DNA from: Rhizobium sp.
GTDB lineage: Bacteria > Pseudomonadota > Alphaproteobacteria > Rhizobiales > Rhizobiaceae
Assembly: GCA_028290545.1 (NCBI GenBank)
Contig: JAQGJP010000056.1
Location: 103,711-167,710 of the forward strand
Length of the DNA stretch: 64,000 bases
Direction: 5' to 3'
Below, in pieces: positions 1 to 64,000 of this stretch. How positions within the stretch are numbered: position 1 is the first letter of the stretch; each line of letters opens with the position of its first letter. The notes under the pieces were generated by a model. That model ran no database searches and was not told the DNA's origin. It saw only the letters and a program-made list of their open reading frames with translations. The translations under genes and the position numbers were made by a program.

Positions 1-16
1 GTTTGGCTTCCGGACC

Positions 17-442
17 GTGCTGGTCGTCAACGGTGTCATCGCGTCCGGCTCGATTGTCGCCTGCGCGGCCATTTCGCCGGGCACATCCGTGCTTTTCATC
101 TATGCCCTGTTGTTTGTCGCCGGAATGTCGCGTTCGATGCAGTTCACGGCGCTCAACACCATCGGTTTCGCTGATATCACGCCCGCGCAACAGAGTTCCG
201 CCTCGACGCTGTCGAGCATGTTGCAGCAACTGGCGATGCTGCTCGGCATCGCCGTGGCCGCCGCCGCACTCAATGTCTCCCAGCTTGCGCGCCACGGCTC
301 GTCGCTGGCACTGGTAGATTTCCGCTGGGCGTTCATCGCAATCGGTGTTATCGGGATATTGTCCTCGCTCAGATTTCTCAAGTTGCCGGACGATGCGGGC
401 GCTGAAGTGTCTGGACATCGCCGGCCCAGATCAGACATATAA
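17..442 (+). CDS. MFS transporter, C-terminal fragment (DHA2/EmrB-like), truncated by window edge
   Basis: Hydrophobic TM segments and QSSASTLSSMLQQLAMLLGIAVAAAAL, typical of the C-terminal half of DHA2 MFS proteins; 5' end outside window. Confidence 0.7.
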   Translation: MLVVNGVIASGSIVACAAISPGTSVLFIYALLFVAGMSRSMQFTALNTIGFADITPAQQSSASTLSSMLQQLAMLLGIAVAAAALNVSQLARHGSSLALVDFRWAFIAIGVIGILSSLRFLKLPDDAGAEVSGHRRPRSDI

Positions 443-725
443 CTGTGTGCGACAGGTAGCTCGCTCGAAAAACAGACCGATGTTTGTAAAATAAATGCTG
501 CGATGCGTCAAAATGACCAAATCGTTAAAATAGACGCATCCTATTGAAAAATATTGATAAAAACGCTTTTTTGTGCGGAACCGCAATAAAATTTATCGCT
601 CACTCTACCTATCCGTTCTTGTTCCATGGCTACACGACCCATAGAACTCCGCTCGTCCGTTGGACGGTCAATTGACAAGTGGAAGTCTGTCAATTTCGTC
701 AGATATGATAACGAAGGGACCCTAT

Positions 726-971
726 ATGACCATTTCACTCAAACGCCTGGACCAGTTCGAGCAGGATTCGATCGACGTTTCGCTCGTCGGCAGCAGGGTC
801 AGATCGATCCGCCAGACGGTCGGCTACAGTATCGACGATCTCGCCGAGACCTGTGGCCTGACCCATGCTGAAATCCTGGAAATCGAAGAAGGTCAGGATG
901 CTGATATGGGGCGCTTGAACCGCATTGCAGCGGCACTCCAGGTTTCAGTTTCGACACTGGCCGAGAGATAA
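726..971 (+). CDS. Small XRE-type helix-turn-helix protein
   Basis: VGSRVRSIRQTVGYSIDDLAETCGLTHAEILEIEEGQ HTH_XRE pattern; ATG at 726. Confidence 0.65.
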   Translation: MTISLKRLDQFEQDSIDVSLVGSRVRSIRQTVGYSIDDLAETCGLTHAEILEIEEGQDADMGRLNRIAAALQVSVSTLAER

Positions 972-1036
972 GGTTAATCTAAGGCGGCAGCTGGCCCCGG
1001 ATATGGGGCCGGCTGCCAGACGTATCTGCCATCGGC

Positions 1037-2113
1037 CTACGTGCCGATACGTCGATCCGTTTTCGTGTCGAACAGGTGTATCGCTTCTTCGTCGAAGGAC
1101 AGTGTCAAGCTCTGCCCCTCGCTGAAGCGAAAGCGAGGCGGCAGCGAGGCAAGTATCCTCTGTCCGCCAGCGGCTGCGGTTACGATCAATTCCGGTCCCG
1201 TCAGTTCCGCCACCTCGCATCGGGCAGTGATGGAGGGCCCCGACTCTCCATTCAGATGAAACGATTCCGGCCGAATGCCGAACATGACGTCCTGACCCTC
1301 GCTCACCCTTGCCGCCAGCCCCGGAGGCAAGCGCATAACCCCCTCGGCCCCCGGAAATGACAGCGATCCGTTCCGGATAGTCGCTTTCAGCAGGTTCATC
1401 GGCGGCGCACCGACGAAGGTGGCGACATAGAGCGTTGCCGGCTGATTGTAGATCTCCTCCGGCGTCCCCAGCTGTTCGATCCGCCCGTCGCGCATCACCG
1501 CAATCCGGGTCGCCAGCGTCATCGCCTCGATCTGGTCGTGGGTGACATAGACGACCGTGGTCTTGAGCATCTGGTGCAGGCGCTTGAGTTCGGTACGCAT
1601 TTCCATGCGCAGCTTGGCGTCGAGATTGGACAGCGGTTCGTCGAACAGAAACACCTGCGGCTTGCGCACCAGCGCCCGGCCGATCGCCACGCGCTGCCGC
1701 TGGCCACCGGAAAGCTGGCTCGGCTTGCGCTCGAGCAGGTTCTCGATCTGCAGCAGCTTCGCCGCCTCGCGCACCGCCTTGTCGCGGGTCGCCGGCGGCA
1801 CCTTGCGCATTTCCAGCCCGAAACCGATGTTCCGATGCACCGTCAGGTTCGGATAGAGCGCATAGGACTGAAACACCATGGCGATGTCGCGATCCTTGGG
1901 GTGGACGCCCAGCACCGAGCGGCCGGCGATCCTGACATCGCCACTGGTCGCATCCGCCAGGCCGGCGATGATGTTGAGCAAGGTGGACTTGCCGCATCCC
2001 GATGAGCCCAGCAACACCAGGAACTCGCCATCCTCGAGCGCGATGTCGATGCCTTTCAGCGTTTCCACAGGCCCGTATTGCTTGCGGATGGCCTGGATTT
2101 CGAGCGTGCTCAT
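1037..2113 (-). CDS. Sugar ABC transporter ATP-binding protein (MalK/UgpC/MsmX type)
   Basis: Walker A GSSGCGKST, LSGGQRQRVAIGRAL signature, Walker B VFLFDEPLSNLDAKLR, C-terminal regulatory domain. Confidence 0.95.
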   Translation of the reverse strand: MSTLEIQAIRKQYGPVETLKGIDIALEDGEFLVLLGSSGCGKSTLLNIIAGLADATSGDVRIAGRSVLGVHPKDRDIAMVFQSYALYPNLTVHRNIGFGLEMRKVPPATRDKAVREAAKLLQIENLLERKPSQLSGGQRQRVAIGRALVRKPQVFLFDEPLSNLDAKLRMEMRTELKRLHQMLKTTVVYVTHDQIEAMTLATRIAVMRDGRIEQLGTPEEIYNQPATLYVATFVGAPPMNLLKATIRNGSLSFPGAEGVMRLPPGLAARVSEGQDVMFGIRPESFHLNGESGPSITARCEVAELTGPELIVTAAAGGQRILASLPPRFRFSEGQSLTLSFDEEAIHLFDTKTDRRIGT

Positions 2114-3039
2114 CGAGACGCCTCCTCGGAGAAGACTGGTCCGCCATAGCTGCGGGGAAGGGTGGAAATAGCGCGCGAAGCGATGGTGGTCGCGGCCTTC
2201 AGGCAGGCCTCAAGTGGCTCGTTCGCCGCCAGCGCGGCAAGGAATGCGGCGTTGAAGACATCGCCGGCGCCGATCGTGTCGACCACTGTGACTACCGGCG
2301 CATCGACCGCAACCAGCAGGCCATCGGCGCCGATGGCGATCGCTCCTTCAGGGCCGCGCTTGACGACGACGATCGCGCCATCCGGCATATGCGAGCGGAT
2401 TTCGCGCGCCGCCCCGATCGGGTCCGCCATCCCCGCAAGCGTCGTGGTCTCGATCTCGTTCAACAGCGAGATTCCGCAACGGGAGAGCCAGGAGCGGGTT
2501 GCCGCGCAGTTCGCCTCGGTCCAGCCATCGAGAGGCCAGCCGGTGTCGAGCGCCACGGTGATCCCGTGCTGGTCCGCCCAGTCAAACAGCGCCGGATATT
2601 CATTGGTGAGATCATCGGTCAGGAAGCCGGCGCACACCAAAGCGTAGCCGCCCGCAAGTGTGGTGCCGTCGATCACCGAAAATACATCCGCGAGACTGAA
2701 GCGCGGCAGGTGGCCACGCGTGGTGAAGAAGGTCCGCTCTCCGTCCGGATGGGTGATCCCGACCGATAGCGTCGTTTTTTCCCGGCTGACCGGCCATCTC
2801 GCCCCATGTGCGCCGAATGTCTCGCTCAACCAACGGCCGAACTGGTCATTGCCGACGCTTGCGGCGATCGCGTAATCGACGCCCAGCGCGTTCCAGACCA
2901 GCGCGCTGTTGCCCGCCTGGCCGCCGACGCGCAACTCGTCATGATCGACGATCACTTCCGTGCCGGCCTTCGGCCAGGGCTCGGCCGGTCCAAGAATGAG
3001 ATCGACATTGACATTGCCGATGACTGCCAGCGGTCTCAT
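2110..3039 (-). CDS. PfkB-family carbohydrate kinase (fructosamine kinase-like by context)
   Basis: VGGQAGNSALVWNALG and DTIGAGDVFNAAFLAAL PfkB signatures; overlaps ATPase gene by ATGA. Confidence 0.9.
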   Translation of the reverse strand: MRPLAVIGNVNVDLILGPAEPWPKAGTEVIVDHDELRVGGQAGNSALVWNALGVDYAIAASVGNDQFGRWLSETFGAHGARWPVSREKTTLSVGITHPDGERTFFTTRGHLPRFSLADVFSVIDGTTLAGGYALVCAGFLTDDLTNEYPALFDWADQHGITVALDTGWPLDGWTEANCAATRSWLSRCGISLLNEIETTTLAGMADPIGAAREIRSHMPDGAIVVVKRGPEGAIAIGADGLLVAVDAPVVTVVDTIGAGDVFNAAFLAALAANEPLEACLKAATTIASRAISTLPRSYGGPVFSEEASR

Positions 3040-4056
3040 TCATTCGCTCCGGGTGATCTTGGTCGAGCGGACCGGCGTTCCGGCGTTGTCGACGACGGCA
3101 TCGGCAAAAGCGGTCATCAGCCGCTGTGCCACCGGCAGCATGGCGAAGATCGCCGCAAGGCCGGTCGCAGGCTTGAACAGGATGGTATGCGCGCCCGTGA
3201 CCGGCGCCTTGCCGGAAGCGTCGAATACGATGACCGGCGCGCCGGTTTCAACCGCCGAAATCGCCATCGCCGTCACCAGGTCGGCAGTCTCATGGGTATC
3301 GCGAAACAGCACGACGGCGATCTGCGGCCCCAGCATTTCCATCGGCCCGTGGCGAAGCTGCCCGCCTTCGAGCGAAAAGCAGGGAAGCCGCGAAAGTTCG
3401 GTCAGGCCCAGCGCCAGAGCCTCGGCGATCCCCTGAAGGCGCCGGCCGGATGTGACGACGGTCGCGACATTGTCCAGCGCGGCGAGCGCGGGTTCGATAT
3501 CGGGCTCTTCAGGCGCATGCAGCGCGGCAAGTGCCTCGGCCGGATCTTCGCCGAGCGCGGCAAAAATCGCCAGGTGCAGCGCGAAGGTCACCGTCAGGCT
3601 GCGTGTCGCGGCAAAGGCCAATTCCGTGCCGCCGGCTCCAATCAGCGATGGCGCCGTTCTTGCCAGAAACGATCCGGCCTCCAGAGTCAGGCCGAAGGTG
3701 TCGGCAGTGCCGCCGATCTCGCTGAACCACCGGACGACTTCCGCGCTTTCGCCGGACTGCGAGGCAACCAAGATTGTCCGCCCCTCCAGCGCAAGCGGCT
3801 GGCCCAATTGCTCCGACAGCGGCAGGGCGATCGCATCGATGCCAAGCGAGCGGTACAACGGTTCGACGGCGCGGTTGACCGCATGCGATCCGCCCATGCC
3901 GAGCAGCAGCAACCGGCCGGTCTTCTTCAACGAGGCCGCAGCCTTGGCAGCCATTTCGGTCGCGCTTTTGTACGAGGCGACGGCATCCGCGTGCTGGCGG
4001 GCCATTTCGCGATCGATGGCGAGCAGTCCCGCCGGGCGATTGTCGTTTGAACTCAT
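3040..4056 (-). CDS. SIS-domain sugar isomerase/deglycase (FrlB/AgaS/GlmS-like)
   Basis: LLLLGMGGSHAVNRAVEP and ILVASQSGESAEVVRWF SIS motifs. Confidence 0.9.
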   Translation of the reverse strand: MSSNDNRPAGLLAIDREMARQHADAVASYKSATEMAAKAAASLKKTGRLLLLGMGGSHAVNRAVEPLYRSLGIDAIALPLSEQLGQPLALEGRTILVASQSGESAEVVRWFSEIGGTADTFGLTLEAGSFLARTAPSLIGAGGTELAFAATRSLTVTFALHLAIFAALGEDPAEALAALHAPEEPDIEPALAALDNVATVVTSGRRLQGIAEALALGLTELSRLPCFSLEGGQLRHGPMEMLGPQIAVVLFRDTHETADLVTAMAISAVETGAPVIVFDASGKAPVTGAHTILFKPATGLAAIFAMLPVAQRLMTAFADAVVDNAGTPVRSTKITRSE

Positions 4057-4058
4057 GC

Positions 4059-4904
4059 TTATCCCTTGACGCCGCCGCTGGTCAGCCCCGAAATCAGGGC
4101 GCGTTGTGTGAAAAGACCGATCAACACCGGTGGCAGGGCGGCAAGCACACCGGCGGTGGCGATCAGTCCGTAATCGGAAACGCGGCCGCCCGCCAGATCG
4201 GCGATGGCAACCGTAAGCGTCTTGGCGCGCTGATCGGACGTGAACAGCAGCGCATAGAAGAATTCATCCCAGGCCAGCAGGAAGGCGAACAGTGCCGAGG
4301 TCGCCACGACAGGCATGGCGAGCGGCAGGGTGATGATCCTGAGTGTCTGGAACAGGTTTGCGCCATCGATCATCGCCGCGGATTCGATTTCGCGAGGGAT
4401 GGAGTCGAAGCCCGATTTCATCAGCCAGGTCGTGAACGGCGCGAGGATGGTCAGGTAGACCAACGCCAGCCCGAAGACATTGTTGAGCATGCCGAGATGG
4501 GCGAGCCCCATGTAGAGAGGAACGGCCAGCGCCACCGGCGGCAGCATGTATGTGGCGATCACCATCGACAGCGACCAGCCGACCGACGGCGTGCGCGACA
4601 CGGCCCAGCCGGCGGGGATGGCAAGCGCGATCGCCGCGATCGTCGCCATGCCGGCAACCAGGATGCTGTTTTGCAGCGAGGACACGAAGGCGGCGCCGGC
4701 GCTGTTCTCGACCGTCGACAGAAGCTCCCGATAGCGCGAGAAATCGACGGTCTGGGGCCACCAGCGCAGCGGTTTTGCGGCGAGATCGGCGGCCGGCGAT
4801 ATGCTCATGATGAACAGCCAGAGGATCGGCGCAAGGATCACTGCCGCAAGCAGCAGCGCGCATGCATAAATGAAGGCGGTGAAAACAGGGTTCCTGCGTT
4901 CCAT
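4059..4904 (-). CDS. Carbohydrate ABC transporter permease (MalG-like)
   Basis: EESAAMIDGANLFQTLRIITLPLAMP (EAA-type) motif; start MERRNPVF at 4904. Confidence 0.9.
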   Translation of the reverse strand: MERRNPVFTAFIYACALLLAAVILAPILWLFIMSISPAADLAAKPLRWWPQTVDFSRYRELLSTVENSAGAAFVSSLQNSILVAGMATIAAIALAIPAGWAVSRTPSVGWSLSMVIATYMLPPVALAVPLYMGLAHLGMLNNVFGLALVYLTILAPFTTWLMKSGFDSIPREIESAAMIDGANLFQTLRIITLPLAMPVVATSALFAFLLAWDEFFYALLFTSDQRAKTLTVAIADLAGGRVSDYGLIATAGVLAALPPVLIGLFTQRALISGLTSGGVKG

Positions 4905-5788
4905 CAGGCGGCGCTCCCGGCTGTCTTGCGGACGAGTGCTGCATATCCGAGCGCCAGCAGTGTCACCAGAAGCGTGACGATCAGGGCCAGCGACGCGCCG
5001 GACCCGGCCCGCTGGAAGGAAAATGCTTCCTGGTAGACGAGAATTGACAAGCTTCGCGTGCTGTTGGCCGGCCCGCCACGGGTCATTATCCAGATGATGT
5101 CGAACACCTTGAAGGCCTCGATCGTCCGCAGCACCAATGCCACCATCAGCGGCCCCGCGAGATAGGGCAGGATCACGAACCGGAACCGGTTGAAGGCGCC
5201 CGCACCATCGACCAGCGATGCCGCGGTGATGTCGCGGGGCACCGCCTGCAGCGCGGCAAGGGCGATCAGAGCCACAAGCGGAAAGTTCTTCCAGCAGTCG
5301 GCGACGATCAGCGCCGTCATCGCCGTGCCCGGTTCGCCGAGCCAGGAACGATAATCGCCGAGAATGCCGATCTGCGTCAGCGCGGCGTTCAACGCGCCGT
5401 ATTCGGGATTGTAGATCAGCCGCCAGAGCGTCGCGTTGACCACGGTCGGCAGCGCCCAGGGCAGGATCAGCAGCGCGCGGAGCACGAAACGGCCCCGGAA
5501 TTCCTGATTGAGCAGCAGCGCTGCGAGCACGCCGATCACCATTTCGGCGGTGACGGAGATCACCGCGAACCAGGTCGTGGTGATCAGCGTCCGCTGGAAA
5601 TTTGCGCCGGCAAGCATCTTCACGTAATTGGCGGCGCCCACATAGTTGCCCTCGGTGCCGACAAGCCGGGCATCGGTGAAGGAGAGCCGGATAGTGTCGT
5701 AGAGCGGCCATCCGATGACGGCGATCATGACCACGAGGAGCGGCAGCATCAGGAGCCACGCGCGGGTTGTCATCCAGGTGCCGGACAT
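4904..5788 (-). CDS. Carbohydrate ABC transporter permease (MalF-like)
   Basis: TAASLVDGAGAFNRFRFVILPYLAGP EAA motif, multiple TM helices; abuts next permease. Confidence 0.9.
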   Translation of the reverse strand: MSGTWMTTRAWLLMLPLLVVMIAVIGWPLYDTIRLSFTDARLVGTEGNYVGAANYVKMLAGANFQRTLITTTWFAVISVTAEMVIGVLAALLLNQEFRGRFVLRALLILPWALPTVVNATLWRLIYNPEYGALNAALTQIGILGDYRSWLGEPGTAMTALIVADCWKNFPLVALIALAALQAVPRDITAASLVDGAGAFNRFRFVILPYLAGPLMVALVLRTIEAFKVFDIIWIMTRGGPANSTRSLSILVYQEAFSFQRAGSGASLALIVTLLVTLLALGYAALVRKTAGSAA

Positions 5789-5824
5789 AGGGCGGTTCTT
5801 CTTGCTAGATCAGAGGATAGGAGG

Positions 5825-5846
5825 CCGGGCGGCATATGCCGCCCGG
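5825..5846. other. 22-bp perfect palindrome between SBP and permease genes (intercistronic hairpin)
   Basis: CCGGGCGGCATATGCCGCCCGG is identical to its reverse complement. Confidence 0.85.
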
Positions 5847-5859
5847 GTGTCGTTCACGC

Positions 5860-7095
5860 TTAGAGGCCGCTGTTGTCGGCAGCCGATTTGAGCGCGTCTT
5901 CCGGAGTAGTCGATCCCAGCAGCGATTCCTGGATCGCTTGCTGCAGGGCGGTCGACAACTCCTGGTATTTAGGCGTTGTCGGGCGCGCATACATGGCGGC
6001 CAGGCTCTGCTTGGCCGCGCCGACCAGTTCTTCCTGACCCTTGGTGACAGCCGGGTCGTCGTAGGACGAAGTCCAGATCGGCAGGCTGAGCTTGGCGTAA
6101 GCATTCTGCGTCGCCTGCGACGTCATGAAAGTGATGTATTTCCAGGCCTCGTCAGGATGCTGGCTGGCCGTTGTCACGCCCAGGCCCATCGAGCCGTTGA
6201 CGGCGGACACCGTGCTCTTGCCCTCGACTCCCGGTGCCGGCACGACGCCGATCTTGCCGGCAACCTTGCTGTCCTTGGGGTTGTTGGCCATATTGTACAT
6301 ATAGGTCCAGTTCAGCGCGAAAGCGGCATCGCCATTCTGGAACACCTTGCGGACGTCTTCTTCCAGGAACTCCTTGGAGTTCGGATTGGTGAGGCCGGAT
6401 TTGTAGCTGTCGACCATATATTTCAATGCTTCGAGACCGCCGCCATTCTGGAAATCGGGCTTTCCGTCTTTCAGGAAGTCACCGCCAAAAGCGCTGACCA
6501 GCGTGGTGTAATCGCAGATCGCCGCTTCGGCCTGCGACCAGCTCCAGGCGATCGGCGTCTTCAGCAAGCCCTTGTCCTGGATGATCTTGGCCTGTGCGTT
6601 CAGTTCGGCCCAGGTCTTCGGCGGCGCCTTGATGCCGGCCTTTTCGAGGATTTCCTTGTTGTAGAACAGATATTTGGTGTCGAGGATCCACGGCATGCCA
6701 TAGGATTTGCCGTCATACTGCACCGTGGTCCAGGCGCCGGGCAGAACACCCTTCTTCATGTCGTCGGTAATCCTGCCGGATACATCGACCAGCACGTTAT
6801 TGCTGGCATATTCCGCCGGCCAGATCACGTCGAACAGCACGACGTCATAGCCGCCGGAACCCTGTGCCAGGACTGTCTTGTCGTGCAGGCCTTCATAAGG
6901 AACGAATTCGAGGTTGACCGTGATGTCCGGGTTGGCCTTGGTGAAGGCCTCGGTCATGGCGCGGACGTCCGCTTCGCTATAGGCGGCCTGCGCCATGAAC
7001 AGCGCATTGATCTTGGTTTCCGCCGATGCATGCGTCGAAAAAGCGATGCTGAGCAGCGCCGCGCCGAGAAGAAGTTTGTTTACGGATTTCAACAT
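5860..7095 (-). CDS. Extracellular solute-binding protein, family 1
   Basis: Signal peptide MLKSVNKLLLGAALLSIAFSTHASA; family-1 SBP organisation; upstream of two permeases. Confidence 0.9.
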   Translation of the reverse strand: MLKSVNKLLLGAALLSIAFSTHASAETKINALFMAQAAYSEADVRAMTEAFTKANPDITVNLEFVPYEGLHDKTVLAQGSGGYDVVLFDVIWPAEYASNNVLVDVSGRITDDMKKGVLPGAWTTVQYDGKSYGMPWILDTKYLFYNKEILEKAGIKAPPKTWAELNAQAKIIQDKGLLKTPIAWSWSQAEAAICDYTTLVSAFGGDFLKDGKPDFQNGGGLEALKYMVDSYKSGLTNPNSKEFLEEDVRKVFQNGDAAFALNWTYMYNMANNPKDSKVAGKIGVVPAPGVEGKSTVSAVNGSMGLGVTTASQHPDEAWKYITFMTSQATQNAYAKLSLPIWTSSYDDPAVTKGQEELVGAAKQSLAAMYARPTTPKYQELSTALQQAIQESLLGSTTPEDALKSAADNSGL

Positions 7096-7246
7096 TGAAG
7101 CCTCCAGTTTTCGATATTTGATCATTTCCGGTGGCGCCTCGCTGTCGCCCCCGCCGTCGAACAGGCATGCGGAAATCCGCAAGCCAGATCTGTATTGATG
7201 CCGCTTTCCGACCCGTCTGGTTCCCAGGAACTCTTCGGTTCCTTAT

Positions 7247-7267
7247 TAAGTCAAATGTCTTGACTTA
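7247..7267. promoter_or_regulatory. Perfect inverted repeat TAAGTCAA-ATGTC-TTGACTTA, candidate ROK operator
   Basis: 8-bp perfect arms, 5-nt spacer, in the divergent gap between SBP operon and ROK regulator; right arm overlaps a TTGACT -35-like hexamer. Confidence 0.6.
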
Positions 7268-7309
7268 TTTCTTGTTCAATATTCTATTCGAGTCAAGAGG
7301 CATTTGCGC

Positions 7310-8509
7310 ATGAACGATATCAAACCGATCCGGGCCACCAGTGGTACCAATCACGAGGGAACCAGTGCCCATAACCGGCGGGTGATCATCGATGCCTTGC
7401 GGATGAACGGTGCCCTGTCACGCGCTGATCTCGCTCGGGCGACCCGGCTGACCAAGCAGACGGTCTCCAACATCATGGAGGAATTGGAAGGCGATGGCCT
7501 TGTCGCCTCGCAGGAATCGGTGCGCAAGGGCAGGGGACAGCCCTCGACGCCCTATCGGCTGGTGCCGGAAGGCGCTTTTGCGATCGGCCTGCAGATCGAC
7601 CGTCACGTAACGCGGGCCATCGCTGTCGATCTGGTCGGCAATATCCTCGCACGTGCGGAGGCGAACCTGCCCGTCAACGGACCATCCAAGGGAGCGAAGG
7701 TCATTCTCGATCTCGTCGAGGAGGTTCGCGGGCAACTGGCTGGCATCGCGTCGCAGTCGGAAAAGCGCCTGGTCGGTCTCGGTGCCGCCATGCCGGGTCC
7801 GTTCGGCATCGAGGGTGGTGGCGATGATCCCTGGATGATGGCGGCGTGGCAGAAATTTCCGCTGCTCGAAACGCTTGCCGCCGGTACGGGCCTCAATGTC
7901 GGACTGCAGAACGACGCCACCGCCTGTGCCACCGCCGAGCGGATGGTGGGCGCCGCCCACGGTCTCGACCATGCCGTCTGTCTGTATCTCGGATACGGCA
8001 TCGGCGCGGGGCTGATCCTTGGCGGTGAGCTCTATAGCGGCGCACATGGCAATGCCGGCGAGATCGGCATGGCGCTGCTCTCGGCGGGTGGGAAAACCAC
8101 ACCGCTCGAACACAAGGCGGCGCTCGCCTCGCTTTATGAGTATCTCGATATCGATCCCGCGGGCGCCGGCGTCTATCAGATGATCGCCAACCTGGCCGAA
8201 GCCGATGATCCCCGCGTGCTTGCCTGGATCGGGGAGGCAGCACAGGACCTGCGCTGGAGCGTGCACCTGATCGAGAACCTTTTCGATCCGCAGACGATTA
8301 TCCTCTGTGGCGGCTCGCCGGCGCCGCTCGCCAGCCGTCTGATCGCGGCGATGCAGCCGCTCCTGCCCTCGAACGCGGAGCGTCGCGACCGCACGCTGCC
8401 GCGCCTGCAGCTCGGCATGACTGATCCATGGTCGGTGGCGCTGGGCGCCGCGGCCGAGCCGATCAGCCGCGCTTTCGATCCGCGCTTTTCCGCGATTTTG
8501 AAAGGCTGA
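7310..8509 (+). CDS. ROK-family transcriptional regulator
   Basis: N-terminal wHTH (ALSRADLARATRLTKQTVSNIMEEL) plus ROK domain (GLGAAMPGPFG, LYLGYGIGAGLILGGELYSGAHGNAGEIGM). Confidence 0.92.
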   Translation: MNDIKPIRATSGTNHEGTSAHNRRVIIDALRMNGALSRADLARATRLTKQTVSNIMEELEGDGLVASQESVRKGRGQPSTPYRLVPEGAFAIGLQIDRHVTRAIAVDLVGNILARAEANLPVNGPSKGAKVILDLVEEVRGQLAGIASQSEKRLVGLGAAMPGPFGIEGGGDDPWMMAAWQKFPLLETLAAGTGLNVGLQNDATACATAERMVGAAHGLDHAVCLYLGYGIGAGLILGGELYSGAHGNAGEIGMALLSAGGKTTPLEHKAALASLYEYLDIDPAGAGVYQMIANLAEADDPRVLAWIGEAAQDLRWSVHLIENLFDPQTIILCGGSPAPLASRLIAAMQPLLPSNAERRDRTLPRLQLGMTDPWSVALGAAAEPISRAFDPRFSAILKG

Positions 8510-8523
8510 CCCGGGAGACTGCT

Positions 8524-8991
8524 ATGAACAGGCAAGCATCCACCCGAACCTCGAAATTCGTGAAGGCGACGGCGCTGCAGATATACCGAGCCTTCATGGA
8601 TCCCGCGATCCTCGTCAGTTGGTTGCCGCCGGCGGAGATGACGGGCAAGATTCATGCCTTCGACGGACGCGTGGGCGGCGGCTACCGGATGTCGCTGTTC
8701 TATCCGGAATCGGAGACGAAATTCCGCGGCAAGACGGCAGACCGGGAGGACAGGGTCGATGTGCGCTTCCTTGAACTGACGCCACCGGTCAAAATAGTCG
8801 AAGCCATAACCTTCGACACCATCGATCCGGCTCTGATGGGCGAGATGACGATGACCGCGACCTTAGAAACGGTGGCTGATGGAACCCAGGTAACCCTGGT
8901 GTTCGAGAACCTGCCTCCGGGTGTGAAGCCGGAGGACAACGATGCCGGCGCCCGGCTGAGCCTGGATCAACTGGCGCGCCTGTTCGACTGA
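8524..8991 (+). CDS. SRPBCC/AHSA1-family protein
   Basis: KATALQIYRAFMDPAILVSWLPPAEMTGKIHAFDGRVGGGYRMSLFY AHSA1 pattern. Confidence 0.85.
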   Translation: MNRQASTRTSKFVKATALQIYRAFMDPAILVSWLPPAEMTGKIHAFDGRVGGGYRMSLFYPESETKFRGKTADREDRVDVRFLELTPPVKIVEAITFDTIDPALMGEMTMTATLETVADGTQVTLVFENLPPGVKPEDNDAGARLSLDQLARLFD

Positions 8992-8994
8992 CGA

Positions 8995-10101
8995 TCACTT
9001 CGAAACCGCGGCACCCCGCTTGGGTTTCCCTGGCGTCTTGTTGGTAAAATGGGCGTTGCCCAGTCCAGTGCCGATCGTCACCACGCCCCAGCCACCGATG
9101 TCCTGCATGAAAGGCACCTGCGAAAGCCCCTGGACGACAGCGTCATTGTGCATGATCACGAAGGTCGGTTGACCGTCGATCTCGGGAATGGCCTTCATCA
9201 GTGCTTCCGGCAGGTTGAAATGCTCGCTCTCCCAATTGCCGCCCGGCAGGTTCTGGCCGCCGCGATCGATCGAGCCGTCGGCCTTGATGATGCCAGGGCA
9301 GGCGATACCGATCACCGGCGCGGGAACGAGGCTCGCCTTGTTCGCCTTGGCAACCAGCTTTTCGATCATCGCGACGAGACGTTCGATGGTCGCGCTGCGG
9401 CTCGGTGCATCGTCGGCATGCCGCCAGAGCTCCGACCGCCACACTTGGGCTTGGGAAAGGTCTGCGTTGGCCTTCTGATGGAGTTCGATGATCCCGGCGC
9501 GAATATTGGTTCCGCCGATATCGACCGCCAGAATCGCCTCGTGTCCCTTCAGCATCCAGGCGGGCATGAGGTGCGCCGCGCCGATCAACCCGGCATCATC
9601 GGGATGATGGGCGATCGGGGTCAGTTCGGTCTTGTATCCTTCGGCCTTGAGCAGCACCATCGTCCGGGCAATCGCCAGTTCGCCAACCGCGCTTTGCTTG
9701 AGGCCGCCGCCAACCGCGATGCGTCCGGTATCCTTCCAGCTCGCGCGGCCGAGATAGCGGATAAGGACTTTTGCGAGATCCTTGGCGTAATCATCGACAG
9801 CGCCGATGATCAGGGCGGCAGCTTCCTTGTCCGGCCCGTTCAGGAGAGCATCGATCTGCTTCTTGGTAAGGTCCTGGGTCGGGGTATCGCCGAGCGGGTC
9901 ATCGCCGCCGTTCCTCACCCGTTTGCGCCACTCGCTGAGCTTGTCCTGGAATGCGGACTTGCTTGCCTTGTCGCCGATGAATCCGTCCTTGTCCTTCAGT
10001 TCGATATTGTAGTCATCGACGGTGACCGAAGGCAGATCGTCGGCCCCATGCGTGAGCGGCGCTCCTGTTGCTTCGTGCTTTACAGATTTGCCTTGCGCCA
10101 T
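8995..10101 (-). CDS. ROK-family sugar kinase (glucokinase-like), with N-terminal extension
   Basis: AILAVDIGGTNIRAGI phosphate-1 motif, GIACPGIIKADGSIDRGGQNLPG, GVVTIGTGLGNA. Confidence 0.75.
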   Translation of the reverse strand: MAQGKSVKHEATGAPLTHGADDLPSVTVDDYNIELKDKDGFIGDKASKSAFQDKLSEWRKRVRNGGDDPLGDTPTQDLTKKQIDALLNGPDKEAAALIIGAVDDYAKDLAKVLIRYLGRASWKDTGRIAVGGGLKQSAVGELAIARTMVLLKAEGYKTELTPIAHHPDDAGLIGAAHLMPAWMLKGHEAILAVDIGGTNIRAGIIELHQKANADLSQAQVWRSELWRHADDAPSRSATIERLVAMIEKLVAKANKASLVPAPVIGIACPGIIKADGSIDRGGQNLPGGNWESEHFNLPEALMKAIPEIDGQPTFVIMHNDAVVQGLSQVPFMQDIGGWGVVTIGTGLGNAHFTNKTPGKPKRGAAVSK

Positions 10102-10261
10102 AGAGTCTCCCCATTTGTCACAGCCGCCGCGGTGACATGGCGGCGCGGCTGGCATTGGAGAACGTCGGGGACGGACGGATGTTCCGGGCCCGGCACAGGA
10201 ACTATCAAGTTCGCGATGACGTTTAGAGCAGATTGTACCGAAAAGCGAGTGGTGAGCACAC

Positions 10262-11065
10262 ATGGAGCAACAGCAACAGGCTGCATCTCAGGATGCTTTG
10301 CAAAAAGACCATTCCACGAGGGTGGCACTGACCCGTGCTCTCGAGCGACCGGACCAGTGGGCGCTGTTTCTCGACATCGATGGCACGCTGCTTGATCTCG
10401 CGCCGACGCCGGATAGTATCGTGGTTCCCGAGACACTGGCGCGGGACATCGACCGGCTTTCGCAGAAACTCGGCGGCGCCGTGGCGCTTGTGACGGGTCG
10501 TGCCCTGCGATACGCGGATGCGCTGTTCAGGCCTTTCAATTTTCCAATTGCCGGCCTGCATGGCGCCGAAATCCGGGGTCCCGACGGCCGGGAATTGTTC
10601 GTCAAGTCGACCGCCGAATTTGAAGCCCTGAAACACGCCTTGATGCGCGAGGCGGAAAGCATGCCGGGCGTATTGATCGAGGACAAGGGCGCTGCGGTGG
10701 CCGCTCACTATCGGCTGGCGCCGCAATTCGAAGCGCAACTCGACCAGCGGATGAAGGAATACGCCCATGCCGCCGGCCCCGACTGGGCGCTGCAACTGGG
10801 CAAGTTCGTGTTCGAAATCCGCCCGTCGCGGGCCAGCAAGGGTGACGCCCTGGAGCGCTTTCTGGGAGAACAGCCGTTTCTCGACCGGCTGCCGCTGGCA
10901 ATCGGTGACGACCTGACCGACGAATCGATGTTCGCCGTCGCCAACGCCCGGGGCGGCCATTCCATTCGCGTCGGACGTCCCAACGCCTCTACCTGCGCGC
11001 AGGCGACCGCCGAATCTCCCGCCCACGTGCGGCAGGCAATCACCGAATTATCCGCGCCTGGCTGA
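10262..11065 (+). CDS. otsB: Trehalose-6-phosphate phosphatase
   Basis: HAD motif FLDIDGTLLDLAPTPD, VTGRALRYADAL, GDDLTDESMFAVAN. Confidence 0.92.
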   Translation: MEQQQQAASQDALQKDHSTRVALTRALERPDQWALFLDIDGTLLDLAPTPDSIVVPETLARDIDRLSQKLGGAVALVTGRALRYADALFRPFNFPIAGLHGAEIRGPDGRELFVKSTAEFEALKHALMREAESMPGVLIEDKGAAVAAHYRLAPQFEAQLDQRMKEYAHAAGPDWALQLGKFVFEIRPSRASKGDALERFLGEQPFLDRLPLAIGDDLTDESMFAVANARGGHSIRVGRPNASTCAQATAESPAHVRQAITELSAPG

Positions 11066-11578
11066 GCCTGGCCACCTGAGCGCAATGAACGCCATCAGGC
11101 TCGCCACCGCGAAGGCATTGAGGTTGAGAAGCGCTGACAGGTCCCCGTCGCTCCAGACATGCAGCGCCGTGCCCAGTCGGTCATACGCGGCAACGAAGGC
11201 GCAGAAGATGAAAAACGCCAATCCGCGCTGCCACCACTTTTCCTCCGCGTAGAAGGACAGCGCCACCAGCATGATGCAGGGTGCCAGAAAAAGTTCGGTG
11301 CCTGATCCCGTTCCAAACAGCTTGGCCTCGAAGAGCGTATCGATCGTCCCGACCAGCGGCAGGGCCATGCGTGCCGCCAGCGGGGAGCGGCGCGCGATAA
11401 AGGGAATCGCCAAAAAGAAAGGCGCAGAAAGCAAGGTCCACAGCGAAGCTTCGACACCGCTGCTCGTCAGCCACCAGACATAGAGCGGATAGAACGGCTT
11501 GTTGGCGAAGATCACCCAGGCAATGGTGACCGTCGCCGCCGTCAGCGGATCGAGCGGCGGCCTTGCGGGCGTAGTCAC
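11048..11578 (-). CDS. Integral membrane protein of unknown function, linked to CFA-like methyltransferase
   Basis: Several hydrophobic TM segments; stop is 3 bp from the upstream gene's end in a minus-strand operon. Confidence 0.65.
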   Translation of the reverse strand: MTTPARPPLDPLTAATVTIAWVIFANKPFYPLYVWWLTSSGVEASLWTLLSAPFFLAIPFIARRSPLAARMALPLVGTIDTLFEAKLFGTGSGTELFLAPCIMLVALSFYAEEKWWQRGLAFFIFCAFVAAYDRLGTALHVWSDGDLSALLNLNAFAVASLMAFIALRWPGSARRG

Positions 11579-11581
11579 AGC

Positions 11582-12613
11582 TCACGCTTTGGCGGGCGAC
11601 AGAAGATAGTGTCCGACGCCCCAGACATCGCCATTCTCATGGCCGAACAGCCCCGCTGTCGCCAGGAAGAATAGCCGCCAGCGACGGCGCCACAAAACCG
11701 CATCCGCGCCGTATACCCTTTTCAGGATGCGGTCGACGCTGTCGATCCCGCGGTCGAAATTCGCCAGCCAGTCGAGCGCCGTCCGGCGATAATGGGTACC
11801 CGACCAACGCCATTGCTGCTCGACCGTGAACAGGTCGTCGAAGCGATGCGGCAGGTCGAAGGCCGGCATGATGCCGCCGGTGAAGAAATGATGGGCGATC
11901 CAGTCAGACGGATCGGACGTGTCGAAACGATAGGAACGATCTTTGTGGGTGAACACATGCAGGAACATCCTGCCGTCTTCCTTCAACCATGTGCGGGCGC
12001 GTTCCAGCAGAATGCGCCAGTTCGACATATGCTCGAACATTTCCACCGAAACGATCCGGTCAAAGGTCTCGGCGGTCGCAAACACATTCATGTCCTGAGT
12101 CAGGACCGTCAGGTTGGTCAGTCCGCGTTCCTGCGCCTGACCTTCGATATATTCCCGCTGCGAGGTCGAGTTGGAGACCGAGGTGATTTTGGCCTGGGGG
12201 AAGTGCTCGGCGAGATAGAGCGACAGCGACCCCCAGCCGCAGCCCAGTTCAAGAATAGCCTGGCCGTCCCGGATATCCGCGTGCTGAACGGTTTCAGCCA
12301 GCGCGAAGGTCTCGGCCTGCGCCAGCGTTGTCGATGCGTCCCGATAGAGGCAGCTCGAATATTTCCGCTGCGGGCCGAGGACCAGCGCGAAGAATTCCGA
12401 CGGCACTTCATAGTGCTGCGCATTCGCCTCGTCTGTATGGATGGCGACCGGATAATGTTTCATCGCAGTGGTGAAGACCGCCTCGGTTTCGGCGGTCGCG
12501 ACACTCAGTTTGCGTTTGGTCCGGCCGACGAGAAAATCGATGCCCGCGAGCGTCAGTCCATCAGGCAACGGCGCGCGTTCGGCGGCGTTGATTGCGAATG
12601 CCAGCATGTCCAT
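11582..12613 (-). CDS. SAM-dependent methyltransferase, cyclopropane-fatty-acyl-phospholipid synthase-like (short paralogue)
   Basis: ILELGCGWGSLSLYLAEHFP, SVSNSTSQREYIEGQAQERG, RIVSVEMFEHMSNW. Confidence 0.9.
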   Translation of the reverse strand: MDMLAFAINAAERAPLPDGLTLAGIDFLVGRTKRKLSVATAETEAVFTTAMKHYPVAIHTDEANAQHYEVPSEFFALVLGPQRKYSSCLYRDASTTLAQAETFALAETVQHADIRDGQAILELGCGWGSLSLYLAEHFPQAKITSVSNSTSQREYIEGQAQERGLTNLTVLTQDMNVFATAETFDRIVSVEMFEHMSNWRILLERARTWLKEDGRMFLHVFTHKDRSYRFDTSDPSDWIAHHFFTGGIMPAFDLPHRFDDLFTVEQQWRWSGTHYRRTALDWLANFDRGIDSVDRILKRVYGADAVLWRRRWRLFFLATAGLFGHENGDVWGVGHYLLSPAKA

Positions 12614-12628
12614 CGCTAGATCTCCCTC

Positions 12629-13429
12629 TTACGAATTTGCACCGGAATGGCGGGGCCCCGGAAAAAAGGCATTGACGTGAGCCTGTAGAGCCCGAAATTT
12701 TTCGCCGCGTGATTTCAGCATGTGCTCTTCTAGCGGCGGAATGCCGGACACATGCACAAGCAGCCAGAACATCTGCAGCGGCGCCAAAAGGGCAAGCCAG
12801 CCCCAGTTGAACACTCCGTGGAAATCGATCGCGAACAGCAGCCATGCGCACCAGATCAGCCACTCGAAGAAATAGTTGGGGTGGCGCGAGTATCGCCAGA
12901 GACCGGTTTCGCACACACCCGTCTTGGCCTCCGGGCTTTTGCGGAAGCGGGCAAGCTGGGCATCGGCCACCGCTTCGCCGGCAATCGCAGCGATTGCTGT
13001 CATGATGGCGACTATATCGAGAAACCTCGGGAAAGGCGCTGGATTGGCCGCGGCCAGATAAACCGCGAGCACGAGAACGAAGGCGGCGATAGCCTGCACC
13101 TGCAGGAAGACGAACAGCTTCCAGGCAGCCGACGCGCCCCATTCCTCGATGAACTTCGCATAGCGTGGGTCCTCGCCGCCGCCTCTGGTACGGACGCCGA
13201 TATGGGTGCCGAGGCGGATGGACCAGACGGCGATGATCGCCAGCACGACAATCCGGCGCTCGAAATCTCCATCCGCCCAGATCGCCGCCGCGATGCCGCC
13301 AAGCCCGACGGTGAAGGACCAGATCGTATCAATCCAGCCGCTGGCGCCGGTCATGCGCTGGACCGCCCAGGCGCATGCCATCACAAACGAGAGCCCCACG
13401 GCAATCCAGGCAAGCAAGATAAAGTCCAT
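12629..13429 (-). CDS. DUF1295-domain membrane protein (steroid 5-alpha-reductase-like)
   Basis: C-terminal CETGLWRYSRHPNYFFEWLIWCAWLLFAI is diagnostic of DUF1295; ATG at 13429. Confidence 0.92.
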   Translation of the reverse strand: MDFILLAWIAVGLSFVMACAWAVQRMTGASGWIDTIWSFTVGLGGIAAAIWADGDFERRIVVLAIIAVWSIRLGTHIGVRTRGGGEDPRYAKFIEEWGASAAWKLFVFLQVQAIAAFVLVLAVYLAAANPAPFPRFLDIVAIMTAIAAIAGEAVADAQLARFRKSPEAKTGVCETGLWRYSRHPNYFFEWLIWCAWLLFAIDFHGVFNWGWLALLAPLQMFWLLVHVSGIPPLEEHMLKSRGEKFRALQAHVNAFFPGPRHSGANS

Positions 13430-13475
13430 GTGGCTCCCACGTGGCAACGCGGCGAATTCGCGTTCCTGACCACTC

Positions 13476-13499
13476 TACGCTTTTCGACAGGCCTTGGTT
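13476..13499 (-). promoter_or_regulatory. Candidate ECF-sigma promoter AACC-N16-CGTA for the 13429-11048 operon
   Basis: Minus strand reads GCAACC AAGGCCTGTCGAAAAG CGTAGAG, 47 nt upstream of ATG. Confidence 0.5.
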
Positions 13500-13560
13500 G
13501 CACGGGATATCCAAAATAATCCGGATTTACCGGAAAAAATACGAAACCTTTTGGCGCTTT

Positions 13561-13588
13561 GAAACCTTTTGACGCTGGCGTCCGTATC
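13561..13588 (+). promoter_or_regulatory. Candidate ECF-sigma promoter GAAACC-N16-CGTATC for the 13640-17900 operon
   Basis: GAAACC TTTTGACGCTGGCGTC CGTATC, ~50 nt upstream of ATG at 13640. Confidence 0.5.
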
Positions 13589-13639
13589 CACAAGCATCAC
13601 GGCGTTTGGCAGCCGGCTAATGATGCGTGGAGGGATTTC

Positions 13640-15001
13640 ATGGGTTATCATGATCGGAACGGCGGCGGCCGACCACTGAATATTGCGGTGATCGGTACGG
13701 GTATTTCCGGATTGTCTGCAGCATGGCTGCTTTCGCAACGTCACGATGTAACGGTTTTCGAAGCGGCCGACCGCGTCGGCGGCCATAGCCACACCGTGGA
13801 TTTTGACAGCCCCGCCGGCCGCGTCTCCGTCGATACCGGCTTCATCGTCTACAACGAAGTTACATATCCCAATCTCACGGCACTGTTCCGCACGCTCGAT
13901 GTCCCGACGGCCGCCTCCGACATGTCCTTCGCGGTTTCGCTCAATCAGGGTGAATTCGAATATTCCGGCGGCACCGGGCTCGGCCTGTTCGCCCAGAAAT
14001 CCAATCTGCTCAGTCCCCGCTTCTGGAAGATGATGGGCGATATCCTGAAATTCTATCGCAATGCGCCGCGTGACCTGCCAACCATGGGAGAGATCTCGCT
14101 GGACGACTATCTTGCCGGGAATGGCTATGGCCGCGCGTTCCGCGAGGACCACCTTTACCCGATGGCCGCAGCGATCTGGTCGACGCCGGCAATGGAGGTC
14201 GGCGATTATCCGGCCGCGAATTTCGTAAAATTCTGCCGCAACCACGGCCTGCTGGAAATCTGGAACCGGCCGATCTGGCGCACGGTCCAGGGCGGCAGCC
14301 GAGAATATGTCAAGCGAATGACCGGGCGCTTTGCTGATCGCATCCGAACCTCGACGCCGATCGGACGTGTCCGGCGGCTGGCGGGCCGCGTGGAGATATC
14401 GGATGTGCATGGCATCACCCGTCATTTCGATGATGTGGTGATCGCCACCCATGCGGACCAGGCATTGGCCATGCTGACCGACGCGAGCGCCGATGAACGC
14501 AGGGTGCTCGGTGCCTTCCGCTACTCGCGCAACGAGGCGATCCTGCATGGCGACGCCAGCCTGATGCCGAAACGCCGGGCTGCCTGGTCAAGCTGGAACT
14601 ATCTGTCCGATCGCAAGGAAGGCCATTCACAACCTTCGATCACCTATTGGATGAACCGCCTGCAGCCGCTTGGCGCGGCTCCGCCGACCTTCGTAACGCT
14701 CAATCCATGCGTGAGCCCGCGCCAGGAGACCATCATCAGCCGCGAGATCTATGAACATCCCGTCTTCGATATCGGCACCGAGCGCGCGCAGCAGGAGATC
14801 TGGTCGCTGCAGGGCACGCGCAACACATGGTTCTGCGGCGCGCATTTCGGCAGCGGTTTTCACGAGGACGGCTTGCAGGCGGGCCTTGCGGTCGCCGAGG
14901 ATCTGGGTGGCGTTCGCCGGCCCTGGCAGATCGCTACCGACAGCGCCCGCATCGTCCGCAAACCGGTGGTCTATCCCATTGGCGTCGAGGCACTTGCATG
15001 A
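13640..15001 (+). CDS. FAD-dependent oxidoreductase (NAD(P)-binding amine-oxidase-like, UfaD-like candidate)
   Basis: IAVIGTGISGLSAAWLLSQRHDVTVFEAADRVGGHSHTV Rossmann motif; GGAGGG SD before ATG 13640. Confidence 0.92.
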   Translation: MGYHDRNGGGRPLNIAVIGTGISGLSAAWLLSQRHDVTVFEAADRVGGHSHTVDFDSPAGRVSVDTGFIVYNEVTYPNLTALFRTLDVPTAASDMSFAVSLNQGEFEYSGGTGLGLFAQKSNLLSPRFWKMMGDILKFYRNAPRDLPTMGEISLDDYLAGNGYGRAFREDHLYPMAAAIWSTPAMEVGDYPAANFVKFCRNHGLLEIWNRPIWRTVQGGSREYVKRMTGRFADRIRTSTPIGRVRRLAGRVEISDVHGITRHFDDVVIATHADQALAMLTDASADERRVLGAFRYSRNEAILHGDASLMPKRRAAWSSWNYLSDRKEGHSQPSITYWMNRLQPLGAAPPTFVTLNPCVSPRQETIISREIYEHPVFDIGTERAQQEIWSLQGTRNTWFCGAHFGSGFHEDGLQAGLAVAEDLGGVRRPWQIATDSARIVRKPVVYPIGVEALA

Positions 15002-15014
15002 GAGGAGTATCGGC

Positions 15015-15833
15015 ATGAGCGGCACGCTCGCATCGGCGCTCTATCCCGGCCATGTCACGCATGCGCGTCTCCGGCCGAAAGTGCACAAGCTCGCCTATCG
15101 CATCTATTCGCTGTTGCTCGATCTCGATGAACTGGACGACCTCGACCGGCGCCTGCGCTGGTTTTCGGTCGATCGGTTCAATCTGTTCTCCTTCAATCGC
15201 AAGGATCGGGGCGATCGGTCGGGCTCCGACCTCCGGCTCCAGGTCGAGTGCTCGATGCGCGCAGCCGGCGTCGAACCGGATGGCGGACCGATCCGGCTGC
15301 TGACCATGCCGCGCTTGCTGGGCTGGACCTTCAATCCGCTCAGCACCTTCTTCTGCTACCGGACGAACGGCTCACTCGCCGCCATTCTCTGGGAAGTCGA
15401 CAACACGTTCGGCGAACGCCACGCTTACATGATCCCGGTCGAGCCGGGAGAGGGCGGCGAGATCGTGCAACATTGTGACAAGGAATTCTATGTCTCCCCT
15501 TTCATGGACATGGACCTGCGCTACGTGTTTCGCGTCACGCCGCCCGAGGCACTGATGTCGATCAGGATCGATACTTTCGATGCGGAAGGGCTGGTGCTTA
15601 CCGCACGGCATCTGGCGCGTCGCACGGAACTCACCGATCGCGCGCTGATCAAGGCATTTTTCACAATTCCCCTGCTCACCTTGCGCGTTGTTGGCGGCAT
15701 CCATTGGGAGGCATTGAAAATCTGGTTGAAAGGCGTCAGGTTGCGTGTCCATTCCGCCCCGCCGGAACATTCTGTTTCCGTCGTCCGTAAAACTGTCGAG
15801 TCCAAGGAAGCCCCGGTTCATGAGCCAGCTTGA
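15015..15833 (+). CDS. DUF1365-domain protein
   Basis: LYPGHVTHARLRPKVHKLAYRIYSLLLDLDELD...RLLTMPRLLGWTFNPLSTFFCY. Confidence 0.92.
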   Translation: MSGTLASALYPGHVTHARLRPKVHKLAYRIYSLLLDLDELDDLDRRLRWFSVDRFNLFSFNRKDRGDRSGSDLRLQVECSMRAAGVEPDGGPIRLLTMPRLLGWTFNPLSTFFCYRTNGSLAAILWEVDNTFGERHAYMIPVEPGEGGEIVQHCDKEFYVSPFMDMDLRYVFRVTPPEALMSIRIDTFDAEGLVLTARHLARRTELTDRALIKAFFTIPLLTLRVVGGIHWEALKIWLKGVRLRVHSAPPEHSVSVVRKTVESKEAPVHEPA

Positions 15834-17064
15834 TGATTTTTCGTTTGCCGCAACCGAAACCAGCGATACCGCCCGAGAGCCGGCCGGCGGACTGGGTGTA
15901 AGGTTTCTCCGCAAGCTTCTTGCCGATCTGCGCTATGGCCGTCTCAAGGTGGTGCTTCCTTCCGGCGCGGTGTTCGAAAAATCCGGTTCCGAAGCAGGTC
16001 CTGAAGCAACGATTGTCATCAAGCGCTGGCGGATGCTGCGTCGGGTCATACTGGGTGGCGATATCGGTTTTGCCGAAGCCTTCATGCATGGCGAATGGAC
16101 GACGCCCGACCTGACCGAGGTCATCCGTTTTGCAGCCAGGAACACCGAAGCGCTGGCGCCAGCCGTTCAGGGATCGCCCGTCGTGCGGTTCTTCCACCGC
16201 ATCGGCCACCTCTTCAACGCCAATTCCAAGCGCGGCAGCAGGCGCAATATCGAGGCGCATTACGATCTCGGCAATGATTTCTACAAGCAGTGGCTCGATC
16301 CATCGATGCTCTATTCGTCCGCGGTCTATGACGAAAATACACAGACGCTGGAAGCGGCTCAGGCACTCAAGCTCAAGAAAATACGCGATAAACTGGAACT
16401 AAACGGTGGCGAGACTGTTCTGGAAATAGGTTGCGGCTGGGGCGCCCTGGCTGCATCTCTCGCGGCCGAGGCCAACGCCAAGGTGACCGGTATCACGCTG
16501 TCGCCATCGCAGCTCGAATGGGCGAAAGGTGTCGTTGCAAAGACATCCAAGGCCGATCAGGTCGATCTGCGCCTGCAGGATTATCGCGATGTCGATGGCA
16601 AGTTCGACCGTATCGTTTCCATCGAAATGTTCGAGGCGGTTGGCGAAGCCTATTGGCCGAGCTATTTCCAGACGCTGGGAAACTGTCTCAAACGCCACGG
16701 CAAGGCGGTTCTGCAGATCATAACGATCGAGGAGAAGCGGTATCAAAGCTATCGCAAGGAGACGGATTTCATCCAGAAATACGTTTTCCCCGGCGGCTTT
16801 CTGCCGTCCGATTCTGCGCTCGCAGCTGAAATTGCCAAGGCCGGTCTGAAATTGAAGGCTGTCGAGCATTTCGGCAAGTCCTATGCCAAAACGCTCGCCG
16901 AATGGTGCGTCAGGTTCAAGGCACATTGGCCGGCGATCGCGCCTCTGGGCTTTGACCAGCGCTTTCACCGGCTTTGGGAATATTACCTCTGCTATTGCGA
17001 GGCCGGTTTCGAAGAAGGCTCCATCAATGTGGGCCTATATACAATCGAACATGCGAGCGGATGA
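15820..17064 (+). CDS. Cyclopropane-fatty-acyl-phospholipid synthase family protein (long paralogue)
   Basis: HYDLGNDFYKQWLDPSMLYSSAVY, VLEIGCGWGALAASLA, GITLSPSQLEWAK, FPGGFLPS: canonical CFAS. Confidence 0.95.
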   Translation: MSQLDDFSFAATETSDTAREPAGGLGVRFLRKLLADLRYGRLKVVLPSGAVFEKSGSEAGPEATIVIKRWRMLRRVILGGDIGFAEAFMHGEWTTPDLTEVIRFAARNTEALAPAVQGSPVVRFFHRIGHLFNANSKRGSRRNIEAHYDLGNDFYKQWLDPSMLYSSAVYDENTQTLEAAQALKLKKIRDKLELNGGETVLEIGCGWGALAASLAAEANAKVTGITLSPSQLEWAKGVVAKTSKADQVDLRLQDYRDVDGKFDRIVSIEMFEAVGEAYWPSYFQTLGNCLKRHGKAVLQIITIEEKRYQSYRKETDFIQKYVFPGGFLPSDSALAAEIAKAGLKLKAVEHFGKSYAKTLAEWCVRFKAHWPAIAPLGFDQRFHRLWEYYLCYCEAGFEEGSINVGLYTIEHASG

Positions 17065-17091
17065 CACTCCGCCGCATCAACAAGGAGACGC

Positions 17092-17469
17092 ATGATGATA
17101 AAGTTGCTTGCCGTTGCACTGACGATCGCCTTCCCGCTTGCTTCAGGAGTGGCACAGGCGGCATCGCCGATGGGCCAATGGGCACGCGGAGATGGCAATG
17201 CCAAAGTCCGGCTTGCACAATGCGGTGCCAACATCTGTGCGACCAACACCTGGATCAAGCCGGGAACGCCAAGCGAAAAGGCCGGCGACGTGCTGGTGAT
17301 GAAGGTCGCGCCGGTATCGGACTCTCAGTATTCCGGCTCGGCTTTCGATCCGCAGCGCAACATGAACTACAAGATCACCCTGACCCTGAACGGCGACACG
17401 ATGACGACAAAGGGATGTGTTCTGGGCGGCCTGCTGTGCAAGGGCGTCAACTGGACGAAGATCAAGTGA
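17092..17469 (+). CDS. Secreted DUF2147-domain protein
   Basis: Signal peptide; GQWARGDGNAKVRLAQCGANICATNTWIKPG...GDTMTTKGCVLGGLLCKGVNWTK. Confidence 0.85.
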   Translation: MMIKLLAVALTIAFPLASGVAQAASPMGQWARGDGNAKVRLAQCGANICATNTWIKPGTPSEKAGDVLVMKVAPVSDSQYSGSAFDPQRNMNYKITLTLNGDTMTTKGCVLGGLLCKGVNWTKIK

Positions 17470-17495
17470 TGCAGGTCTGTTGAACCGGAGCGCAG

Positions 17496-17900
17496 ATGAA
17501 AACCTACATCGTTTCCTATGTCATCACGCTGATCGCGTTTGTGGCCATTGATTTCATCTGGCTCAGCAGCATGGCGAATGTGCTTTATCGTCCGACCATG
17601 GGCGATATGCTGGCGGCACAGTTTCGTGTGGCGCCAGCCGTGATCTTCTACCTGATCTTTGTCGCAGGACTGACCTTTTTCGCGGTTCGCCCGGCGATTG
17701 CGGAGGGAAGCATCGGCACCGCGCTTGCCTATGGCGCCGCCATCGGTTTCGTTGCCTATGCCACCTATGACCTGACCAATCAGGCGACACTCAAGAACTG
17801 GTCGACGACACTGACGATCGCCGACCTGATCTGGGGATCGGCGCTTTCCGCGGCCGCTGCCGGCATTGCAACATGGCTCACCCCGAAGCTGGCGGGTTGA
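17496..17900 (+). CDS. DUF2177-family membrane protein
   Basis: TYIVSYVITLIAFVAIDFIWLSSMANVLYRPTMGDML and YATYDLTNQATLKNW. Confidence 0.88.
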   Translation: MKTYIVSYVITLIAFVAIDFIWLSSMANVLYRPTMGDMLAAQFRVAPAVIFYLIFVAGLTFFAVRPAIAEGSIGTALAYGAAIGFVAYATYDLTNQATLKNWSTTLTIADLIWGSALSAAAAGIATWLTPKLAG

Positions 17901-17907
17901 GCGAACT

Positions 17908-19509
17908 TTACTTCGGCGTCCATGCCTTTACCGGCTTGTCGCGTTCGATGATATAAAAGCTGTTTGCGCTGACGTCTTGCCACTCGCCCGTCTTGCCATC
18001 CGGCCAGATGACCCGGATCTCGGTCCTGGCAAGCTTGTCGATGCCGAAATGCCGCCAGCCGAGTTCGCCACCGGCATGGCCGCCGCCAACGGTGATTTCG
18101 CGTCGCATGGTGACGCCATCGCACTTGACCTCGACCCAGGCGCCGATCGCATCGCGGTTTGCACCCGGCTGCTGGAGTTTCATCTCGATCCAGTTGCCGG
18201 CATTGCTGCTGGTATTGCGCCAGAGCTGCGCATCGACCCAGCGATTGACGACCACAAGGTCCATCAGTCCATCAAGATTGAAATCGGTGACCGCAGCACC
18301 CCGGGCGACATTCATGCTCACAATGCCGGCCTTGTCGCCGACTTCCTGGAACTTGCCGTCGGGCAGTTGCAGCAGAAGATTATTGGGGTCTTTCCTGGCG
18401 AAATCCTCCATCTCGGCCACATTGCCCTTGGCGATGAACAGGTCCACCATGCCGTCATTGTTGACGTCTTCGAACTGGGTGTGCCAGGCGGTGCTCGGAT
18501 GCCAGTCGCCGCCGGTATAGGGTCGGTGAGCGGTGACGCCCTTGGCGAAGGCGATGTCCGCATAGGAAGGCTTGGGCTTGCCGTCCTTGGGAATGTCGGC
18601 CAGCGACTGCAGCTTGTTGTCGGCCATCGATGTCAGGAAATATTCCGGGTAGCCGTCGAAATTGAGATCGTAGCCGGCGATGCCCATGCCCCAGATGCGC
18701 AGGTATCGCCAGCCTTCGGCGAGCGTGTAGAGCGCAGGCGGCTTGCCCGGTTCGATCTTCCACATCTGCTCCTGGCCGCCTTTGTAATATTCGCGGTCGT
18801 TGGAAACGCGCAGGCTCGGCGTGCCCGAGCGGTTCCAGTCGGTGAACAGCATCGACAGCGGGCAGAAGCTGGGCTTCAGCGCCAAAGGCTTGGCGAATTT
18901 CTGTCCATCGGGCCGGATCAGCCAGTTGTCGGTACAGGTGCCCCAGGGATAGGTGTCTTCATTGCGGTCGACATAGGTTCCGATCGCAAGCGTCGGCCAG
19001 TCCGAACCGCGCTCCCATGTGGCGGCAAACGACGTCGACCAGAAGTCGCCGCCGTTGAAGGCCCATTTCTCGTTGGCGCGCTCGAACCTGCAGCCGCCCA
19101 GCCCGCGCATGACGACATTCTCGCCGACCCGGAGCAAGACAAGGTCGGTGAGCCCGTCCGCATCGACATCCAGCGGATAGGCGCCGGTCACAGCATCGAG
19201 TTCGAGGCCGCTCTTCTCGGTCACGAACTTCAGCGCGCCACCGCGCCTGCTGGCATTGCGATAGAACTTGGCCGGCTTTTCGCCGCCGGCAAGAAACATG
19301 TCCGGAAAGCCGTCATCGTTGCAGTCGAAGGTCGCTGCACCGCCGCCGACCATGTATTGCCAGTCGCCAGCATAAATGCTGTCGATGCCGGCGCTCGCGG
19401 TTTCCTCAGTAAAGGTCGGAATGGCCACTTTGCCTTCGGCGGCTTGCACGACTGCCGGGACTGCCAGACCCATGGCCAACACAGCAAAGCTAAGGGAAAC
19501 AATGCGCAT
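17908..19509 (-). CDS. Secreted FG-GAP/VCBS repeat protein with C-terminal ASPIC/UnbV domain (CRTAC1-like)
   Basis: Repeated DCNDDGFPDMFLAGG / DVDADGLTDLVLLR / DVNNDGMVDLFIAKG / DFNLDGLMDLVVVNR calcium loops; C-terminal GAWVEVKCDGVTMRREITVGGGH. Confidence 0.88.
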   Translation of the reverse strand: MRIVSLSFAVLAMGLAVPAVVQAAEGKVAIPTFTEETASAGIDSIYAGDWQYMVGGGAATFDCNDDGFPDMFLAGGEKPAKFYRNASRRGGALKFVTEKSGLELDAVTGAYPLDVDADGLTDLVLLRVGENVVMRGLGGCRFERANEKWAFNGGDFWSTSFAATWERGSDWPTLAIGTYVDRNEDTYPWGTCTDNWLIRPDGQKFAKPLALKPSFCPLSMLFTDWNRSGTPSLRVSNDREYYKGGQEQMWKIEPGKPPALYTLAEGWRYLRIWGMGIAGYDLNFDGYPEYFLTSMADNKLQSLADIPKDGKPKPSYADIAFAKGVTAHRPYTGGDWHPSTAWHTQFEDVNNDGMVDLFIAKGNVAEMEDFARKDPNNLLLQLPDGKFQEVGDKAGIVSMNVARGAAVTDFNLDGLMDLVVVNRWVDAQLWRNTSSNAGNWIEMKLQQPGANRDAIGAWVEVKCDGVTMRREITVGGGHAGGELGWRHFGIDKLARTEIRVIWPDGKTGEWQDVSANSFYIIERDKPVKAWTPK

Positions 19510-19512
19510 CGA

Positions 19513-20835
19513 CTATCTCCTGGTGATGAGTGCATTGGTATAGGCGCCAATGCATTTGCCCTGCTGCAGGCCTTGAACAATAGCGGCACGGTAATGGATG
19601 CCGCCATAGAGCCGCGAGATCCCGGCTTCCTCGGCGGCGTCCCAGAAGCTCTTGTATTTGCGAGGGATGAGGCCATCGGCCTCGTGCGTATGGTCCTCAA
19701 ACGCGTAGTTTTCGCCAAACAGCTTGGCGAGCACCACGGCCGCCGCTCCCGACTGGGTCGAATGGCCGCTCGGGTATTCCGGGAAGGGCGGCGTGATCAG
19801 CAGCGCTTCCCATTTCGGATCGATCAGCCGCTTTATGTAGCTGATCGGCCGCACGAGGTCGTATTTGAATTTGGCATCCCAGCAGCCGATGAACGCATCG
19901 GCCACGGTGACACCCAGAAGCGCCTGGACCTCGACCATCCTTTCGACATCGGCATGGTCTTTTTCAAGAGCCGCCATGGCGATCGAAATCCAGTGGCCGG
20001 GCGGCGTCGGCGACAGCATCGGGTCATCCGACCAGAAGCGGGCGATGGCGCGCTGGTCCGGCGTCAATGTGTTGACGGTGTCGTAGACCTCGAGCGCTTC
20101 CTTGTAGAACTCGGAATTCTTGTCCTCGCTGTATTCCAGCGGAGGTGGCAGCGGGCATGTCGCACCGTTGGGCGTGGCGAATGTGCGGTTCTTGCCCCAT
20201 CCGGGAAGCAGCGGGAATTGCTGTTGTGCGATCTTGCTCGTCGGCACCCAGTGCGCCGGACCGGCCGTCAGCTTGTATTCCAGCGGAAAGCCCATGTTCT
20301 CGATTCTGGCGCCGCCGTCGCTCATGGACCAGGCGAGAATGTGCTCGGCGACCGCCTTGCCGTGCTCCTCGCTGCGCGCGACGACATCGGCGGCAAGGCC
20401 CTTCGCGACATTCGCCTTCATCTTTTTCGACATGGCGGCAAGCGCGCGCTGCCCGGTCGGGCCGGTATGGGTGAAGAAATTCTGCACGGCAAACGAAATT
20501 GCCGCGTTCAGAACGACGCTCTCGTCATAGGTCTTGCCGGTTTGGCGTTGCGGCACCGGCGTCAGCTCGTGCAACTGGCCAGCCAGCGATTTCAAGTCTT
20601 TCGAGCCGGTCGCGGTCGCTTCAAACGAGGTGACGCCGAGATAGGCGAAGGCACGGCTGGCGACGGGGGGCGAATATGTGGGCGTGTGCCGAACAAGTTC
20701 AAGAACCAGTTTGTACCAGTTCTTCAGTACATCCTCGGGCGGCTTGCCGCCTGCATGAGCGGTCGCGCTCAATGCTGCCAGCCACGCCAGCGTGACGACC
20801 ACGAGCATTGAAATCGTATGACGAATGACTTTCAT
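19513..20835 (-). CDS. Vanadium-dependent haloperoxidase / PAP2-like acid phosphatase family protein, secreted
   Basis: Signal peptide; KYDLVRPISY, FPEYPSGHSTQSGAA and ISRLYGGIHYRAAIVQG vanadate/phosphate-pocket motifs. Confidence 0.82.
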   Translation of the reverse strand: MKVIRHTISMLVVVTLAWLAALSATAHAGGKPPEDVLKNWYKLVLELVRHTPTYSPPVASRAFAYLGVTSFEATATGSKDLKSLAGQLHELTPVPQRQTGKTYDESVVLNAAISFAVQNFFTHTGPTGQRALAAMSKKMKANVAKGLAADVVARSEEHGKAVAEHILAWSMSDGGARIENMGFPLEYKLTAGPAHWVPTSKIAQQQFPLLPGWGKNRTFATPNGATCPLPPPLEYSEDKNSEFYKEALEVYDTVNTLTPDQRAIARFWSDDPMLSPTPPGHWISIAMAALEKDHADVERMVEVQALLGVTVADAFIGCWDAKFKYDLVRPISYIKRLIDPKWEALLITPPFPEYPSGHSTQSGAAAVVLAKLFGENYAFEDHTHEADGLIPRKYKSFWDAAEEAGISRLYGGIHYRAAIVQGLQQGKCIGAYTNALITRR

Positions 20836-21098
20836 GAACACCCCCCCGAGCGTGCGGCCTTCCCAGCCTAAATCGATTAAGCATGGGTTTTGGTCATAAG
20901 CAAGAGGGTGCCGTCCGGACCGCTTACTTAAGACTATGGCGTATTCTTATTCCTTCCCTGTCAGCATTCGCGAGTGAAAACACGCGGCAAAGCAACTATG
21001 CCGCAGACAGGTGTAGTTGTAAGCCAAGTTGACAGGATTGCCGGTTTCCACTAACTTTTCTGCTGGCTGTCGGAGGACGGCCGGTGGAGGAGAAAATC

Positions 21099-22271
21099 AT
21101 GAAGAAAAGCATTCTGGCCGCGCTCGCGGTCACGTTGATGTCGGCTGTGCCCGTCTATGCCGAAGATTTCCACGGCTATGATCCCGCAACATTCGACAGT
21201 GCCATGCTGCCGGCCGAAAATCTCAAGGCCATGGTCACCGACACGATGAAAGTCACGCCGCCGAAGAACGGCAAGAACTACGTCATCGGCTTTGCCAACC
21301 TGGCGCGCGACGTTCCGTTCTGCGCACTGGTCGAGCAGGGCATCAAGGAGAATGCCGAAGCCGCCGGCATCGAACTCGTGGTTGCCGACAACAAGCTGGA
21401 CGGCGCGACCGCGCTGACCAATGCCGAGAGCTTCATCACCCGTGACGTCGATTTCGTCATCGAGTTCCAGACCGACGCGGCCTTCGGCGCGACGATCATG
21501 CAGAAGATGAACGATGCCGGCATCAAGGTCGTCGCCATCGATATTCCGATGCCGGGTGCCACCTTCTTCGGCGTCAACAATCCGCGTGCGGGCTTCATGG
21601 GCGGCGCCTATCTGGCCCAGGCGGCGATCGCCAGGTTCGGCCTCGACAAGGTCAAGCAGGGCTATTTCATCGAAGGCGAACTGCCGCAATCCGGCCCGAT
21701 CCCGGCCATGCGCACCGGCGGCCAGGTCGCGGGCTTTCTCGCGTCGGTTCCCGGTTTCGATGCATCGCATGTGCTGAAGTTCGATTCCAAGAACGTGCTG
21801 GAGGAAAGCTTCACCCAGACCAATTCGCTGCTCGGCAAGATCCCGGCCGACGTGCCGATCATGGGGACTGCGATCAACGACCAGGCGACGACCGGCATTC
21901 TCCGCGCCGTCAAGCAGGGTGGGCGCGAAAAGGACGTGCTGGTGGTCGGCCTCGGCGCCGATGAGAAGGATACGCTGGCCAACGAGCCGAATTTCGTGGC
22001 GTCCGTGGGGTCCTTTCCCGAACGCTACGGCAATGCGCTGATCCCGATCGCTCTGTCTACACTTGCCGGCAAGGCGATCCCGGATGCGGTGCTGATCAAC
22101 CATGTGATGGTCAACAAGCAGACGATCTGCAACTATTACAAGGACTACAAGTGCTCGACCGATCCTGAAATGAGCTACACCTTCCCGCAGAAGGAATTCG
22201 AGGCCTATCTCGCCACGCTCAAGGACGATCCGACGCTCAAGGATGTGCAGAACCTCGTGCCGACGAAATAA
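21099..22271 (+). CDS. Sugar ABC transporter substrate-binding protein (RbsB/periplasmic binding protein type)
   Basis: Signal peptide MKKSILAALAVTLMSAVPVYA; PBP1 core; first gene of ABC operon. Confidence 0.88.
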   Translation: MKKSILAALAVTLMSAVPVYAEDFHGYDPATFDSAMLPAENLKAMVTDTMKVTPPKNGKNYVIGFANLARDVPFCALVEQGIKENAEAAGIELVVADNKLDGATALTNAESFITRDVDFVIEFQTDAAFGATIMQKMNDAGIKVVAIDIPMPGATFFGVNNPRAGFMGGAYLAQAAIARFGLDKVKQGYFIEGELPQSGPIPAMRTGGQVAGFLASVPGFDASHVLKFDSKNVLEESFTQTNSLLGKIPADVPIMGTAINDQATTGILRAVKQGGREKDVLVVGLGADEKDTLANEPNFVASVGSFPERYGNALIPIALSTLAGKAIPDAVLINHVMVNKQTICNYYKDYKCSTDPEMSYTFPQKEFEAYLATLKDDPTLKDVQNLVPTK

Positions 22272-22282
22272 CGTCGCCGCAA

Positions 22283-22316
22283 GCAAGGCGCGGAATGTTT
22301 CCGCTCCGCGCCTTGC
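22283..22316 (+). other. Intercistronic stem-loop between SBP and ATPase genes
   Basis: GCAAGGCGCGGA-10 nt-TCCGCGCCTTGC, 12-bp perfect stem, no T-tract on + strand. Confidence 0.85.
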
Positions 22317-22347
22317 CGAAATTCATTCCTGATCCGGGACTTCCAAC

Positions 22348-23904
22348 TTGAGTGCAGCGATCGAGACAATTATCGGCGGGGTCGCCCCGCGGCTGGCGAT
22401 GTCGGATATTTCGAAGAGCTTCGGCGGCGTCACCGTCCTGGCCGACGTTGCTTTCTCAGTGGCACCCGGCGAAGTTGTGGCGCTGCTCGGATCGAACGGC
22501 GCCGGCAAATCGACGCTGATGAAAATTCTCACCGGCGTCTATACCCGCGACGCGGGTTCGATTGCCATCGACGGCGAGGTGATCGATGCGGCGACGCCGC
22601 GCGAGGCGGCCGGCCGTGGCATCAGCTTCCTGCCGCAGGAAATATCGGTCATTCCGGATATGACGGTGGCCGAGAATATCTCGATCGCCGGACTTCCGAC
22701 CCGCAAGCGCCTGGGTTTCAATGTGATCGACCGGGGGCATGCCCGCCGTATCGCCAGCGATATCCTCGGTCAGCTCGGCTTTCCGCATATCAGCCCTGAC
22801 GCCTATGTCGGCGATCTTTCCGTCGCCGAACGGCGCATCGTCGAGATCGGCCGGGCGCTTGCATCGCATGCTTCGATCCTGGTCATGGACGAGCCGACGG
22901 CCTCGCTGACCGAACAGGAAGCGGCACTGATCTTCCGTATCATCCGGCGGCTGAAGACGCAGATGACCTCGGTGGTCTATATCTCGCACTACCTCAAGGA
23001 AGTGTTCGAAATCTCCGACCGGATCGAAGTGCTGCGCGACGGCAGGAATGCAGGCTCGTTCATTCCATCGCAGACCACGCCGGGCAAGGTGGTCGAGGCG
23101 ATGCTGGGCCGCGTGGCCGGCAAACTGTTTTCCGATCACACCCAGGGGCCGGCCCGCCCGCAGCCGTTGCTCGAGGTCAGGAACCTCATCACCCGCAACG
23201 GCCTCGACGACATCTCGCTGACGGTCGGCAAGGGGGAGATCGTCGGTGTCTTTGGCCTGGTCGGCTCCGGCGTCGAGCAACTGGGCCGGGCGATCTTCGG
23301 TGCCGATGGCGGCCGCTATTCAGGCACCATGATCTTCGACGGCAGGCCTTATGAGGCGATCAGCCCGCAACACGGCAAGAAGACCGGTATCGGCTTCGTT
23401 ACTGCGGAACGCAAGAAAGATGGCATCATCGCCGATCTCACCCTGCGGCAGAACCTCGTCGCACCCTTCCAGCGGCGCCATGGCAGCGGCCTGTTCACAT
23501 CCAAGGTTCGCGAGACTGCCCAGACCGAACACTGGATCAGGAACCTCAGGATCAAGACCAACGGTCCCGAGCAGGAAATGCGCACGCTCTCCGGCGGCAA
23601 CCAGCAGAAGGTCTGCGTCGCCCGCTGGCTCGATCCCTCGGTCAGGATGCTGATCCTCGAGGAGCCGACCCGTGGCGTCGATGTCGGCGCCCGCCGCGAA
23701 CTTTATCTCGAGCTTGCAAAGCTGGCAAAACAGGGCCTGGCGATCCTGGTGCTCTCCTCCGATGTCGAGGAGGTCGCAGGGCTTTGCGACCGTTCACTGG
23801 TGATCGACCGTGGCACGATCGTCGCCCGTTTCGATGACGGCGTCGAAGCCGGCCGCCTGATGGAAGCCACCGCCACACCCGCGCATAACGGACAGCAAAC
23901 ATGA
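22348..23904 (+). CDS. Sugar ABC transporter ATP-binding protein (RbsA-like, two ABC domains)
   Basis: GSNGAGKSTLMKILTGVYT, second domain LSGGNQQKVCVARWL, EEPTRGVDVGARREL. Confidence 0.95.
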   Translation: MSAAIETIIGGVAPRLAMSDISKSFGGVTVLADVAFSVAPGEVVALLGSNGAGKSTLMKILTGVYTRDAGSIAIDGEVIDAATPREAAGRGISFLPQEISVIPDMTVAENISIAGLPTRKRLGFNVIDRGHARRIASDILGQLGFPHISPDAYVGDLSVAERRIVEIGRALASHASILVMDEPTASLTEQEAALIFRIIRRLKTQMTSVVYISHYLKEVFEISDRIEVLRDGRNAGSFIPSQTTPGKVVEAMLGRVAGKLFSDHTQGPARPQPLLEVRNLITRNGLDDISLTVGKGEIVGVFGLVGSGVEQLGRAIFGADGGRYSGTMIFDGRPYEAISPQHGKKTGIGFVTAERKKDGIIADLTLRQNLVAPFQRRHGSGLFTSKVRETAQTEHWIRNLRIKTNGPEQEMRTLSGGNQQKVCVARWLDPSVRMLILEEPTRGVDVGARRELYLELAKLAKQGLAILVLSSDVEEVAGLCDRSLVIDRGTIVARFDDGVEAGRLMEATATPAHNGQQT

Positions 23905-24902
23905 GCAAGGTCGAACCATCCATGTCCACGCACGATGCGCGCCCCGGCATGTTCAAAGGCATCCTCAAATCGCCGACCGCATCGAGCGTGCTGATCCTGC
24001 TCGGCTTCTATGTCGTGCTGCTGGTCGTCTTTTCCGTGTTGTCGCCCTATTTCATGACGCTGCGCAACATGCTGGCGATCAGTTCCAACGTCGCCTTCAT
24101 CGGCCTGATGGCGGCGGCCGGAACGCCGCTGATCATTGCCGGCGGGCTCGATCTGTCGGTCGCGGCAGTCGCCGGGCTTACCGGCGTGGTCATCGCCGTA
24201 CTCTATTCGCTGGGCGTCCCGGTCTGGATCGCGGTCCTCATTGCCGTGCTGATCGGCGCATGTGTCGGAGCGGTTAACGGGTTGCTCGCGACTTTCCTCA
24301 AGCTCAATCCGCTGATCGTCACGCTCGGCACGATGAGCATCGTCTCCGGGTTTGCCCTGATCCTGACGGGCGGCCTCACCAAACCGCTGATGATCGATGG
24401 CTTCAACTGGATCGGCTCGGGCCGGCTGTTCGGCGTTCCTGTGCCGGCGGTACTGATGGTGGTCGTCTATATCCTGCTCGCCGTGGTCATGCGCAACACC
24501 CGCTTTGGCCGCTATGTCTTCGCCGCCGGCGGCAATGCAGAGGCGAGCCGTCTGCTTGGCTTGCCCGTGCAACCGGTACAGATCGCGCTCTACATCATTT
24601 CGGCCGTGAGCGGCGCGGTTGCCGGCACCATGCTCGCCGCCATGCTGGGCGCGGCGGCGCCGAATGCCGCGGCGTCGCATCTTCTGACCGTCATCGCCGC
24701 GATCATTCTCGGCGGCACCAGCCTGCAGGGCGGGCGCGGCTCCGTCTGGGGCACGCTGGTTGCGGTGCTGATCCTCGGCACGCTCAACAACGGCTTGACG
24801 TTGCTCGATGTTTCCAGCTTCTGGCAGGATGTCACGCGCGGCGTCGTGCTATTGCTCGCCGTTGGCGTCGATCAGGTCCGCCGCCAGATCCAGGAGAAAT
24901 GA
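23901..24902 (+). CDS. Sugar ABC transporter permease (RbsC-like)
   Basis: GGLDLSVAAVAGLTGV, AAIILGGTSLQGGRGSVWGTLVAVLILGTLNNGL; ATGA overlap with ATPase. Confidence 0.93.
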   Translation: MSKVEPSMSTHDARPGMFKGILKSPTASSVLILLGFYVVLLVVFSVLSPYFMTLRNMLAISSNVAFIGLMAAAGTPLIIAGGLDLSVAAVAGLTGVVIAVLYSLGVPVWIAVLIAVLIGACVGAVNGLLATFLKLNPLIVTLGTMSIVSGFALILTGGLTKPLMIDGFNWIGSGRLFGVPVPAVLMVVVYILLAVVMRNTRFGRYVFAAGGNAEASRLLGLPVQPVQIALYIISAVSGAVAGTMLAAMLGAAAPNAAASHLLTVIAAIILGGTSLQGGRGSVWGTLVAVLILGTLNNGLTLLDVSSFWQDVTRGVVLLLAVGVDQVRRQIQEK

Positions 24903-25639
24903 TGAACACGATCAAGGTTTTCGAGGATCTCGAACCCTTCAGCCGCAAGCCGGTGTCCGAGCGTGTCGCCAACCGGCTGCTGGAGCTTATCCGCACCGGC
25001 AACCTCAAGGCCGGCGACAAGCTGCCGACGGAAAACGAGCTCGCGGCGGCGATGCAGGTGTCGCGGCCGGTGGTGCGGGAAGCGTTGCGCGGCCTGTCCA
25101 TACTCGGCATCGTCGAGAGCCGGCAGGGTGGCCGCTGCTACGTCACCGACCTCTCGCCCTCGCGGCTTGTCGCACCGATCCAGATGGTCATCGCCATCGA
25201 CGAGAGCAATGTGGATGCGCTCTATGAGGCGCGCATATCGGTGGAGGGCGAAATCCTCAAGCTTGCCGCCGAGCGCGTCACCGATATCCAGCTTGCGAGA
25301 CTGAAGGAAATGGTCAAGGCGGGCTATGAGCTGGCTGCCATCGACGGTACGGGCTTCCGGGTGCTGGATCTTGAGTTCCACCAGTTGCTTATGGAGATAT
25401 CCGGCAATCCGTTCCTGGAGCGCATCGCGCGCTCGCTCTATGACCTCGGCATCGAATATCGTCGTGTTGCATCCGAGACGCCGGGTGTCATCGCGCGCTC
25501 CGCCGCCGAACATGATGCGATCGTCAAGGCGCTCGAAACGCGCGATCCCGACCGCGCGGCCGAGGCCATGCGCACGCATCTGATGAGTATTGCCCGGACC
25601 ACCTATGACGCCATGAAAACCCTTGGCCAGCCGAAGTAA
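24902..25639 (+). CDS. FadR/FCD-type GntR transcriptional regulator
   Basis: GDKLPTENELAAAMQVSRPVVREALRGLSILGIVESRQGGRCYV; C-terminal FCD helices. Confidence 0.92.
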   Translation: MNTIKVFEDLEPFSRKPVSERVANRLLELIRTGNLKAGDKLPTENELAAAMQVSRPVVREALRGLSILGIVESRQGGRCYVTDLSPSRLVAPIQMVIAIDESNVDALYEARISVEGEILKLAAERVTDIQLARLKEMVKAGYELAAIDGTGFRVLDLEFHQLLMEISGNPFLERIARSLYDLGIEYRRVASETPGVIARSAAEHDAIVKALETRDPDRAAEAMRTHLMSIARTTYDAMKTLGQPK

Positions 25640-25654
25640 AAGCGGGAGGATGGA

Positions 25655-26437
25655 ATGCTGCTGAAAGACAAGACCGTTATCGTCACCGGCGGATCGCGCG
25701 GGATCGGTTCGGGGATCGTCGTCGCCTGTGCGAAACACGGCGCCGATGTCGTCATCAACTATTATGGCGACAACGATGCCATGTACAACAAACGCAGTGC
25801 GATCGGCGGCATCATCGAACAGGTCGAGGCGCATGGTCGCAAGGCCGTGGCTCTCGAAGGCAATATCGCCGATCCCGAGACCAGCAAGGCGCTGGTGGAT
25901 GCTGCCGTCAAGCATTTCGGCAAGGTCGATGTGCTCGCCGCGAACGCCGGCATTTGCCAGTTCCACAGCTTTCTCGACATGCCGGCGGACATTCTCAAGC
26001 AGACCACCGATGTCAACCTGCACGGCGTCTACTTCGCCGCCCAGGCGGCGGCCAACCAGATGAAGGCGCAAGGCACCGGCGGCGCGATCGTGGCGACCAG
26101 CTCGATCGGCGCGCTGGTCGGCGGCAGCATGCAGACACACTACAATCCGACCAAATCAGCCGTGCATTCGCTGATGCAATCCTGCGCCATCGCGCTCGGA
26201 CCCTATGGCATCCGCTGCAATTCCGTCATGCCCGGCGCGGTCCTCACCGACCTCAATGTCGAAGACCTCAGCGACCCGGAAAAGCGCGATTATTTCACCA
26301 AGCGCATACCGCTCGGCCGCTTCGGCGAGCCCGCCGACATCGGCGACTGCGTCGTCTTCCTGGCCTCCGACATGGCCCGCTACGTCACCGGCGCCGGCCT
26401 GCTCATCGACGGCGGCATGTTCGTCAATCTGCAATAG
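25655..26437 (+). CDS. SDR oxidoreductase, probable L-rhamnose 1-dehydrogenase
   Basis: VTGGSRGIGSGI, ATSSIGALVGGSMQTHYNPTKSA; adjacent to RhaM and rhamnonate dehydratase. Confidence 0.82.
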   Translation: MLLKDKTVIVTGGSRGIGSGIVVACAKHGADVVINYYGDNDAMYNKRSAIGGIIEQVEAHGRKAVALEGNIADPETSKALVDAAVKHFGKVDVLAANAGICQFHSFLDMPADILKQTTDVNLHGVYFAAQAAANQMKAQGTGGAIVATSSIGALVGGSMQTHYNPTKSAVHSLMQSCAIALGPYGIRCNSVMPGAVLTDLNVEDLSDPEKRDYFTKRIPLGRFGEPADIGDCVVFLASDMARYVTGAGLLIDGGMFVNLQ

Positions 26438-26446
26438 GAGCCAGTC

Positions 26447-26761
26447 ATGGAAACAATTGCCTTCCGCATGAACCTCAATCCGGGCCAGGCGGCAGAATAC
26501 AAGCGCCGCCACGACGCTATCTGGCCGGAACTCGCGGCCATGCTCAAGCGGGCCGGCGCCTCGGATTATTCTATCTGGCTCGACGAGGAGACCAACCATC
26601 TCTTCGCCATCCTCAAGCGGCCGAAGGACCACACGATGGATGCGCTGCCGCAAGAGGCGATCGTCCGCAAATGGTGGGACTACATGGCGGATGTCATGGG
26701 GGTCGAGCCGGACAATACGCCTGTTCAGATTCCCCTCGTCAAGATGTTCCATCTGGAGTGA
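26447..26761 (+). CDS. rhaM: L-rhamnose mutarotase
   Basis: AFRMNLNPGQAAEYKRRHDAIWPELAAMLKRAGASDYSIWLDEETNHLFA. Confidence 0.92.
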   Translation: METIAFRMNLNPGQAAEYKRRHDAIWPELAAMLKRAGASDYSIWLDEETNHLFAILKRPKDHTMDALPQEAIVRKWWDYMADVMGVEPDNTPVQIPLVKMFHLE

Positions 26762-26804
26762 GCGGATGAAGCCGAACACATCGACGGGATTTTGAGAGGC
26801 TGAC

Positions 26805-28001
26805 ATGAGCGTCAATTCAAAAAGCATGAAGATCAGCCGCGTCAGCGTCTACACAATGGATACCGAAAGCGGCGGCGGCGATTACTTCCGCCAGAAGCAG
26901 GGGCACTGGCTGATCGATACCGTGATCGCCAATCCGATGTCGGGCTACAAGCAGTACCAGGCGAGCCGCGCCTCCTGGGGCGTGTCGGTGCTCGGCTCGA
27001 TCGTGGTCGAGATCGAGACCGAAGGCGGCTTCACCGGCGTGGCGACCGGTTTCGGCGGTCCGCCGGCGGCCTGGCTGATCAACCAGCATTTCAACCGCTT
27101 CCTGATCGGGGCGGATGCACGCAACGTCAATCTCATATGGGACCAGATGTTTCGCGCCTCGATGTTCTACGGCCGCAAGGGCATGCCGATCGCAGCGATC
27201 TCGGTGGTCGATCTGGCGCTCTGGGACCTGATCGGCAAGGCGCGCGGCGAGCCGGTCTATAACCTGATCGGCGGCCTCTGCCGCGAGGAGATCAGCTTCT
27301 ATTGTACCGGCCCGCGTCCCGAGGCAGTCAAGGCGCTGGGATTCTGGGGCGGCAAGGTGCCGTTGCCCTATGGACCTTTCGATGGTGAGGAGGGCATCCG
27401 CAAGAACTACGAGTTCCTCAAAACGCATCGCGAGGCGATCGGTCCGGATTTCCCGCTGATGGTCGATTGCTACATGGCGCTGACCGTCCCCTATGCGATC
27501 CGGCTGGCAGAAAAATGCATGGATCTCGATATCTACTGGTGGGAAGAGGTGCTTCATCCCGATGATGTCGAGGGGTTCGCGCATCTGAAGGCGGCGCATC
27601 CCAAGCTTAGATGGACCACCGGCGAACACGAGTATACCCGCTACGGCTTCCGCAGGTTGATCGAAAACCGGCTGGTCGATATCCTCCAGCCCGATGTCAT
27701 GTGGGTCGGCGGGCTGACGGAGCTTCTGAAGATCGCGGCGCACGCTTCGGCCTATGACCTGCCGGTCATCCCGCACGGCAGCGGTCCCTATTCCTATCAT
27801 TTCATTGCCTCGCAGCCGCATTCGCCCTTCTGCGAATATGTGGCGGCGAGTGCTGATGGCCGCTCGATCCTGCCGGTGTTCGGCAAGCTCTTTACCGGCG
27901 AGGCGCTACCGGAGAACGGCAAGCTGAGAATTTCGGATGCGCCGGGCTTTGGCATGGACATTGCCGACCGTGCCATGCTGAAAGAGGTGAAGCCGGAATA
28001 G
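26805..28001 (+). CDS. rhmD: Enolase-superfamily dehydratase, L-rhamnonate dehydratase
   Basis: GGGDYFRQKQGHWLIDTVIANPMSGYKQYQASRASWGVSVLGSIVVEIETEGG resembles E. coli RhmD N-terminus from memory; DLALWDLIGKARGEPVYNLIGG. Confidence 0.9.
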   Translation: MSVNSKSMKISRVSVYTMDTESGGGDYFRQKQGHWLIDTVIANPMSGYKQYQASRASWGVSVLGSIVVEIETEGGFTGVATGFGGPPAAWLINQHFNRFLIGADARNVNLIWDQMFRASMFYGRKGMPIAAISVVDLALWDLIGKARGEPVYNLIGGLCREEISFYCTGPRPEAVKALGFWGGKVPLPYGPFDGEEGIRKNYEFLKTHREAIGPDFPLMVDCYMALTVPYAIRLAEKCMDLDIYWWEEVLHPDDVEGFAHLKAAHPKLRWTTGEHEYTRYGFRRLIENRLVDILQPDVMWVGGLTELLKIAAHASAYDLPVIPHGSGPYSYHFIASQPHSPFCEYVAASADGRSILPVFGKLFTGEALPENGKLRISDAPGFGMDIADRAMLKEVKPE

Positions 28002-28007
28002 GCGGCC

Positions 28008-28028
28008 CATACCTCTGGGTATGCTTTT
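28008..28028 (+). terminator. Possible intrinsic terminator between convergent rhmD and amidohydrolase genes
   Basis: CATACC-TCTG-GGTATG followed by CTTTT. Confidence 0.55.
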
Positions 28029-28065
28029 CGGCGCGAGCGGATCATTCATGTCGGCTTTGTCGTCG

Positions 28066-29349
28066 CTACTCCGCGGCAACGCGCTGCCGGCTCCATTCCG
28101 TCTTGCGCGGATCTCTATACATAACGCCATCCTTCATGATCATCGAGAAATGGTCGGGACCGACCAGCAGCGACTGATCCTTGAGCGGGTCGCCGTCGAC
28201 CAGCAGGAGATCGGCGAGCGCTCCCGGCCGGATGACGCCCAGTTCGCCCTTGTGGCCCATCAGGTCGCCGCCGACAGCGGTCGCGCAACGCAGCGCCTCG
28301 GCCGGCGAATAGCCGAAGAACTTGACAAAATGGCCGATGTCGCGGGCGTTCTGACCCATCGGCGTGACGGTAAAGCCATAATCGCCGCCGACGACGACGC
28401 GCATGCCGCGCCTGCGCATTTCATGATAGGTGGCGATCGTGTGTTCGAGCTTGCGCGGCAGGCCCATACGCTCGACCACTTCCCTGGTCATGCCGACAAC
28501 GTCGCCTTCAAAGACAGAATTGTGCACGAGCCCGAAGGCCGGGCCGACGATAACCCGATCCTTGGCTTCCTCCAGCATGTCGAGCGCTTCCTCATCGGCA
28601 AAATCGCAGTGATAGATGCAGTCGGCGCCGGCCCGGATTGCCCGTTTGACAGCCTCGGCCGCACGGGCATGGGTCGCCACCCGCTTGCCGAAATCATGAG
28701 CGGTCTGAACCCCGGCGTTGAGTTCCTCCTGGCTGATCGACACCAGTTCAGCGCGGATATTCGATGTGAATTCATCGCCGGAAACGTTGAACTTGATGTT
28801 GTCGACGCCTTCCCTGACGCAGAGGCGAACCGCCTTGCGGATTTCGCTGATGCCATCGGCGACCATGCCGAACCCTTCGAAACTGCCATGGTGCTTGCGC
28901 TCGTCGCCGAGCCCGCCGGTGACGGTGATCTCCGGGCCGGCAGCCTTGTAGCGCGGGCCGGCGAGATAGCCGTCCTCGATTTCCTGCCGAACCACGACAT
29001 CGATGCGCAATTTGGCGGATGCTGCCGAATAGGCCGAGGTGAAGCCGCAATTGAGCAGAAGCGTGGCGTTGCGCATGGTTTTCAACAGGTGCTCTTCCGG
29101 CGGGATTTCGCCGAGATCCTGGTTGCGGCTGGGATTGGTGAAACTCAGGTGGCAGTGGCCTTCCACCAGACCCGGCATCAGGAATTGTCCCCGGCCGTCG
29201 ATGATCTCGGCGGCGTTCTCGCGGGCGATCTGGTTGTTGCCGCGTGCCACCGTCTTGATACGGTTTCCCTCGACCAGGACTTCACCGCGATAGGACTCGT
29301 CCTCGATCGCATCCCAGACGCTGACATTGGTCAGCAGATAAGCTGTCAT
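28066..29349 (-). CDS. Amidohydrolase family protein
   Basis: MPGLVEGHCHLSF (HxH), YHCDFADEEALDML, GGDYGFTVTPMGQN, RPGALADLLLVDGDPL. Confidence 0.9.
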   Translation of the reverse strand: MTAYLLTNVSVWDAIEDESYRGEVLVEGNRIKTVARGNNQIARENAAEIIDGRGQFLMPGLVEGHCHLSFTNPSRNQDLGEIPPEEHLLKTMRNATLLLNCGFTSAYSAASAKLRIDVVVRQEIEDGYLAGPRYKAAGPEITVTGGLGDERKHHGSFEGFGMVADGISEIRKAVRLCVREGVDNIKFNVSGDEFTSNIRAELVSISQEELNAGVQTAHDFGKRVATHARAAEAVKRAIRAGADCIYHCDFADEEALDMLEEAKDRVIVGPAFGLVHNSVFEGDVVGMTREVVERMGLPRKLEHTIATYHEMRRRGMRVVVGGDYGFTVTPMGQNARDIGHFVKFFGYSPAEALRCATAVGGDLMGHKGELGVIRPGALADLLLVDGDPLKDQSLLVGPDHFSMIMKDGVMYRDPRKTEWSRQRVAAE

Positions 29350-29458
29350 GATGTTTCCTCCTCCATCATCATCGCGGCCGGCAAATGTAAGCGGCCGATT
29401 TCGATGCCACCGATGATAGGCGCGGAAAGAACCGGGTCCCACGGCGATGTTTTATGGC

Positions 29459-29476
29459 GAATCCGGCATTTGAGAC
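29459..29476. repeat. 18-bp exact repeat, copy 1 (GAATCCGGCATTTGAGAC), candidate operator
   Basis: Identical to 37907..37924; both copies lie in divergent intergenic regions of the same putative regulon. Confidence 0.7.
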
Positions 29477-29545
29477 GAATGGCTTGACTTGGAGGGTGTG
29501 AGCAGGGCCTAATATGCGTCACGGGTCCAGTCGTTGGGAGGCGGT

Positions 29546-30904
29546 ATGGGCAAATATCAGAACGGAATCGATGGCGCGATCGCGTTGTTGCTGGCGCTCG
29601 TACGGCATAACGGCGAGGCGCCGGTCGCTCTGCTCGTCAAGGAATGCGGCCTTGCCCGCGCCAGCCTCTATCGCATCGCCCGCATTCTCGCGGATGCCGG
29701 CCTCGTGGGCCGCACGCGCGGCAAGCTGATCGTCGGCCCGGCGGGCGCTGCATTCGCCACATTGCAGGCAAAACCGCAGCGCAAGCATGTGCACCCAGGC
29801 GCACACCGGCTGACACCGTCGGAAAGATCGCGGGAAAAAGCAGAGAGCGGCCCGATAGTGCTGTCGGCGCCACTGGTTTCGCGACGCAATGGCCGCTATC
29901 GAATCGGCTTTTCCAATGCATCGCTTTCCAATCCGTGGCGGTTTGCCCTTGTCCACAGCGTCGAGTTCGCCGCCGCCCGACTTGGCCGCGCGGTCCATAA
30001 ATTCACCATCAGGCATGCCAACGAAGATGCGGCGCAGCAGATCGCCGATATCGATGACCTGCTTTCCGAGGGCGTGGACGGGTTGATCGTCAGTGCGGTG
30101 GTACCCGATATCGTCGGTCCGGCAGTGGCGCGCGCCATGGCCGCCGGCATACCTGTCGTGCTGGTCGACCGTGGCGTAGCGGAGCATGTGCCGCACACCA
30201 GTTTCGTCTGCTCCGACGACGCCGGAATAGGCCGGTTATCGGCGCTCTGGCTCTGCGAGCGGCTCAAGGGGCAGGGTGCGGTGCTGATGCTTCCGGGGCA
30301 CTCCGAAGCGGAGCCCGCGCGAAAGCGGCTTGCAGCAGCGCAACTGATGTTCGCCAATTTCCCCGAGATCGAGATCCTGCCGGTGGAATGGACCGGCTGG
30401 GACCGCCAGCGCGCCCGCGAAATCGTCACCGATCATCTCCTGCGGATGGCGCCGATATCCGGCGTGTGGTGCGACAGCGGCCTGCAGGGTGTCGGCTCGC
30501 TGCAGGCATTCAACGATTTCGGCACCGCACGCGGCGAGTTTCCGCCGCATACGGGGGGCGATCTCAATCTTGCCTACAAGCTGGCCATCCGCCATCAGGT
30601 GCCGCTTGCGGCCGTCGATTACCCGGCGGCGATGGGCTACCGCGCCATGGATATCCTGCATGCGGCGCTTCGGGGACAATGGGTTCCGAGCCGCGTCGAT
30701 GTTCCGCTGAGCGTGGCGATCACCAAAGGCGCGGCCACCCGCTCGCTGAAGCCCGACTGCTGGGCGGAAGATCGCGTCCGCTGGGATCTGCCCGACGACC
30801 TGGTGTTCCATTCGGGGCTGGGCGAAGGCTACAATCCCCGGACGTTCCGGATCCACTATCCCGGCAACAGCTATAACCGGTCGGCGGCGCGGGCGATCCA
30901 ATGA
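29546..30904 (+). CDS. Hybrid regulator: IclR-type winged HTH fused to periplasmic-sugar-binding-protein-like sensor domain
   Basis: HTH GAIALLLALVRHNGEAPVALLVKECGLARASLYRIARILADAGLV; sensor YRIGFSNASLSNPWRFALVHS...QQIADIDDLLSEGVDGLIVS...PVVLVDRGV. Confidence 0.85.
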   Translation: MGKYQNGIDGAIALLLALVRHNGEAPVALLVKECGLARASLYRIARILADAGLVGRTRGKLIVGPAGAAFATLQAKPQRKHVHPGAHRLTPSERSREKAESGPIVLSAPLVSRRNGRYRIGFSNASLSNPWRFALVHSVEFAAARLGRAVHKFTIRHANEDAAQQIADIDDLLSEGVDGLIVSAVVPDIVGPAVARAMAAGIPVVLVDRGVAEHVPHTSFVCSDDAGIGRLSALWLCERLKGQGAVLMLPGHSEAEPARKRLAAAQLMFANFPEIEILPVEWTGWDRQRAREIVTDHLLRMAPISGVWCDSGLQGVGSLQAFNDFGTARGEFPPHTGGDLNLAYKLAIRHQVPLAAVDYPAAMGYRAMDILHAALRGQWVPSRVDVPLSVAITKGAATRSLKPDCWAEDRVRWDLPDDLVFHSGLGEGYNPRTFRIHYPGNSYNRSAARAIQ

Positions 30905-31425
30905 GCGTGCAGGACACATCGGGCGTTGCGGCTCTGGCGCGCATATTGAAGGAACTGGGAGAGGGCGAAGCTGCAACCGTCGCAGGCCTCGCTGTCAAGG
31001 CCGGCGTATCCCGCACGACGTCGTTCGAGATCATTCGTCGCCTTGCCGCAGCGGGACTGGTGCGTCGCGATATCGACGGTACGGTCGCTTCCGGACCTGC
31101 GGCGACGGCGCTGGGATTTGCCGCCTTCGGCATCGCCTCGCTTGCCGGTCCGGCCGAGACGCTGCTGAGCTGGCTGCATGAACGCAGCGATGCCTTCGTG
31201 GAACTCGTGGTCAGCGAGACGGTGCTCATCACCTTCGGCAAGCCGCAGTCCGATGTCGCTCTGGACACTCCGGTCCATGACCGAAACGGCATGGAGCAAG
31301 CCCGGTTGCGGCTGGCATGGCGGGTTCACACTAGCCAGATCGAGCGGCAGAGGATATCAGCGGATTTCGAACGAGTCCGGATGAGCCTCGAACTTCATCT
31401 GGCAGAACAGGGAACCGCAGCGTGA
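30901..31425 (+). CDS. Short IclR-type HTH protein
   Basis: SGVAALARILKELGEGEAATVAGLAVKAGVSRTTSFEIIRRLAAAGLVRRD; ATGA overlap with upstream hybrid regulator. Confidence 0.75.
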   Translation: MSVQDTSGVAALARILKELGEGEAATVAGLAVKAGVSRTTSFEIIRRLAAAGLVRRDIDGTVASGPAATALGFAAFGIASLAGPAETLLSWLHERSDAFVELVVSETVLITFGKPQSDVALDTPVHDRNGMEQARLRLAWRVHTSQIERQRISADFERVRMSLELHLAEQGTAA

Positions 31426-32261
31426 ACGAGACCGTCGATCCATTCAAGATTCGTGCGCTTGTCCCCGATTTCGAGGCGATCGCTCAGGGCTATGCGACCC
31501 GCAGCGACGCGACCCGCGCCTCGCGCCGCAATATCCTCGATATCGCTTATGGCGCGCATGAGGATGAGAGGCTCGATCTGTTTTTCCCCGAAGCACTCGA
31601 AGGGCCCTTGCCGGTGCATATGTTTATCCATGGGGGCTACTGGCGCGCCAACCGCAAGGAAGATTACGCCTTCGTGGCGGAAACGGTCACCGCAGCCGGC
31701 GCAATCGCCGTGGTTGTCGAATACTCGCTGATGCCCAAGGTGCGGATGGCCGATATCGTCAGGCAGGTGCGGCGCGCGGCCGACTGGATTGCCGCCAACA
31801 TCGCCGGTCACGACGGCGATCCCCGGAGGATTTCCGCCAGCGGTCACTCGGCGGGTGCCCACCTGGCTTCTTATCTCGCGGCGAGAGGGCCTCATGAAAC
31901 CAAGGCGCTGACCACGCCCTTGCGGTCGCTGCTGCTGGTCAGCGGCATCTACCAGTTGCAGCCGATCACCACGAGCTTCCTGCAGCCCGAGATCATGCTG
32001 ACGGCAGCCGAGGTCGATCGCTGGTCACCTCTCGACGCCAGGCCGGAACCCGATGTGTCATTGACGCTTGTCGTCGGCGCCGATGAAACCGTGCCCTTTC
32101 ACAAACAGGCGGAGGACTACGCCACGCTGCTTGCGTCGCGCGGCACGCGGACGCGGCGCTTCGTGCTTCCCGTGCTTAACCACATGACTGTGATCAATGG
32201 TCTTGGAGACATGCAGTCTTCGCTTGCCGGACTGCTGGCCGAGACCATTTCCCGCAGTTGA
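31422..32261 (+). CDS. Alpha/beta hydrolase, arylformamidase (KynB/AFMID)-like
   Basis: PVHMFIHGGYWRANRKEDYAFVAE (HGGYW), ISASGHSAGAHLASYLA nucleophile elbow. Confidence 0.85.
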   Translation: MNETVDPFKIRALVPDFEAIAQGYATRSDATRASRRNILDIAYGAHEDERLDLFFPEALEGPLPVHMFIHGGYWRANRKEDYAFVAETVTAAGAIAVVVEYSLMPKVRMADIVRQVRRAADWIAANIAGHDGDPRRISASGHSAGAHLASYLAARGPHETKALTTPLRSLLLVSGIYQLQPITTSFLQPEIMLTAAEVDRWSPLDARPEPDVSLTLVVGADETVPFHKQAEDYATLLASRGTRTRRFVLPVLNHMTVINGLGDMQSSLAGLLAETISRS

Positions 32262-32262
32262 A

Positions 32263-32284
32263 AGGGCGCCTCGAAAGGCGCCCT
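32263..32284 (-). terminator. Hairpin terminator between convergent genes
   Basis: AGGGCGCCT-CGAA-AGGCGCCCT 9-bp perfect stem; TTT follows on minus strand. Confidence 0.7.
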
Positions 32285-32294
32285 CCGAACGTGG

Positions 32295-33422
32295 TTACTT
32301 CTTGTTCCAGGCGGCCGGATAGTTCGGCATCTTGTCGCAGCCGCAGAGCGCGTAATGCAGCGGCGGCATGTCCTTGTTGATGTAGCTGTCCAGCGTGTCC
32401 TGGGTGATTGCCGGTTGCGGCAAAATCCATTCCGGGCTGGGAACCTGCTCGCCCTTCATCACGTGCAGGGCGGCAATGATCGGCGTCCGCCACTGATAGG
32501 TCGGATAGGACGGTGCAATCGCCGTCAACTTCATTTCCTTCCACTTCTGCAGGTAATCCTGCTGGTCCTCGCCGACGAATACCGGCACATCATAGCCGCC
32601 ATCCTGGAAAGCCTCGATGGCGGCAACCGCCGTGGCGCCCGCATCCATCCAGACTGCATCGATCTTGCCACGCTGCAGATAGTCCTCGACGATCGATTTG
32701 GTCTTGGCATTGTCGCCATCGGTGAATTCGGCTCCGATGATGTTGAAGCCGGCTTCCGTCAGGACGCGCTTGCCGGCCGCATAGCGGTTCTCCAGCACGT
32801 CGACGCCGGGCAGGATGCGCAACATCAGCACATTGCCGCCCTTGGCAACCTTGCTGGCGATGAAATCGGCACCCTGAATGCCGAAACCATATCCGCCGAC
32901 CGGATGGATGAAGGTCACGGGGCAGGATGTATTGACGCCACGGTCGAAGACGATGACCGGCAGCTTTGCGCAGGCTTTTTCGACGGCCGGGGTGAGTGCC
33001 GCCGTCGTGTTCGGCGAAACGATCAGCACATCGCATTTGCCGCCGGCGAGCAGGTCGTCGATATCGGCGATCTGCTTGTCATCGGAACCTTCCGCATCGA
33101 CATGGATCAGTTCCTTGATCTCCGGATGCTCCTTCACTTCCTGCTGCATGTTGGTGTAGCCGACAACGCGCCAGGGATTATTGACACCCGCGTTCGAGAA
33201 GCAGATCGTGTATGGTCCGTCCTTCTTGTACTGCGCGGTATCCTTCATGCCATCGACCAGATATTGCTCCCAGGGTTTCCCCTCGGGGCCTTTCGGGGTC
33301 GCGGTCAGCAGTTCCTTCTGCCGGGCGAATTCCTTCGGGTCGTCGAAATTGGGCGATTGCGCCAATGCGCCGGTCGCGAATGTCAATCCTGCGGCAATCG
33401 CAAGAAACAGCATCTTCTTCAT
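32295..33422 (-). CDS. Sugar ABC transporter substrate-binding protein (PBP1/RbsB type)
   Basis: Signal peptide; YTICFSNAGVNNPWRVVGYTN...KQIADIDDLLAGGKCDVLIVS. Confidence 0.9.
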   Translation of the reverse strand: MKKMLFLAIAAGLTFATGALAQSPNFDDPKEFARQKELLTATPKGPEGKPWEQYLVDGMKDTAQYKKDGPYTICFSNAGVNNPWRVVGYTNMQQEVKEHPEIKELIHVDAEGSDDKQIADIDDLLAGGKCDVLIVSPNTTAALTPAVEKACAKLPVIVFDRGVNTSCPVTFIHPVGGYGFGIQGADFIASKVAKGGNVLMLRILPGVDVLENRYAAGKRVLTEAGFNIIGAEFTDGDNAKTKSIVEDYLQRGKIDAVWMDAGATAVAAIEAFQDGGYDVPVFVGEDQQDYLQKWKEMKLTAIAPSYPTYQWRTPIIAALHVMKGEQVPSPEWILPQPAITQDTLDSYINKDMPPLHYALCGCDKMPNYPAAWNKK

Positions 33423-33501
33423 AGGTTCCTCCCATTTGGTTGGTGGTCGTCCCTCCGCGCGGCGATATCCTCCTGCCGCGCGAATTCGATCCGGGACGCG
33501 G

Positions 33502-34494
33502 CTAGCGCCCCGTATGCTTGCGCCGGTACATGGCGACGGCCACGGCGGCGATGAGAATGAGCCCCTGCACGACCTGCCGGACCGGCTGCGGCAGGCCCAG
33601 GAAGTTGAGCAGCGTGAACATGGCGTTCAGCGTCAGCGCGCCGGCGATCGTGGCAGCCACCGAGCCGCGTCCGCCCAGCAATTGTGCGCCGCCCAGCACC
33701 GCCGCGGTGATCGCCTGCAGCTCGTAGCCATTGCCGACATCGGTCGAAACACCCGCGAATCCGCCCAGCATGATGCCGGCGGCGACGGCGCTGAGCGACG
33801 AGACCACGAAGGCGATGATGCGCACGCGATTGATCGGCACGCCGGCAAGCTGGGCCGCACGCGGGTTGTCGCCGATCGCATGGATCATCCGGCCGAGATT
33901 GGTGCGGTGCATCAGCCAGTAAAGGAGAAGGCCGAGGACGACGAGCACGATGATCGCCACCGGCAGGATCTTGATGAACGGCAGGCCGGTAAAATTATAG
34001 CGGCCGAAGAAGCGGAAACTGTCCGCGAGATAGCCGCGCGGCGAGCCGCCAGACCACATGAAGGCGACGCCATTCAACGTGATCATCATGCCGAGCGTGG
34101 CAATCAGCGATGGCACCTTGAGATAACAGACGATAAGGCCATTGGTAATGCCGACGACGGCGCCGATGCCGAACATCACCCCGATGACCCACCATGTGGC
34201 GTTCGGGTCGTTGTTGAGCAGCATCGAGGAGCCGACCACCACGAGCGTGATCACCGAACCGGCCGAGAGATCGAAACCGCCGGAAACGATGACATAGAGC
34301 TGGCCGGCGGCAAGGATTGCCAGTGGTGCAGCCCGCTTCAGGAAATTCATGTATCCCGATGGTTCGATGAAGGCCGGGTTCTGGAAGATGATCGCCACGA
34401 TCAGCGCGGCAAGCACGAAATACACTGGGTTGACCTGCGGCAGCGGCGATCTGCGCTTTTCCTTCCCGGTATGGGCGAAGGCGTGTTCCGTCAT
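33502..34494 (-). CDS. Sugar ABC transporter permease (RbsC-like)
   Basis: SGGFDLSAGSVITLVVVG, ITAAVLGGAQLLGGRGSVAATIAGALTL; start MTEHAF at 34494. Confidence 0.92.
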   Translation of the reverse strand: MTEHAFAHTGKEKRRSPLPQVNPVYFVLAALIVAIIFQNPAFIEPSGYMNFLKRAAPLAILAAGQLYVIVSGGFDLSAGSVITLVVVGSSMLLNNDPNATWWVIGVMFGIGAVVGITNGLIVCYLKVPSLIATLGMMITLNGVAFMWSGGSPRGYLADSFRFFGRYNFTGLPFIKILPVAIIVLVVLGLLLYWLMHRTNLGRMIHAIGDNPRAAQLAGVPINRVRIIAFVVSSLSAVAAGIMLGGFAGVSTDVGNGYELQAITAAVLGGAQLLGGRGSVAATIAGALTLNAMFTLLNFLGLPQPVRQVVQGLILIAAVAVAMYRRKHTGR

Positions 34495-35474
34495 GCCACC
34501 AGCCTTTTCGAACGGACGGCATAGAAGGCGACTGCAGCGATGATGATGATGCCGCGCAGCACCTGCTTGGCGAAGGCATCGACGCCGGCGAGGTTGAAGA
34601 TGGAATCGATCAGCGAAAAGATGATCACGCCGGCGAGCGTGCCCCAGACACCGCCGCGCCCGCCCGCAAGGATCGTTCCTCCGATCACCACGACGGCGAT
34701 CGATTCGAGATCGTAGACGCCGTCGCTGCCGATCCAGGGCGCGCCGGAGCGCAGGCGGCTGGCGAGATAGAGCCCCGCCACCGATGCGCAGAGGGAACAG
34801 ATCAGATGCGCGCCGATGATCACGCGGCTGGTCTTGATGCCGGCAAGCCGGGCCGCATCCTGGTTGCCGCCGACCGAATAGATGTTGGAGCCGAAACCCG
34901 TGAAGCGCAGCACGAACCAGGCGGCAATGGCGAGCAGCAGCAGGAAGATCAGGCTGTATGGCACATCGCCGATGCCGCCATAGGCAAAGACCTGGAATTC
35001 CTGCGGCACGGAGCCTGCGAAATTGGAAACGAAGGCCGAAAGCCCCCCCTGGATGATCAGGCTCATGCCCAGCGTGGCGATCAGCGGATTGACCTCGAGC
35101 CGCACGATCAGCAGACCATTGATCAGGCCGACGACGGCGCCAAGCGCCAGCACGGCAAGGATCGCGGGCACGGCCATGGCCGGATTGCCATCCATGACCA
35201 CGGATGCCAGCACGGCGGTTGCCGAGATGACGCTGGCGACCGAGAGATCGATCGACCCGACCAGGATCGCGAAAGTCTGGCCGATGGCCGTGATGCCGAG
35301 CGCGATCGAGCGGCCGATGATCGAGATCAGGTTGGCGAAGGTCAGATATTGCGTCTGGCCAGTGCCGACCGCGATGCCGACATAGACCAGCAGCGCAAAG
35401 CCGAGCAGCACGGCCGGCGCCCAGCGGTCGAAGCGGAAACCGGCTTTCGGCGGCGGCAGGCTGATAACGGTCAT
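34491..35474 (-). CDS. Sugar ABC transporter permease (RbsC-like)
   Basis: VGSIDLSVASVISATAV, VVVIGGTILAGGRGGVWGTLAGVIIFSLIDSIFNL. Confidence 0.92.
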   Translation of the reverse strand: MTVISLPPPKAGFRFDRWAPAVLLGFALLVYVGIAVGTGQTQYLTFANLISIIGRSIALGITAIGQTFAILVGSIDLSVASVISATAVLASVVMDGNPAMAVPAILAVLALGAVVGLINGLLIVRLEVNPLIATLGMSLIIQGGLSAFVSNFAGSVPQEFQVFAYGGIGDVPYSLIFLLLLAIAAWFVLRFTGFGSNIYSVGGNQDAARLAGIKTSRVIIGAHLICSLCASVAGLYLASRLRSGAPWIGSDGVYDLESIAVVVIGGTILAGGRGGVWGTLAGVIIFSLIDSIFNLAGVDAFAKQVLRGIIIIAAVAFYAVRSKRLVA

Positions 35475-36985
35475 GCCGCCACCTCGCTTTCTCCGGTCGC
35501 CGCCAGCATGATCTCGGTCTCTTCCGGCCCATGCGGGAACTCGGCGACGATCGAGCCGCCGCGCATCACCAGCACCCGATCGGCTGCGCCGATCACTTCC
35601 GGCAGGTCCGACGAGATCATCATGATCGCCGTGCCCTGGCGGGCGAGGTCGCGCATCAGGTGATAGATGCCGGCCTTCGCCTTGACGTCGATGCCGCGGG
35701 TCGGCTCGATGAAGATCAGCACCTTGGGCTTCAGCGCCAGCCAGCGGGCGACGATGGCCTTCTGCTGGTTGCCGCCGGACAGGAATTTGATGTCCTGTTC
35801 GTAGGAAGCTGCGCGCACCTCCATGCGATCGAGCAACTCGCCCATGCCAGTGAGTGAAGTATGGGGATTGGACTTGTGCGTGGCGGCGAGATTGCCGAAG
35901 GCGCGGGCTGTCAGCATGCCGTTGTCGCGCACCGACTGCATCAGCACCAGCCCCTCGGCCTTGCGGTCGCCCGGCAGAAGGCCGAGGCCGGCGCGGATGG
36001 CGTCGCGGGGCGAGGCGAAGGACACGTCCGTGCCGTTGAGCTGCATCCTGCCCGATGTGAACGGGAGATACCCGAAGATAGCCATGGCCAGCGCCACGCG
36101 TCCCGCACCCTGGATGCCGGCGAATCCGGTGATCTCGCCGGCGCGCAGATCGAGGTCGATATTGCGGAGCGCGGCATTTCCGCCATTGCGGACCGAAAGG
36201 ACAATGTCGCCGATTTCATTTCTGGTCGCCGGCGGTGCATAGAAGTCAGCGATATCGCGGCCGACCATGGCGCGAACGATCGCGTCGGGTGCGGGCGGCG
36301 TATCGAAACGGGCGGCGATTTCGCCATCTTTCAACACGGTGACGCGGTCGGCAAGCCGGGTCACTTCGCGCATGCGGTGGGTGATGTAGATGATCGCCGT
36401 ACCGCGCTCGCGCAGCTTGTCGATCGTCCGGAACAGCACCTCGCATTCGGCCTCGTTGAGGGCTGCGGTCGGTTCGTCCATGACGACGACGCGGGCATCG
36501 AGCGAAATTGCCTTGGCGATCTCCACCATCTGCTGGGTTGCGACATCGAGGTCGGCCACCAGCGCATCCGGCGAAACCCGGGCACCGGCGCCGAACAGAT
36601 CGAGCACGCGGCGGGTTTCGGCCCGCATCGCGGCATTGTCGAGCATTCCATGCCTGCGCGGTTCGCGCCCGAGGAAGATGTTCTGCGCCACCGTGCGTTC
36701 CGGCAGCAGCGAGAATTCCTGGTAGATGACGGATATCCCCGCGCGCAATGCTTCAACGGGATGCTTGAAGGACGTCTTCCGGCCGTTCAGGACCACATCG
36801 CCTTCATCCGCGCGATAGACGCCGGAAAGGATCTTGATCAGCGTCGACTTGCCCGCGCCGTTCTCTCCGACCAGCGCATGCACTTCGCCAGCATGGCAGG
36901 CAAATCCGACATCGCTGAGCGCCCGCACCCCGGGAAATGCCTTGGAAATATGCGCCATTTCGATGACCGGGATCGCGCCGCTCAT
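35471..36985 (-). CDS. Sugar ABC transporter ATP-binding protein (RbsA-like)
   Basis: GENGAGKSTLIKILSGVY, LSGGNQQKAIVARWLALKPKVLIFIEPTRGIDVKAKAGI. Confidence 0.95.
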   Translation of the reverse strand: MSGAIPVIEMAHISKAFPGVRALSDVGFACHAGEVHALVGENGAGKSTLIKILSGVYRADEGDVVLNGRKTSFKHPVEALRAGISVIYQEFSLLPERTVAQNIFLGREPRRHGMLDNAAMRAETRRVLDLFGAGARVSPDALVADLDVATQQMVEIAKAISLDARVVVMDEPTAALNEAECEVLFRTIDKLRERGTAIIYITHRMREVTRLADRVTVLKDGEIAARFDTPPAPDAIVRAMVGRDIADFYAPPATRNEIGDIVLSVRNGGNAALRNIDLDLRAGEITGFAGIQGAGRVALAMAIFGYLPFTSGRMQLNGTDVSFASPRDAIRAGLGLLPGDRKAEGLVLMQSVRDNGMLTARAFGNLAATHKSNPHTSLTGMGELLDRMEVRAASYEQDIKFLSGGNQQKAIVARWLALKPKVLIFIEPTRGIDVKAKAGIYHLMRDLARQGTAIMMISSDLPEVIGAADRVLVMRGGSIVAEFPHGPEETEIMLAATGESEVAA

Positions 36986-37833
36986 GCCGCCTTCTCCCAG
37001 CCATCGCGGATGAATCTGATCGATTCCGAAAACAGCGTCTCGAAATCCGGAAACAGCGGCCGCCAGACGCGCGTCGCCGCCGCCAGTTCCGGCAGGCCTG
37101 CGCCAAAGGCCTCCAGCGTCACCCAGCCGTCATAGCCGGTCTTGCGGACCGCCGCGAAAATCTCGTCAAAATCGATATGGCCCCGGCCGGGAATGCCGCG
37201 ATCGTTCTCGGAAATATGCAGGATTCCGATCGAGCCGTCGATGGTCTCGATCGCGGCAACCTGGCTGCGTTCCTCGATATTGGCGTGGAACGTGTCGTAC
37301 ATGATCCGGAAAGCATCGTGATCGACGCGGTCCACATAAGCGCGGGCCTGTTCCATTGTGTTGAGGAAATAGGTCTCGAAGCGGTTGAGATGCTCGAGGC
37401 TGAGATAGATGCCGTTCTGGCTCGCGCGTTCTGCCATGCGGTGATGTGCTTCCGCGCCATGTTTCAGTTCGTCCTCCGTTGGGCCCGAACCGGTGAAATG
37501 GCCGATCGGGGCATGAAACGGCCCGCCGACGCTTTCGGCGCCCAGCGCAATCGCGCAATCCAGCGCCCAGTCGAGATGCGCTATTCCCGCCTTGCGAATA
37601 TCGGCATCGCCGGACACTGGGTTGGCCTCGGGAGAGGGGATGACTGATGTGGTCGTTCGCCGCAGGCCGACGGCGTCGAGCTCCGCGCCCAGCCATTCGT
37701 AATGGCGTGGATCGCCGCGAAGGACAGGGACTTCCACGCCGTCATAGCCGAGCTCACGAAGACGCCGAATGTGCGGCAGGTGCTGCTTTTCGACATAACC
37801 GGTGAGGCACAGCAAATTGATGCCGACCTGCAT
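36982..37833 (-). CDS. Sugar phosphate isomerase/epimerase (AP_endonuc_2 TIM barrel)
   Basis: MQVGINLLCLTGYVEKQHLPHIRRLRELGYDGVEVPV, ISLEHLNRFETYFLNT, GYDGWVTLEAFG. Confidence 0.9.
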   Translation of the reverse strand: MQVGINLLCLTGYVEKQHLPHIRRLRELGYDGVEVPVLRGDPRHYEWLGAELDAVGLRRTTTSVIPSPEANPVSGDADIRKAGIAHLDWALDCAIALGAESVGGPFHAPIGHFTGSGPTEDELKHGAEAHHRMAERASQNGIYLSLEHLNRFETYFLNTMEQARAYVDRVDHDAFRIMYDTFHANIEERSQVAAIETIDGSIGILHISENDRGIPGRGHIDFDEIFAAVRKTGYDGWVTLEAFGAGLPELAAATRVWRPLFPDFETLFSESIRFIRDGWEKAA

Positions 37834-37906
37834 TTCCTCCCCCTTTTCTTGTTGACGGAGAGTATTTTTGATCCGGTGGGTCGGCGCAATACGGAAAGCG
37901 TGCGTT

Positions 37907-37924
37907 GAATCCGGCATTTGAGAC
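37907..37924. repeat. 18-bp exact repeat, copy 2 (GAATCCGGCATTTGAGAC), candidate operator
   Basis: Identical to 29459..29476; 74 bp upstream of the isomerase/ABC operon start. Confidence 0.7.
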
Positions 37925-38066
37925 ATTGGCGGCTTCCAACGGCTTGTGAGCGCATATCCGGGTAATCGACACGCTTTCTGCAGTGCTTGACACCTGGCCA
38001 TGTTTGAGAAATGCTAAGACGTCAGACCAATTCGAGAAGCTGGCAGCGACAGGGGAAAATTGCCGC

Positions 38067-38789
38067 ATGACGGCAGACGTGCAGGAGAGGCCGCAGATCG
38101 CGCCGCTGCCGCCATTGGACCGGGCGGCGCAGGTGATCGATGCGCTCGCGACCTATATCGACAGCGCCAGCCTGAAGGCCGGGGATCGCCTGCCGGCAGA
38201 GCGCGAACTGATGGCAGCGCTGGCCGTTGGCCGCTCGACGATCCGCGAGGTGATCAGCCATTTCCAGGCGCTCGGCGTCATGGAAACCCGCAAGGGCAGC
38301 GGCACCTATCTGCTGAAGCCGGTCTCCCTGGCCACCATTCACATGCCGCTGTCGCTCAATGCAACGCATTTGCGCGACGTGCTGTTGCAGACGCTGGAAG
38401 TGCGGCGAGGGATCGAATGCGAGGCGGGCATGGTCGCCGCACGCCGCAGGACCGCCAAGGATCTGATGACCATCGAGGAGAAACTCGACGAGATGGAGCG
38501 GGTGCATATCGCGCAGGGAACATCGGGTCCCGAGGACCTGGCCTTCCATCTGGCGATCTACGACGCCACTCACAATCCGTTGTTCAAGCAATTGCTGGAG
38601 CAGATGCGCGGCGCTTTCGAACGCTTCTGGGATTCGCCGTTCGACCGGTCGGATTTCGCCCGCCGGTCCTTTCCCTTTCACCGTACGCTTTTCAACGCGA
38701 TCGCCGCCCAGGACACCGAAGCCGCGCGCCGCGAGACACTCAAGATTCTCGACGTGGTCGAGGAAGATATCAAGGAAATGTCGAAATGA
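38067..38789 (+). CDS. FadR/FCD-type GntR transcriptional regulator
   Basis: GDRLPAERELMAALAVGRSTIREVISHFQALGVMETRKGSGTYL. Confidence 0.92.
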   Translation: MTADVQERPQIAPLPPLDRAAQVIDALATYIDSASLKAGDRLPAERELMAALAVGRSTIREVISHFQALGVMETRKGSGTYLLKPVSLATIHMPLSLNATHLRDVLLQTLEVRRGIECEAGMVAARRRTAKDLMTIEEKLDEMERVHIAQGTSGPEDLAFHLAIYDATHNPLFKQLLEQMRGAFERFWDSPFDRSDFARRSFPFHRTLFNAIAAQDTEAARRETLKILDVVEEDIKEMSK

Positions 38790-39952
38790 CTGACGGCCTG
38801 GACCCGTTCGATCTCGCCTCGCTGATCGTCGCGCATGACGAGGGCAATTATGCGGAAGCGGTCGTGCCGCCGATCTTCCAGACGTCGTTGTTCACCTTTT
38901 CGGACTACGACGACATGATCTCGTCCTATCGCGGCGAAAAGGTCCGGCCGATCTACACGCGTGGGCTGAACCCGACGGTGCGGATGTTCGAGGAGATGCT
39001 GGCAAAACTCGAAGGCGCCGAGGACGCGCTCGGTTTTGCGAGCGGCATGTCCGCAATCTCCTCGACGGTGCTGAGTTTCATTGAGCCCGGCGACAGGATC
39101 GTCGCCGTCAAGCATGTCTATCCCGACGCCTTCAGGCTGTTCGGCACCATCCTCAAGAAGATGAAGGTCGAGGTGACCTATGTCGATGGCCGCGACGAGG
39201 AGGCCGTCGCCAGGGCGCTGCCCGGCGCCAAGCTGTTCTACATGGAAAGCCCGACGAGCTGGGTGATGGATGCCCACGACGTCGGCACCCTTGCCTCCCT
39301 CGCCAGGCAGCAGGGCATCGTCACCATGATCGACAACAGCTGGGCAAGCCCGATCTTCCAGCAGCCGATCAAGCTTGGCGTCGATCTGGTCGTCCATTCG
39401 GCCTCGAAGTATCTCGGCGGCCACAGCGATGTCGTCGCCGGCGTCGTCGCCGGCTCGAAAGAGATGATCGCCAGGATCAAGGCCGAGGCCTATCCCTACC
39501 TCGGCGGCAAGCTGTCGCCCTTCGACGCCTGGCTGTTGATCCGCGGCATGCGCACGCTGCCGATCCGCATGCGGGCGCACGAGGCATCCGGCATGGAAAT
39601 CGCCCGCCGTCTTCAGAATCACGATCTCGTCGAGCAGGTCTGCCATCCCGGCCTCGCCAACCGCCTGCCCAACGGCCTCAAGGGCACGTCGGGCCTGTTC
39701 TCGTTCATATTCCGCGAGGGTGTCGATATCCGCGCCTTCGCCGATCGCCTCGATCTGTTCAAACTGGGCGTGAGCTGGGGTGGACATGAGAGCCTGATCG
39801 TACCGGGCGAGGTCGTGCTGCAGCAGAAAGCACAGCCGAATTCCGCGCATGCCTTCGGTATCCATGCGCGGTCCGTACGCCTCCATATCGGCCTCGAAGG
39901 AACCGAGCCGTTGTGGAGTGATATCGAGGGGGCAATCGCCGCCGCCTCGTAA
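38786..39952 (+). CDS. Cys/Met metabolism PLP-dependent enzyme (cystathionine beta-lyase/gamma-synthase family)
   Basis: YTRGLNPTVRMFEEMLAKLEGAEDALGFASGMSAISSTVLSF; SASKYLGGHSDVVAGVV PLP-lysine motif; ATGA overlap with GntR gene. Confidence 0.92.
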   Translation: MTDGLDPFDLASLIVAHDEGNYAEAVVPPIFQTSLFTFSDYDDMISSYRGEKVRPIYTRGLNPTVRMFEEMLAKLEGAEDALGFASGMSAISSTVLSFIEPGDRIVAVKHVYPDAFRLFGTILKKMKVEVTYVDGRDEEAVARALPGAKLFYMESPTSWVMDAHDVGTLASLARQQGIVTMIDNSWASPIFQQPIKLGVDLVVHSASKYLGGHSDVVAGVVAGSKEMIARIKAEAYPYLGGKLSPFDAWLLIRGMRTLPIRMRAHEASGMEIARRLQNHDLVEQVCHPGLANRLPNGLKGTSGLFSFIFREGVDIRAFADRLDLFKLGVSWGGHESLIVPGEVVLQQKAQPNSAHAFGIHARSVRLHIGLEGTEPLWSDIEGAIAAAS

Positions 39953-39988
39953 AGCCGGCAAACCAAGATAACAACTGGGAGAAGGAAC

Positions 39989-41251
39989 ATGAAAACACTG
40001 ATAACCGCGGCGCTTTTCGCCGCACTGATGGCGGGCACGGCACTTGCAGACACGACGCTGAAGCTCGTGGAGGTGATCACCAGCCCCGAGCGCACCGAAA
40101 CGCTGAAATCGATCGTCGCCAAGTTCGAAGCCGCCAATCCCGGCACCAAGGTCGATATCATCTCTTTGCCCTGGAACGAAGCCTTCCAGAAGTTCGCGAC
40201 CATGGTCTCCGCCGGCGACACGCCTGACGTGATGGAAATGCCCGACACCTGGCTGTCGCTCTATGCCAACAACAACATGCTGGAAAGCCTGGAGCCCTGG
40301 CTCGAAAAGTGGGAACATACCAAGGAACTGACACCGCGTGCGCTCGAACTCGGCCGCGATGTCAAGAACACTGCCTATATGCTGCCCTACGGCTTCTATC
40401 TGCGCGCCATGTTCTACAACAAGAAACTGCTTTCCGAAGCCGGCGTCAGCGCCCCGCCGAAGACGATGGAGGAATTCACCGCCGCGTCCGAGAAGGTCTC
40501 CAAGCTTCCCGGCAAGTATGGCTACTGCATGCGCGGCGGCCCGGGCGGTCTGAATGGCTGGATGATTTTCGCCGCCTCGATGGCCGGCGACAACAGCTAT
40601 TTCAGGGAGGACGGCACCTCGACGATGAACAGCGAAGGCTGGGAGAAGGGGATTGAATGGATGGTCGATCTCTACAAGAAGGGCTATGCGCCGAAGGACA
40701 GCGTCAACTGGGGCTTCAACGAGGTCGTGGCTGGGTTCTATTCCGGCACCTGTGCCTTTCTCGACCAGGATCCGGATGCGCTGATCGCCATCGCCGAGCG
40801 GATGAAGAAGGAAGATTTCGGAGTGATGCCGCTGCCGAAGGGGCCGGCTGGCAAATCTTTCCCGACGATCGGCTATGCCGGCTGGTCGATGTTTTCCACC
40901 ACCCAGGACAAGGAGCTTTCCTGGAAGCTGATCGCGACACTGGAAGGCAAGGAAGGCAATCTCGAGTGGAACAAGCGGATCGGTGCGCTGCCGGCCTACA
41001 CATCGGCGGAACAGGATCCTTTCTACGCCGGTGACCAGTTCAAGGGCTGGTTCGAGGAACTGGCCGACCCCAATACGGTTCCGACCGTGATGCCGACCTA
41101 TCTCGAGGAGTTCGCCTTCTTCAAGGATTCGATTGCGATCAAATCGTCGCAACAGGCTTTGCTCGGCGACATCACTGCGAAGGAACTGGCCGATCAATGG
41201 GCCGATTACCTGACGAAAGCGCAGCAGAAATTCCTCGCCAGCAAGAAATAG
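39989..41251 (+). CDS. Extracellular solute-binding protein, family 1
   Basis: Signal peptide MKTLITAALFAALMAGTALA; PDVMEMPDTWLSLYANNNMLESLEPW. Confidence 0.9.
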   Translation: MKTLITAALFAALMAGTALADTTLKLVEVITSPERTETLKSIVAKFEAANPGTKVDIISLPWNEAFQKFATMVSAGDTPDVMEMPDTWLSLYANNNMLESLEPWLEKWEHTKELTPRALELGRDVKNTAYMLPYGFYLRAMFYNKKLLSEAGVSAPPKTMEEFTAASEKVSKLPGKYGYCMRGGPGGLNGWMIFAASMAGDNSYFREDGTSTMNSEGWEKGIEWMVDLYKKGYAPKDSVNWGFNEVVAGFYSGTCAFLDQDPDALIAIAERMKKEDFGVMPLPKGPAGKSFPTIGYAGWSMFSTTQDKELSWKLIATLEGKEGNLEWNKRIGALPAYTSAEQDPFYAGDQFKGWFEELADPNTVPTVMPTYLEEFAFFKDSIAIKSSQQALLGDITAKELADQWADYLTKAQQKFLASKK

Positions 41252-41268
41252 CCGGCGGGGCCGTCTCC

Positions 41269-41391
41269 GGCGGCGGAGAAATCCGCCGCCCATTTCGGAA
41301 TAATGCAACGGTGCGAAAAGTGCTGCATAAGAAATGACGGCGCCAAAGCGCCGCATAAAAAAGACAGCGCGAAGTCGCTGCATAAGGGAAC
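41269..41391 (+). repeat. Intercistronic array: one 9-bp stem with GAAA loop plus three ~27-nt tandem mini-hairpins
   Basis: GGCGGCGGA-GAAA-TCCGCCGCC (41269-41290), then CGGTGCGAAAAGTGCTGCATAAG / CGGCGCCAAAGCGCCGCATAAA / CAGCGCGAAGTCGCTGCATAAG. Confidence 0.85.
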
Positions 41392-41400
41392 GCTTGGCCG

Positions 41401-42336
41401 ATGACCATTTCTGCCGATACGCTCGATAGGCGTCGTGACCGCAGGCCGTGGCCGCAGCGTCTTGCCGATGCTTCGACGCCCTACCTCTATAGCGCGCCAT
41501 CGCTGATCCTGATCGCCGGCGTGATGCTTGTGCCGCTTGTGATCGGCATTTCCTATGCGTTCCGCGATATCGTGCTGCTCAATCCGTTTTCGGGCGGCTT
41601 CGTCGGGCTCGACCATTTTCGCGAACTGTCGAAGGACGACGCATTCTATGGCGCGTTGAAGAATACGCTCTGGTGGACCGGCGCGTCCGTCAGCCTGCAA
41701 TTCATCTTCGGGCTGATCCTGGCGCTGCTGCTCGACAAGCCTTTCCGGGGCAGGGGCATCGTGCAGGCGCTGGTGTTCCTCCCCTGGGCCGTGCCAAGCT
41801 TTCTTGCCGGCCTCAACTGGGCCTGGTTGTTCAATCCGGTGATCGGGCCGATCCCGCACTGGCTATACGCTCTCGGCCTGATGAGCGAACCGGGCAATAT
41901 CCTCTCCGATCCGCATTATGCGATGTGGGGCCCGATCATCGCCAATGTCTGGTGGGGCATTCCGTTTTTTGCCATCACGCTGCTGGCAGCACTTCAGGCA
42001 ATCCCGCGCGATCTCTATGAGGCGGCGTCGATAGACGGCGCAGGCTGGTTCCAGCGGTTCCGCTCCATCACATTGCCGTTCCTGGCGCCGACCATTGCCA
42101 TCACCGTGCTCCTGCGCACCGTGTGGATCTCCAACTTCGCCGATCTGATTGTCGTGATGACCTCGGGCGGCCCAGCCGACAGGACGCAGATCGTCGCCAG
42201 CTACATCTTCACCATGGCCTTCAAGCGGCTGGATTTCGGCTATGCATCGGCGATCGCTCTGGTGCTGCTGGCGTTGCTGCTCGCCTATTCCATGCTGATC
42301 ATCCTGCTGCGGCAGATGCTGCTGAACAAGGACTGA
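41401..42336 (+). CDS. Carbohydrate ABC transporter permease (MalF-like)
   Basis: YEAASIDGAGWFQRFRSITLPFLAP EAA motif; TM helices. Confidence 0.92.
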   Translation: MTISADTLDRRRDRRPWPQRLADASTPYLYSAPSLILIAGVMLVPLVIGISYAFRDIVLLNPFSGGFVGLDHFRELSKDDAFYGALKNTLWWTGASVSLQFIFGLILALLLDKPFRGRGIVQALVFLPWAVPSFLAGLNWAWLFNPVIGPIPHWLYALGLMSEPGNILSDPHYAMWGPIIANVWWGIPFFAITLLAALQAIPRDLYEAASIDGAGWFQRFRSITLPFLAPTIAITVLLRTVWISNFADLIVVMTSGGPADRTQIVASYIFTMAFKRLDFGYASAIALVLLALLLAYSMLIILLRQMLLNKD

Positions 42337-42340
42337 TGCG

Positions 42341-43174
42341 ATGAGACGAGGGATCATAATTCCAACCGTTGCGCATCGACTGGCGATCCTCTGCTATATC
42401 GTCTTTTCCCTGTTCCCGCTTTACTGGCTGCTGAAAGTGTCGGTGACGCCCAATGACCTGCTCTATAGCGAAGGTGTACGGATGTGGCCGTCACGGACCA
42501 CGTGGGAGCACTACGCATTCGTGCTGCAGCACAGCGCGTTTCCGACCTTCTTCAAGAATAGCCTGATCGTATCGGCATCGACGGCAATCGCCGTGACCAT
42601 CTGTGCATCGCTCTCGGGCTATGCGCTGTCGCGCTTCAGCTTTCGCGCCAAATACTGGATCGTGGCGCTGATGCTGCTGACGCAGATGTTTCCGCTGGTC
42701 ATGCTGGTCGCTCCGATCTTCAGGATCCTGTCGCCGCTGGGACTGACCAACAGCCTGACGGGCTTGGTGATCGTCTACACCGCCTTCAACGTGCCGTTTG
42801 CGACCTTCCTGATGCAGTCCTTCTTCGACGGCATTCCGAAGGATCTGGAAGAGGCGGCGATGATCGATGGCGCCACGCAATTCATCGCCTTCCGCCAGAT
42901 CATCCTGCCGCTGACATTGCCGGGGATCGCTGCGACGCTCGGCTTCGTCTTCACGGCCGCCTGGAGCGAACTCCTTTTCGCGCTGATGCTGATCAATGGC
43001 AATGATGCAGCAACCTTTCCGGTCGGCCTCCTCACCTTTGTCTCGAAATTCTCGGTCGATTTCGGGCAGATGATGGCGGCTGGCGTCATGGCGCTCGTTC
43101 CCGCCGGTCTCTTCTTCCTTCTCATCCAGCGCTATCTCGTCCAGGGCCTGACGGCCGGCGCTGTGAAAGGTTAG
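42341..43174 (+). CDS. Carbohydrate ABC transporter permease (MalG-like)
   Basis: EEAAMIDGATQFIAFRQIILPLTLPG EAA motif. Confidence 0.92.
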   Translation: MRRGIIIPTVAHRLAILCYIVFSLFPLYWLLKVSVTPNDLLYSEGVRMWPSRTTWEHYAFVLQHSAFPTFFKNSLIVSASTAIAVTICASLSGYALSRFSFRAKYWIVALMLLTQMFPLVMLVAPIFRILSPLGLTNSLTGLVIVYTAFNVPFATFLMQSFFDGIPKDLEEAAMIDGATQFIAFRQIILPLTLPGIAATLGFVFTAAWSELLFALMLINGNDAATFPVGLLTFVSKFSVDFGQMMAAGVMALVPAGLFFLLIQRYLVQGLTAGAVKG

Positions 43175-43178
43175 TCAA

Positions 43179-44261
43179 ATGGCATCGATCACGATCAGCA
43201 ACGTACAGAAGTCCTTCGGCAAGGTGCCGGTGCTGCATGGCGTGGATCTTGAAATCGAGGATGGCGAGTTCATCGTGCTCGTCGGTCCGTCCGGCTGTGG
43301 CAAGTCCACGCTGCTCAGGATGATTGCGGGTCTGGAAGAAGTCAGCGGCGGCGATATCTCGATTGCCGGCAAGCGCGTCAACGATCTCGCGCCCAAGGAT
43401 CGCGACATCGCCATGGTCTTCCAGTCCTATGCGCTCTACCCGCATATGAATGTCGCCAGCAACATGAGCTACAGCCTGAAGCTCAGGAAGATGGCAAAGG
43501 AGAAGATCGCCAGCGCGGTGGCGGCCGCATCCTCCAAGCTCGGCCTTGACCCGCTGCTGGAGCGCCGCCCGAAAGCATTGTCCGGGGGCCAGCGCCAGCG
43601 CGTCGCCATGGGCCGCGCCATCGTCCGCCAGCCCAAGGCCTTCCTGTTCGACGAGCCGCTTTCCAACCTCGATGCGCGGCTGCGTGAGCAGATGCGTGCC
43701 GAAATCAAGAAACTGCATGGCGACCTCAAGGCAACTTCGATCTATGTCACCCATGACCAGATCGAGGCGATGACGCTCGCGGACCGGATCGTCGCCATGC
43801 ATGGTGGGGTGGTGCAGCAGGTGGGCTCGCCGCTCGATCTTTACGACCGCCCCGCCAATCTCTTTGTTGCCGGGTTCATCGGTTCACCGGGAATGAATTT
43901 CCTGGAGGGGCGCTACCTGTTGTCCGGCGATCAGGCCGATGTGAGGCTGTCGGACGGGACGCTGATTCCGATCGGCAGGGCGAAGGCGATTGAACCGGGT
44001 TCTTTGGTGACCGTCGGCATCAGGCCGGAGCATGTGCTTATGAAGGGGGAGGGCGCGGAAGCCAGCGTCGAACTGATCGAGCCGACCGGTTTCGGCATCA
44101 TCGTGCATCTGTCGCTGCGTGGCCTGCCATTCAAGGTTTTTACGCTGGACCGCGCGGCGTTGAACGCCGGCCCGAAAGTGGGCGTCAGCTTCCCTGGCAA
44201 TCATCTGCATCTGTTCGATACGGACGGTCGTCGGGTGGAAATTCAGTCTGGGCTCCGATGA
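43179..44261 (+). CDS. Sugar ABC transporter ATP-binding protein (MalK/UgpC type)
   Basis: GPSGCGKSTLLRMIAGLEE, LSGGQRQRVAMGRAIVRQPKAFLFDEPLSNLDARLR. Confidence 0.95.
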   Translation: MASITISNVQKSFGKVPVLHGVDLEIEDGEFIVLVGPSGCGKSTLLRMIAGLEEVSGGDISIAGKRVNDLAPKDRDIAMVFQSYALYPHMNVASNMSYSLKLRKMAKEKIASAVAAASSKLGLDPLLERRPKALSGGQRQRVAMGRAIVRQPKAFLFDEPLSNLDARLREQMRAEIKKLHGDLKATSIYVTHDQIEAMTLADRIVAMHGGVVQQVGSPLDLYDRPANLFVAGFIGSPGMNFLEGRYLLSGDQADVRLSDGTLIPIGRAKAIEPGSLVTVGIRPEHVLMKGEGAEASVELIEPTGFGIIVHLSLRGLPFKVFTLDRAALNAGPKVGVSFPGNHLHLFDTDGRRVEIQSGLR

Positions 44262-44266
44262 AATCA

Positions 44267-44286
44267 ACCTCGCCTGCAGGCGAGGT
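44267..44286. terminator. 20-bp perfect palindrome between convergent ABC operon and YcaO locus
   Basis: ACCTCGCCTGCAGGCGAGGT equals its own reverse complement. Confidence 0.6.
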
Positions 44287-44317
44287 GAGGTCAGTATCGG
44301 TTTCCGTCAAAATCGTT

Positions 44318-44551
44318 TCAGTGAAAAGCAGCCGGCACGCCGAGCTTGTCTTTCTTGGTCACCTTCTGCAGATCGACGCCATGCAATTCCATTTCCTCCA
44401 AAATCGCGGCCAGCGCCATGTCGAGGCAATAGGTCGGCATGTCGATCCGCAACTCGCTGGCGCTCTGGCGTGCGTGGGTTACCATTCGCGCCAATGCTGC
44501 GAGTTCCTTCGCGAAGTCGGTTTCATTAACTGTCGAGAGATCCTTGGTCAA
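44318..44551 (-). CDS. Small 77-aa protein at the 3' end of the YcaO-TfuA locus
   Basis: MTKDLSTVNETDFAKELAALARMVTHARQSASELRIDMPTYCLDMALAAILEEMELHGVDLQKVTKKDKLGVPAAFH; TTG start preceded by AGGGGG. Confidence 0.65.
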   Translation of the reverse strand: MTKDLSTVNETDFAKELAALARMVTHARQSASELRIDMPTYCLDMALAAILEEMELHGVDLQKVTKKDKLGVPAAFH

Positions 44552-44617
44552 TTTAGCCCCCTATTCATGCCATCCCAGAAAATTGCGATTGCATTGAAAA
44601 GTAATACAGATGGAGCG

Positions 44618-45382
44618 TCACATCAGCGTTACAGGACGCTTCTCCATATGATTGTATTGGCTGTCTCTGTCATTCTGTAGCAATTCATCCAACGACCGAG
44701 TTCGTGACAAATACCATTGCGGTTGACAAAAGTCAAAAATGGACGACGCTCCCTCGCTTTCGATCATCTGGAGGAGCAGAATTGCATCCTGCTTCTTCAC
44801 GTTGACACTGTTTGCTTTCAAGATGGCCGAGAGATCGGCCCTTCTTGCATTCGACAAATCGGCATTTTCGACAATTCTCCTATAGGTGCGATCCTTGAAA
44901 AACAGCGCGCGTGCAGTTGCCGCCAAGCCGTCATGCTCTTGCTGGTCGATGTGCCCGCTGGTCCGAAGCTCTCGCAAAGTCGCAATGACGTTTACCAGCG
45001 GTTCGCTCAGCGGCAGGTAACCCAGCTCTTTCGGACCATGCAACTGGGCCACATCCCCGTCGTCCTGCGCCTCCCCGCCGACATAGGCCTGGAATACCTG
45101 GCCCACGCCGATCATGCCGAAGGCATGACATTCGGCGGCGCGCAGCGCCCCCATGCTGGCGGCACCCAGCACGGCCACGCCTTCCGAGATCGCGAAGAGG
45201 ATTTCCTTGTGCCATACCGAAGGTTGCAGTTCGAATACACCGTCGATCAGCCCTATGATCGACGCGCCATCCCTGACGGCGCGGATCAGGTCGCCGCGTT
45301 TGGCGGGTTGGCGAAACTCAAGGTTGCGATACCCGTCCAGCGCTATGCCGCGCAGGGTTGGGCCAGCAAAGATGATCTTCAT
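44618..45382 (-). CDS. tfuA: TfuA-like protein (YcaO partner)
   Basis: IIGLIDGVFELQPSVWHKEILFAISEGVAVLGAASMGALRAAECHAFGMIGVGQVFQAYVGGE, canonical TfuA core; ATGA overlap with ycaO. Confidence 0.93.
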   Translation of the reverse strand: MKIIFAGPTLRGIALDGYRNLEFRQPAKRGDLIRAVRDGASIIGLIDGVFELQPSVWHKEILFAISEGVAVLGAASMGALRAAECHAFGMIGVGQVFQAYVGGEAQDDGDVAQLHGPKELGYLPLSEPLVNVIATLRELRTSGHIDQQEHDGLAATARALFFKDRTYRRIVENADLSNARRADLSAILKANSVNVKKQDAILLLQMIESEGASSIFDFCQPQWYLSRTRSLDELLQNDRDSQYNHMEKRPVTLM

Positions 45383-46668
45383 TCGCGCCTCATCATTCGG
45401 GACAGAGCGCGTCCGCCAAAACGCGCCCGGCGATCTCCGGGGGGATTTTCGAGCTGCGGCACAAGCACCTTGACCACGGAAAAAGCAGCGTCCAATGGGT
45501 TCAACGGTACCACGACGACTGACGTGACCGCCTGACGCGTCAGAGCCTGCAAAGTCAGCCGCAATTTCCCGGATAAGGTGTTATTCGCATATCGACAGAA
45601 CTTGACGATAACCGGTTCGATAGCGAAATCCTCGATCAGGCTCGATGGCATCGGCCGCGCGTAGAGCTCTTCCGCGATATCGTCCCGGGCACCGCCGATC
45701 AGCGCCAGACGCGATTGTGCCGCCTCCGTGATCGCACGAATGGCGGCGCGAACCGGGTCGGGATGGCAGCCGCTGCCATTGGCGGCCTCGGCATACAGGA
45801 TATTCCGCCGCTGCCGGATATCATGGGGTCCGATCAGTGCCGAGAAGCATGGAATGCCGATATCGCTGGTTACATCGAAAAGCCGCAGCAAAAGGCCGGC
45901 CTGGTGGATTTTCGTCGCAAGTGCGCTGATGACCGGATCATTGAAACCTGATGGATCGACGCAGTTCCCCGCCCGTTCTCCCGGCTTTGCGAATGACCAG
46001 AGTGCTTCCGCATCGCGTTCGATGCGTTCCAGAAGACCGTGGAAAGTCGCCTCCAAAGGTGTGTTGCCCGAGGCCAGGCCATCGGACGATTGCCAGAAAC
46101 GCGCCTCCGCCGTGCGATCCAGCATCACCGCCTCCAATGGCACGCAGACCGGTCGCCCGCCGATCAGGTCATAGCCTTCGACCCAGCAGACCATGTCACT
46201 TTCGGCGATTGCCGTCTTTCCCCTGGCGATCAGGCAGTTCAGAGGATCGACGGCCCGGCCGGCGGCTTGCATTCCGGCCAGCGACGCTGTGTGCGCAGCT
46301 ATTTGCGGCGCCCCGGCGACCGCACGCTCGAAGGCCTCCATGACGGCCGATATCCTGGCGTCGGCGTCGTCGATGCCTTTGCCCTGATTGACGGCAAGCG
46401 ACAACGAGTTCGGCCGGATTGCGCTCCAGACCGGAATGCCCAGCCGATCCAGTCCCGTCTGCCGCGCGACACGCGTTACGCCATATCGGGCGAGCAGAGG
46501 GGAAACTCTGGCGAATGTGTCATTGGATGAGCAGGCGCGATCCGAGTAGTGCTGCCGATGTCCGACTTCAGCCTCGCCACGCATGGCAGAGGCGGAATCC
46601 AGACCAAGGAGTGCCCCGAATTCGCTGGTTCCAGTGGGATCAGGTATCGTATTTGCCTGCAAAGGCAT
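45379..46668 (-). CDS. YcaO-domain cyclodehydratase/thioamidase-like protein (start uncertain: ORF open to 46752, alternatives ATG 46668 or 46584)
   Basis: RVSPLLARYGVTRVARQTGLDRLGIPVWSAIRPNSLSLAVNQGKG, ISAVMEAFERA, GLLERIERDAEALW, AIRAITEAAQSRL; no C-terminal PxPxP. Confidence 0.92.
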   Translation of the reverse strand: MPLQANTIPDPTGTSEFGALLGLDSASAMRGEAEVGHRQHYSDRACSSNDTFARVSPLLARYGVTRVARQTGLDRLGIPVWSAIRPNSLSLAVNQGKGIDDADARISAVMEAFERAVAGAPQIAAHTASLAGMQAAGRAVDPLNCLIARGKTAIAESDMVCWVEGYDLIGGRPVCVPLEAVMLDRTAEARFWQSSDGLASGNTPLEATFHGLLERIERDAEALWSFAKPGERAGNCVDPSGFNDPVISALATKIHQAGLLLRLFDVTSDIGIPCFSALIGPHDIRQRRNILYAEAANGSGCHPDPVRAAIRAITEAAQSRLALIGGARDDIAEELYARPMPSSLIEDFAIEPVIVKFCRYANNTLSGKLRLTLQALTRQAVTSVVVVPLNPLDAAFSVVKVLVPQLENPPGDRRARFGGRALSRMMRRE

Positions 46669-46858
46669 CGTCGCGGGTGAGTGTTGCAACGGCGACATCG
46701 ACACCGCTGACATAGGCAGCCCCGCTGGTATTTGCCGCTGCGGTATAGCCAAACGGATCAGGAACGATAGTATCCATCGCGGTTACCGACCCGTTATCAA
46801 AATCCACAAGCCAGTAGCCGCTCTCATCACTCAGTTTAAGAACCACGAATTTCGACAT
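46640..46858 (-). CDS. 72-aa Cys-free peptide directly upstream of ycaO; candidate RiPP precursor
   Basis: MSKFVVLKLSDESGYWLVDFDNGSVTAMDTIVPDPFGYTAAANTSGAAYVSGVDVAVATLTRDDAFAGKYDT; AGGAGG 8 nt before ATG 46858; stop just upstream of/overlapping ycaO start. Confidence 0.8.
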   Translation of the reverse strand: MSKFVVLKLSDESGYWLVDFDNGSVTAMDTIVPDPFGYTAAANTSGAAYVSGVDVAVATLTRDDAFAGKYDT

Positions 46859-46881
46859 ATGCATACCCTCCTATGTTGATG

Positions 46882-48801
46882 CTATGAAAAACCTGCTTTG
46901 CGCAGGCCTTCGCGATATTGATCTTTCTGCCATTGCTCGCGGATCGGCATGATCGACAGCCACTTCTCGATTTCGAAATCGGGATGTGTCGCCATGGTCC
47001 GGCGCTTGTAGGCGTGGGCTTTCTTGCGATCGCCGAGCATCCCCCAGCACGCTGCGGCCACGCGCGAAATATGCGACTGGTCCTCCATCCGGGCAAGGCA
47101 GGCGAGCGCCTCATCATAGCGCTCCAGGCAGTAATTGGCGCCTGCGGCTGTCCAGTGATAGACATCCGGCGCCAGCGGATTGAGCTGGATCGCCATTTCG
47201 ATTTTCGCAAGTCCCCGTACAGGGTCGGACGAGTGGATCAGGGTATCGGCATAGTCGGCAATCAGATCCGCGTGGCAGGGAGATACGTCCTCGGCCTTTT
47301 CGAATGCCGCGATGCTTTCGTCGAATTGCCCCTGGAAGAGCTTGGCGACGCCAAGTTCGCGATAGCCGCCGGCGCTTTCGCCATGGGTGTTGATGGCATG
47401 GCCGGCGAACTGCTCGGCGGATTTGAGCAATTCGTGATCGCCACGCGCGGTCAGCAGCCATTCCATGTGGTCGGTGCGGGCAAGTCCCGCCAGTGCAGCC
47501 GAGAAATGCGGATCCTGATTGACGGCCCTGCGAAATGCTTTTCGGGCAGCTCTTGTCTCGGGCAGGTCGATCCTCTTGAGGAGTCTCTGTCCAATCAGGT
47601 AATGCTGATAGGCATTGGGATGCTGTTCGACGCCGAGACGCTCAAGTTCGTTTCGCTCGACCTGAGCCGCCACCGATCCCACGATCCGTCTTCCGATTGC
47701 ATGATATTGTTGCGAAAGCGTGTCCAGCCGCGCATCGAAGCGCTCCGCCCACACAGTCGAGTCATTTCTGACATCCACGAGTTGGGCAAACAGCAGGTCG
47801 CCGCCTTGCGCACTCAATCTCGTATCGAGAACATAGGAGATCCTGTGCAGATCATAAGCCTTTGCCCGATCGGCCTCGATCGCAATGCGGCCTGACGTAT
47901 GCGGCGCCACGACGGAGATTGTCTTGAATGTGCAAAGGCCGAGCGTCACGTCTTCCAGCAGTCCCGGAACAAAGCTTTCGGTTCCGGCATTCGTTGGTGG
48001 CATGAGCGCCACACGCGGCAAATGGGTTTTATAGCCTGGGCTGATCGGGTTATCGGCAGCTTCGACGATCGGCTTGGCTTGCGGTTCGACGGCCGAGATG
48101 TTTCGCAGAAGGTCGAGCGTCGATTTTTCAGGGGAGGCCTGCAGGTCGTCCCACAAGCGGCTCTTCCACCTTGCGAACTCTGCCCGGGCCGGATTGAGTT
48201 GCCCGATCGCAGCATAGGCCTGCATCAGGATACGAACGGCTGCCTCGCAATGCGGGTCGATCTGCAGCAGGCGGAATGCCCCTTCCTTGACGAGTTGATT
48301 GTGCGCGACAATATCGTCGGCGACAACCCCTTCCAGCGCTGCGGTGAAGCGGCTTAGAACAACGGCACGCTGTGCTTCAATCCAGCCGCGACCGCGATCC
48401 GAGAAATGATCGACGCCGGCGAGAAATTGCCCCCGGCAATTGTCCATGAAGACTCCGAGCCGCAAGACAGGATCCGCTGGCGCAGTCTCCATGGCGGCGG
48501 AGTCACTATCGATGGCGCTGATGTTCAGGCTGACAGTCGCGTCGGTCGCAATCAGCAGTTCGGTTCCAAGCTCGGCTTGATGGCCCTTGACACGGGAAAG
48601 AAGCGTCCTGAGGTTCGCCGAGGCGCGGGCGGGTTCGACCTCTTCCCAGAGAAATTGCGCAATGTCGCTGCGGGTCCGCACTGATCCCTTTGTCGTCAGA
48701 AGATAACAAATGGTGATCAGCGCTTTTTCGGGATAGGGCACCGTCCTGCCGACGGAATCGGTCAGCCGCAGGTCACCAGATGTAACCAATCGAAAGACCA
48801 A
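46882..48801 (-). CDS. SARP/BTAD-type transcriptional regulator with TolB-like and TPR regions
   Basis: N-terminal winged helix (LRLTDSVGRTVPYPEKALITICYLLTT), BTAD-like helices, VALMPPTNAGTESFVPGLLEDVTLGL, C-terminal TPRs. Confidence 0.82.
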   Translation of the reverse strand: MVFRLVTSGDLRLTDSVGRTVPYPEKALITICYLLTTKGSVRTRSDIAQFLWEEVEPARASANLRTLLSRVKGHQAELGTELLIATDATVSLNISAIDSDSAAMETAPADPVLRLGVFMDNCRGQFLAGVDHFSDRGRGWIEAQRAVVLSRFTAALEGVVADDIVAHNQLVKEGAFRLLQIDPHCEAAVRILMQAYAAIGQLNPARAEFARWKSRLWDDLQASPEKSTLDLLRNISAVEPQAKPIVEAADNPISPGYKTHLPRVALMPPTNAGTESFVPGLLEDVTLGLCTFKTISVVAPHTSGRIAIEADRAKAYDLHRISYVLDTRLSAQGGDLLFAQLVDVRNDSTVWAERFDARLDTLSQQYHAIGRRIVGSVAAQVERNELERLGVEQHPNAYQHYLIGQRLLKRIDLPETRAARKAFRRAVNQDPHFSAALAGLARTDHMEWLLTARGDHELLKSAEQFAGHAINTHGESAGGYRELGVAKLFQGQFDESIAAFEKAEDVSPCHADLIADYADTLIHSSDPVRGLAKIEMAIQLNPLAPDVYHWTAAGANYCLERYDEALACLARMEDQSHISRVAAACWGMLGDRKKAHAYKRRTMATHPDFEIEKWLSIMPIREQWQKDQYREGLRKAGFS

Positions 48802-48822
48802 AAAACCCTCCCGATAAAAGTG

Positions 48823-49293
48823 CTATGAAATTCGAGTTCCGTGCAGCGAAAGTATGCGCGACTGACCGGCAGGGTCCGCCGTGATCATAAGCTCGGTACG
48901 CGAAAGCGACTCAATAAATGTAATTATGGACTGACGAACAGTTGGATCTTTAATGCGAACGAAGGCTTGATTGAGCTTGAGGCCGTCTGCATTTGCGAGA
49001 TATTGCATGACCGTGTTGCTTTCGGCATTGCGAAGCTCGATGCCGATGGTGCTGGCTGGCAGATCATCGCCGTCGCGGAAGAAGAAGCTGACGGGAACGC
49101 CCAGAACGCGGGCAATCTCCTGCAGGCGGCTGGCGCCGATGCGGTTCGTGCCCTTCTCGTATTTCTGGACCTGCTGGAATGTTATGTTCAGCGCGCCGGC
49201 CAAGGTGCTCTGACTCATTCCCAGAACCTGACGCTGTAGCCTTACGCGCGCGCCGACAAAGGTATCGATGGGGTTGGGCGACTTTACTGACAT
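48823..49293 (-). CDS. XRE-family transcriptional regulator
   Basis: VGARVRLQRQVLGMSQSTLAGALNITFQQVQKYEKGTNRIGASRLQEIARVLGVPVSFFF. Confidence 0.93.
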   Translation of the reverse strand: MSVKSPNPIDTFVGARVRLQRQVLGMSQSTLAGALNITFQQVQKYEKGTNRIGASRLQEIARVLGVPVSFFFRDGDDLPASTIGIELRNAESNTVMQYLANADGLKLNQAFVRIKDPTVRQSIITFIESLSRTELMITADPAGQSRILSLHGTRIS

Positions 49294-49344
49294 GCTTCAC
49301 CTCAAAAAAAGATACGGTGGGTGCGGCGGCGCGTCCCGTTGAAC

Positions 49345-49363
49345 CAGTTGAAATCCTCAACTG
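49345..49363. promoter_or_regulatory. Dyad CAGTTGA-AATCC-TCAACTG upstream of XRE gene; candidate autoregulatory operator
   Basis: 7-bp perfect arms, 5-nt spacer, ~52 bp upstream of the XRE start. Confidence 0.5.
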
Positions 49364-49733
49364 ATACGATAAACGAAAATTCTCGCATGTATAGGAGGAA
49401 TGCCCAAAGGGCCCCAAAATCAACAGAAAAGACGCAATTCTCGCGAATATGTGATGTTGCTTATGGATGCAGGCGTATTCTTTGGCGACTCGCTTGACTT
49501 TTGTCATGCCTAAGATTTCGTTTTGGATCAGAACGATTGTCCCGATTTTGGACATCCAGTATGAACGCTCCGGATGTCATCCGTCGTCATTTTGAGACAG
49601 CTGCGCCTGTGACAGATTGTGAATGTCGAAAGTTAGCCCCGGAATTGCAACAATGAAAGCGATCATGCGACGCGCACGCCGTCGAGATCCGATTTGGCAC
49701 CGGAATCGGCTGCACAGCCAAGCGGCTTGAGCT

Positions 49734-50033
49734 TCAATCGGGTTTGATGGCAAGACCGTTATCGAGGTCTTCGACGGCTTCTTCGATTTCATCCGGCCGC
49801 TTGTCGCGATGCCTGGTACTTCCCGCCTCGATGTCGCGCTGCGCCCGATAAGTGGCATCGGCGGGCTGTTGTGGCTGCTCGCGATATTCCGGCTTGTTTT
49901 CGGGTGTGAATGTCGGGCCGCTGTCGCGCCCGGCGGCACGAGATTCGACCTTGGATTTCTCATAGTGATCCTGACCAAGATGCGGTGCAGGATTGCCGCG
50001 ATGCTCATCCCTATCCTTGAACGTTTCGGTCAT
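49734..50033 (-). CDS. Small hydrophilic hypothetical protein
   Basis: 99-aa ORF MTETFKDRDEHRGNPAPHLGQDHYEKSKVESRAAGRD..., low complexity, basic/acidic. Confidence 0.5.
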   Translation of the reverse strand: MTETFKDRDEHRGNPAPHLGQDHYEKSKVESRAAGRDSGPTFTPENKPEYREQPQQPADATYRAQRDIEAGSTRHRDKRPDEIEEAVEDLDNGLAIKPD

Positions 50034-50055
50034 GCGATCCTCTCGAAGGTTGAAT

Positions 50056-50322
50056 TCAAATGACGACCGGGCCGGTGGCGGGGGCTCCGGGAGCGATCGT
50101 GCTATCGCCGCGCCTCAGTCGCTGCAGCTGTGAAAGCAGGTTGAGCGATTGGGAAACCCGCGCCGCAGAGATGCTCGAGCTGCGTGACAAGACCTGAAGA
50201 ATATCGATCCCCTCGTCCACGGATATCGCGCCGCGCATAGCCAGACGATCGACCAGAATCAAAAGAGCACCTTCCGCGGCGAGCGCTCGTTGTCTTGTTT
50301 CTTTTTCGCTGTCGGATTCCAT
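50056..50322 (-). CDS. Small hypothetical protein (helical)
   Basis: MESDSEKETRQRALAAEGALLILVDRLAMRGAISVDEGIDILQVLSRSSS. Confidence 0.5.
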   Translation of the reverse strand: MESDSEKETRQRALAAEGALLILVDRLAMRGAISVDEGIDILQVLSRSSSISAARVSQSLNLLSQLQRLRRGDSTIAPGAPATGPVVI

Positions 50323-50495
50323 GTCAGTCACTCCTGCTCTCTTTGGAAATATAAGGAGCGGGAGCAAATATTGTTCCGGCTTTCGGCAATGAGATTGACA
50401 TTGGCGACCGATGTCCACCGGCCTGTTCTGGAACATCTGCTGGGCTTGCGTGTTTGGATCGAGTTGAACCAGAATTGGATCTCATCGGTAGGGAA

Positions 50496-51992
50496 ATGGG
50501 CAAATTGACAGTTGAGCAAGGGTCCGCGAGCGCATGCAATGCGCCGGTCGCGGAAAATATCATCAAGGTTGGAGCCAATGCCTGGCGATCGGCCAGAGCC
50601 GATCGGATCGCATTTCTCATCGATGGCGCGGATTATTTCGATCGGTTGAACGAGGCGCTGCGCTGCGCAGTCAAGACGATCTGGATCATCGGCTGGGATT
50701 TCAATCCGGACATCTACCTGCGCCCCGATCGGCCGGACGAGACGCTGGGGGAACTGCTTCTGTCGCTCGCTGAGCGCAACCCGGATCTCGAGATTCGCAT
50801 ATTGGTCTGGGCGATGGGACCTGTCTATTCCGGCAAGTCCCTCAGGCTGTTCAGCGAGAAAACATGGTCGACACATCCGCGCATTCATCTGAAGTTTGAT
50901 TCCAAGCACCCGCTGCGCGGCTCCCATCATCAGAAGTTCGTGTGTATCGACGAGACGATTGCTTTCCTCGGCGGGATCGACGTGACCGCCCGCCGCTGGG
51001 ACGACAGCCGACATCTGGCGGTCAATCCGATGCGCGTCACGCCGGAAGGCGACAGTTACGAACCGGTGCATGATCTGCAGGCGGCAGTGACTGGGGAGGC
51101 GGCCGCGATGATCGGCGATCTGGCCCGACGCCGCTGGCAACGCGCAACCGGCAAGACCGTGGAGGCCGGCGAAAAAGGTGGCCCGATCTGGCCTGAATCG
51201 CTGCCGTCCGAACTTGGCGGTTGCGACGTCGCGCTGGCTCTCACCGAACCCGGCTTTCCCGGCCGCAAGAGCCGGCGTGAGGCGATCCGCATGACGATCG
51301 ATGCGATGGCCGCGGCGCGCAGGCACATCTATATCGAAACCCAATATCTGGCATCGTTCGGCATCGCCGAAATCCTGGAACGGCGGCTTGCCGAGCCGGA
51401 TGGTCCGGAGATCGTCGTGATCGTCACCCGTATCTCGCACGGGTTTCTAGAGAAAATCATGATGGGCAACAATCGCGACCGCCTGATCCGCCGTCTGAAG
51501 CGCGCCGACAGGCACAATCGCCTGAGGGTGCTTTATCCGGTCGTGCCCGCCGAGGATGGAGGCGAGCAGGATGTCATCATTCATTCCAAACTGATGGTCA
51601 TCGACGATTACTTCCTGCGGCTCGGCTCCTCCAATCTCAACAATCGTTCCGAAGGCCTGGACACCGAATCCGATATCGCCATCGAGGCCGTCAACGGCAA
51701 TTGCCGTCAGGCGATTGCCAACCTGCGCAACCGGTTGATTGCCGAACATGTCGAGGCGAGTATTGATGCCGTGGAACAGGCATTGGCGCGCACGACCTCG
51801 ATGATCGACACGATCGACGAACTCAACACCAGGGCGCGCGGCCTGCGTTCGCTCGACGTCGGAAAGAAGGGCGAGATCAGTCCCGTCTGGGGCACGGACT
51901 TTGTCGATCCCAAGAAGCCCTACTGGCCGCTGCAGAAATTCCGCGCCGGGGTCGATACACTGACCTCACGTTTCCTGAATATTTTCACGTAG
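50496..51992 (+). CDS. Phospholipase D-family protein
   Basis: HHQKFVCIDETIAFLGGIDV and IHSKLMVIDDYFLRLGSSNLNNRS: two HKD motifs. Confidence 0.94.
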   Translation: MGKLTVEQGSASACNAPVAENIIKVGANAWRSARADRIAFLIDGADYFDRLNEALRCAVKTIWIIGWDFNPDIYLRPDRPDETLGELLLSLAERNPDLEIRILVWAMGPVYSGKSLRLFSEKTWSTHPRIHLKFDSKHPLRGSHHQKFVCIDETIAFLGGIDVTARRWDDSRHLAVNPMRVTPEGDSYEPVHDLQAAVTGEAAAMIGDLARRRWQRATGKTVEAGEKGGPIWPESLPSELGGCDVALALTEPGFPGRKSRREAIRMTIDAMAAARRHIYIETQYLASFGIAEILERRLAEPDGPEIVVIVTRISHGFLEKIMMGNNRDRLIRRLKRADRHNRLRVLYPVVPAEDGGEQDVIIHSKLMVIDDYFLRLGSSNLNNRSEGLDTESDIAIEAVNGNCRQAIANLRNRLIAEHVEASIDAVEQALARTTSMIDTIDELNTRARGLRSLDVGKKGEISPVWGTDFVDPKKPYWPLQKFRAGVDTLTSRFLNIFT

Positions 51993-52916
51993 CTCCGGTT
52001 CGGACTCGGCGCGGTAGTAAATCTCGCTGGCGATCAGCAGCGGCAGGCCGATGGCCAGCGGAATGAAATAATAGACCACGCGGAAGGCAATCACCGCGGC
52101 GATCGATTCCGCGCCCGGCAGTATGTGCACGATCGTTGCTTCCAGAACGCCCAATCCGCCCGGCACATGGCTGATGATCGCCGCGATATTGGCGGTGATC
52201 GATGCTGCGGCCACCTTCAGGTAGCCAGCTTCCGCAAAGGCCGTCAGCATCTGATGAAGGCTTGCCGCGACAAAGGCGAAATTGACGGTACCGACAATCA
52301 CCTGGCCGATGGCCAGATGCAGTTTGGGAATTTTGAATGACCAGTTGCGGAAGCGCAGGGGCGCCCGCACGAATGCCGCAAGCAGGCTATAGACGATAGG
52401 GAACAGCAGGCAGGCAGCGCCGATCCACGAAATCGTTTCGGGGCTCAGCTTGGTCATCCTGGCGGCGTCGTCGGGACGAAGATAGAAGCCGATCGCGCCC
52501 AGCGTGGCGATGCCGAGCGCGACTGTCATGCCGCAGAAGACGATCACCTTGGCGACATCTTCGACCGTCAGCCCCCAGCGCGAGTAGAAGCGGTAACGCA
52601 CCGCGCCGCTGCTGAGCGCCGCGACCCCGACATTATGGCCGATCGACAGGGCGGTGAACGAGGCGAGCGCGGTCTGGTGGAAAGGCAGGGGCTTGCCCGC
52701 ATAGCGCACCGCCATCGCATCCGAGCAGGCGAGGCAGAAATAGGAGCAGGCCGCGAAGCCAAGGCCCATGGCCAGGTTGCCGGCGGGTATGGCGCGCACC
52801 GCGTCGGCTACCTCATCGAAGGAATACTGTTTAAGCGTAGTATAGAGAAGGTAGAGCGCTCCGGCGATCGCCGCGACCAGCACCACTTTGAACAACAGAC
52901 GGAGAATCATTGGCAT
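51966..52916 (-). CDS. UPF0104/lysylphosphatidylglycerol synthase TM-region-like membrane protein
   Basis: Multiple TMs; GHNVGVAALSSGAVRYRFYSRWGL and ISHVPGGLGVLEATIV. Confidence 0.9.
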   Translation of the reverse strand: MPMILRLLFKVVLVAAIAGALYLLYTTLKQYSFDEVADAVRAIPAGNLAMGLGFAACSYFCLACSDAMAVRYAGKPLPFHQTALASFTALSIGHNVGVAALSSGAVRYRFYSRWGLTVEDVAKVIVFCGMTVALGIATLGAIGFYLRPDDAARMTKLSPETISWIGAACLLFPIVYSLLAAFVRAPLRFRNWSFKIPKLHLAIGQVIVGTVNFAFVAASLHQMLTAFAEAGYLKVAAASITANIAAIISHVPGGLGVLEATIVHILPGAESIAAVIAFRVVYYFIPLAIGLPLLIASEIYYRAESEPELRENIQET

Positions 52917-52973
52917 GCCTTCCTGCTCGATATGTCGGATGGAACGAATTCAGCTCCCAAGGGTTCCTCGCGC

Positions 52974-53792
52974 ATGCAGACAGTCTCCCGCTTCCATTCC
53001 GGCCCAGCGACGCAAACCCTCCGCGTGCTCACCTACAATGTCCATAGCTGCAGGGGCACCGACCGCCGCCATGATCCGGCGCGCATAGCAGAGGTTATCG
53101 CCGGCTGTTCGCCCGACATCATCGCCCTGCAGGAACTCGACGTCGGCCGCGTGCGGACCGGCGGCATCGACCAGGCCAATGTGATCGCGGACCATCTGAA
53201 GATGCAGGCGCATTTTCATCCCGCACTTCATGTCGAAGAGGAAAAATATGGCGATGCGATCCTGACCGCCCTGCCGTCACGGCTCGTCAGGGCGGCGGCG
53301 CTTCCCTCGACCGGCGAGCCGCGCGGGGCGATCTGGACCGAAGTCGATTTTGCCGGGCAGGCCATTCAGGTGGTCAATACCCATTTCGGCCTGTGGCGGC
53401 GCGAGCGTATCGCGCAGGCGACAGCGCTTCTGGGCGCGGATTGGCTGGGCAGCGAACAATGCCGCTTGCATCCGACATTGTTCATCGGTGATCTCAACGC
53501 GGTGCCTTCGTCCATGGCCTATCGGCTGCTCGCCGGCAGGCTGCGAATTGGCATGCCTGCGAATGGCCGCCGCGCAAGGCCGACATTTCCCTCTCTCTGG
53601 CCATTGCTGCGCCTCGACCATATTTTCACCAACAAACGGCTGACAGTGTCGGATGTGCAAGTCATCGACAATCCGCTGGCGCGTGTCGCGTCCGACCATC
53701 TGCCGCTGCTGGCGACGGTAGACTGCGAAGTGGCGGAATCCGCTGGCTGGCAGGAGAAACCTGGTCGGCAATCGCATACTATCAGCGCTTGA
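52974..53792 (+). CDS. Endonuclease/exonuclease/phosphatase-family protein
   Basis: LRVLTYNVHSCRGTD, IIALQELDV, VNTHFGL, FIGDLNAVPSS, RLDHIFTN, ASDHLPLLA. Confidence 0.93.
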   Translation: MQTVSRFHSGPATQTLRVLTYNVHSCRGTDRRHDPARIAEVIAGCSPDIIALQELDVGRVRTGGIDQANVIADHLKMQAHFHPALHVEEEKYGDAILTALPSRLVRAAALPSTGEPRGAIWTEVDFAGQAIQVVNTHFGLWRRERIAQATALLGADWLGSEQCRLHPTLFIGDLNAVPSSMAYRLLAGRLRIGMPANGRRARPTFPSLWPLLRLDHIFTNKRLTVSDVQVIDNPLARVASDHLPLLATVDCEVAESAGWQEKPGRQSHTISA

Positions 53793-53812
53793 ATTCAACC
53801 TTGGACGAACAG

Positions 53813-56314
53813 ATGACAATCCCGACTGCCACCTATCGCCTTCAGTTCCGCAACGGCATGACGTTCCAGCGGGCAATCGAGCTCATTCCGCATTGGCAAT
53901 CGCTCGGCATCAGCCACGTCTATGCATCGCCGATCTTTGCCGCCACGGCAGGATCCACCCACGGTTATGATATCATCGATCCCAATATGGTGGAGCCTGC
54001 GATTGGCGGTCAGGATGGCTTCAATCAGTTCTCCAAGGCACTCAAGGAAGCAGGGCTTTGCCTGATTCTCGACATCGTTCCCAACCATCTCGCCGCTTCT
54101 CTGGAAAATCCCTGGTGGCGAAGCATTATGGAATTGGGTGCGGAAAGCCCCTACGCCGGCTATTTCGATGTCGACTGGTCGAAGAAACTGACGCTGCCGA
54201 TGCTTTCCGGCTCGGTGGAAAGCGAATTGGAGGCTGGAAACATCAAGCTGGTCATCGATGCCGAACAGGCAGCGCTGGCCATCGATTACCTCGGCAGCCT
54301 GTATCCGCTGCATCCCGCGACATACCGCGAGACGCTCGGCAGCCTGGATGATCCGCTTTCATCCGACAGCGTTGTCTTGACGGATGGGCGCATTCTGGAT
54401 CTCCAGCCATGGCAATTCATTGGATGGCGGGACGCGCCAGACGGACTGAGCTACCGCCGCTTCTTCGAGATTACCGGTCTTGCAGGAGTGCGGGTGGAGG
54501 AGCCGGCGGTTTTCGACGCGGTGCATCGGACGGTGCTGGACATGGTCAGGCGCGGCCAGGTCGATGGCTTGCGGATCGATCATATCGATGGCCTTGCCGA
54601 TCCCGAAGCCTATCTCGACCGGCTGCGTGCGGCAGTCGGGCCGGATTTCTACATCGTGGTCGAAAAGATCCTGGAACGGGATGAGCAACTGCCTGAGAAA
54701 TGGCCGATCAACGGCACCACGGGCTACGAATTCATCGCTTCGCTTGCCGATGTGCTGGTCGATCATCGCAGCACGGCGCTCGACGCCGCTTACCGCCAGA
54801 TCAGCCCGGAGAGCGTCGATGCGCGCGGCGAACTGCGGAAGGCCAAGCAGTTGATGGTCGACCAGAATTTTCGCGGCGAGGTTTTAGCGCTGCAGCAGCT
54901 GGCACGTGAAATCGCCGATGCTGAAGGTGGGGCCTTCGCGGCTGACGCGATCGACACTGCCGTTCGCTCCGTACTGGTCGCGTTCCCGGTCTATCGCACC
55001 TATGGAACGCCGCGTGGTCTTGATGACGCCGACGGGGAAGTGCTCGACAGGATATTCGATGGGTTGTTGGATGTCGCTGATTCGGATCAGAAAACCGTTC
55101 TGGGCTTCCTTCACGCCGTTCTCGAGGGGCTTGTCGGTGGCGACAGAGCCATCCATTTCCGCACCCGCATGCAGCATCTGACGGGACCCCTGCTGGCCAA
55201 GGCTCTGGAAGACACGTTCTTCTACCGGTACAATCGTCTGATCGCGCTGAACGAAGTCGGTGGCGATCCACTGGCGCGCGACGGCTCGGTCGAACGGTTT
55301 CATGCGCGGATGCAGGAGCGGCAGAAGCGCCAGCCCACGGGTCTGACAGCCACGTCCACCCATGACACCAAGCGCGGCGAGGATACCCGTGCGCGACTCT
55401 ATGCGATCAGCGAGGCGCCGGCGGTCTGGGAAACAGCCGTCGCATGGTGGCGCAACATGCACCTTCATCTGATTGCCGATCTTGGGGATGGTCCGGCGCC
55501 GGAACCGAACATCGAGTGGATGCTCTATCAGGGGCTGGCGGGTATCTGGCCGCCCCGGATCGACACCAACGATCCGGCACAGCTTTCGGCACTCAGCGAA
55601 CGCTTTCTGGCATTCGTCGAAAAGGCGCTGCGCGAAGCCAAGCAGCGCACCAACTGGACGGACAACAACAAGGCATATGAACAGGCCGTGGCGAAATACG
55701 CCAGACATCTTCTCTCGATCGACAACGCCGAATTCCTCCGGGACTTCAACGAGACGCTGCGGCCCTTCATCAAGGCAGGCGGATACAACAGTCTGGCGCA
55801 GACGCTGCTCAAACTCACCGTCCCCGGCGTTCCGGATATCTATCAGGGTAGCGAAGGGCTGGACCTCAGCCTTGTCGATCCGGACAATCGACGGATTGTG
55901 GATATTGAACAAGTCCAATCGGACACCGGCATCGCCGCCGACAAGCAGCGCCTTATCAAAATGGTCCTGCGCCTGCGGCAAGCGCATCGTGCACTGTTCA
56001 CCGAAGGCCGATATCTTGCTCTTGAAGTTCAGGGACCGGCGGCCGAGCATGTCATCGCTTTCGCGCGCGTCCACCAGGACGATGCCGCCATTGTTATCGC
56101 GCCCCGCCTGGTTCTGGGGTTCGTGCGGAATGATGCAATTCGAACTGCGGAAATCTGGCGGAAAACCCGCGTGATTTTGCCGGATGTCCTGAAGGAATTG
56201 TCATTCCAGGACAGTGCCGGAAAAGCGATTGACCCTGAAAATGGCGGAATCTCCCTCACTGCAATTTTGGCAGAACAGCCATTCGCTTTGTTGATATCAC
56301 CTTCAAAGCGGTGA
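53813..56314 (+). CDS. treY: Malto-oligosyltrehalose synthase
   Basis: TATYRLQFRNGMTFQRAIELIPHWQSLGISHVYASPIFAATAGSTHGYDIID; GLRIDHIDGLADPEAYL; TSTHDTKRGEDTRARL. Confidence 0.95.
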   Translation: MTIPTATYRLQFRNGMTFQRAIELIPHWQSLGISHVYASPIFAATAGSTHGYDIIDPNMVEPAIGGQDGFNQFSKALKEAGLCLILDIVPNHLAASLENPWWRSIMELGAESPYAGYFDVDWSKKLTLPMLSGSVESELEAGNIKLVIDAEQAALAIDYLGSLYPLHPATYRETLGSLDDPLSSDSVVLTDGRILDLQPWQFIGWRDAPDGLSYRRFFEITGLAGVRVEEPAVFDAVHRTVLDMVRRGQVDGLRIDHIDGLADPEAYLDRLRAAVGPDFYIVVEKILERDEQLPEKWPINGTTGYEFIASLADVLVDHRSTALDAAYRQISPESVDARGELRKAKQLMVDQNFRGEVLALQQLAREIADAEGGAFAADAIDTAVRSVLVAFPVYRTYGTPRGLDDADGEVLDRIFDGLLDVADSDQKTVLGFLHAVLEGLVGGDRAIHFRTRMQHLTGPLLAKALEDTFFYRYNRLIALNEVGGDPLARDGSVERFHARMQERQKRQPTGLTATSTHDTKRGEDTRARLYAISEAPAVWETAVAWWRNMHLHLIADLGDGPAPEPNIEWMLYQGLAGIWPPRIDTNDPAQLSALSERFLAFVEKALREAKQRTNWTDNNKAYEQAVAKYARHLLSIDNAEFLRDFNETLRPFIKAGGYNSLAQTLLKLTVPGVPDIYQGSEGLDLSLVDPDNRRIVDIEQVQSDTGIAADKQRLIKMVLRLRQAHRALFTEGRYLALEVQGPAAEHVIAFARVHQDDAAIVIAPRLVLGFVRNDAIRTAEIWRKTRVILPDVLKELSFQDSAGKAIDPENGGISLTAILAEQPFALLISPSKR

Positions 56315-56527
56315 TTTTCTCGACGATTCAATAAATCTCGTCGAATATTCGAATTTTTTTATTAGCTCATTTGGAACACAAATGCCCCTTAGTTGTTTGA
56401 GGACTTGGGGAGTATCCCTTGTAACCATCGTGATCTGCGGGGGCTATGCGTACTGCGTGGTAGTGCTAGCGGACCATTTGCATCAGCCTCAGGACAAATG
56501 TTGAGGCAAATGTTGAAGGAGAATGAA

Positions 56528-57166
56528 ATGAAAAAAGCACTGTTGCTGTCCGCTGTGATAGCGAGCGCATCGTCGGCGGCATATGCAGCGGACGCAATCG
56601 ATTCAATTCCGGCAGCACCGGAAGCAGTCGAAGAAACTGTCGTTCCGGCTGGCTGGGATGGCCCTTATCTCGGTGTGATGGGCGGCGCCGAATGGCTCAA
56701 GAGCCGGTACGATTTCGGCGCAACCAGCGCCTCGCGCACGCAGGGCGGCGGCTTGATAGGCAAGTTCGCGGGCTACAACATGCAGTTCGACAATAACTTC
56801 GTCCTCGGTATCGAAGGTGATGTCAGCTACAACTGGAACAAGAAGACTGTTCAGGGTTACGAGGCGGGAACCGATTGGTCCGGCTCCGTCCGCGCACGCG
56901 CCGGTTATGCATTTGACAACGCATTGATCTATGGTGCGGCAGGCTGGACCGTGACGCGAGGTTATATCGATCCGCCGACAGGCGGCAAGAGCACCAAGGC
57001 TCTGAACGGCTATACACTCGGCGCTGGTGTCGATTACAAGTTCAACGACAATATGTTTGTGCGTGCTGAATATCGTTTCAACGATTACACCAGCAAGTCG
57101 ATCAAGGGCGTAGAGTTTGATCCGCAGCAGCATTCCGTCATTTTGGGCGTCGGCTACAAGTTCTAA
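56528..57166 (+). CDS. Outer-membrane beta-barrel protein (Omp25/Omp31-like)
   Basis: Signal peptide; WDGPYLGVMGG..., GYAFDNALIYGAAGWTVTRGY, alternating C-terminal strand ending VGYKF. Confidence 0.9.
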   Translation: MKKALLLSAVIASASSAAYAADAIDSIPAAPEAVEETVVPAGWDGPYLGVMGGAEWLKSRYDFGATSASRTQGGGLIGKFAGYNMQFDNNFVLGIEGDVSYNWNKKTVQGYEAGTDWSGSVRARAGYAFDNALIYGAAGWTVTRGYIDPPTGGKSTKALNGYTLGAGVDYKFNDNMFVRAEYRFNDYTSKSIKGVEFDPQQHSVILGVGYKF

Positions 57167-57185
57167 GCTCGCGGCACGACTTTGA

Positions 57186-57216
57186 AAAACGCACCCGTCC
57201 ATGGCGGGTGCGTTTT
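57186..57216. terminator. Bidirectional intrinsic terminator
   Basis: AAAACGCACCCG-7 nt-CGGGTGCGTTTT, 12-bp perfect stem between convergent omp and DUF72 genes. Confidence 0.88.
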
Positions 57217-57219
57217 CGT

Positions 57220-57972
57220 TTATGGCAACGTGCCCATCAAATCCTTGATCTCCAGCGCATTGGATAGCGCTGCCCCTGACGCGGTATTGTCGAAAATACA
57301 CCAGCTGTCCGCGCGCGCCTTTGAAAGCAGGGCGGCATACTTGCGGAGTTCGTCAGGTTGATATTCCGAATAGTAGATCCTGGGCGAGCCGTGCAGCCGC
57401 AGATAACTGAAATCGGACTCTTCCTGTTCAGCCCCAGAGACCGGCGCGGGATCGGCGATGACCCTGCTCACCGTGTATGCCGAGAGCAGGGATGAAACTT
57501 CCGGGCTCGCCCAGCTCTGGTGACGGGGTTCGATGACGACTTGTCCCTCGAACACCCCGCGAAGATCATTCAGGAAGCTCGTCACCGTCTCCACATTGAA
57601 GGCCAGGTTGGGCGGCAATTGCAGCAGAACCGGCCCCAGCTTCTCTCCAAGCCGCGCGACATCCTGAAGGAACTCAAGCAGCGCGGATCGGGCATCGGCC
57701 AGCCGCAGTTCGTGCGTGATGTGCTTTGGTACTTTCACCGAAAACCGGAAGGCCGGCGGCACGCTGTCAGCCCATCTTTGCCAGGTGTCCGGCTTGTGAC
57801 GCCTGTAGAAGGACGAGTTGACTTCGACCCCATTGAAGACGGCGGAATATCGCGCCAGCGACGAGCCGTCCGAGGGGAAGCGATCCGCGAACGGTCTGGA
57901 AATGCTCCAGCCAGCGGTCCCGATGAATACCATTCCGGTCTCCAGACTACAAATACCTCCGCATAAGAACAC
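57220..57972 (-). CDS. DUF72-domain protein
   Basis: FIGTAGWSISRPF, VEVNSSFYRRHKPDTWQRWADSVPPAFRFSVKVPKHITHELRL, YLRLHGSPRIYYSEY. Confidence 0.92.
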   Translation of the reverse strand: MFLCGGICSLETGMVFIGTAGWSISRPFADRFPSDGSSLARYSAVFNGVEVNSSFYRRHKPDTWQRWADSVPPAFRFSVKVPKHITHELRLADARSALLEFLQDVARLGEKLGPVLLQLPPNLAFNVETVTSFLNDLRGVFEGQVVIEPRHQSWASPEVSSLLSAYTVSRVIADPAPVSGAEQEESDFSYLRLHGSPRIYYSEYQPDELRKYAALLSKARADSWCIFDNTASGAALSNALEIKDLMGTLP

Positions 57973-58074
57973 CCGGCTTGCGCCTCCAGTTCATGTGTCC
58001 GGAAAAAACTTCGAATAGCCTCGGAACAATCCGACCGGCTTTGCCGGCAATCGATTATGCGTTATGACGGTGTG

Positions 58075-58257
58075 ATGACCAATGACGACCATGAAAAGCC
58101 CAGGCAATCTCCAGCCGATCGCCGCGCTGAACGATTGAAAGCCGAATTGCGCGCCAATCTTGCGCGCCGCAAACTTCAGGCGCGCGCACGCCGCGAAGGG
58201 GCGGAAGACGACAGGCCGGGCGAACTGCTGTCGGATGCTAAATCCGGCGATGCGTAG
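58075..58257 (+). CDS. Small conserved-type basic protein, unknown function
   Basis: MTNDDHEKPRQSPADRRAERLKAELRANLARRKLQARARREG; just upstream of murA. Confidence 0.6.
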   Translation: MTNDDHEKPRQSPADRRAERLKAELRANLARRKLQARARREGAEDDRPGELLSDAKSGDA

Positions 58258-58385
58258 GCCGCCTAAATTTCCCCCCAATTTCCCGTCTTAACCGCGTCAT
58301 CGGCCATTCCTTGAATCGTAGGCGACAATTCGCTACATGGCCGTAGACACTGGCGCTATTCTGCGCCTCTAGGGGACGTTGCTTC

Positions 58386-59678
58386 ATGGATCGCATCAGA
58401 ATTGTCGGCGGGCAGCCGCTCAATGGTATTATACCGATTTCCGGCGCCAAGAATGCGGCCCTGCCGCTGATGATCGCCTCGCTGATGACCAGCGACACAC
58501 TAACGCTGGAAAACGTGCCGCATCTCGCCGATGTCGAGCAACTGATCCGCATCCTCGGCAATCATGGCGTCGATATTTCCGTCAATGGCCGACGCGAACA
58601 TCAGGACGGTTCCTATGCCCGCACCGTGCATTTCACCTGCCGAACCATCGCCGACCTGACAGCGCCTTACGAACTGGTCTCCAAGATGCGAGCGAGCTTC
58701 TGGGTCATCGGCCCGCTTCTGGCCCGCGAAGGCCAGTGCCGGGTTTCGCTGCCGGGCGGCTGCGCGATCGGTACGCGGCCGGTCGATCTGTTCCTCGAAA
58801 GCCTGAAGGCGCTGGGCGCGGAAATGGAGATCGACGGCGGCTACGTCAATGCCCGCGCCCCCAAGGGCGGCCTGATCGGCGCCCGCTACACTTTCCCGAA
58901 AGTCTCGGTCGGCGCCACGCATGTGATGCTGATGGCCGCCAGCCTTGCCCGCGGCACCACAGTGATCGGCAATGCAGCCCGCGAACCCGAAATCGTCGAT
59001 CTCGCCGCCTGCCTGAATGCCATGGGCGCCAGGATCACCGGCGCCGGCACCGCGACCATCACCATCGAGGGCGTCACCTCGCTCTCGGGTGCCCGCCACC
59101 GTGTCATGCCGGATCGCATCGAGACCGGCACCTATGCCATGGCTGTTGCCATGACCGGCGGCGATGTCGAGATCGTCGACACCGATGCCATGTATCTTGA
59201 AACCGCGCTTGAGGCCGTCCGCCGGGCCGGTGCCGATGTCACGATCACCGATCGCGGCATCCGCGTTCGCCGCAATGGCGGCGGCATAAGGCCGGTCGAC
59301 TTGGTCACCGATCCCTATCCGGGCTTCCCCACCGATCTGCAGGCGCAGTTCATGGGCCTGATGACCAAGTCCACCGGCGCCTCGCACATCACCGAGACGA
59401 TTTTCGAGAACCGCTTCATGCATGTGCAGGAACTGGCGCGCCTCGGAGCCAAGATCACGCTGAGCGGCCAGACCGCCCGCATCGAGGGTGTCGAGCGGCT
59501 CAAGGGTGCTCCGGTCATGGCGACCGACCTCCGGGCTTCGGTATCGCTGGTGATCGCCGGTCTGGCGGCCGAAGGCGAGACCATGGTATCGCGCGTCTAT
59601 CACCTCGATCGCGGCTTCGAGCGGCTGGAGGAAAAGCTCACGCGTTGCGGCGCCAATGTCGAGCGCGTCAGCGAATAA
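58386..59678 (+). CDS. murA: UDP-N-acetylglucosamine 1-carboxyvinyltransferase
   Basis: [57 protein letters not shown]. Confidence 0.97.
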
Positions 59679-59799
59679 GCCCTGCTATTGAAAACATCGG
59701 GCGGTTGCAGAAGCGGGCCGCCCATCTTATCTGAAGCGTTAAGGAAAACTCGCGGCGATATGCCAGGCGAGGTCACATAATTGCTGGATGGATAGCCAC

Positions 59800-60237
59800 A
59801 TGCCTCTGAAACTACTTGCCCTCGACGATGAAGATCTGACCGTCATCTCGGCCCATATGCAGGATGCGGTTTTCCGCATCGCCGATGTCGAATACGAGCC
59901 ACGGCAGAAGCGCTTGACGATTGCTGCCAACCGATTTGATTGGGAAGCCGCCGACCGTGAAGCCAAGGGTTTCGAGCGCAGCCGCGCCGCGCTCTGCTTC
60001 AAGCAGGTGACCTCGGTCCGCTCGATCGGCATAGACCGCAAGGCCAAGGAAAAGGTGCTGTCGCTGCTCGCCGTTCTCTTCGAAAAGGAAAGCGAGGGCC
60101 CCGATGGTTCGATCGAACTGGTGCTGGCCGGCGGTGGCTCGATCCTGCTGGGTGTGGACTGTGTCGAAGTTCAGCTTGCAGATACCGGCGGCACGTGGGA
60201 AACGACAATGAAGCCGCGTCATCCAGGCGCTGCCTGA
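59800..60237 (+). CDS. DUF2948-family protein
   Basis: MPLKLLALDDEDLTVISAHMQDAVFRIADVEYEPRQKRLTIAANRFDWE. Confidence 0.9.
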   Translation: MPLKLLALDDEDLTVISAHMQDAVFRIADVEYEPRQKRLTIAANRFDWEAADREAKGFERSRAALCFKQVTSVRSIGIDRKAKEKVLSLLAVLFEKESEGPDGSIELVLAGGGSILLGVDCVEVQLADTGGTWETTMKPRHPGAA

Positions 60238-60289
60238 AGCGGTGGCCGATGCGGCTCGCACCGCAGAACGACAATATTGAATTCGTGAG

Positions 60290-61597
60290 GTGCGTTCCTT
60301 GGCGATCTGGCTCAACCGGCAGTCGGCGGATTTTGAAAAGCGGTTTGCAGCGTTTCTGACCACAAAGCGCGAAGTCTCGGAAGATGTGAACGCGGTGGTC
60401 CGCACGATCATCGCCGATGTTGTCGCGCGTGGCGACCAGGCGCTCAAGGAATATTCGCTCCGTTTCGATGCGCTGGACTTCGACCGCGTTGCCATGCGCG
60501 TCAAGCCGGGCGAACTGGATGAGGCTTTCGATGAGATCGATGCCCCTGTTCGCGATGCCCTGCTGCTTGCCGCCGACCGGATCGAGAAGCATCATCGGCG
60601 GCAATTGCCCAAGGACGATATCTACGAGGACGCGCTCGGCGTGACGCTGGGTTCGCGCTGGACGGCGATCGAGGCGGTCGGCCTCTACGTGCCCGGCGGC
60701 ATGGCGAGCTACCCGAGTTCGGTGCTGATGAACGCGGTGCCCGCCAAGGTCGCCGGCGTGCCTCGTATCGTCATGGTCGTGCCGGCGCGCGAAGGCGCGA
60801 TCAACCCCGCGGTCCTTGCCGCAGCCCGCATCGCCGGCATTGACGAAATTTACCGTATCGGCGGCGCGCAGGCCATCGCAGCCCTTGCCTATGGCACCGA
60901 AACCATCCAGCCGGTGGCCAAGATCACCGGACCGGGCAACGCCTTTGTCGCCGCCGCCAAGCGGCATGTGTTCGGCACTGTCGGCATCGACATGATCGCC
61001 GGTCCGTCCGAAGTTCTGGTGATTGCCGATGCCAACAATGATCCCGACTGGCTTGCCGCCGATCTTCTGGCCCAGGCCGAGCACGACACTGGCGCCCAAT
61101 CGATCCTGGTGACCGACGACGAGCGTTTCGCAAAGGCGGTCGAGGCGGCGGTCGAACGGCAGCTCAAGACGCTGTCGCGATCCGAAACCGCCTCCGCGTC
61201 TTGGCGGGATTTCGGCGCCATCATCCTCGTGCCGGACATGGATGCGGCGGTGCCGATCGCCGACCGGATTGCCGCCGAACATGTCGAGATTGCGATCGAG
61301 CATCCGGAAGCGCTGATGGCGAAGATCCGCAATGCCGGCGCCTTCTTCCTCGGCCGCCACACGCCTGAAGTGATCGGCGATTATGTCGGTGGATCCAATC
61401 ACGTACTGCCGACGGCGCGCTCGGCGCGGTTCTCGTCGGGGCTGTCGGTGCTCGACTACATGAAGCGATCCTCGATCCTCAAGCTTGGCGCCGAGCCGCT
61501 TCGCATACTCGGTCCTTCCGCCATTGCGCTCGCCCATTGCGAGGGGCTCGACGCACATGCCAGGTCCGTCGCCATCCGGCTCAACCCGGAGGCCTGA
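60290..61597 (+). CDS. hisD: Histidinol dehydrogenase
   Basis: VGLYVPGGMASYPSSVLMNAVPAKVAGVPRIVMV; IAGPSEVLVIADANNDPDWLAADLLAQAEHD. Confidence 0.97.
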   Translation: MRSLAIWLNRQSADFEKRFAAFLTTKREVSEDVNAVVRTIIADVVARGDQALKEYSLRFDALDFDRVAMRVKPGELDEAFDEIDAPVRDALLLAADRIEKHHRRQLPKDDIYEDALGVTLGSRWTAIEAVGLYVPGGMASYPSSVLMNAVPAKVAGVPRIVMVVPAREGAINPAVLAAARIAGIDEIYRIGGAQAIAALAYGTETIQPVAKITGPGNAFVAAAKRHVFGTVGIDMIAGPSEVLVIADANNDPDWLAADLLAQAEHDTGAQSILVTDDERFAKAVEAAVERQLKTLSRSETASASWRDFGAIILVPDMDAAVPIADRIAAEHVEIAIEHPEALMAKIRNAGAFFLGRHTPEVIGDYVGGSNHVLPTARSARFSSGLSVLDYMKRSSILKLGAEPLRILGPSAIALAHCEGLDAHARSVAIRLNPEA

Positions 61598-61600
61598 TGG

Positions 61601-62074
61601 ATGGCGGACAGCGGCTATCGGCTTTCGGATGTCACGCTGGATGAATCGATTGGACGATCGACGCCGGATGTCGAGCATGAGCGGGCGGTGGCAATTTTCG
61701 ATCTGCTGGAGGACAACACGTTCGTGCCCGAAGGCCACGGCGGCGGACCCTACCATCTGAAGCTCTCGCTGATCGACCAGAAACTTGTTTTCACGATCAT
61801 GACCGAGAAAGGCGACCAGGTCGCCACGCATATCTTGTCGCTGACGCCCTTCCGCCGGATCATCAAGGACTATTTCATGATCTGCGAGAGCTATTACCAG
61901 GCGATCCGCTCCTCGACCCCGAGCCAGATCGAGGCGATCGACATGGGCCGGCGCGGCATACACAATGAAGGTTCTCAGACGCTCGAAGATCGCTTGAAAG
62001 GCAAGATCGGGCTCGATTTCGATACATCCCGCCGGCTCTTCACGCTGGTCTGCGTGCTCTATTGGCGGGGCTAA
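61601..62074 (+). CDS. UPF0262-family protein
   Basis: [38 protein letters not shown]; immediately after hisD. Confidence 0.9.
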
Positions 62075-62079
62075 GCGGC

Positions 62080-62547
62080 ATGGACGGGCCGAACGCGATT
62101 CCGCCGACGCGATTGCCCGGCGCGGTGCTCTTCATGTGCGGCATGAACTCGATCCGCTCGCCGATGGCCGAAGCGATCGCCCGGCATCATCTGCCGCAAA
62201 GCGTCTATGTCGCCTCGGCAGGTGTGCGGCGCGGCGAACGCGATCCCTTTGTCGATATCGTGCTCGCGGAGATCGGCCTCGGCCTTGACCGCCACCAGCC
62301 GCACCTGCTCGATGATCTGGAGGATGATTATTTCGACATGATCGTGACGCTGGCGCCGGAGGCTCACCATGTCGCCCTCGACATGACGCGTTCGTGGGCT
62401 GCCGATGTCGTCTACTGGCCGACGCCTGATCCGACGGTGGCCACAGGCACGCGCGAGCAGATCCTCAATGCCTACAGGGAGGTCCGCGATCACCTGACAA
62501 GGCGGATCCTCAAACATATTGCCGCGGCAAATACCGAGACCGCATGA
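62080..62547 (+). CDS. Low-molecular-weight phosphatase/ArsC-like protein
   Basis: AVLFMCGMNSIRSPMAEAIARHHLP (CX5R P-loop). Confidence 0.88.
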   Translation: MDGPNAIPPTRLPGAVLFMCGMNSIRSPMAEAIARHHLPQSVYVASAGVRRGERDPFVDIVLAEIGLGLDRHQPHLLDDLEDDYFDMIVTLAPEAHHVALDMTRSWAADVVYWPTPDPTVATGTREQILNAYREVRDHLTRRILKHIAAANTETA

Positions 62548-62702
62548 AAAAACGTGTGCTTTTCTTGCGCGGCACGTCAATTAAGCCTAAATAGCGGCCG
62601 CCGGACAGTTCACAAAGCTTTGGCTTTTGTGTAGTTTCCGCGCCAATTCGCGGGGTGCCTGTCGGCGCCTCGCCAGAAAACATCTAGGAAGATAACCCAA
62701 AT

Positions 62703-62921
62703 ATGCCGAAAGAAGAAGTACTGGAATTTCCGGGAATCGTGACTGAATTGCTGCCCAATGCCACCTTCCGCGTGAAGCTGGAAAATGAGCATGAGATCAT
62801 CGCGCACACCGCCGGACGCATGCGCAAGAATCGCATCCGCGTTCTGGCCGGCGACAAGGTGCTTGTGGAAATGACGCCCTACGATCTGACCAAGGGCCGC
62901 ATCACCTATCGTTTCAAGTAA
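62703..62921 (+). CDS. infA: Translation initiation factor IF-1
   Basis: [72 protein letters not shown]. Confidence 0.98.
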
Positions 62922-62951
62922 TCGATTGCCAGATATCACGGGATACCCGAC

Positions 62952-63575
62952 GTGCTGACACAACGGCTGATACTGGCATCGGGCTCGCCGAGGCGCCTGG
63001 ATCTTCTGGCTCAGGCCGGCATTCATCCGGACAAGCTGATGCCGATGGATCTCGACGAGACGCCGCGCCGTGCCGAGCACCCGCGTTCGCTCGCCAGGCG
63101 TCTTGCCGCCGAGAAGGCCGAAGCGGCTTTTCAGGGGATCAGAACCGATCCGCAATGGGCGGGCAGCTATATCCTTGCCGCCGATACCGTGGTTGCGGTG
63201 GGGCGTCGCATTCTCGGCAAGCCGGAATATCTGGAGGAGGCTTCCTCGGCGCTGCACCTGTTGTCCGGCCGCAGCCACTGGGTCTATACCGGCATTGCCG
63301 TGATGACTCCGGCCAGCCAGATGCGGCTCAAGGTCATCGAGACAAAGGTGCGCTTCAAACGCCTGACCGGCCCGGAATTGAAATACTATCTTGCATCCGG
63401 CGAATGGCGGGGCAAGGCGGGCGGCTATGGCATCCAGGGCTTCGCTGGCACGTTTGTGCAGAAGCTTGTGGGTTCCTACAGCGCCGTGGTCGGCCTGCCT
63501 CTCTTTGAGACTGTCCAGCTGCTTGTGGGCGAGGGTTTCCAGTTCCACGAAAAATGGCAGGAGGGCTCGGCTTGA
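62952..63575 (+). CDS. maf: Maf-family nucleotide pyrophosphatase
   Basis: LILASGSPRRLDLLAQAGI; AADTVVAVGRRILGKP; GKAGGYGIQGFAGTFV. Confidence 0.95.
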   Translation: MLTQRLILASGSPRRLDLLAQAGIHPDKLMPMDLDETPRRAEHPRSLARRLAAEKAEAAFQGIRTDPQWAGSYILAADTVVAVGRRILGKPEYLEEASSALHLLSGRSHWVYTGIAVMTPASQMRLKVIETKVRFKRLTGPELKYYLASGEWRGKAGGYGIQGFAGTFVQKLVGSYSAVVGLPLFETVQLLVGEGFQFHEKWQEGSA

Positions 63576-63781
63576 CCTCCAACGTCGCTCCTTTGCGGAA
63601 AGCCCGGCCATGCCCGGAATGCAACCGGCCCTCGACGCGCGAATCCTATCCCTTCTGTTCCGAACGCTGCCGCAATCTCGACCTTTCGCGCTGGCTGACC
63701 GGTTCCTATGCCATTCCGGTGGTCAACGACGGCTCACAGGAGGATGACGAGGACAATCCCGTGAACCGCGATCAGGACTGA
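63572..63781 (+). CDS. yacG: DNA gyrase inhibitor YacG-like zinc-ribbon protein
   Basis: RPCPECNRPSTRESYPFCSERCRNLDLSRWLTGSYAIP; likely TTG start overlapping maf stop. Confidence 0.92.
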   Translation: MTSNVAPLRKARPCPECNRPSTRESYPFCSERCRNLDLSRWLTGSYAIPVVNDGSQEDDEDNPVNRDQD

Positions 63782-63835
63782 AAATTCAGTCTTTTCATGG
63801 TGTTGTGGATTAATGAAAAAAATCGGCAACAGGGG

Positions 63836-63863
63836 TTGCGCCTCTCCGACAAGATGCTATAAC
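63836..63863 (+). promoter_or_regulatory. Putative sigma-70 promoter of tRNA-Phe
   Basis: TTGCGC-16 nt-TATAAC upstream of the tRNA. Confidence 0.6.
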
Positions 63864-63924
63864 CCCGCTCGCTTCCGGGGTACACCAAACCTCTGGAGGC
63901 TCTGAAAAGAGCCAAAAGCAAGAT

Positions 63925-64000
63925 GCCCGGATAGCTCAGTTGGTAGAGCAGCGGATTGAAAATCCGCGTGTCGGTGGTTCAAATCCGCCTCCGGGCACCA
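63925..64000 (+). tRNA. tRNA-Phe (GAA)
   Basis: gcccggatagctcagttggtagagca...ggattGAAaatccg...ggttcaaatccgcctccgggcacca; encoded CCA, cloverleaf arms pair. Confidence 0.97.

Follow-up and report, generated by a model that had tools for sequence, protein, structure and literature searches.

A putative thioamidated-RiPP locus of rhizobia with a repeat-bearing precursor family and an often split gene layout

We analysed a 64,000-nucleotide stretch of Rhizobium sp. DNA (the window) and found six consecutive minus-strand genes that probably constitute a thioamidated-RiPP system, a reading to which we assign a probability of roughly 0.78. A first-pass annotation had proposed a candidate system of this type, and the proposal is supported by the conservation of a small peptide gene beside the YcaO-TfuA pair and by tandem core repeats in related peptides. 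The locus holds the parts that define the class, namely a thioamide-type YcaO adjoining TfuA and a short leader-core precursor encoded with the enzymes, and we infer that the peptide is thioamidated. Against this reading stand the lack of a dedicated protease or transporter, a leader that resembles none of the families in the searched libraries, and the absence of the S-G core motif from the most distant members of the peptide family (L130-L135).

All six ORFs described in the first-pass annotation were located between positions 44318 and 49293, in the order XRE, BTAD/TPR, peptide, YcaO, TfuA and 77-aa protein (Table 1), and all six are intact in the window. The YcaO stop and the TfuA start share an ATGA overlap, as had been noted. 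The longest YcaO ORF spans 45379-46752, with a TTG at 46752; homology begins near 46548, and the probable start is an ATG at 46668. The window genome carries a single TfuA and a single copy of the 72-aa peptide. Searches of Pfam and NCBIfam detected no RRE, protease, transporter or dehydrogenase in the six genes, in agreement with the earlier reading, and no specific family of transporter, protease or extra tailoring gene recurred near the locus in 38 dereplicated relatives, so that the description "minimal system" extends to the relatives too. Neighbourhood clustering of these 38 loci gave one large cluster (16 loci), whose representative resembles a shadow ORF joined via a common superfamily. 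The locus is flanked by a sugar-type ABC transporter gene on the opposite strand and by phospholipase D-like and LPG-synthase-like genes, none of which recurred with it in the dereplicated relatives. A perfect 7-bp inverted repeat (CCTCGCC-TGCA-GGCGAGG, 44268-44285) lies in the gap that separates the 77-aa gene from the ABC transporter gene convergent with it; this repeat is a possible terminator that the terminator scan did not flag.

Table 1 Genes of the six-gene locus, in window coordinates.
Feature	Coordinates	Strand	Evidence
XRE (HTH_3) regulator, 156 aa	48823..49293	minus	HTH_3 9.3e-12 (Pfam)
BTAD/TPR (SARP-like) regulator, 639 aa, TTG start	46882..48801	minus	BTAD 1.6e-6, TPR_19 2.7e-9 (Pfam)
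Putative RiPP precursor peptide, 72 aa	46640..46858	minus	Family conserved in Rhizobiaceae, core repeats in relatives, purifying selection
YcaO, thioamide-type	45379..46668 (start uncertain)	minus	PF02624 5.2e-66 (Pfam)
TfuA, 254 aa, presumed sulfur-delivery partner	44618..45382	minus	PF07812 1.5e-43 (Pfam)
77-aa protein, TTG start, helical hairpin (predicted)	44318..44551	minus	AlphaFold model

HMM searches, which the first-pass annotation had proposed as a check, make the YcaO and TfuA assignments certain by Pfam (Table 1). In profile comparisons, YcaO matched MJ1094, a McrA-type thioamidation YcaO of solved structure, at 1e-56 over nearly the whole length of MJ1094, against 6e-20 and 1e-18 for the azoline formers TruD and LynD. 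The acidic ATP-site motifs that had been recognised in YcaO (MEAFERA, ERIERDA and TEAAQSR) align throughout with MJ1094, and its C-terminus (...GRALSRMMRRE) indeed lacks a PxPxP tail. TfuA matched the solved TfuA homologue 6xp8 at 1.7e-49. By sequence comparison, the two proteins are closer to the archaeal pair that thioamidates the McrA glycine than to azoline formers. Assignment to the McrA equivalogs was rejected: YcaO reached 199.4 bits against TIGR03266 (McrA-glycine thioamidation YcaO; cut-off 365) and TfuA 196.7 bits (3e-58) against NF033432 (the corresponding TfuA; cut-off 235.2), and since both lie below the curated cut-offs they are homologues, not members. YcaO also fell below the cut-off of the SagD-family model (116 versus 219 bits). 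TfuA has been described as a hydrolase acting with thiocarboxylated ThiS-like carriers (PMC13063428).

The 72-aa peptide belongs to a family of 114 distinct sequences, single- and multi-core, whose anatomy, as read from alignments and models, is that of a RiPP precursor: a conserved beta-rich leader followed by C-terminal core repeats. Neither this peptide nor the 77-aa protein had a match in Pfam or NCBIfam, or a significant one among PDB sequences. The N-terminal half is conserved as M-[SA]-K-x-V-V-I-G-x-x-G-E-x-x-L-W-L-A-D-L-x-A-G-T-V. The model has three beta strands there and a mostly unstructured C-terminus of low confidence (mean pLDDT 63), the alignments for structure prediction having been built without the rows from plasmid records. 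The window peptide ends in the core ...DDAFAGKYDT, and the consensus of the core unit is [AV]-x-S/A-G-[HKR]-x-D-[GST]. This C-terminal unit occurs in tandem in many relatives, with up to ~6 copies, as six SGRMDEGP-type units (L022), four FSGKLEA units (L086), three GGYMD units each (L105, L114) or LHE repeat units (L107). Long type II precursors (L004, L009, L014, L018, L020, L025) are built on a 23-24-aa repeat unit (DVAVGFEPKEAAFSGHVFRSPG), with six 23-aa units in L014. Repeat scores exceeded all 300 shuffles in most long precursors, and the core motif was found 117 times in the tails, against 8.9 expected from shuffled tails, and once in the leaders. Glycine occupies the core position in 92 of the 94 first motif copies, under a motif definition that permits only G, S, A or N there. 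The peptide is under purifying selection, with a pooled dN/dS of 0.17 for the leader and 0.14 for the core. The type II precursors have no BTAD gene ahead on the same strand, and those of L009 and L020 are oriented divergently to a pair formed by BTAD and a type I peptide.

YcaO enzymes form azolines and amidines among other products, and the peptide could be a RiPP carrying one of these modifications in place of a thioamide. Two rhizobial peptides, trifolitoxin and phazolicin, belong to the azol(in)e type (PMC9670871), and in most cores here a Ser stands before the Gly. However, Cys accounts for 3 of the 3382 residues in the tails, and 15 copies of the motif are free of nearby Ser, Thr and Cys; together these figures argue that azoline formation is not the general chemistry, and as such it was rejected. 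The E1-like/RRE cyclodehydratase partner domain that marks azoline RiPPs (LAP/TOMM) is absent from the six genes, as is a dehydrogenase, TfuA was present in every genome tested for it, and YcaO is closer to MJ1094 than to TruD or LynD. We consider azoline or amidine chemistry very improbable. The cores without Ser, Thr and Cys, among them repeats of L022, L107 and L114, would be clean substrates with which to tell thioamidation from azoline chemistry.

Scanning species genomes with a YcaO profile yielded 80 related loci. The first-pass annotation had held that it would be contradicted if the peptide were not conserved beside YcaO-TfuA; the peptide adjoins YcaO in 63 of the 80, across many species. 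The neighbourhood analysis it had suggested shows all six genes in 44 of the 80 loci, with hosts in the Hyphomicrobiales; in this tally one locus (L077) was counted without TfuA and has a TfuA match in an overlapping long frame. A chance ORF was rejected as an account of the peptide, given this joint occurrence of the six genes and the purifying selection. Hosts include Rhizobium, Sinorhizobium/Ensifer, Neorhizobium, Mesorhizobium, Phyllobacterium, Hoeflea, Ciceribacter and Pleomorphomonas, and the peptide was found by tblastn in 22 rhizobial plasmid records. In whole-genome samples it was present in 49 of 299 genomes of the family and in 27 of 348 of the order (7 of these weak, E 1e-10 to 3e-4), and across the class in none of 337 genomes besides that of the window. 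Within the genomes sampled, the system is restricted to Hyphomicrobiales. The peptide and the YcaO clade of this locus occurred in the identical 49 of the 299 family genomes, a coincidence whose weight is overstated by shared ancestry and for which the YcaO score cut was chosen after the scores were seen; independently, a tree also groups these YcaOs as a clade (support 99/96), and the clade next in score has a different peptide.

Two further rhizobial YcaO clades were observed. The sister clade, in Rhizobiaceae (L159, L174-L176, L188-L190), shows BTAD, then a 42-47-aa peptide (e.g. MKTNETAQTVRLSPAAQAILKQQTVTVDSNATSNIVHAVRFR), then YcaO-TfuA, and this peptide is apparently a second, undescribed precursor family. 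In the third clade (L178-L187, L191-L193), YcaO is mostly paired with TfuA, several loci have a long TfuA ORF (up to ~440 aa), several have a nearby TPR/BTAD-like gene on the opposite strand, and no recognisable peptide ORF was seen upstream.

The earlier picture of one compact locus holds for the 44 loci with all six genes, but elsewhere the unit is often split over two or three loci. YcaO lacks an adjacent peptide in 17 of the 80 loci, some of which retain a remnant of the BTAD start or a decayed peptide. A peptide was found elsewhere in the genome for 17 of these 17, against a background of 16%, although genomes of one family are not independent and shared ancestry makes this count, like the 49 of 49 above, overstate its statistical weight. 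For 15 of the 17, the distant peptide forms a BTAD-peptide pair with no YcaO within ~5 kb on each side (less at contig ends). Similarly, TfuA was present elsewhere in 17 of 17 tested genomes that have none at the YcaO locus, as an XRE-TfuA pair in five Sinorhizobium/Ensifer genomes and divergent from the BTAD-peptide pair in others; some of these displaced copies may serve other YcaOs. Repeated dispersal with no partner lost is what a functional link predicts. Two genomes with a complete cluster (L119, L125) also carry a second BTAD-peptide copy without YcaO (L120, L126), possibly an additional precursor for one enzyme pair.

These distributions also bear on whether the peptide is a substrate at all. 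It might be an accessory or regulatory small protein, with YcaO-TfuA thioamidating a cellular protein: the nearest solved YcaO is a McrA-type enzyme, E. coli YcaO modifies ribosomal protein uL16 (PMC13063428), the peptides with a single core are uniform and subject to purifying selection, and some YcaO loci have lost the adjacent peptide. However, each of the 17 loci without the peptide is matched by one elsewhere in the genome, repeats confined to the C-terminal unit are hard to square with a chaperone or regulator, and the patchy distribution (49 of 299, 27 of 348) does not fit a housekeeping modification. We regard this alternative as distinctly unlikely. That the clusters are decaying or cryptic remnants without present function is scarcely credible: decay is evident in a few loci (L008, the first copy of L004, L041, L043 and L079), whereas none of the six genes is broken in the window, purifying selection acts on leader and core, and a part that a locus lacks has a counterpart elsewhere in the genome. 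In the decaying loci, TfuA is broken into overlapping frames both in the first L004 copy (2730-5169) and in L008, where YcaO is broken too, and BTAD/peptide remnants adjoin an intact YcaO-TfuA in L041, L043 and L079.

We infer that XRE and BTAD/TPR regulate the operon. The dedicated regulators claimed at first pass do belong to the conserved unit, together with the 77-aa protein, but are not always adjacent. In most relatives the BTAD/TPR gene immediately precedes the peptide gene, and it does so also at loci that lack YcaO. Of the 49 family genomes that have the peptide, 43 encode the 77-aa protein, compared with 6 of the 250 in which the peptide is absent; the AlphaFold model of the 77-aa protein consists of two long helices (hairpin pLDDT ~87-96), for which Foldseek returned no match below E 1.8. 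A tentative and rather unlikely extension is that the thioamidated peptide acts as a signal inside the cell, which it either never leaves or re-enters, and is read by the BTAD/TPR regulator, whose gene accompanies that of the peptide even where YcaO and TfuA are located elsewhere. Such a system, if real, would parallel the TPR peptide receptors in a Gram-negative setting: its ligand would be thioamidated in the backbone, and it would be assembled in trans from scattered genomic loci.

Under the thioamidated-RiPP reading, XRE and BTAD/TPR would control an operon encoding a short precursor, which YcaO would bind through the leader. YcaO would then use ATP to activate an amide in the core backbone, and TfuA would deliver sulfide, resulting in replacement of O by S at that amide. 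By analogy with McrA thioglycine, the near-invariant core Gly is perhaps the likeliest modified residue and would be the preferred site. A housekeeping protease could subsequently free one core, or several in multi-core relatives.

In the literature searched, the main texts of papers open without subscription, we found no description of this precursor family or of the split layout, and none joining TfuA with BTAD. Given that scope, the family has likely been detected earlier without a label, e.g. in RiPPER networks. Previous counts put rhizobial YcaO-TfuA clusters in the hundreds, and no substrate or product for them was found described in that literature; the precursor family and the split layout are apparently new. 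The family offers a concrete candidate substrate for some of these unexplained pairs, and a defined family with a predicted core motif and a candidate residue makes Gram-negative peptide thioamidation directly testable. Owing to the split layout, RiPP mining confined to the surroundings of the enzyme would overlook the precursor at about one fifth of loci (17 of 80). The hosts of the conserved set are soil and root-nodule bacteria, and the product is probably a small sulfur-modified peptide.

Among known systems, trifolitoxin (tfx) and phazolicin (phz) are likewise rhizobial YcaO-type RiPPs, but they are azol(in)e peptides with clusters of their own (tfxABCDEFG, phzEACBDR), whose azoline partner genes are absent from this locus. 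The title of Breil 1996, as referenced in PMC9670871, presents tfuA as a gene involved in trifolitoxin production, which agrees with the origin given in the first-pass annotation. In the same host group, the main text of Malit et al. 2021 (PMC8120280) reports >500 YcaO-TfuA clusters in Rhizobium by antiSMASH and lists CCRG-2-, berninamycin- and Nif11-like precursors for rhizobial genera; the present family is very likely among those clusters. That main text names no BTAD regulator, and no split layout was seen in the sections covered. For both enzymes, the archaeal McrA-glycine pair (TIGR03266, NF033432; PMC5589413) supplies the closest curated families and the closest solved structures, and Gly may, by analogy, be the target in both systems; there, however, the substrate is a large enzyme with no peptide gene, and the rhizobial proteins score below the cut-offs.

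In the thiovarsolin system (varA-varY-varT, Streptomyces varsoviensis), precursor, YcaO and TfuA suffice for thiovarsolin B, and related precursors range from non-repeating to five repeats (PMC6511847). The present system has this minimal set in common with it, likewise shows a spread of precursors from non-repeating ones to ones with several imperfect core repeats, and is predicted here to give a short linear product. Membership in the thiovarsolin family was rejected, since none of the 114 listed peptides carries APR-type (VarA-like) repeats. The two systems differ in precursor family, leader and core (APR there, SGHxDG here), heme oxygenase, ATP-grasp and other genes there contrast with XRE, BTAD/TPR and the 77-aa protein here, and the system described here resides in Gram-negative hosts, often in a genome-split layout.
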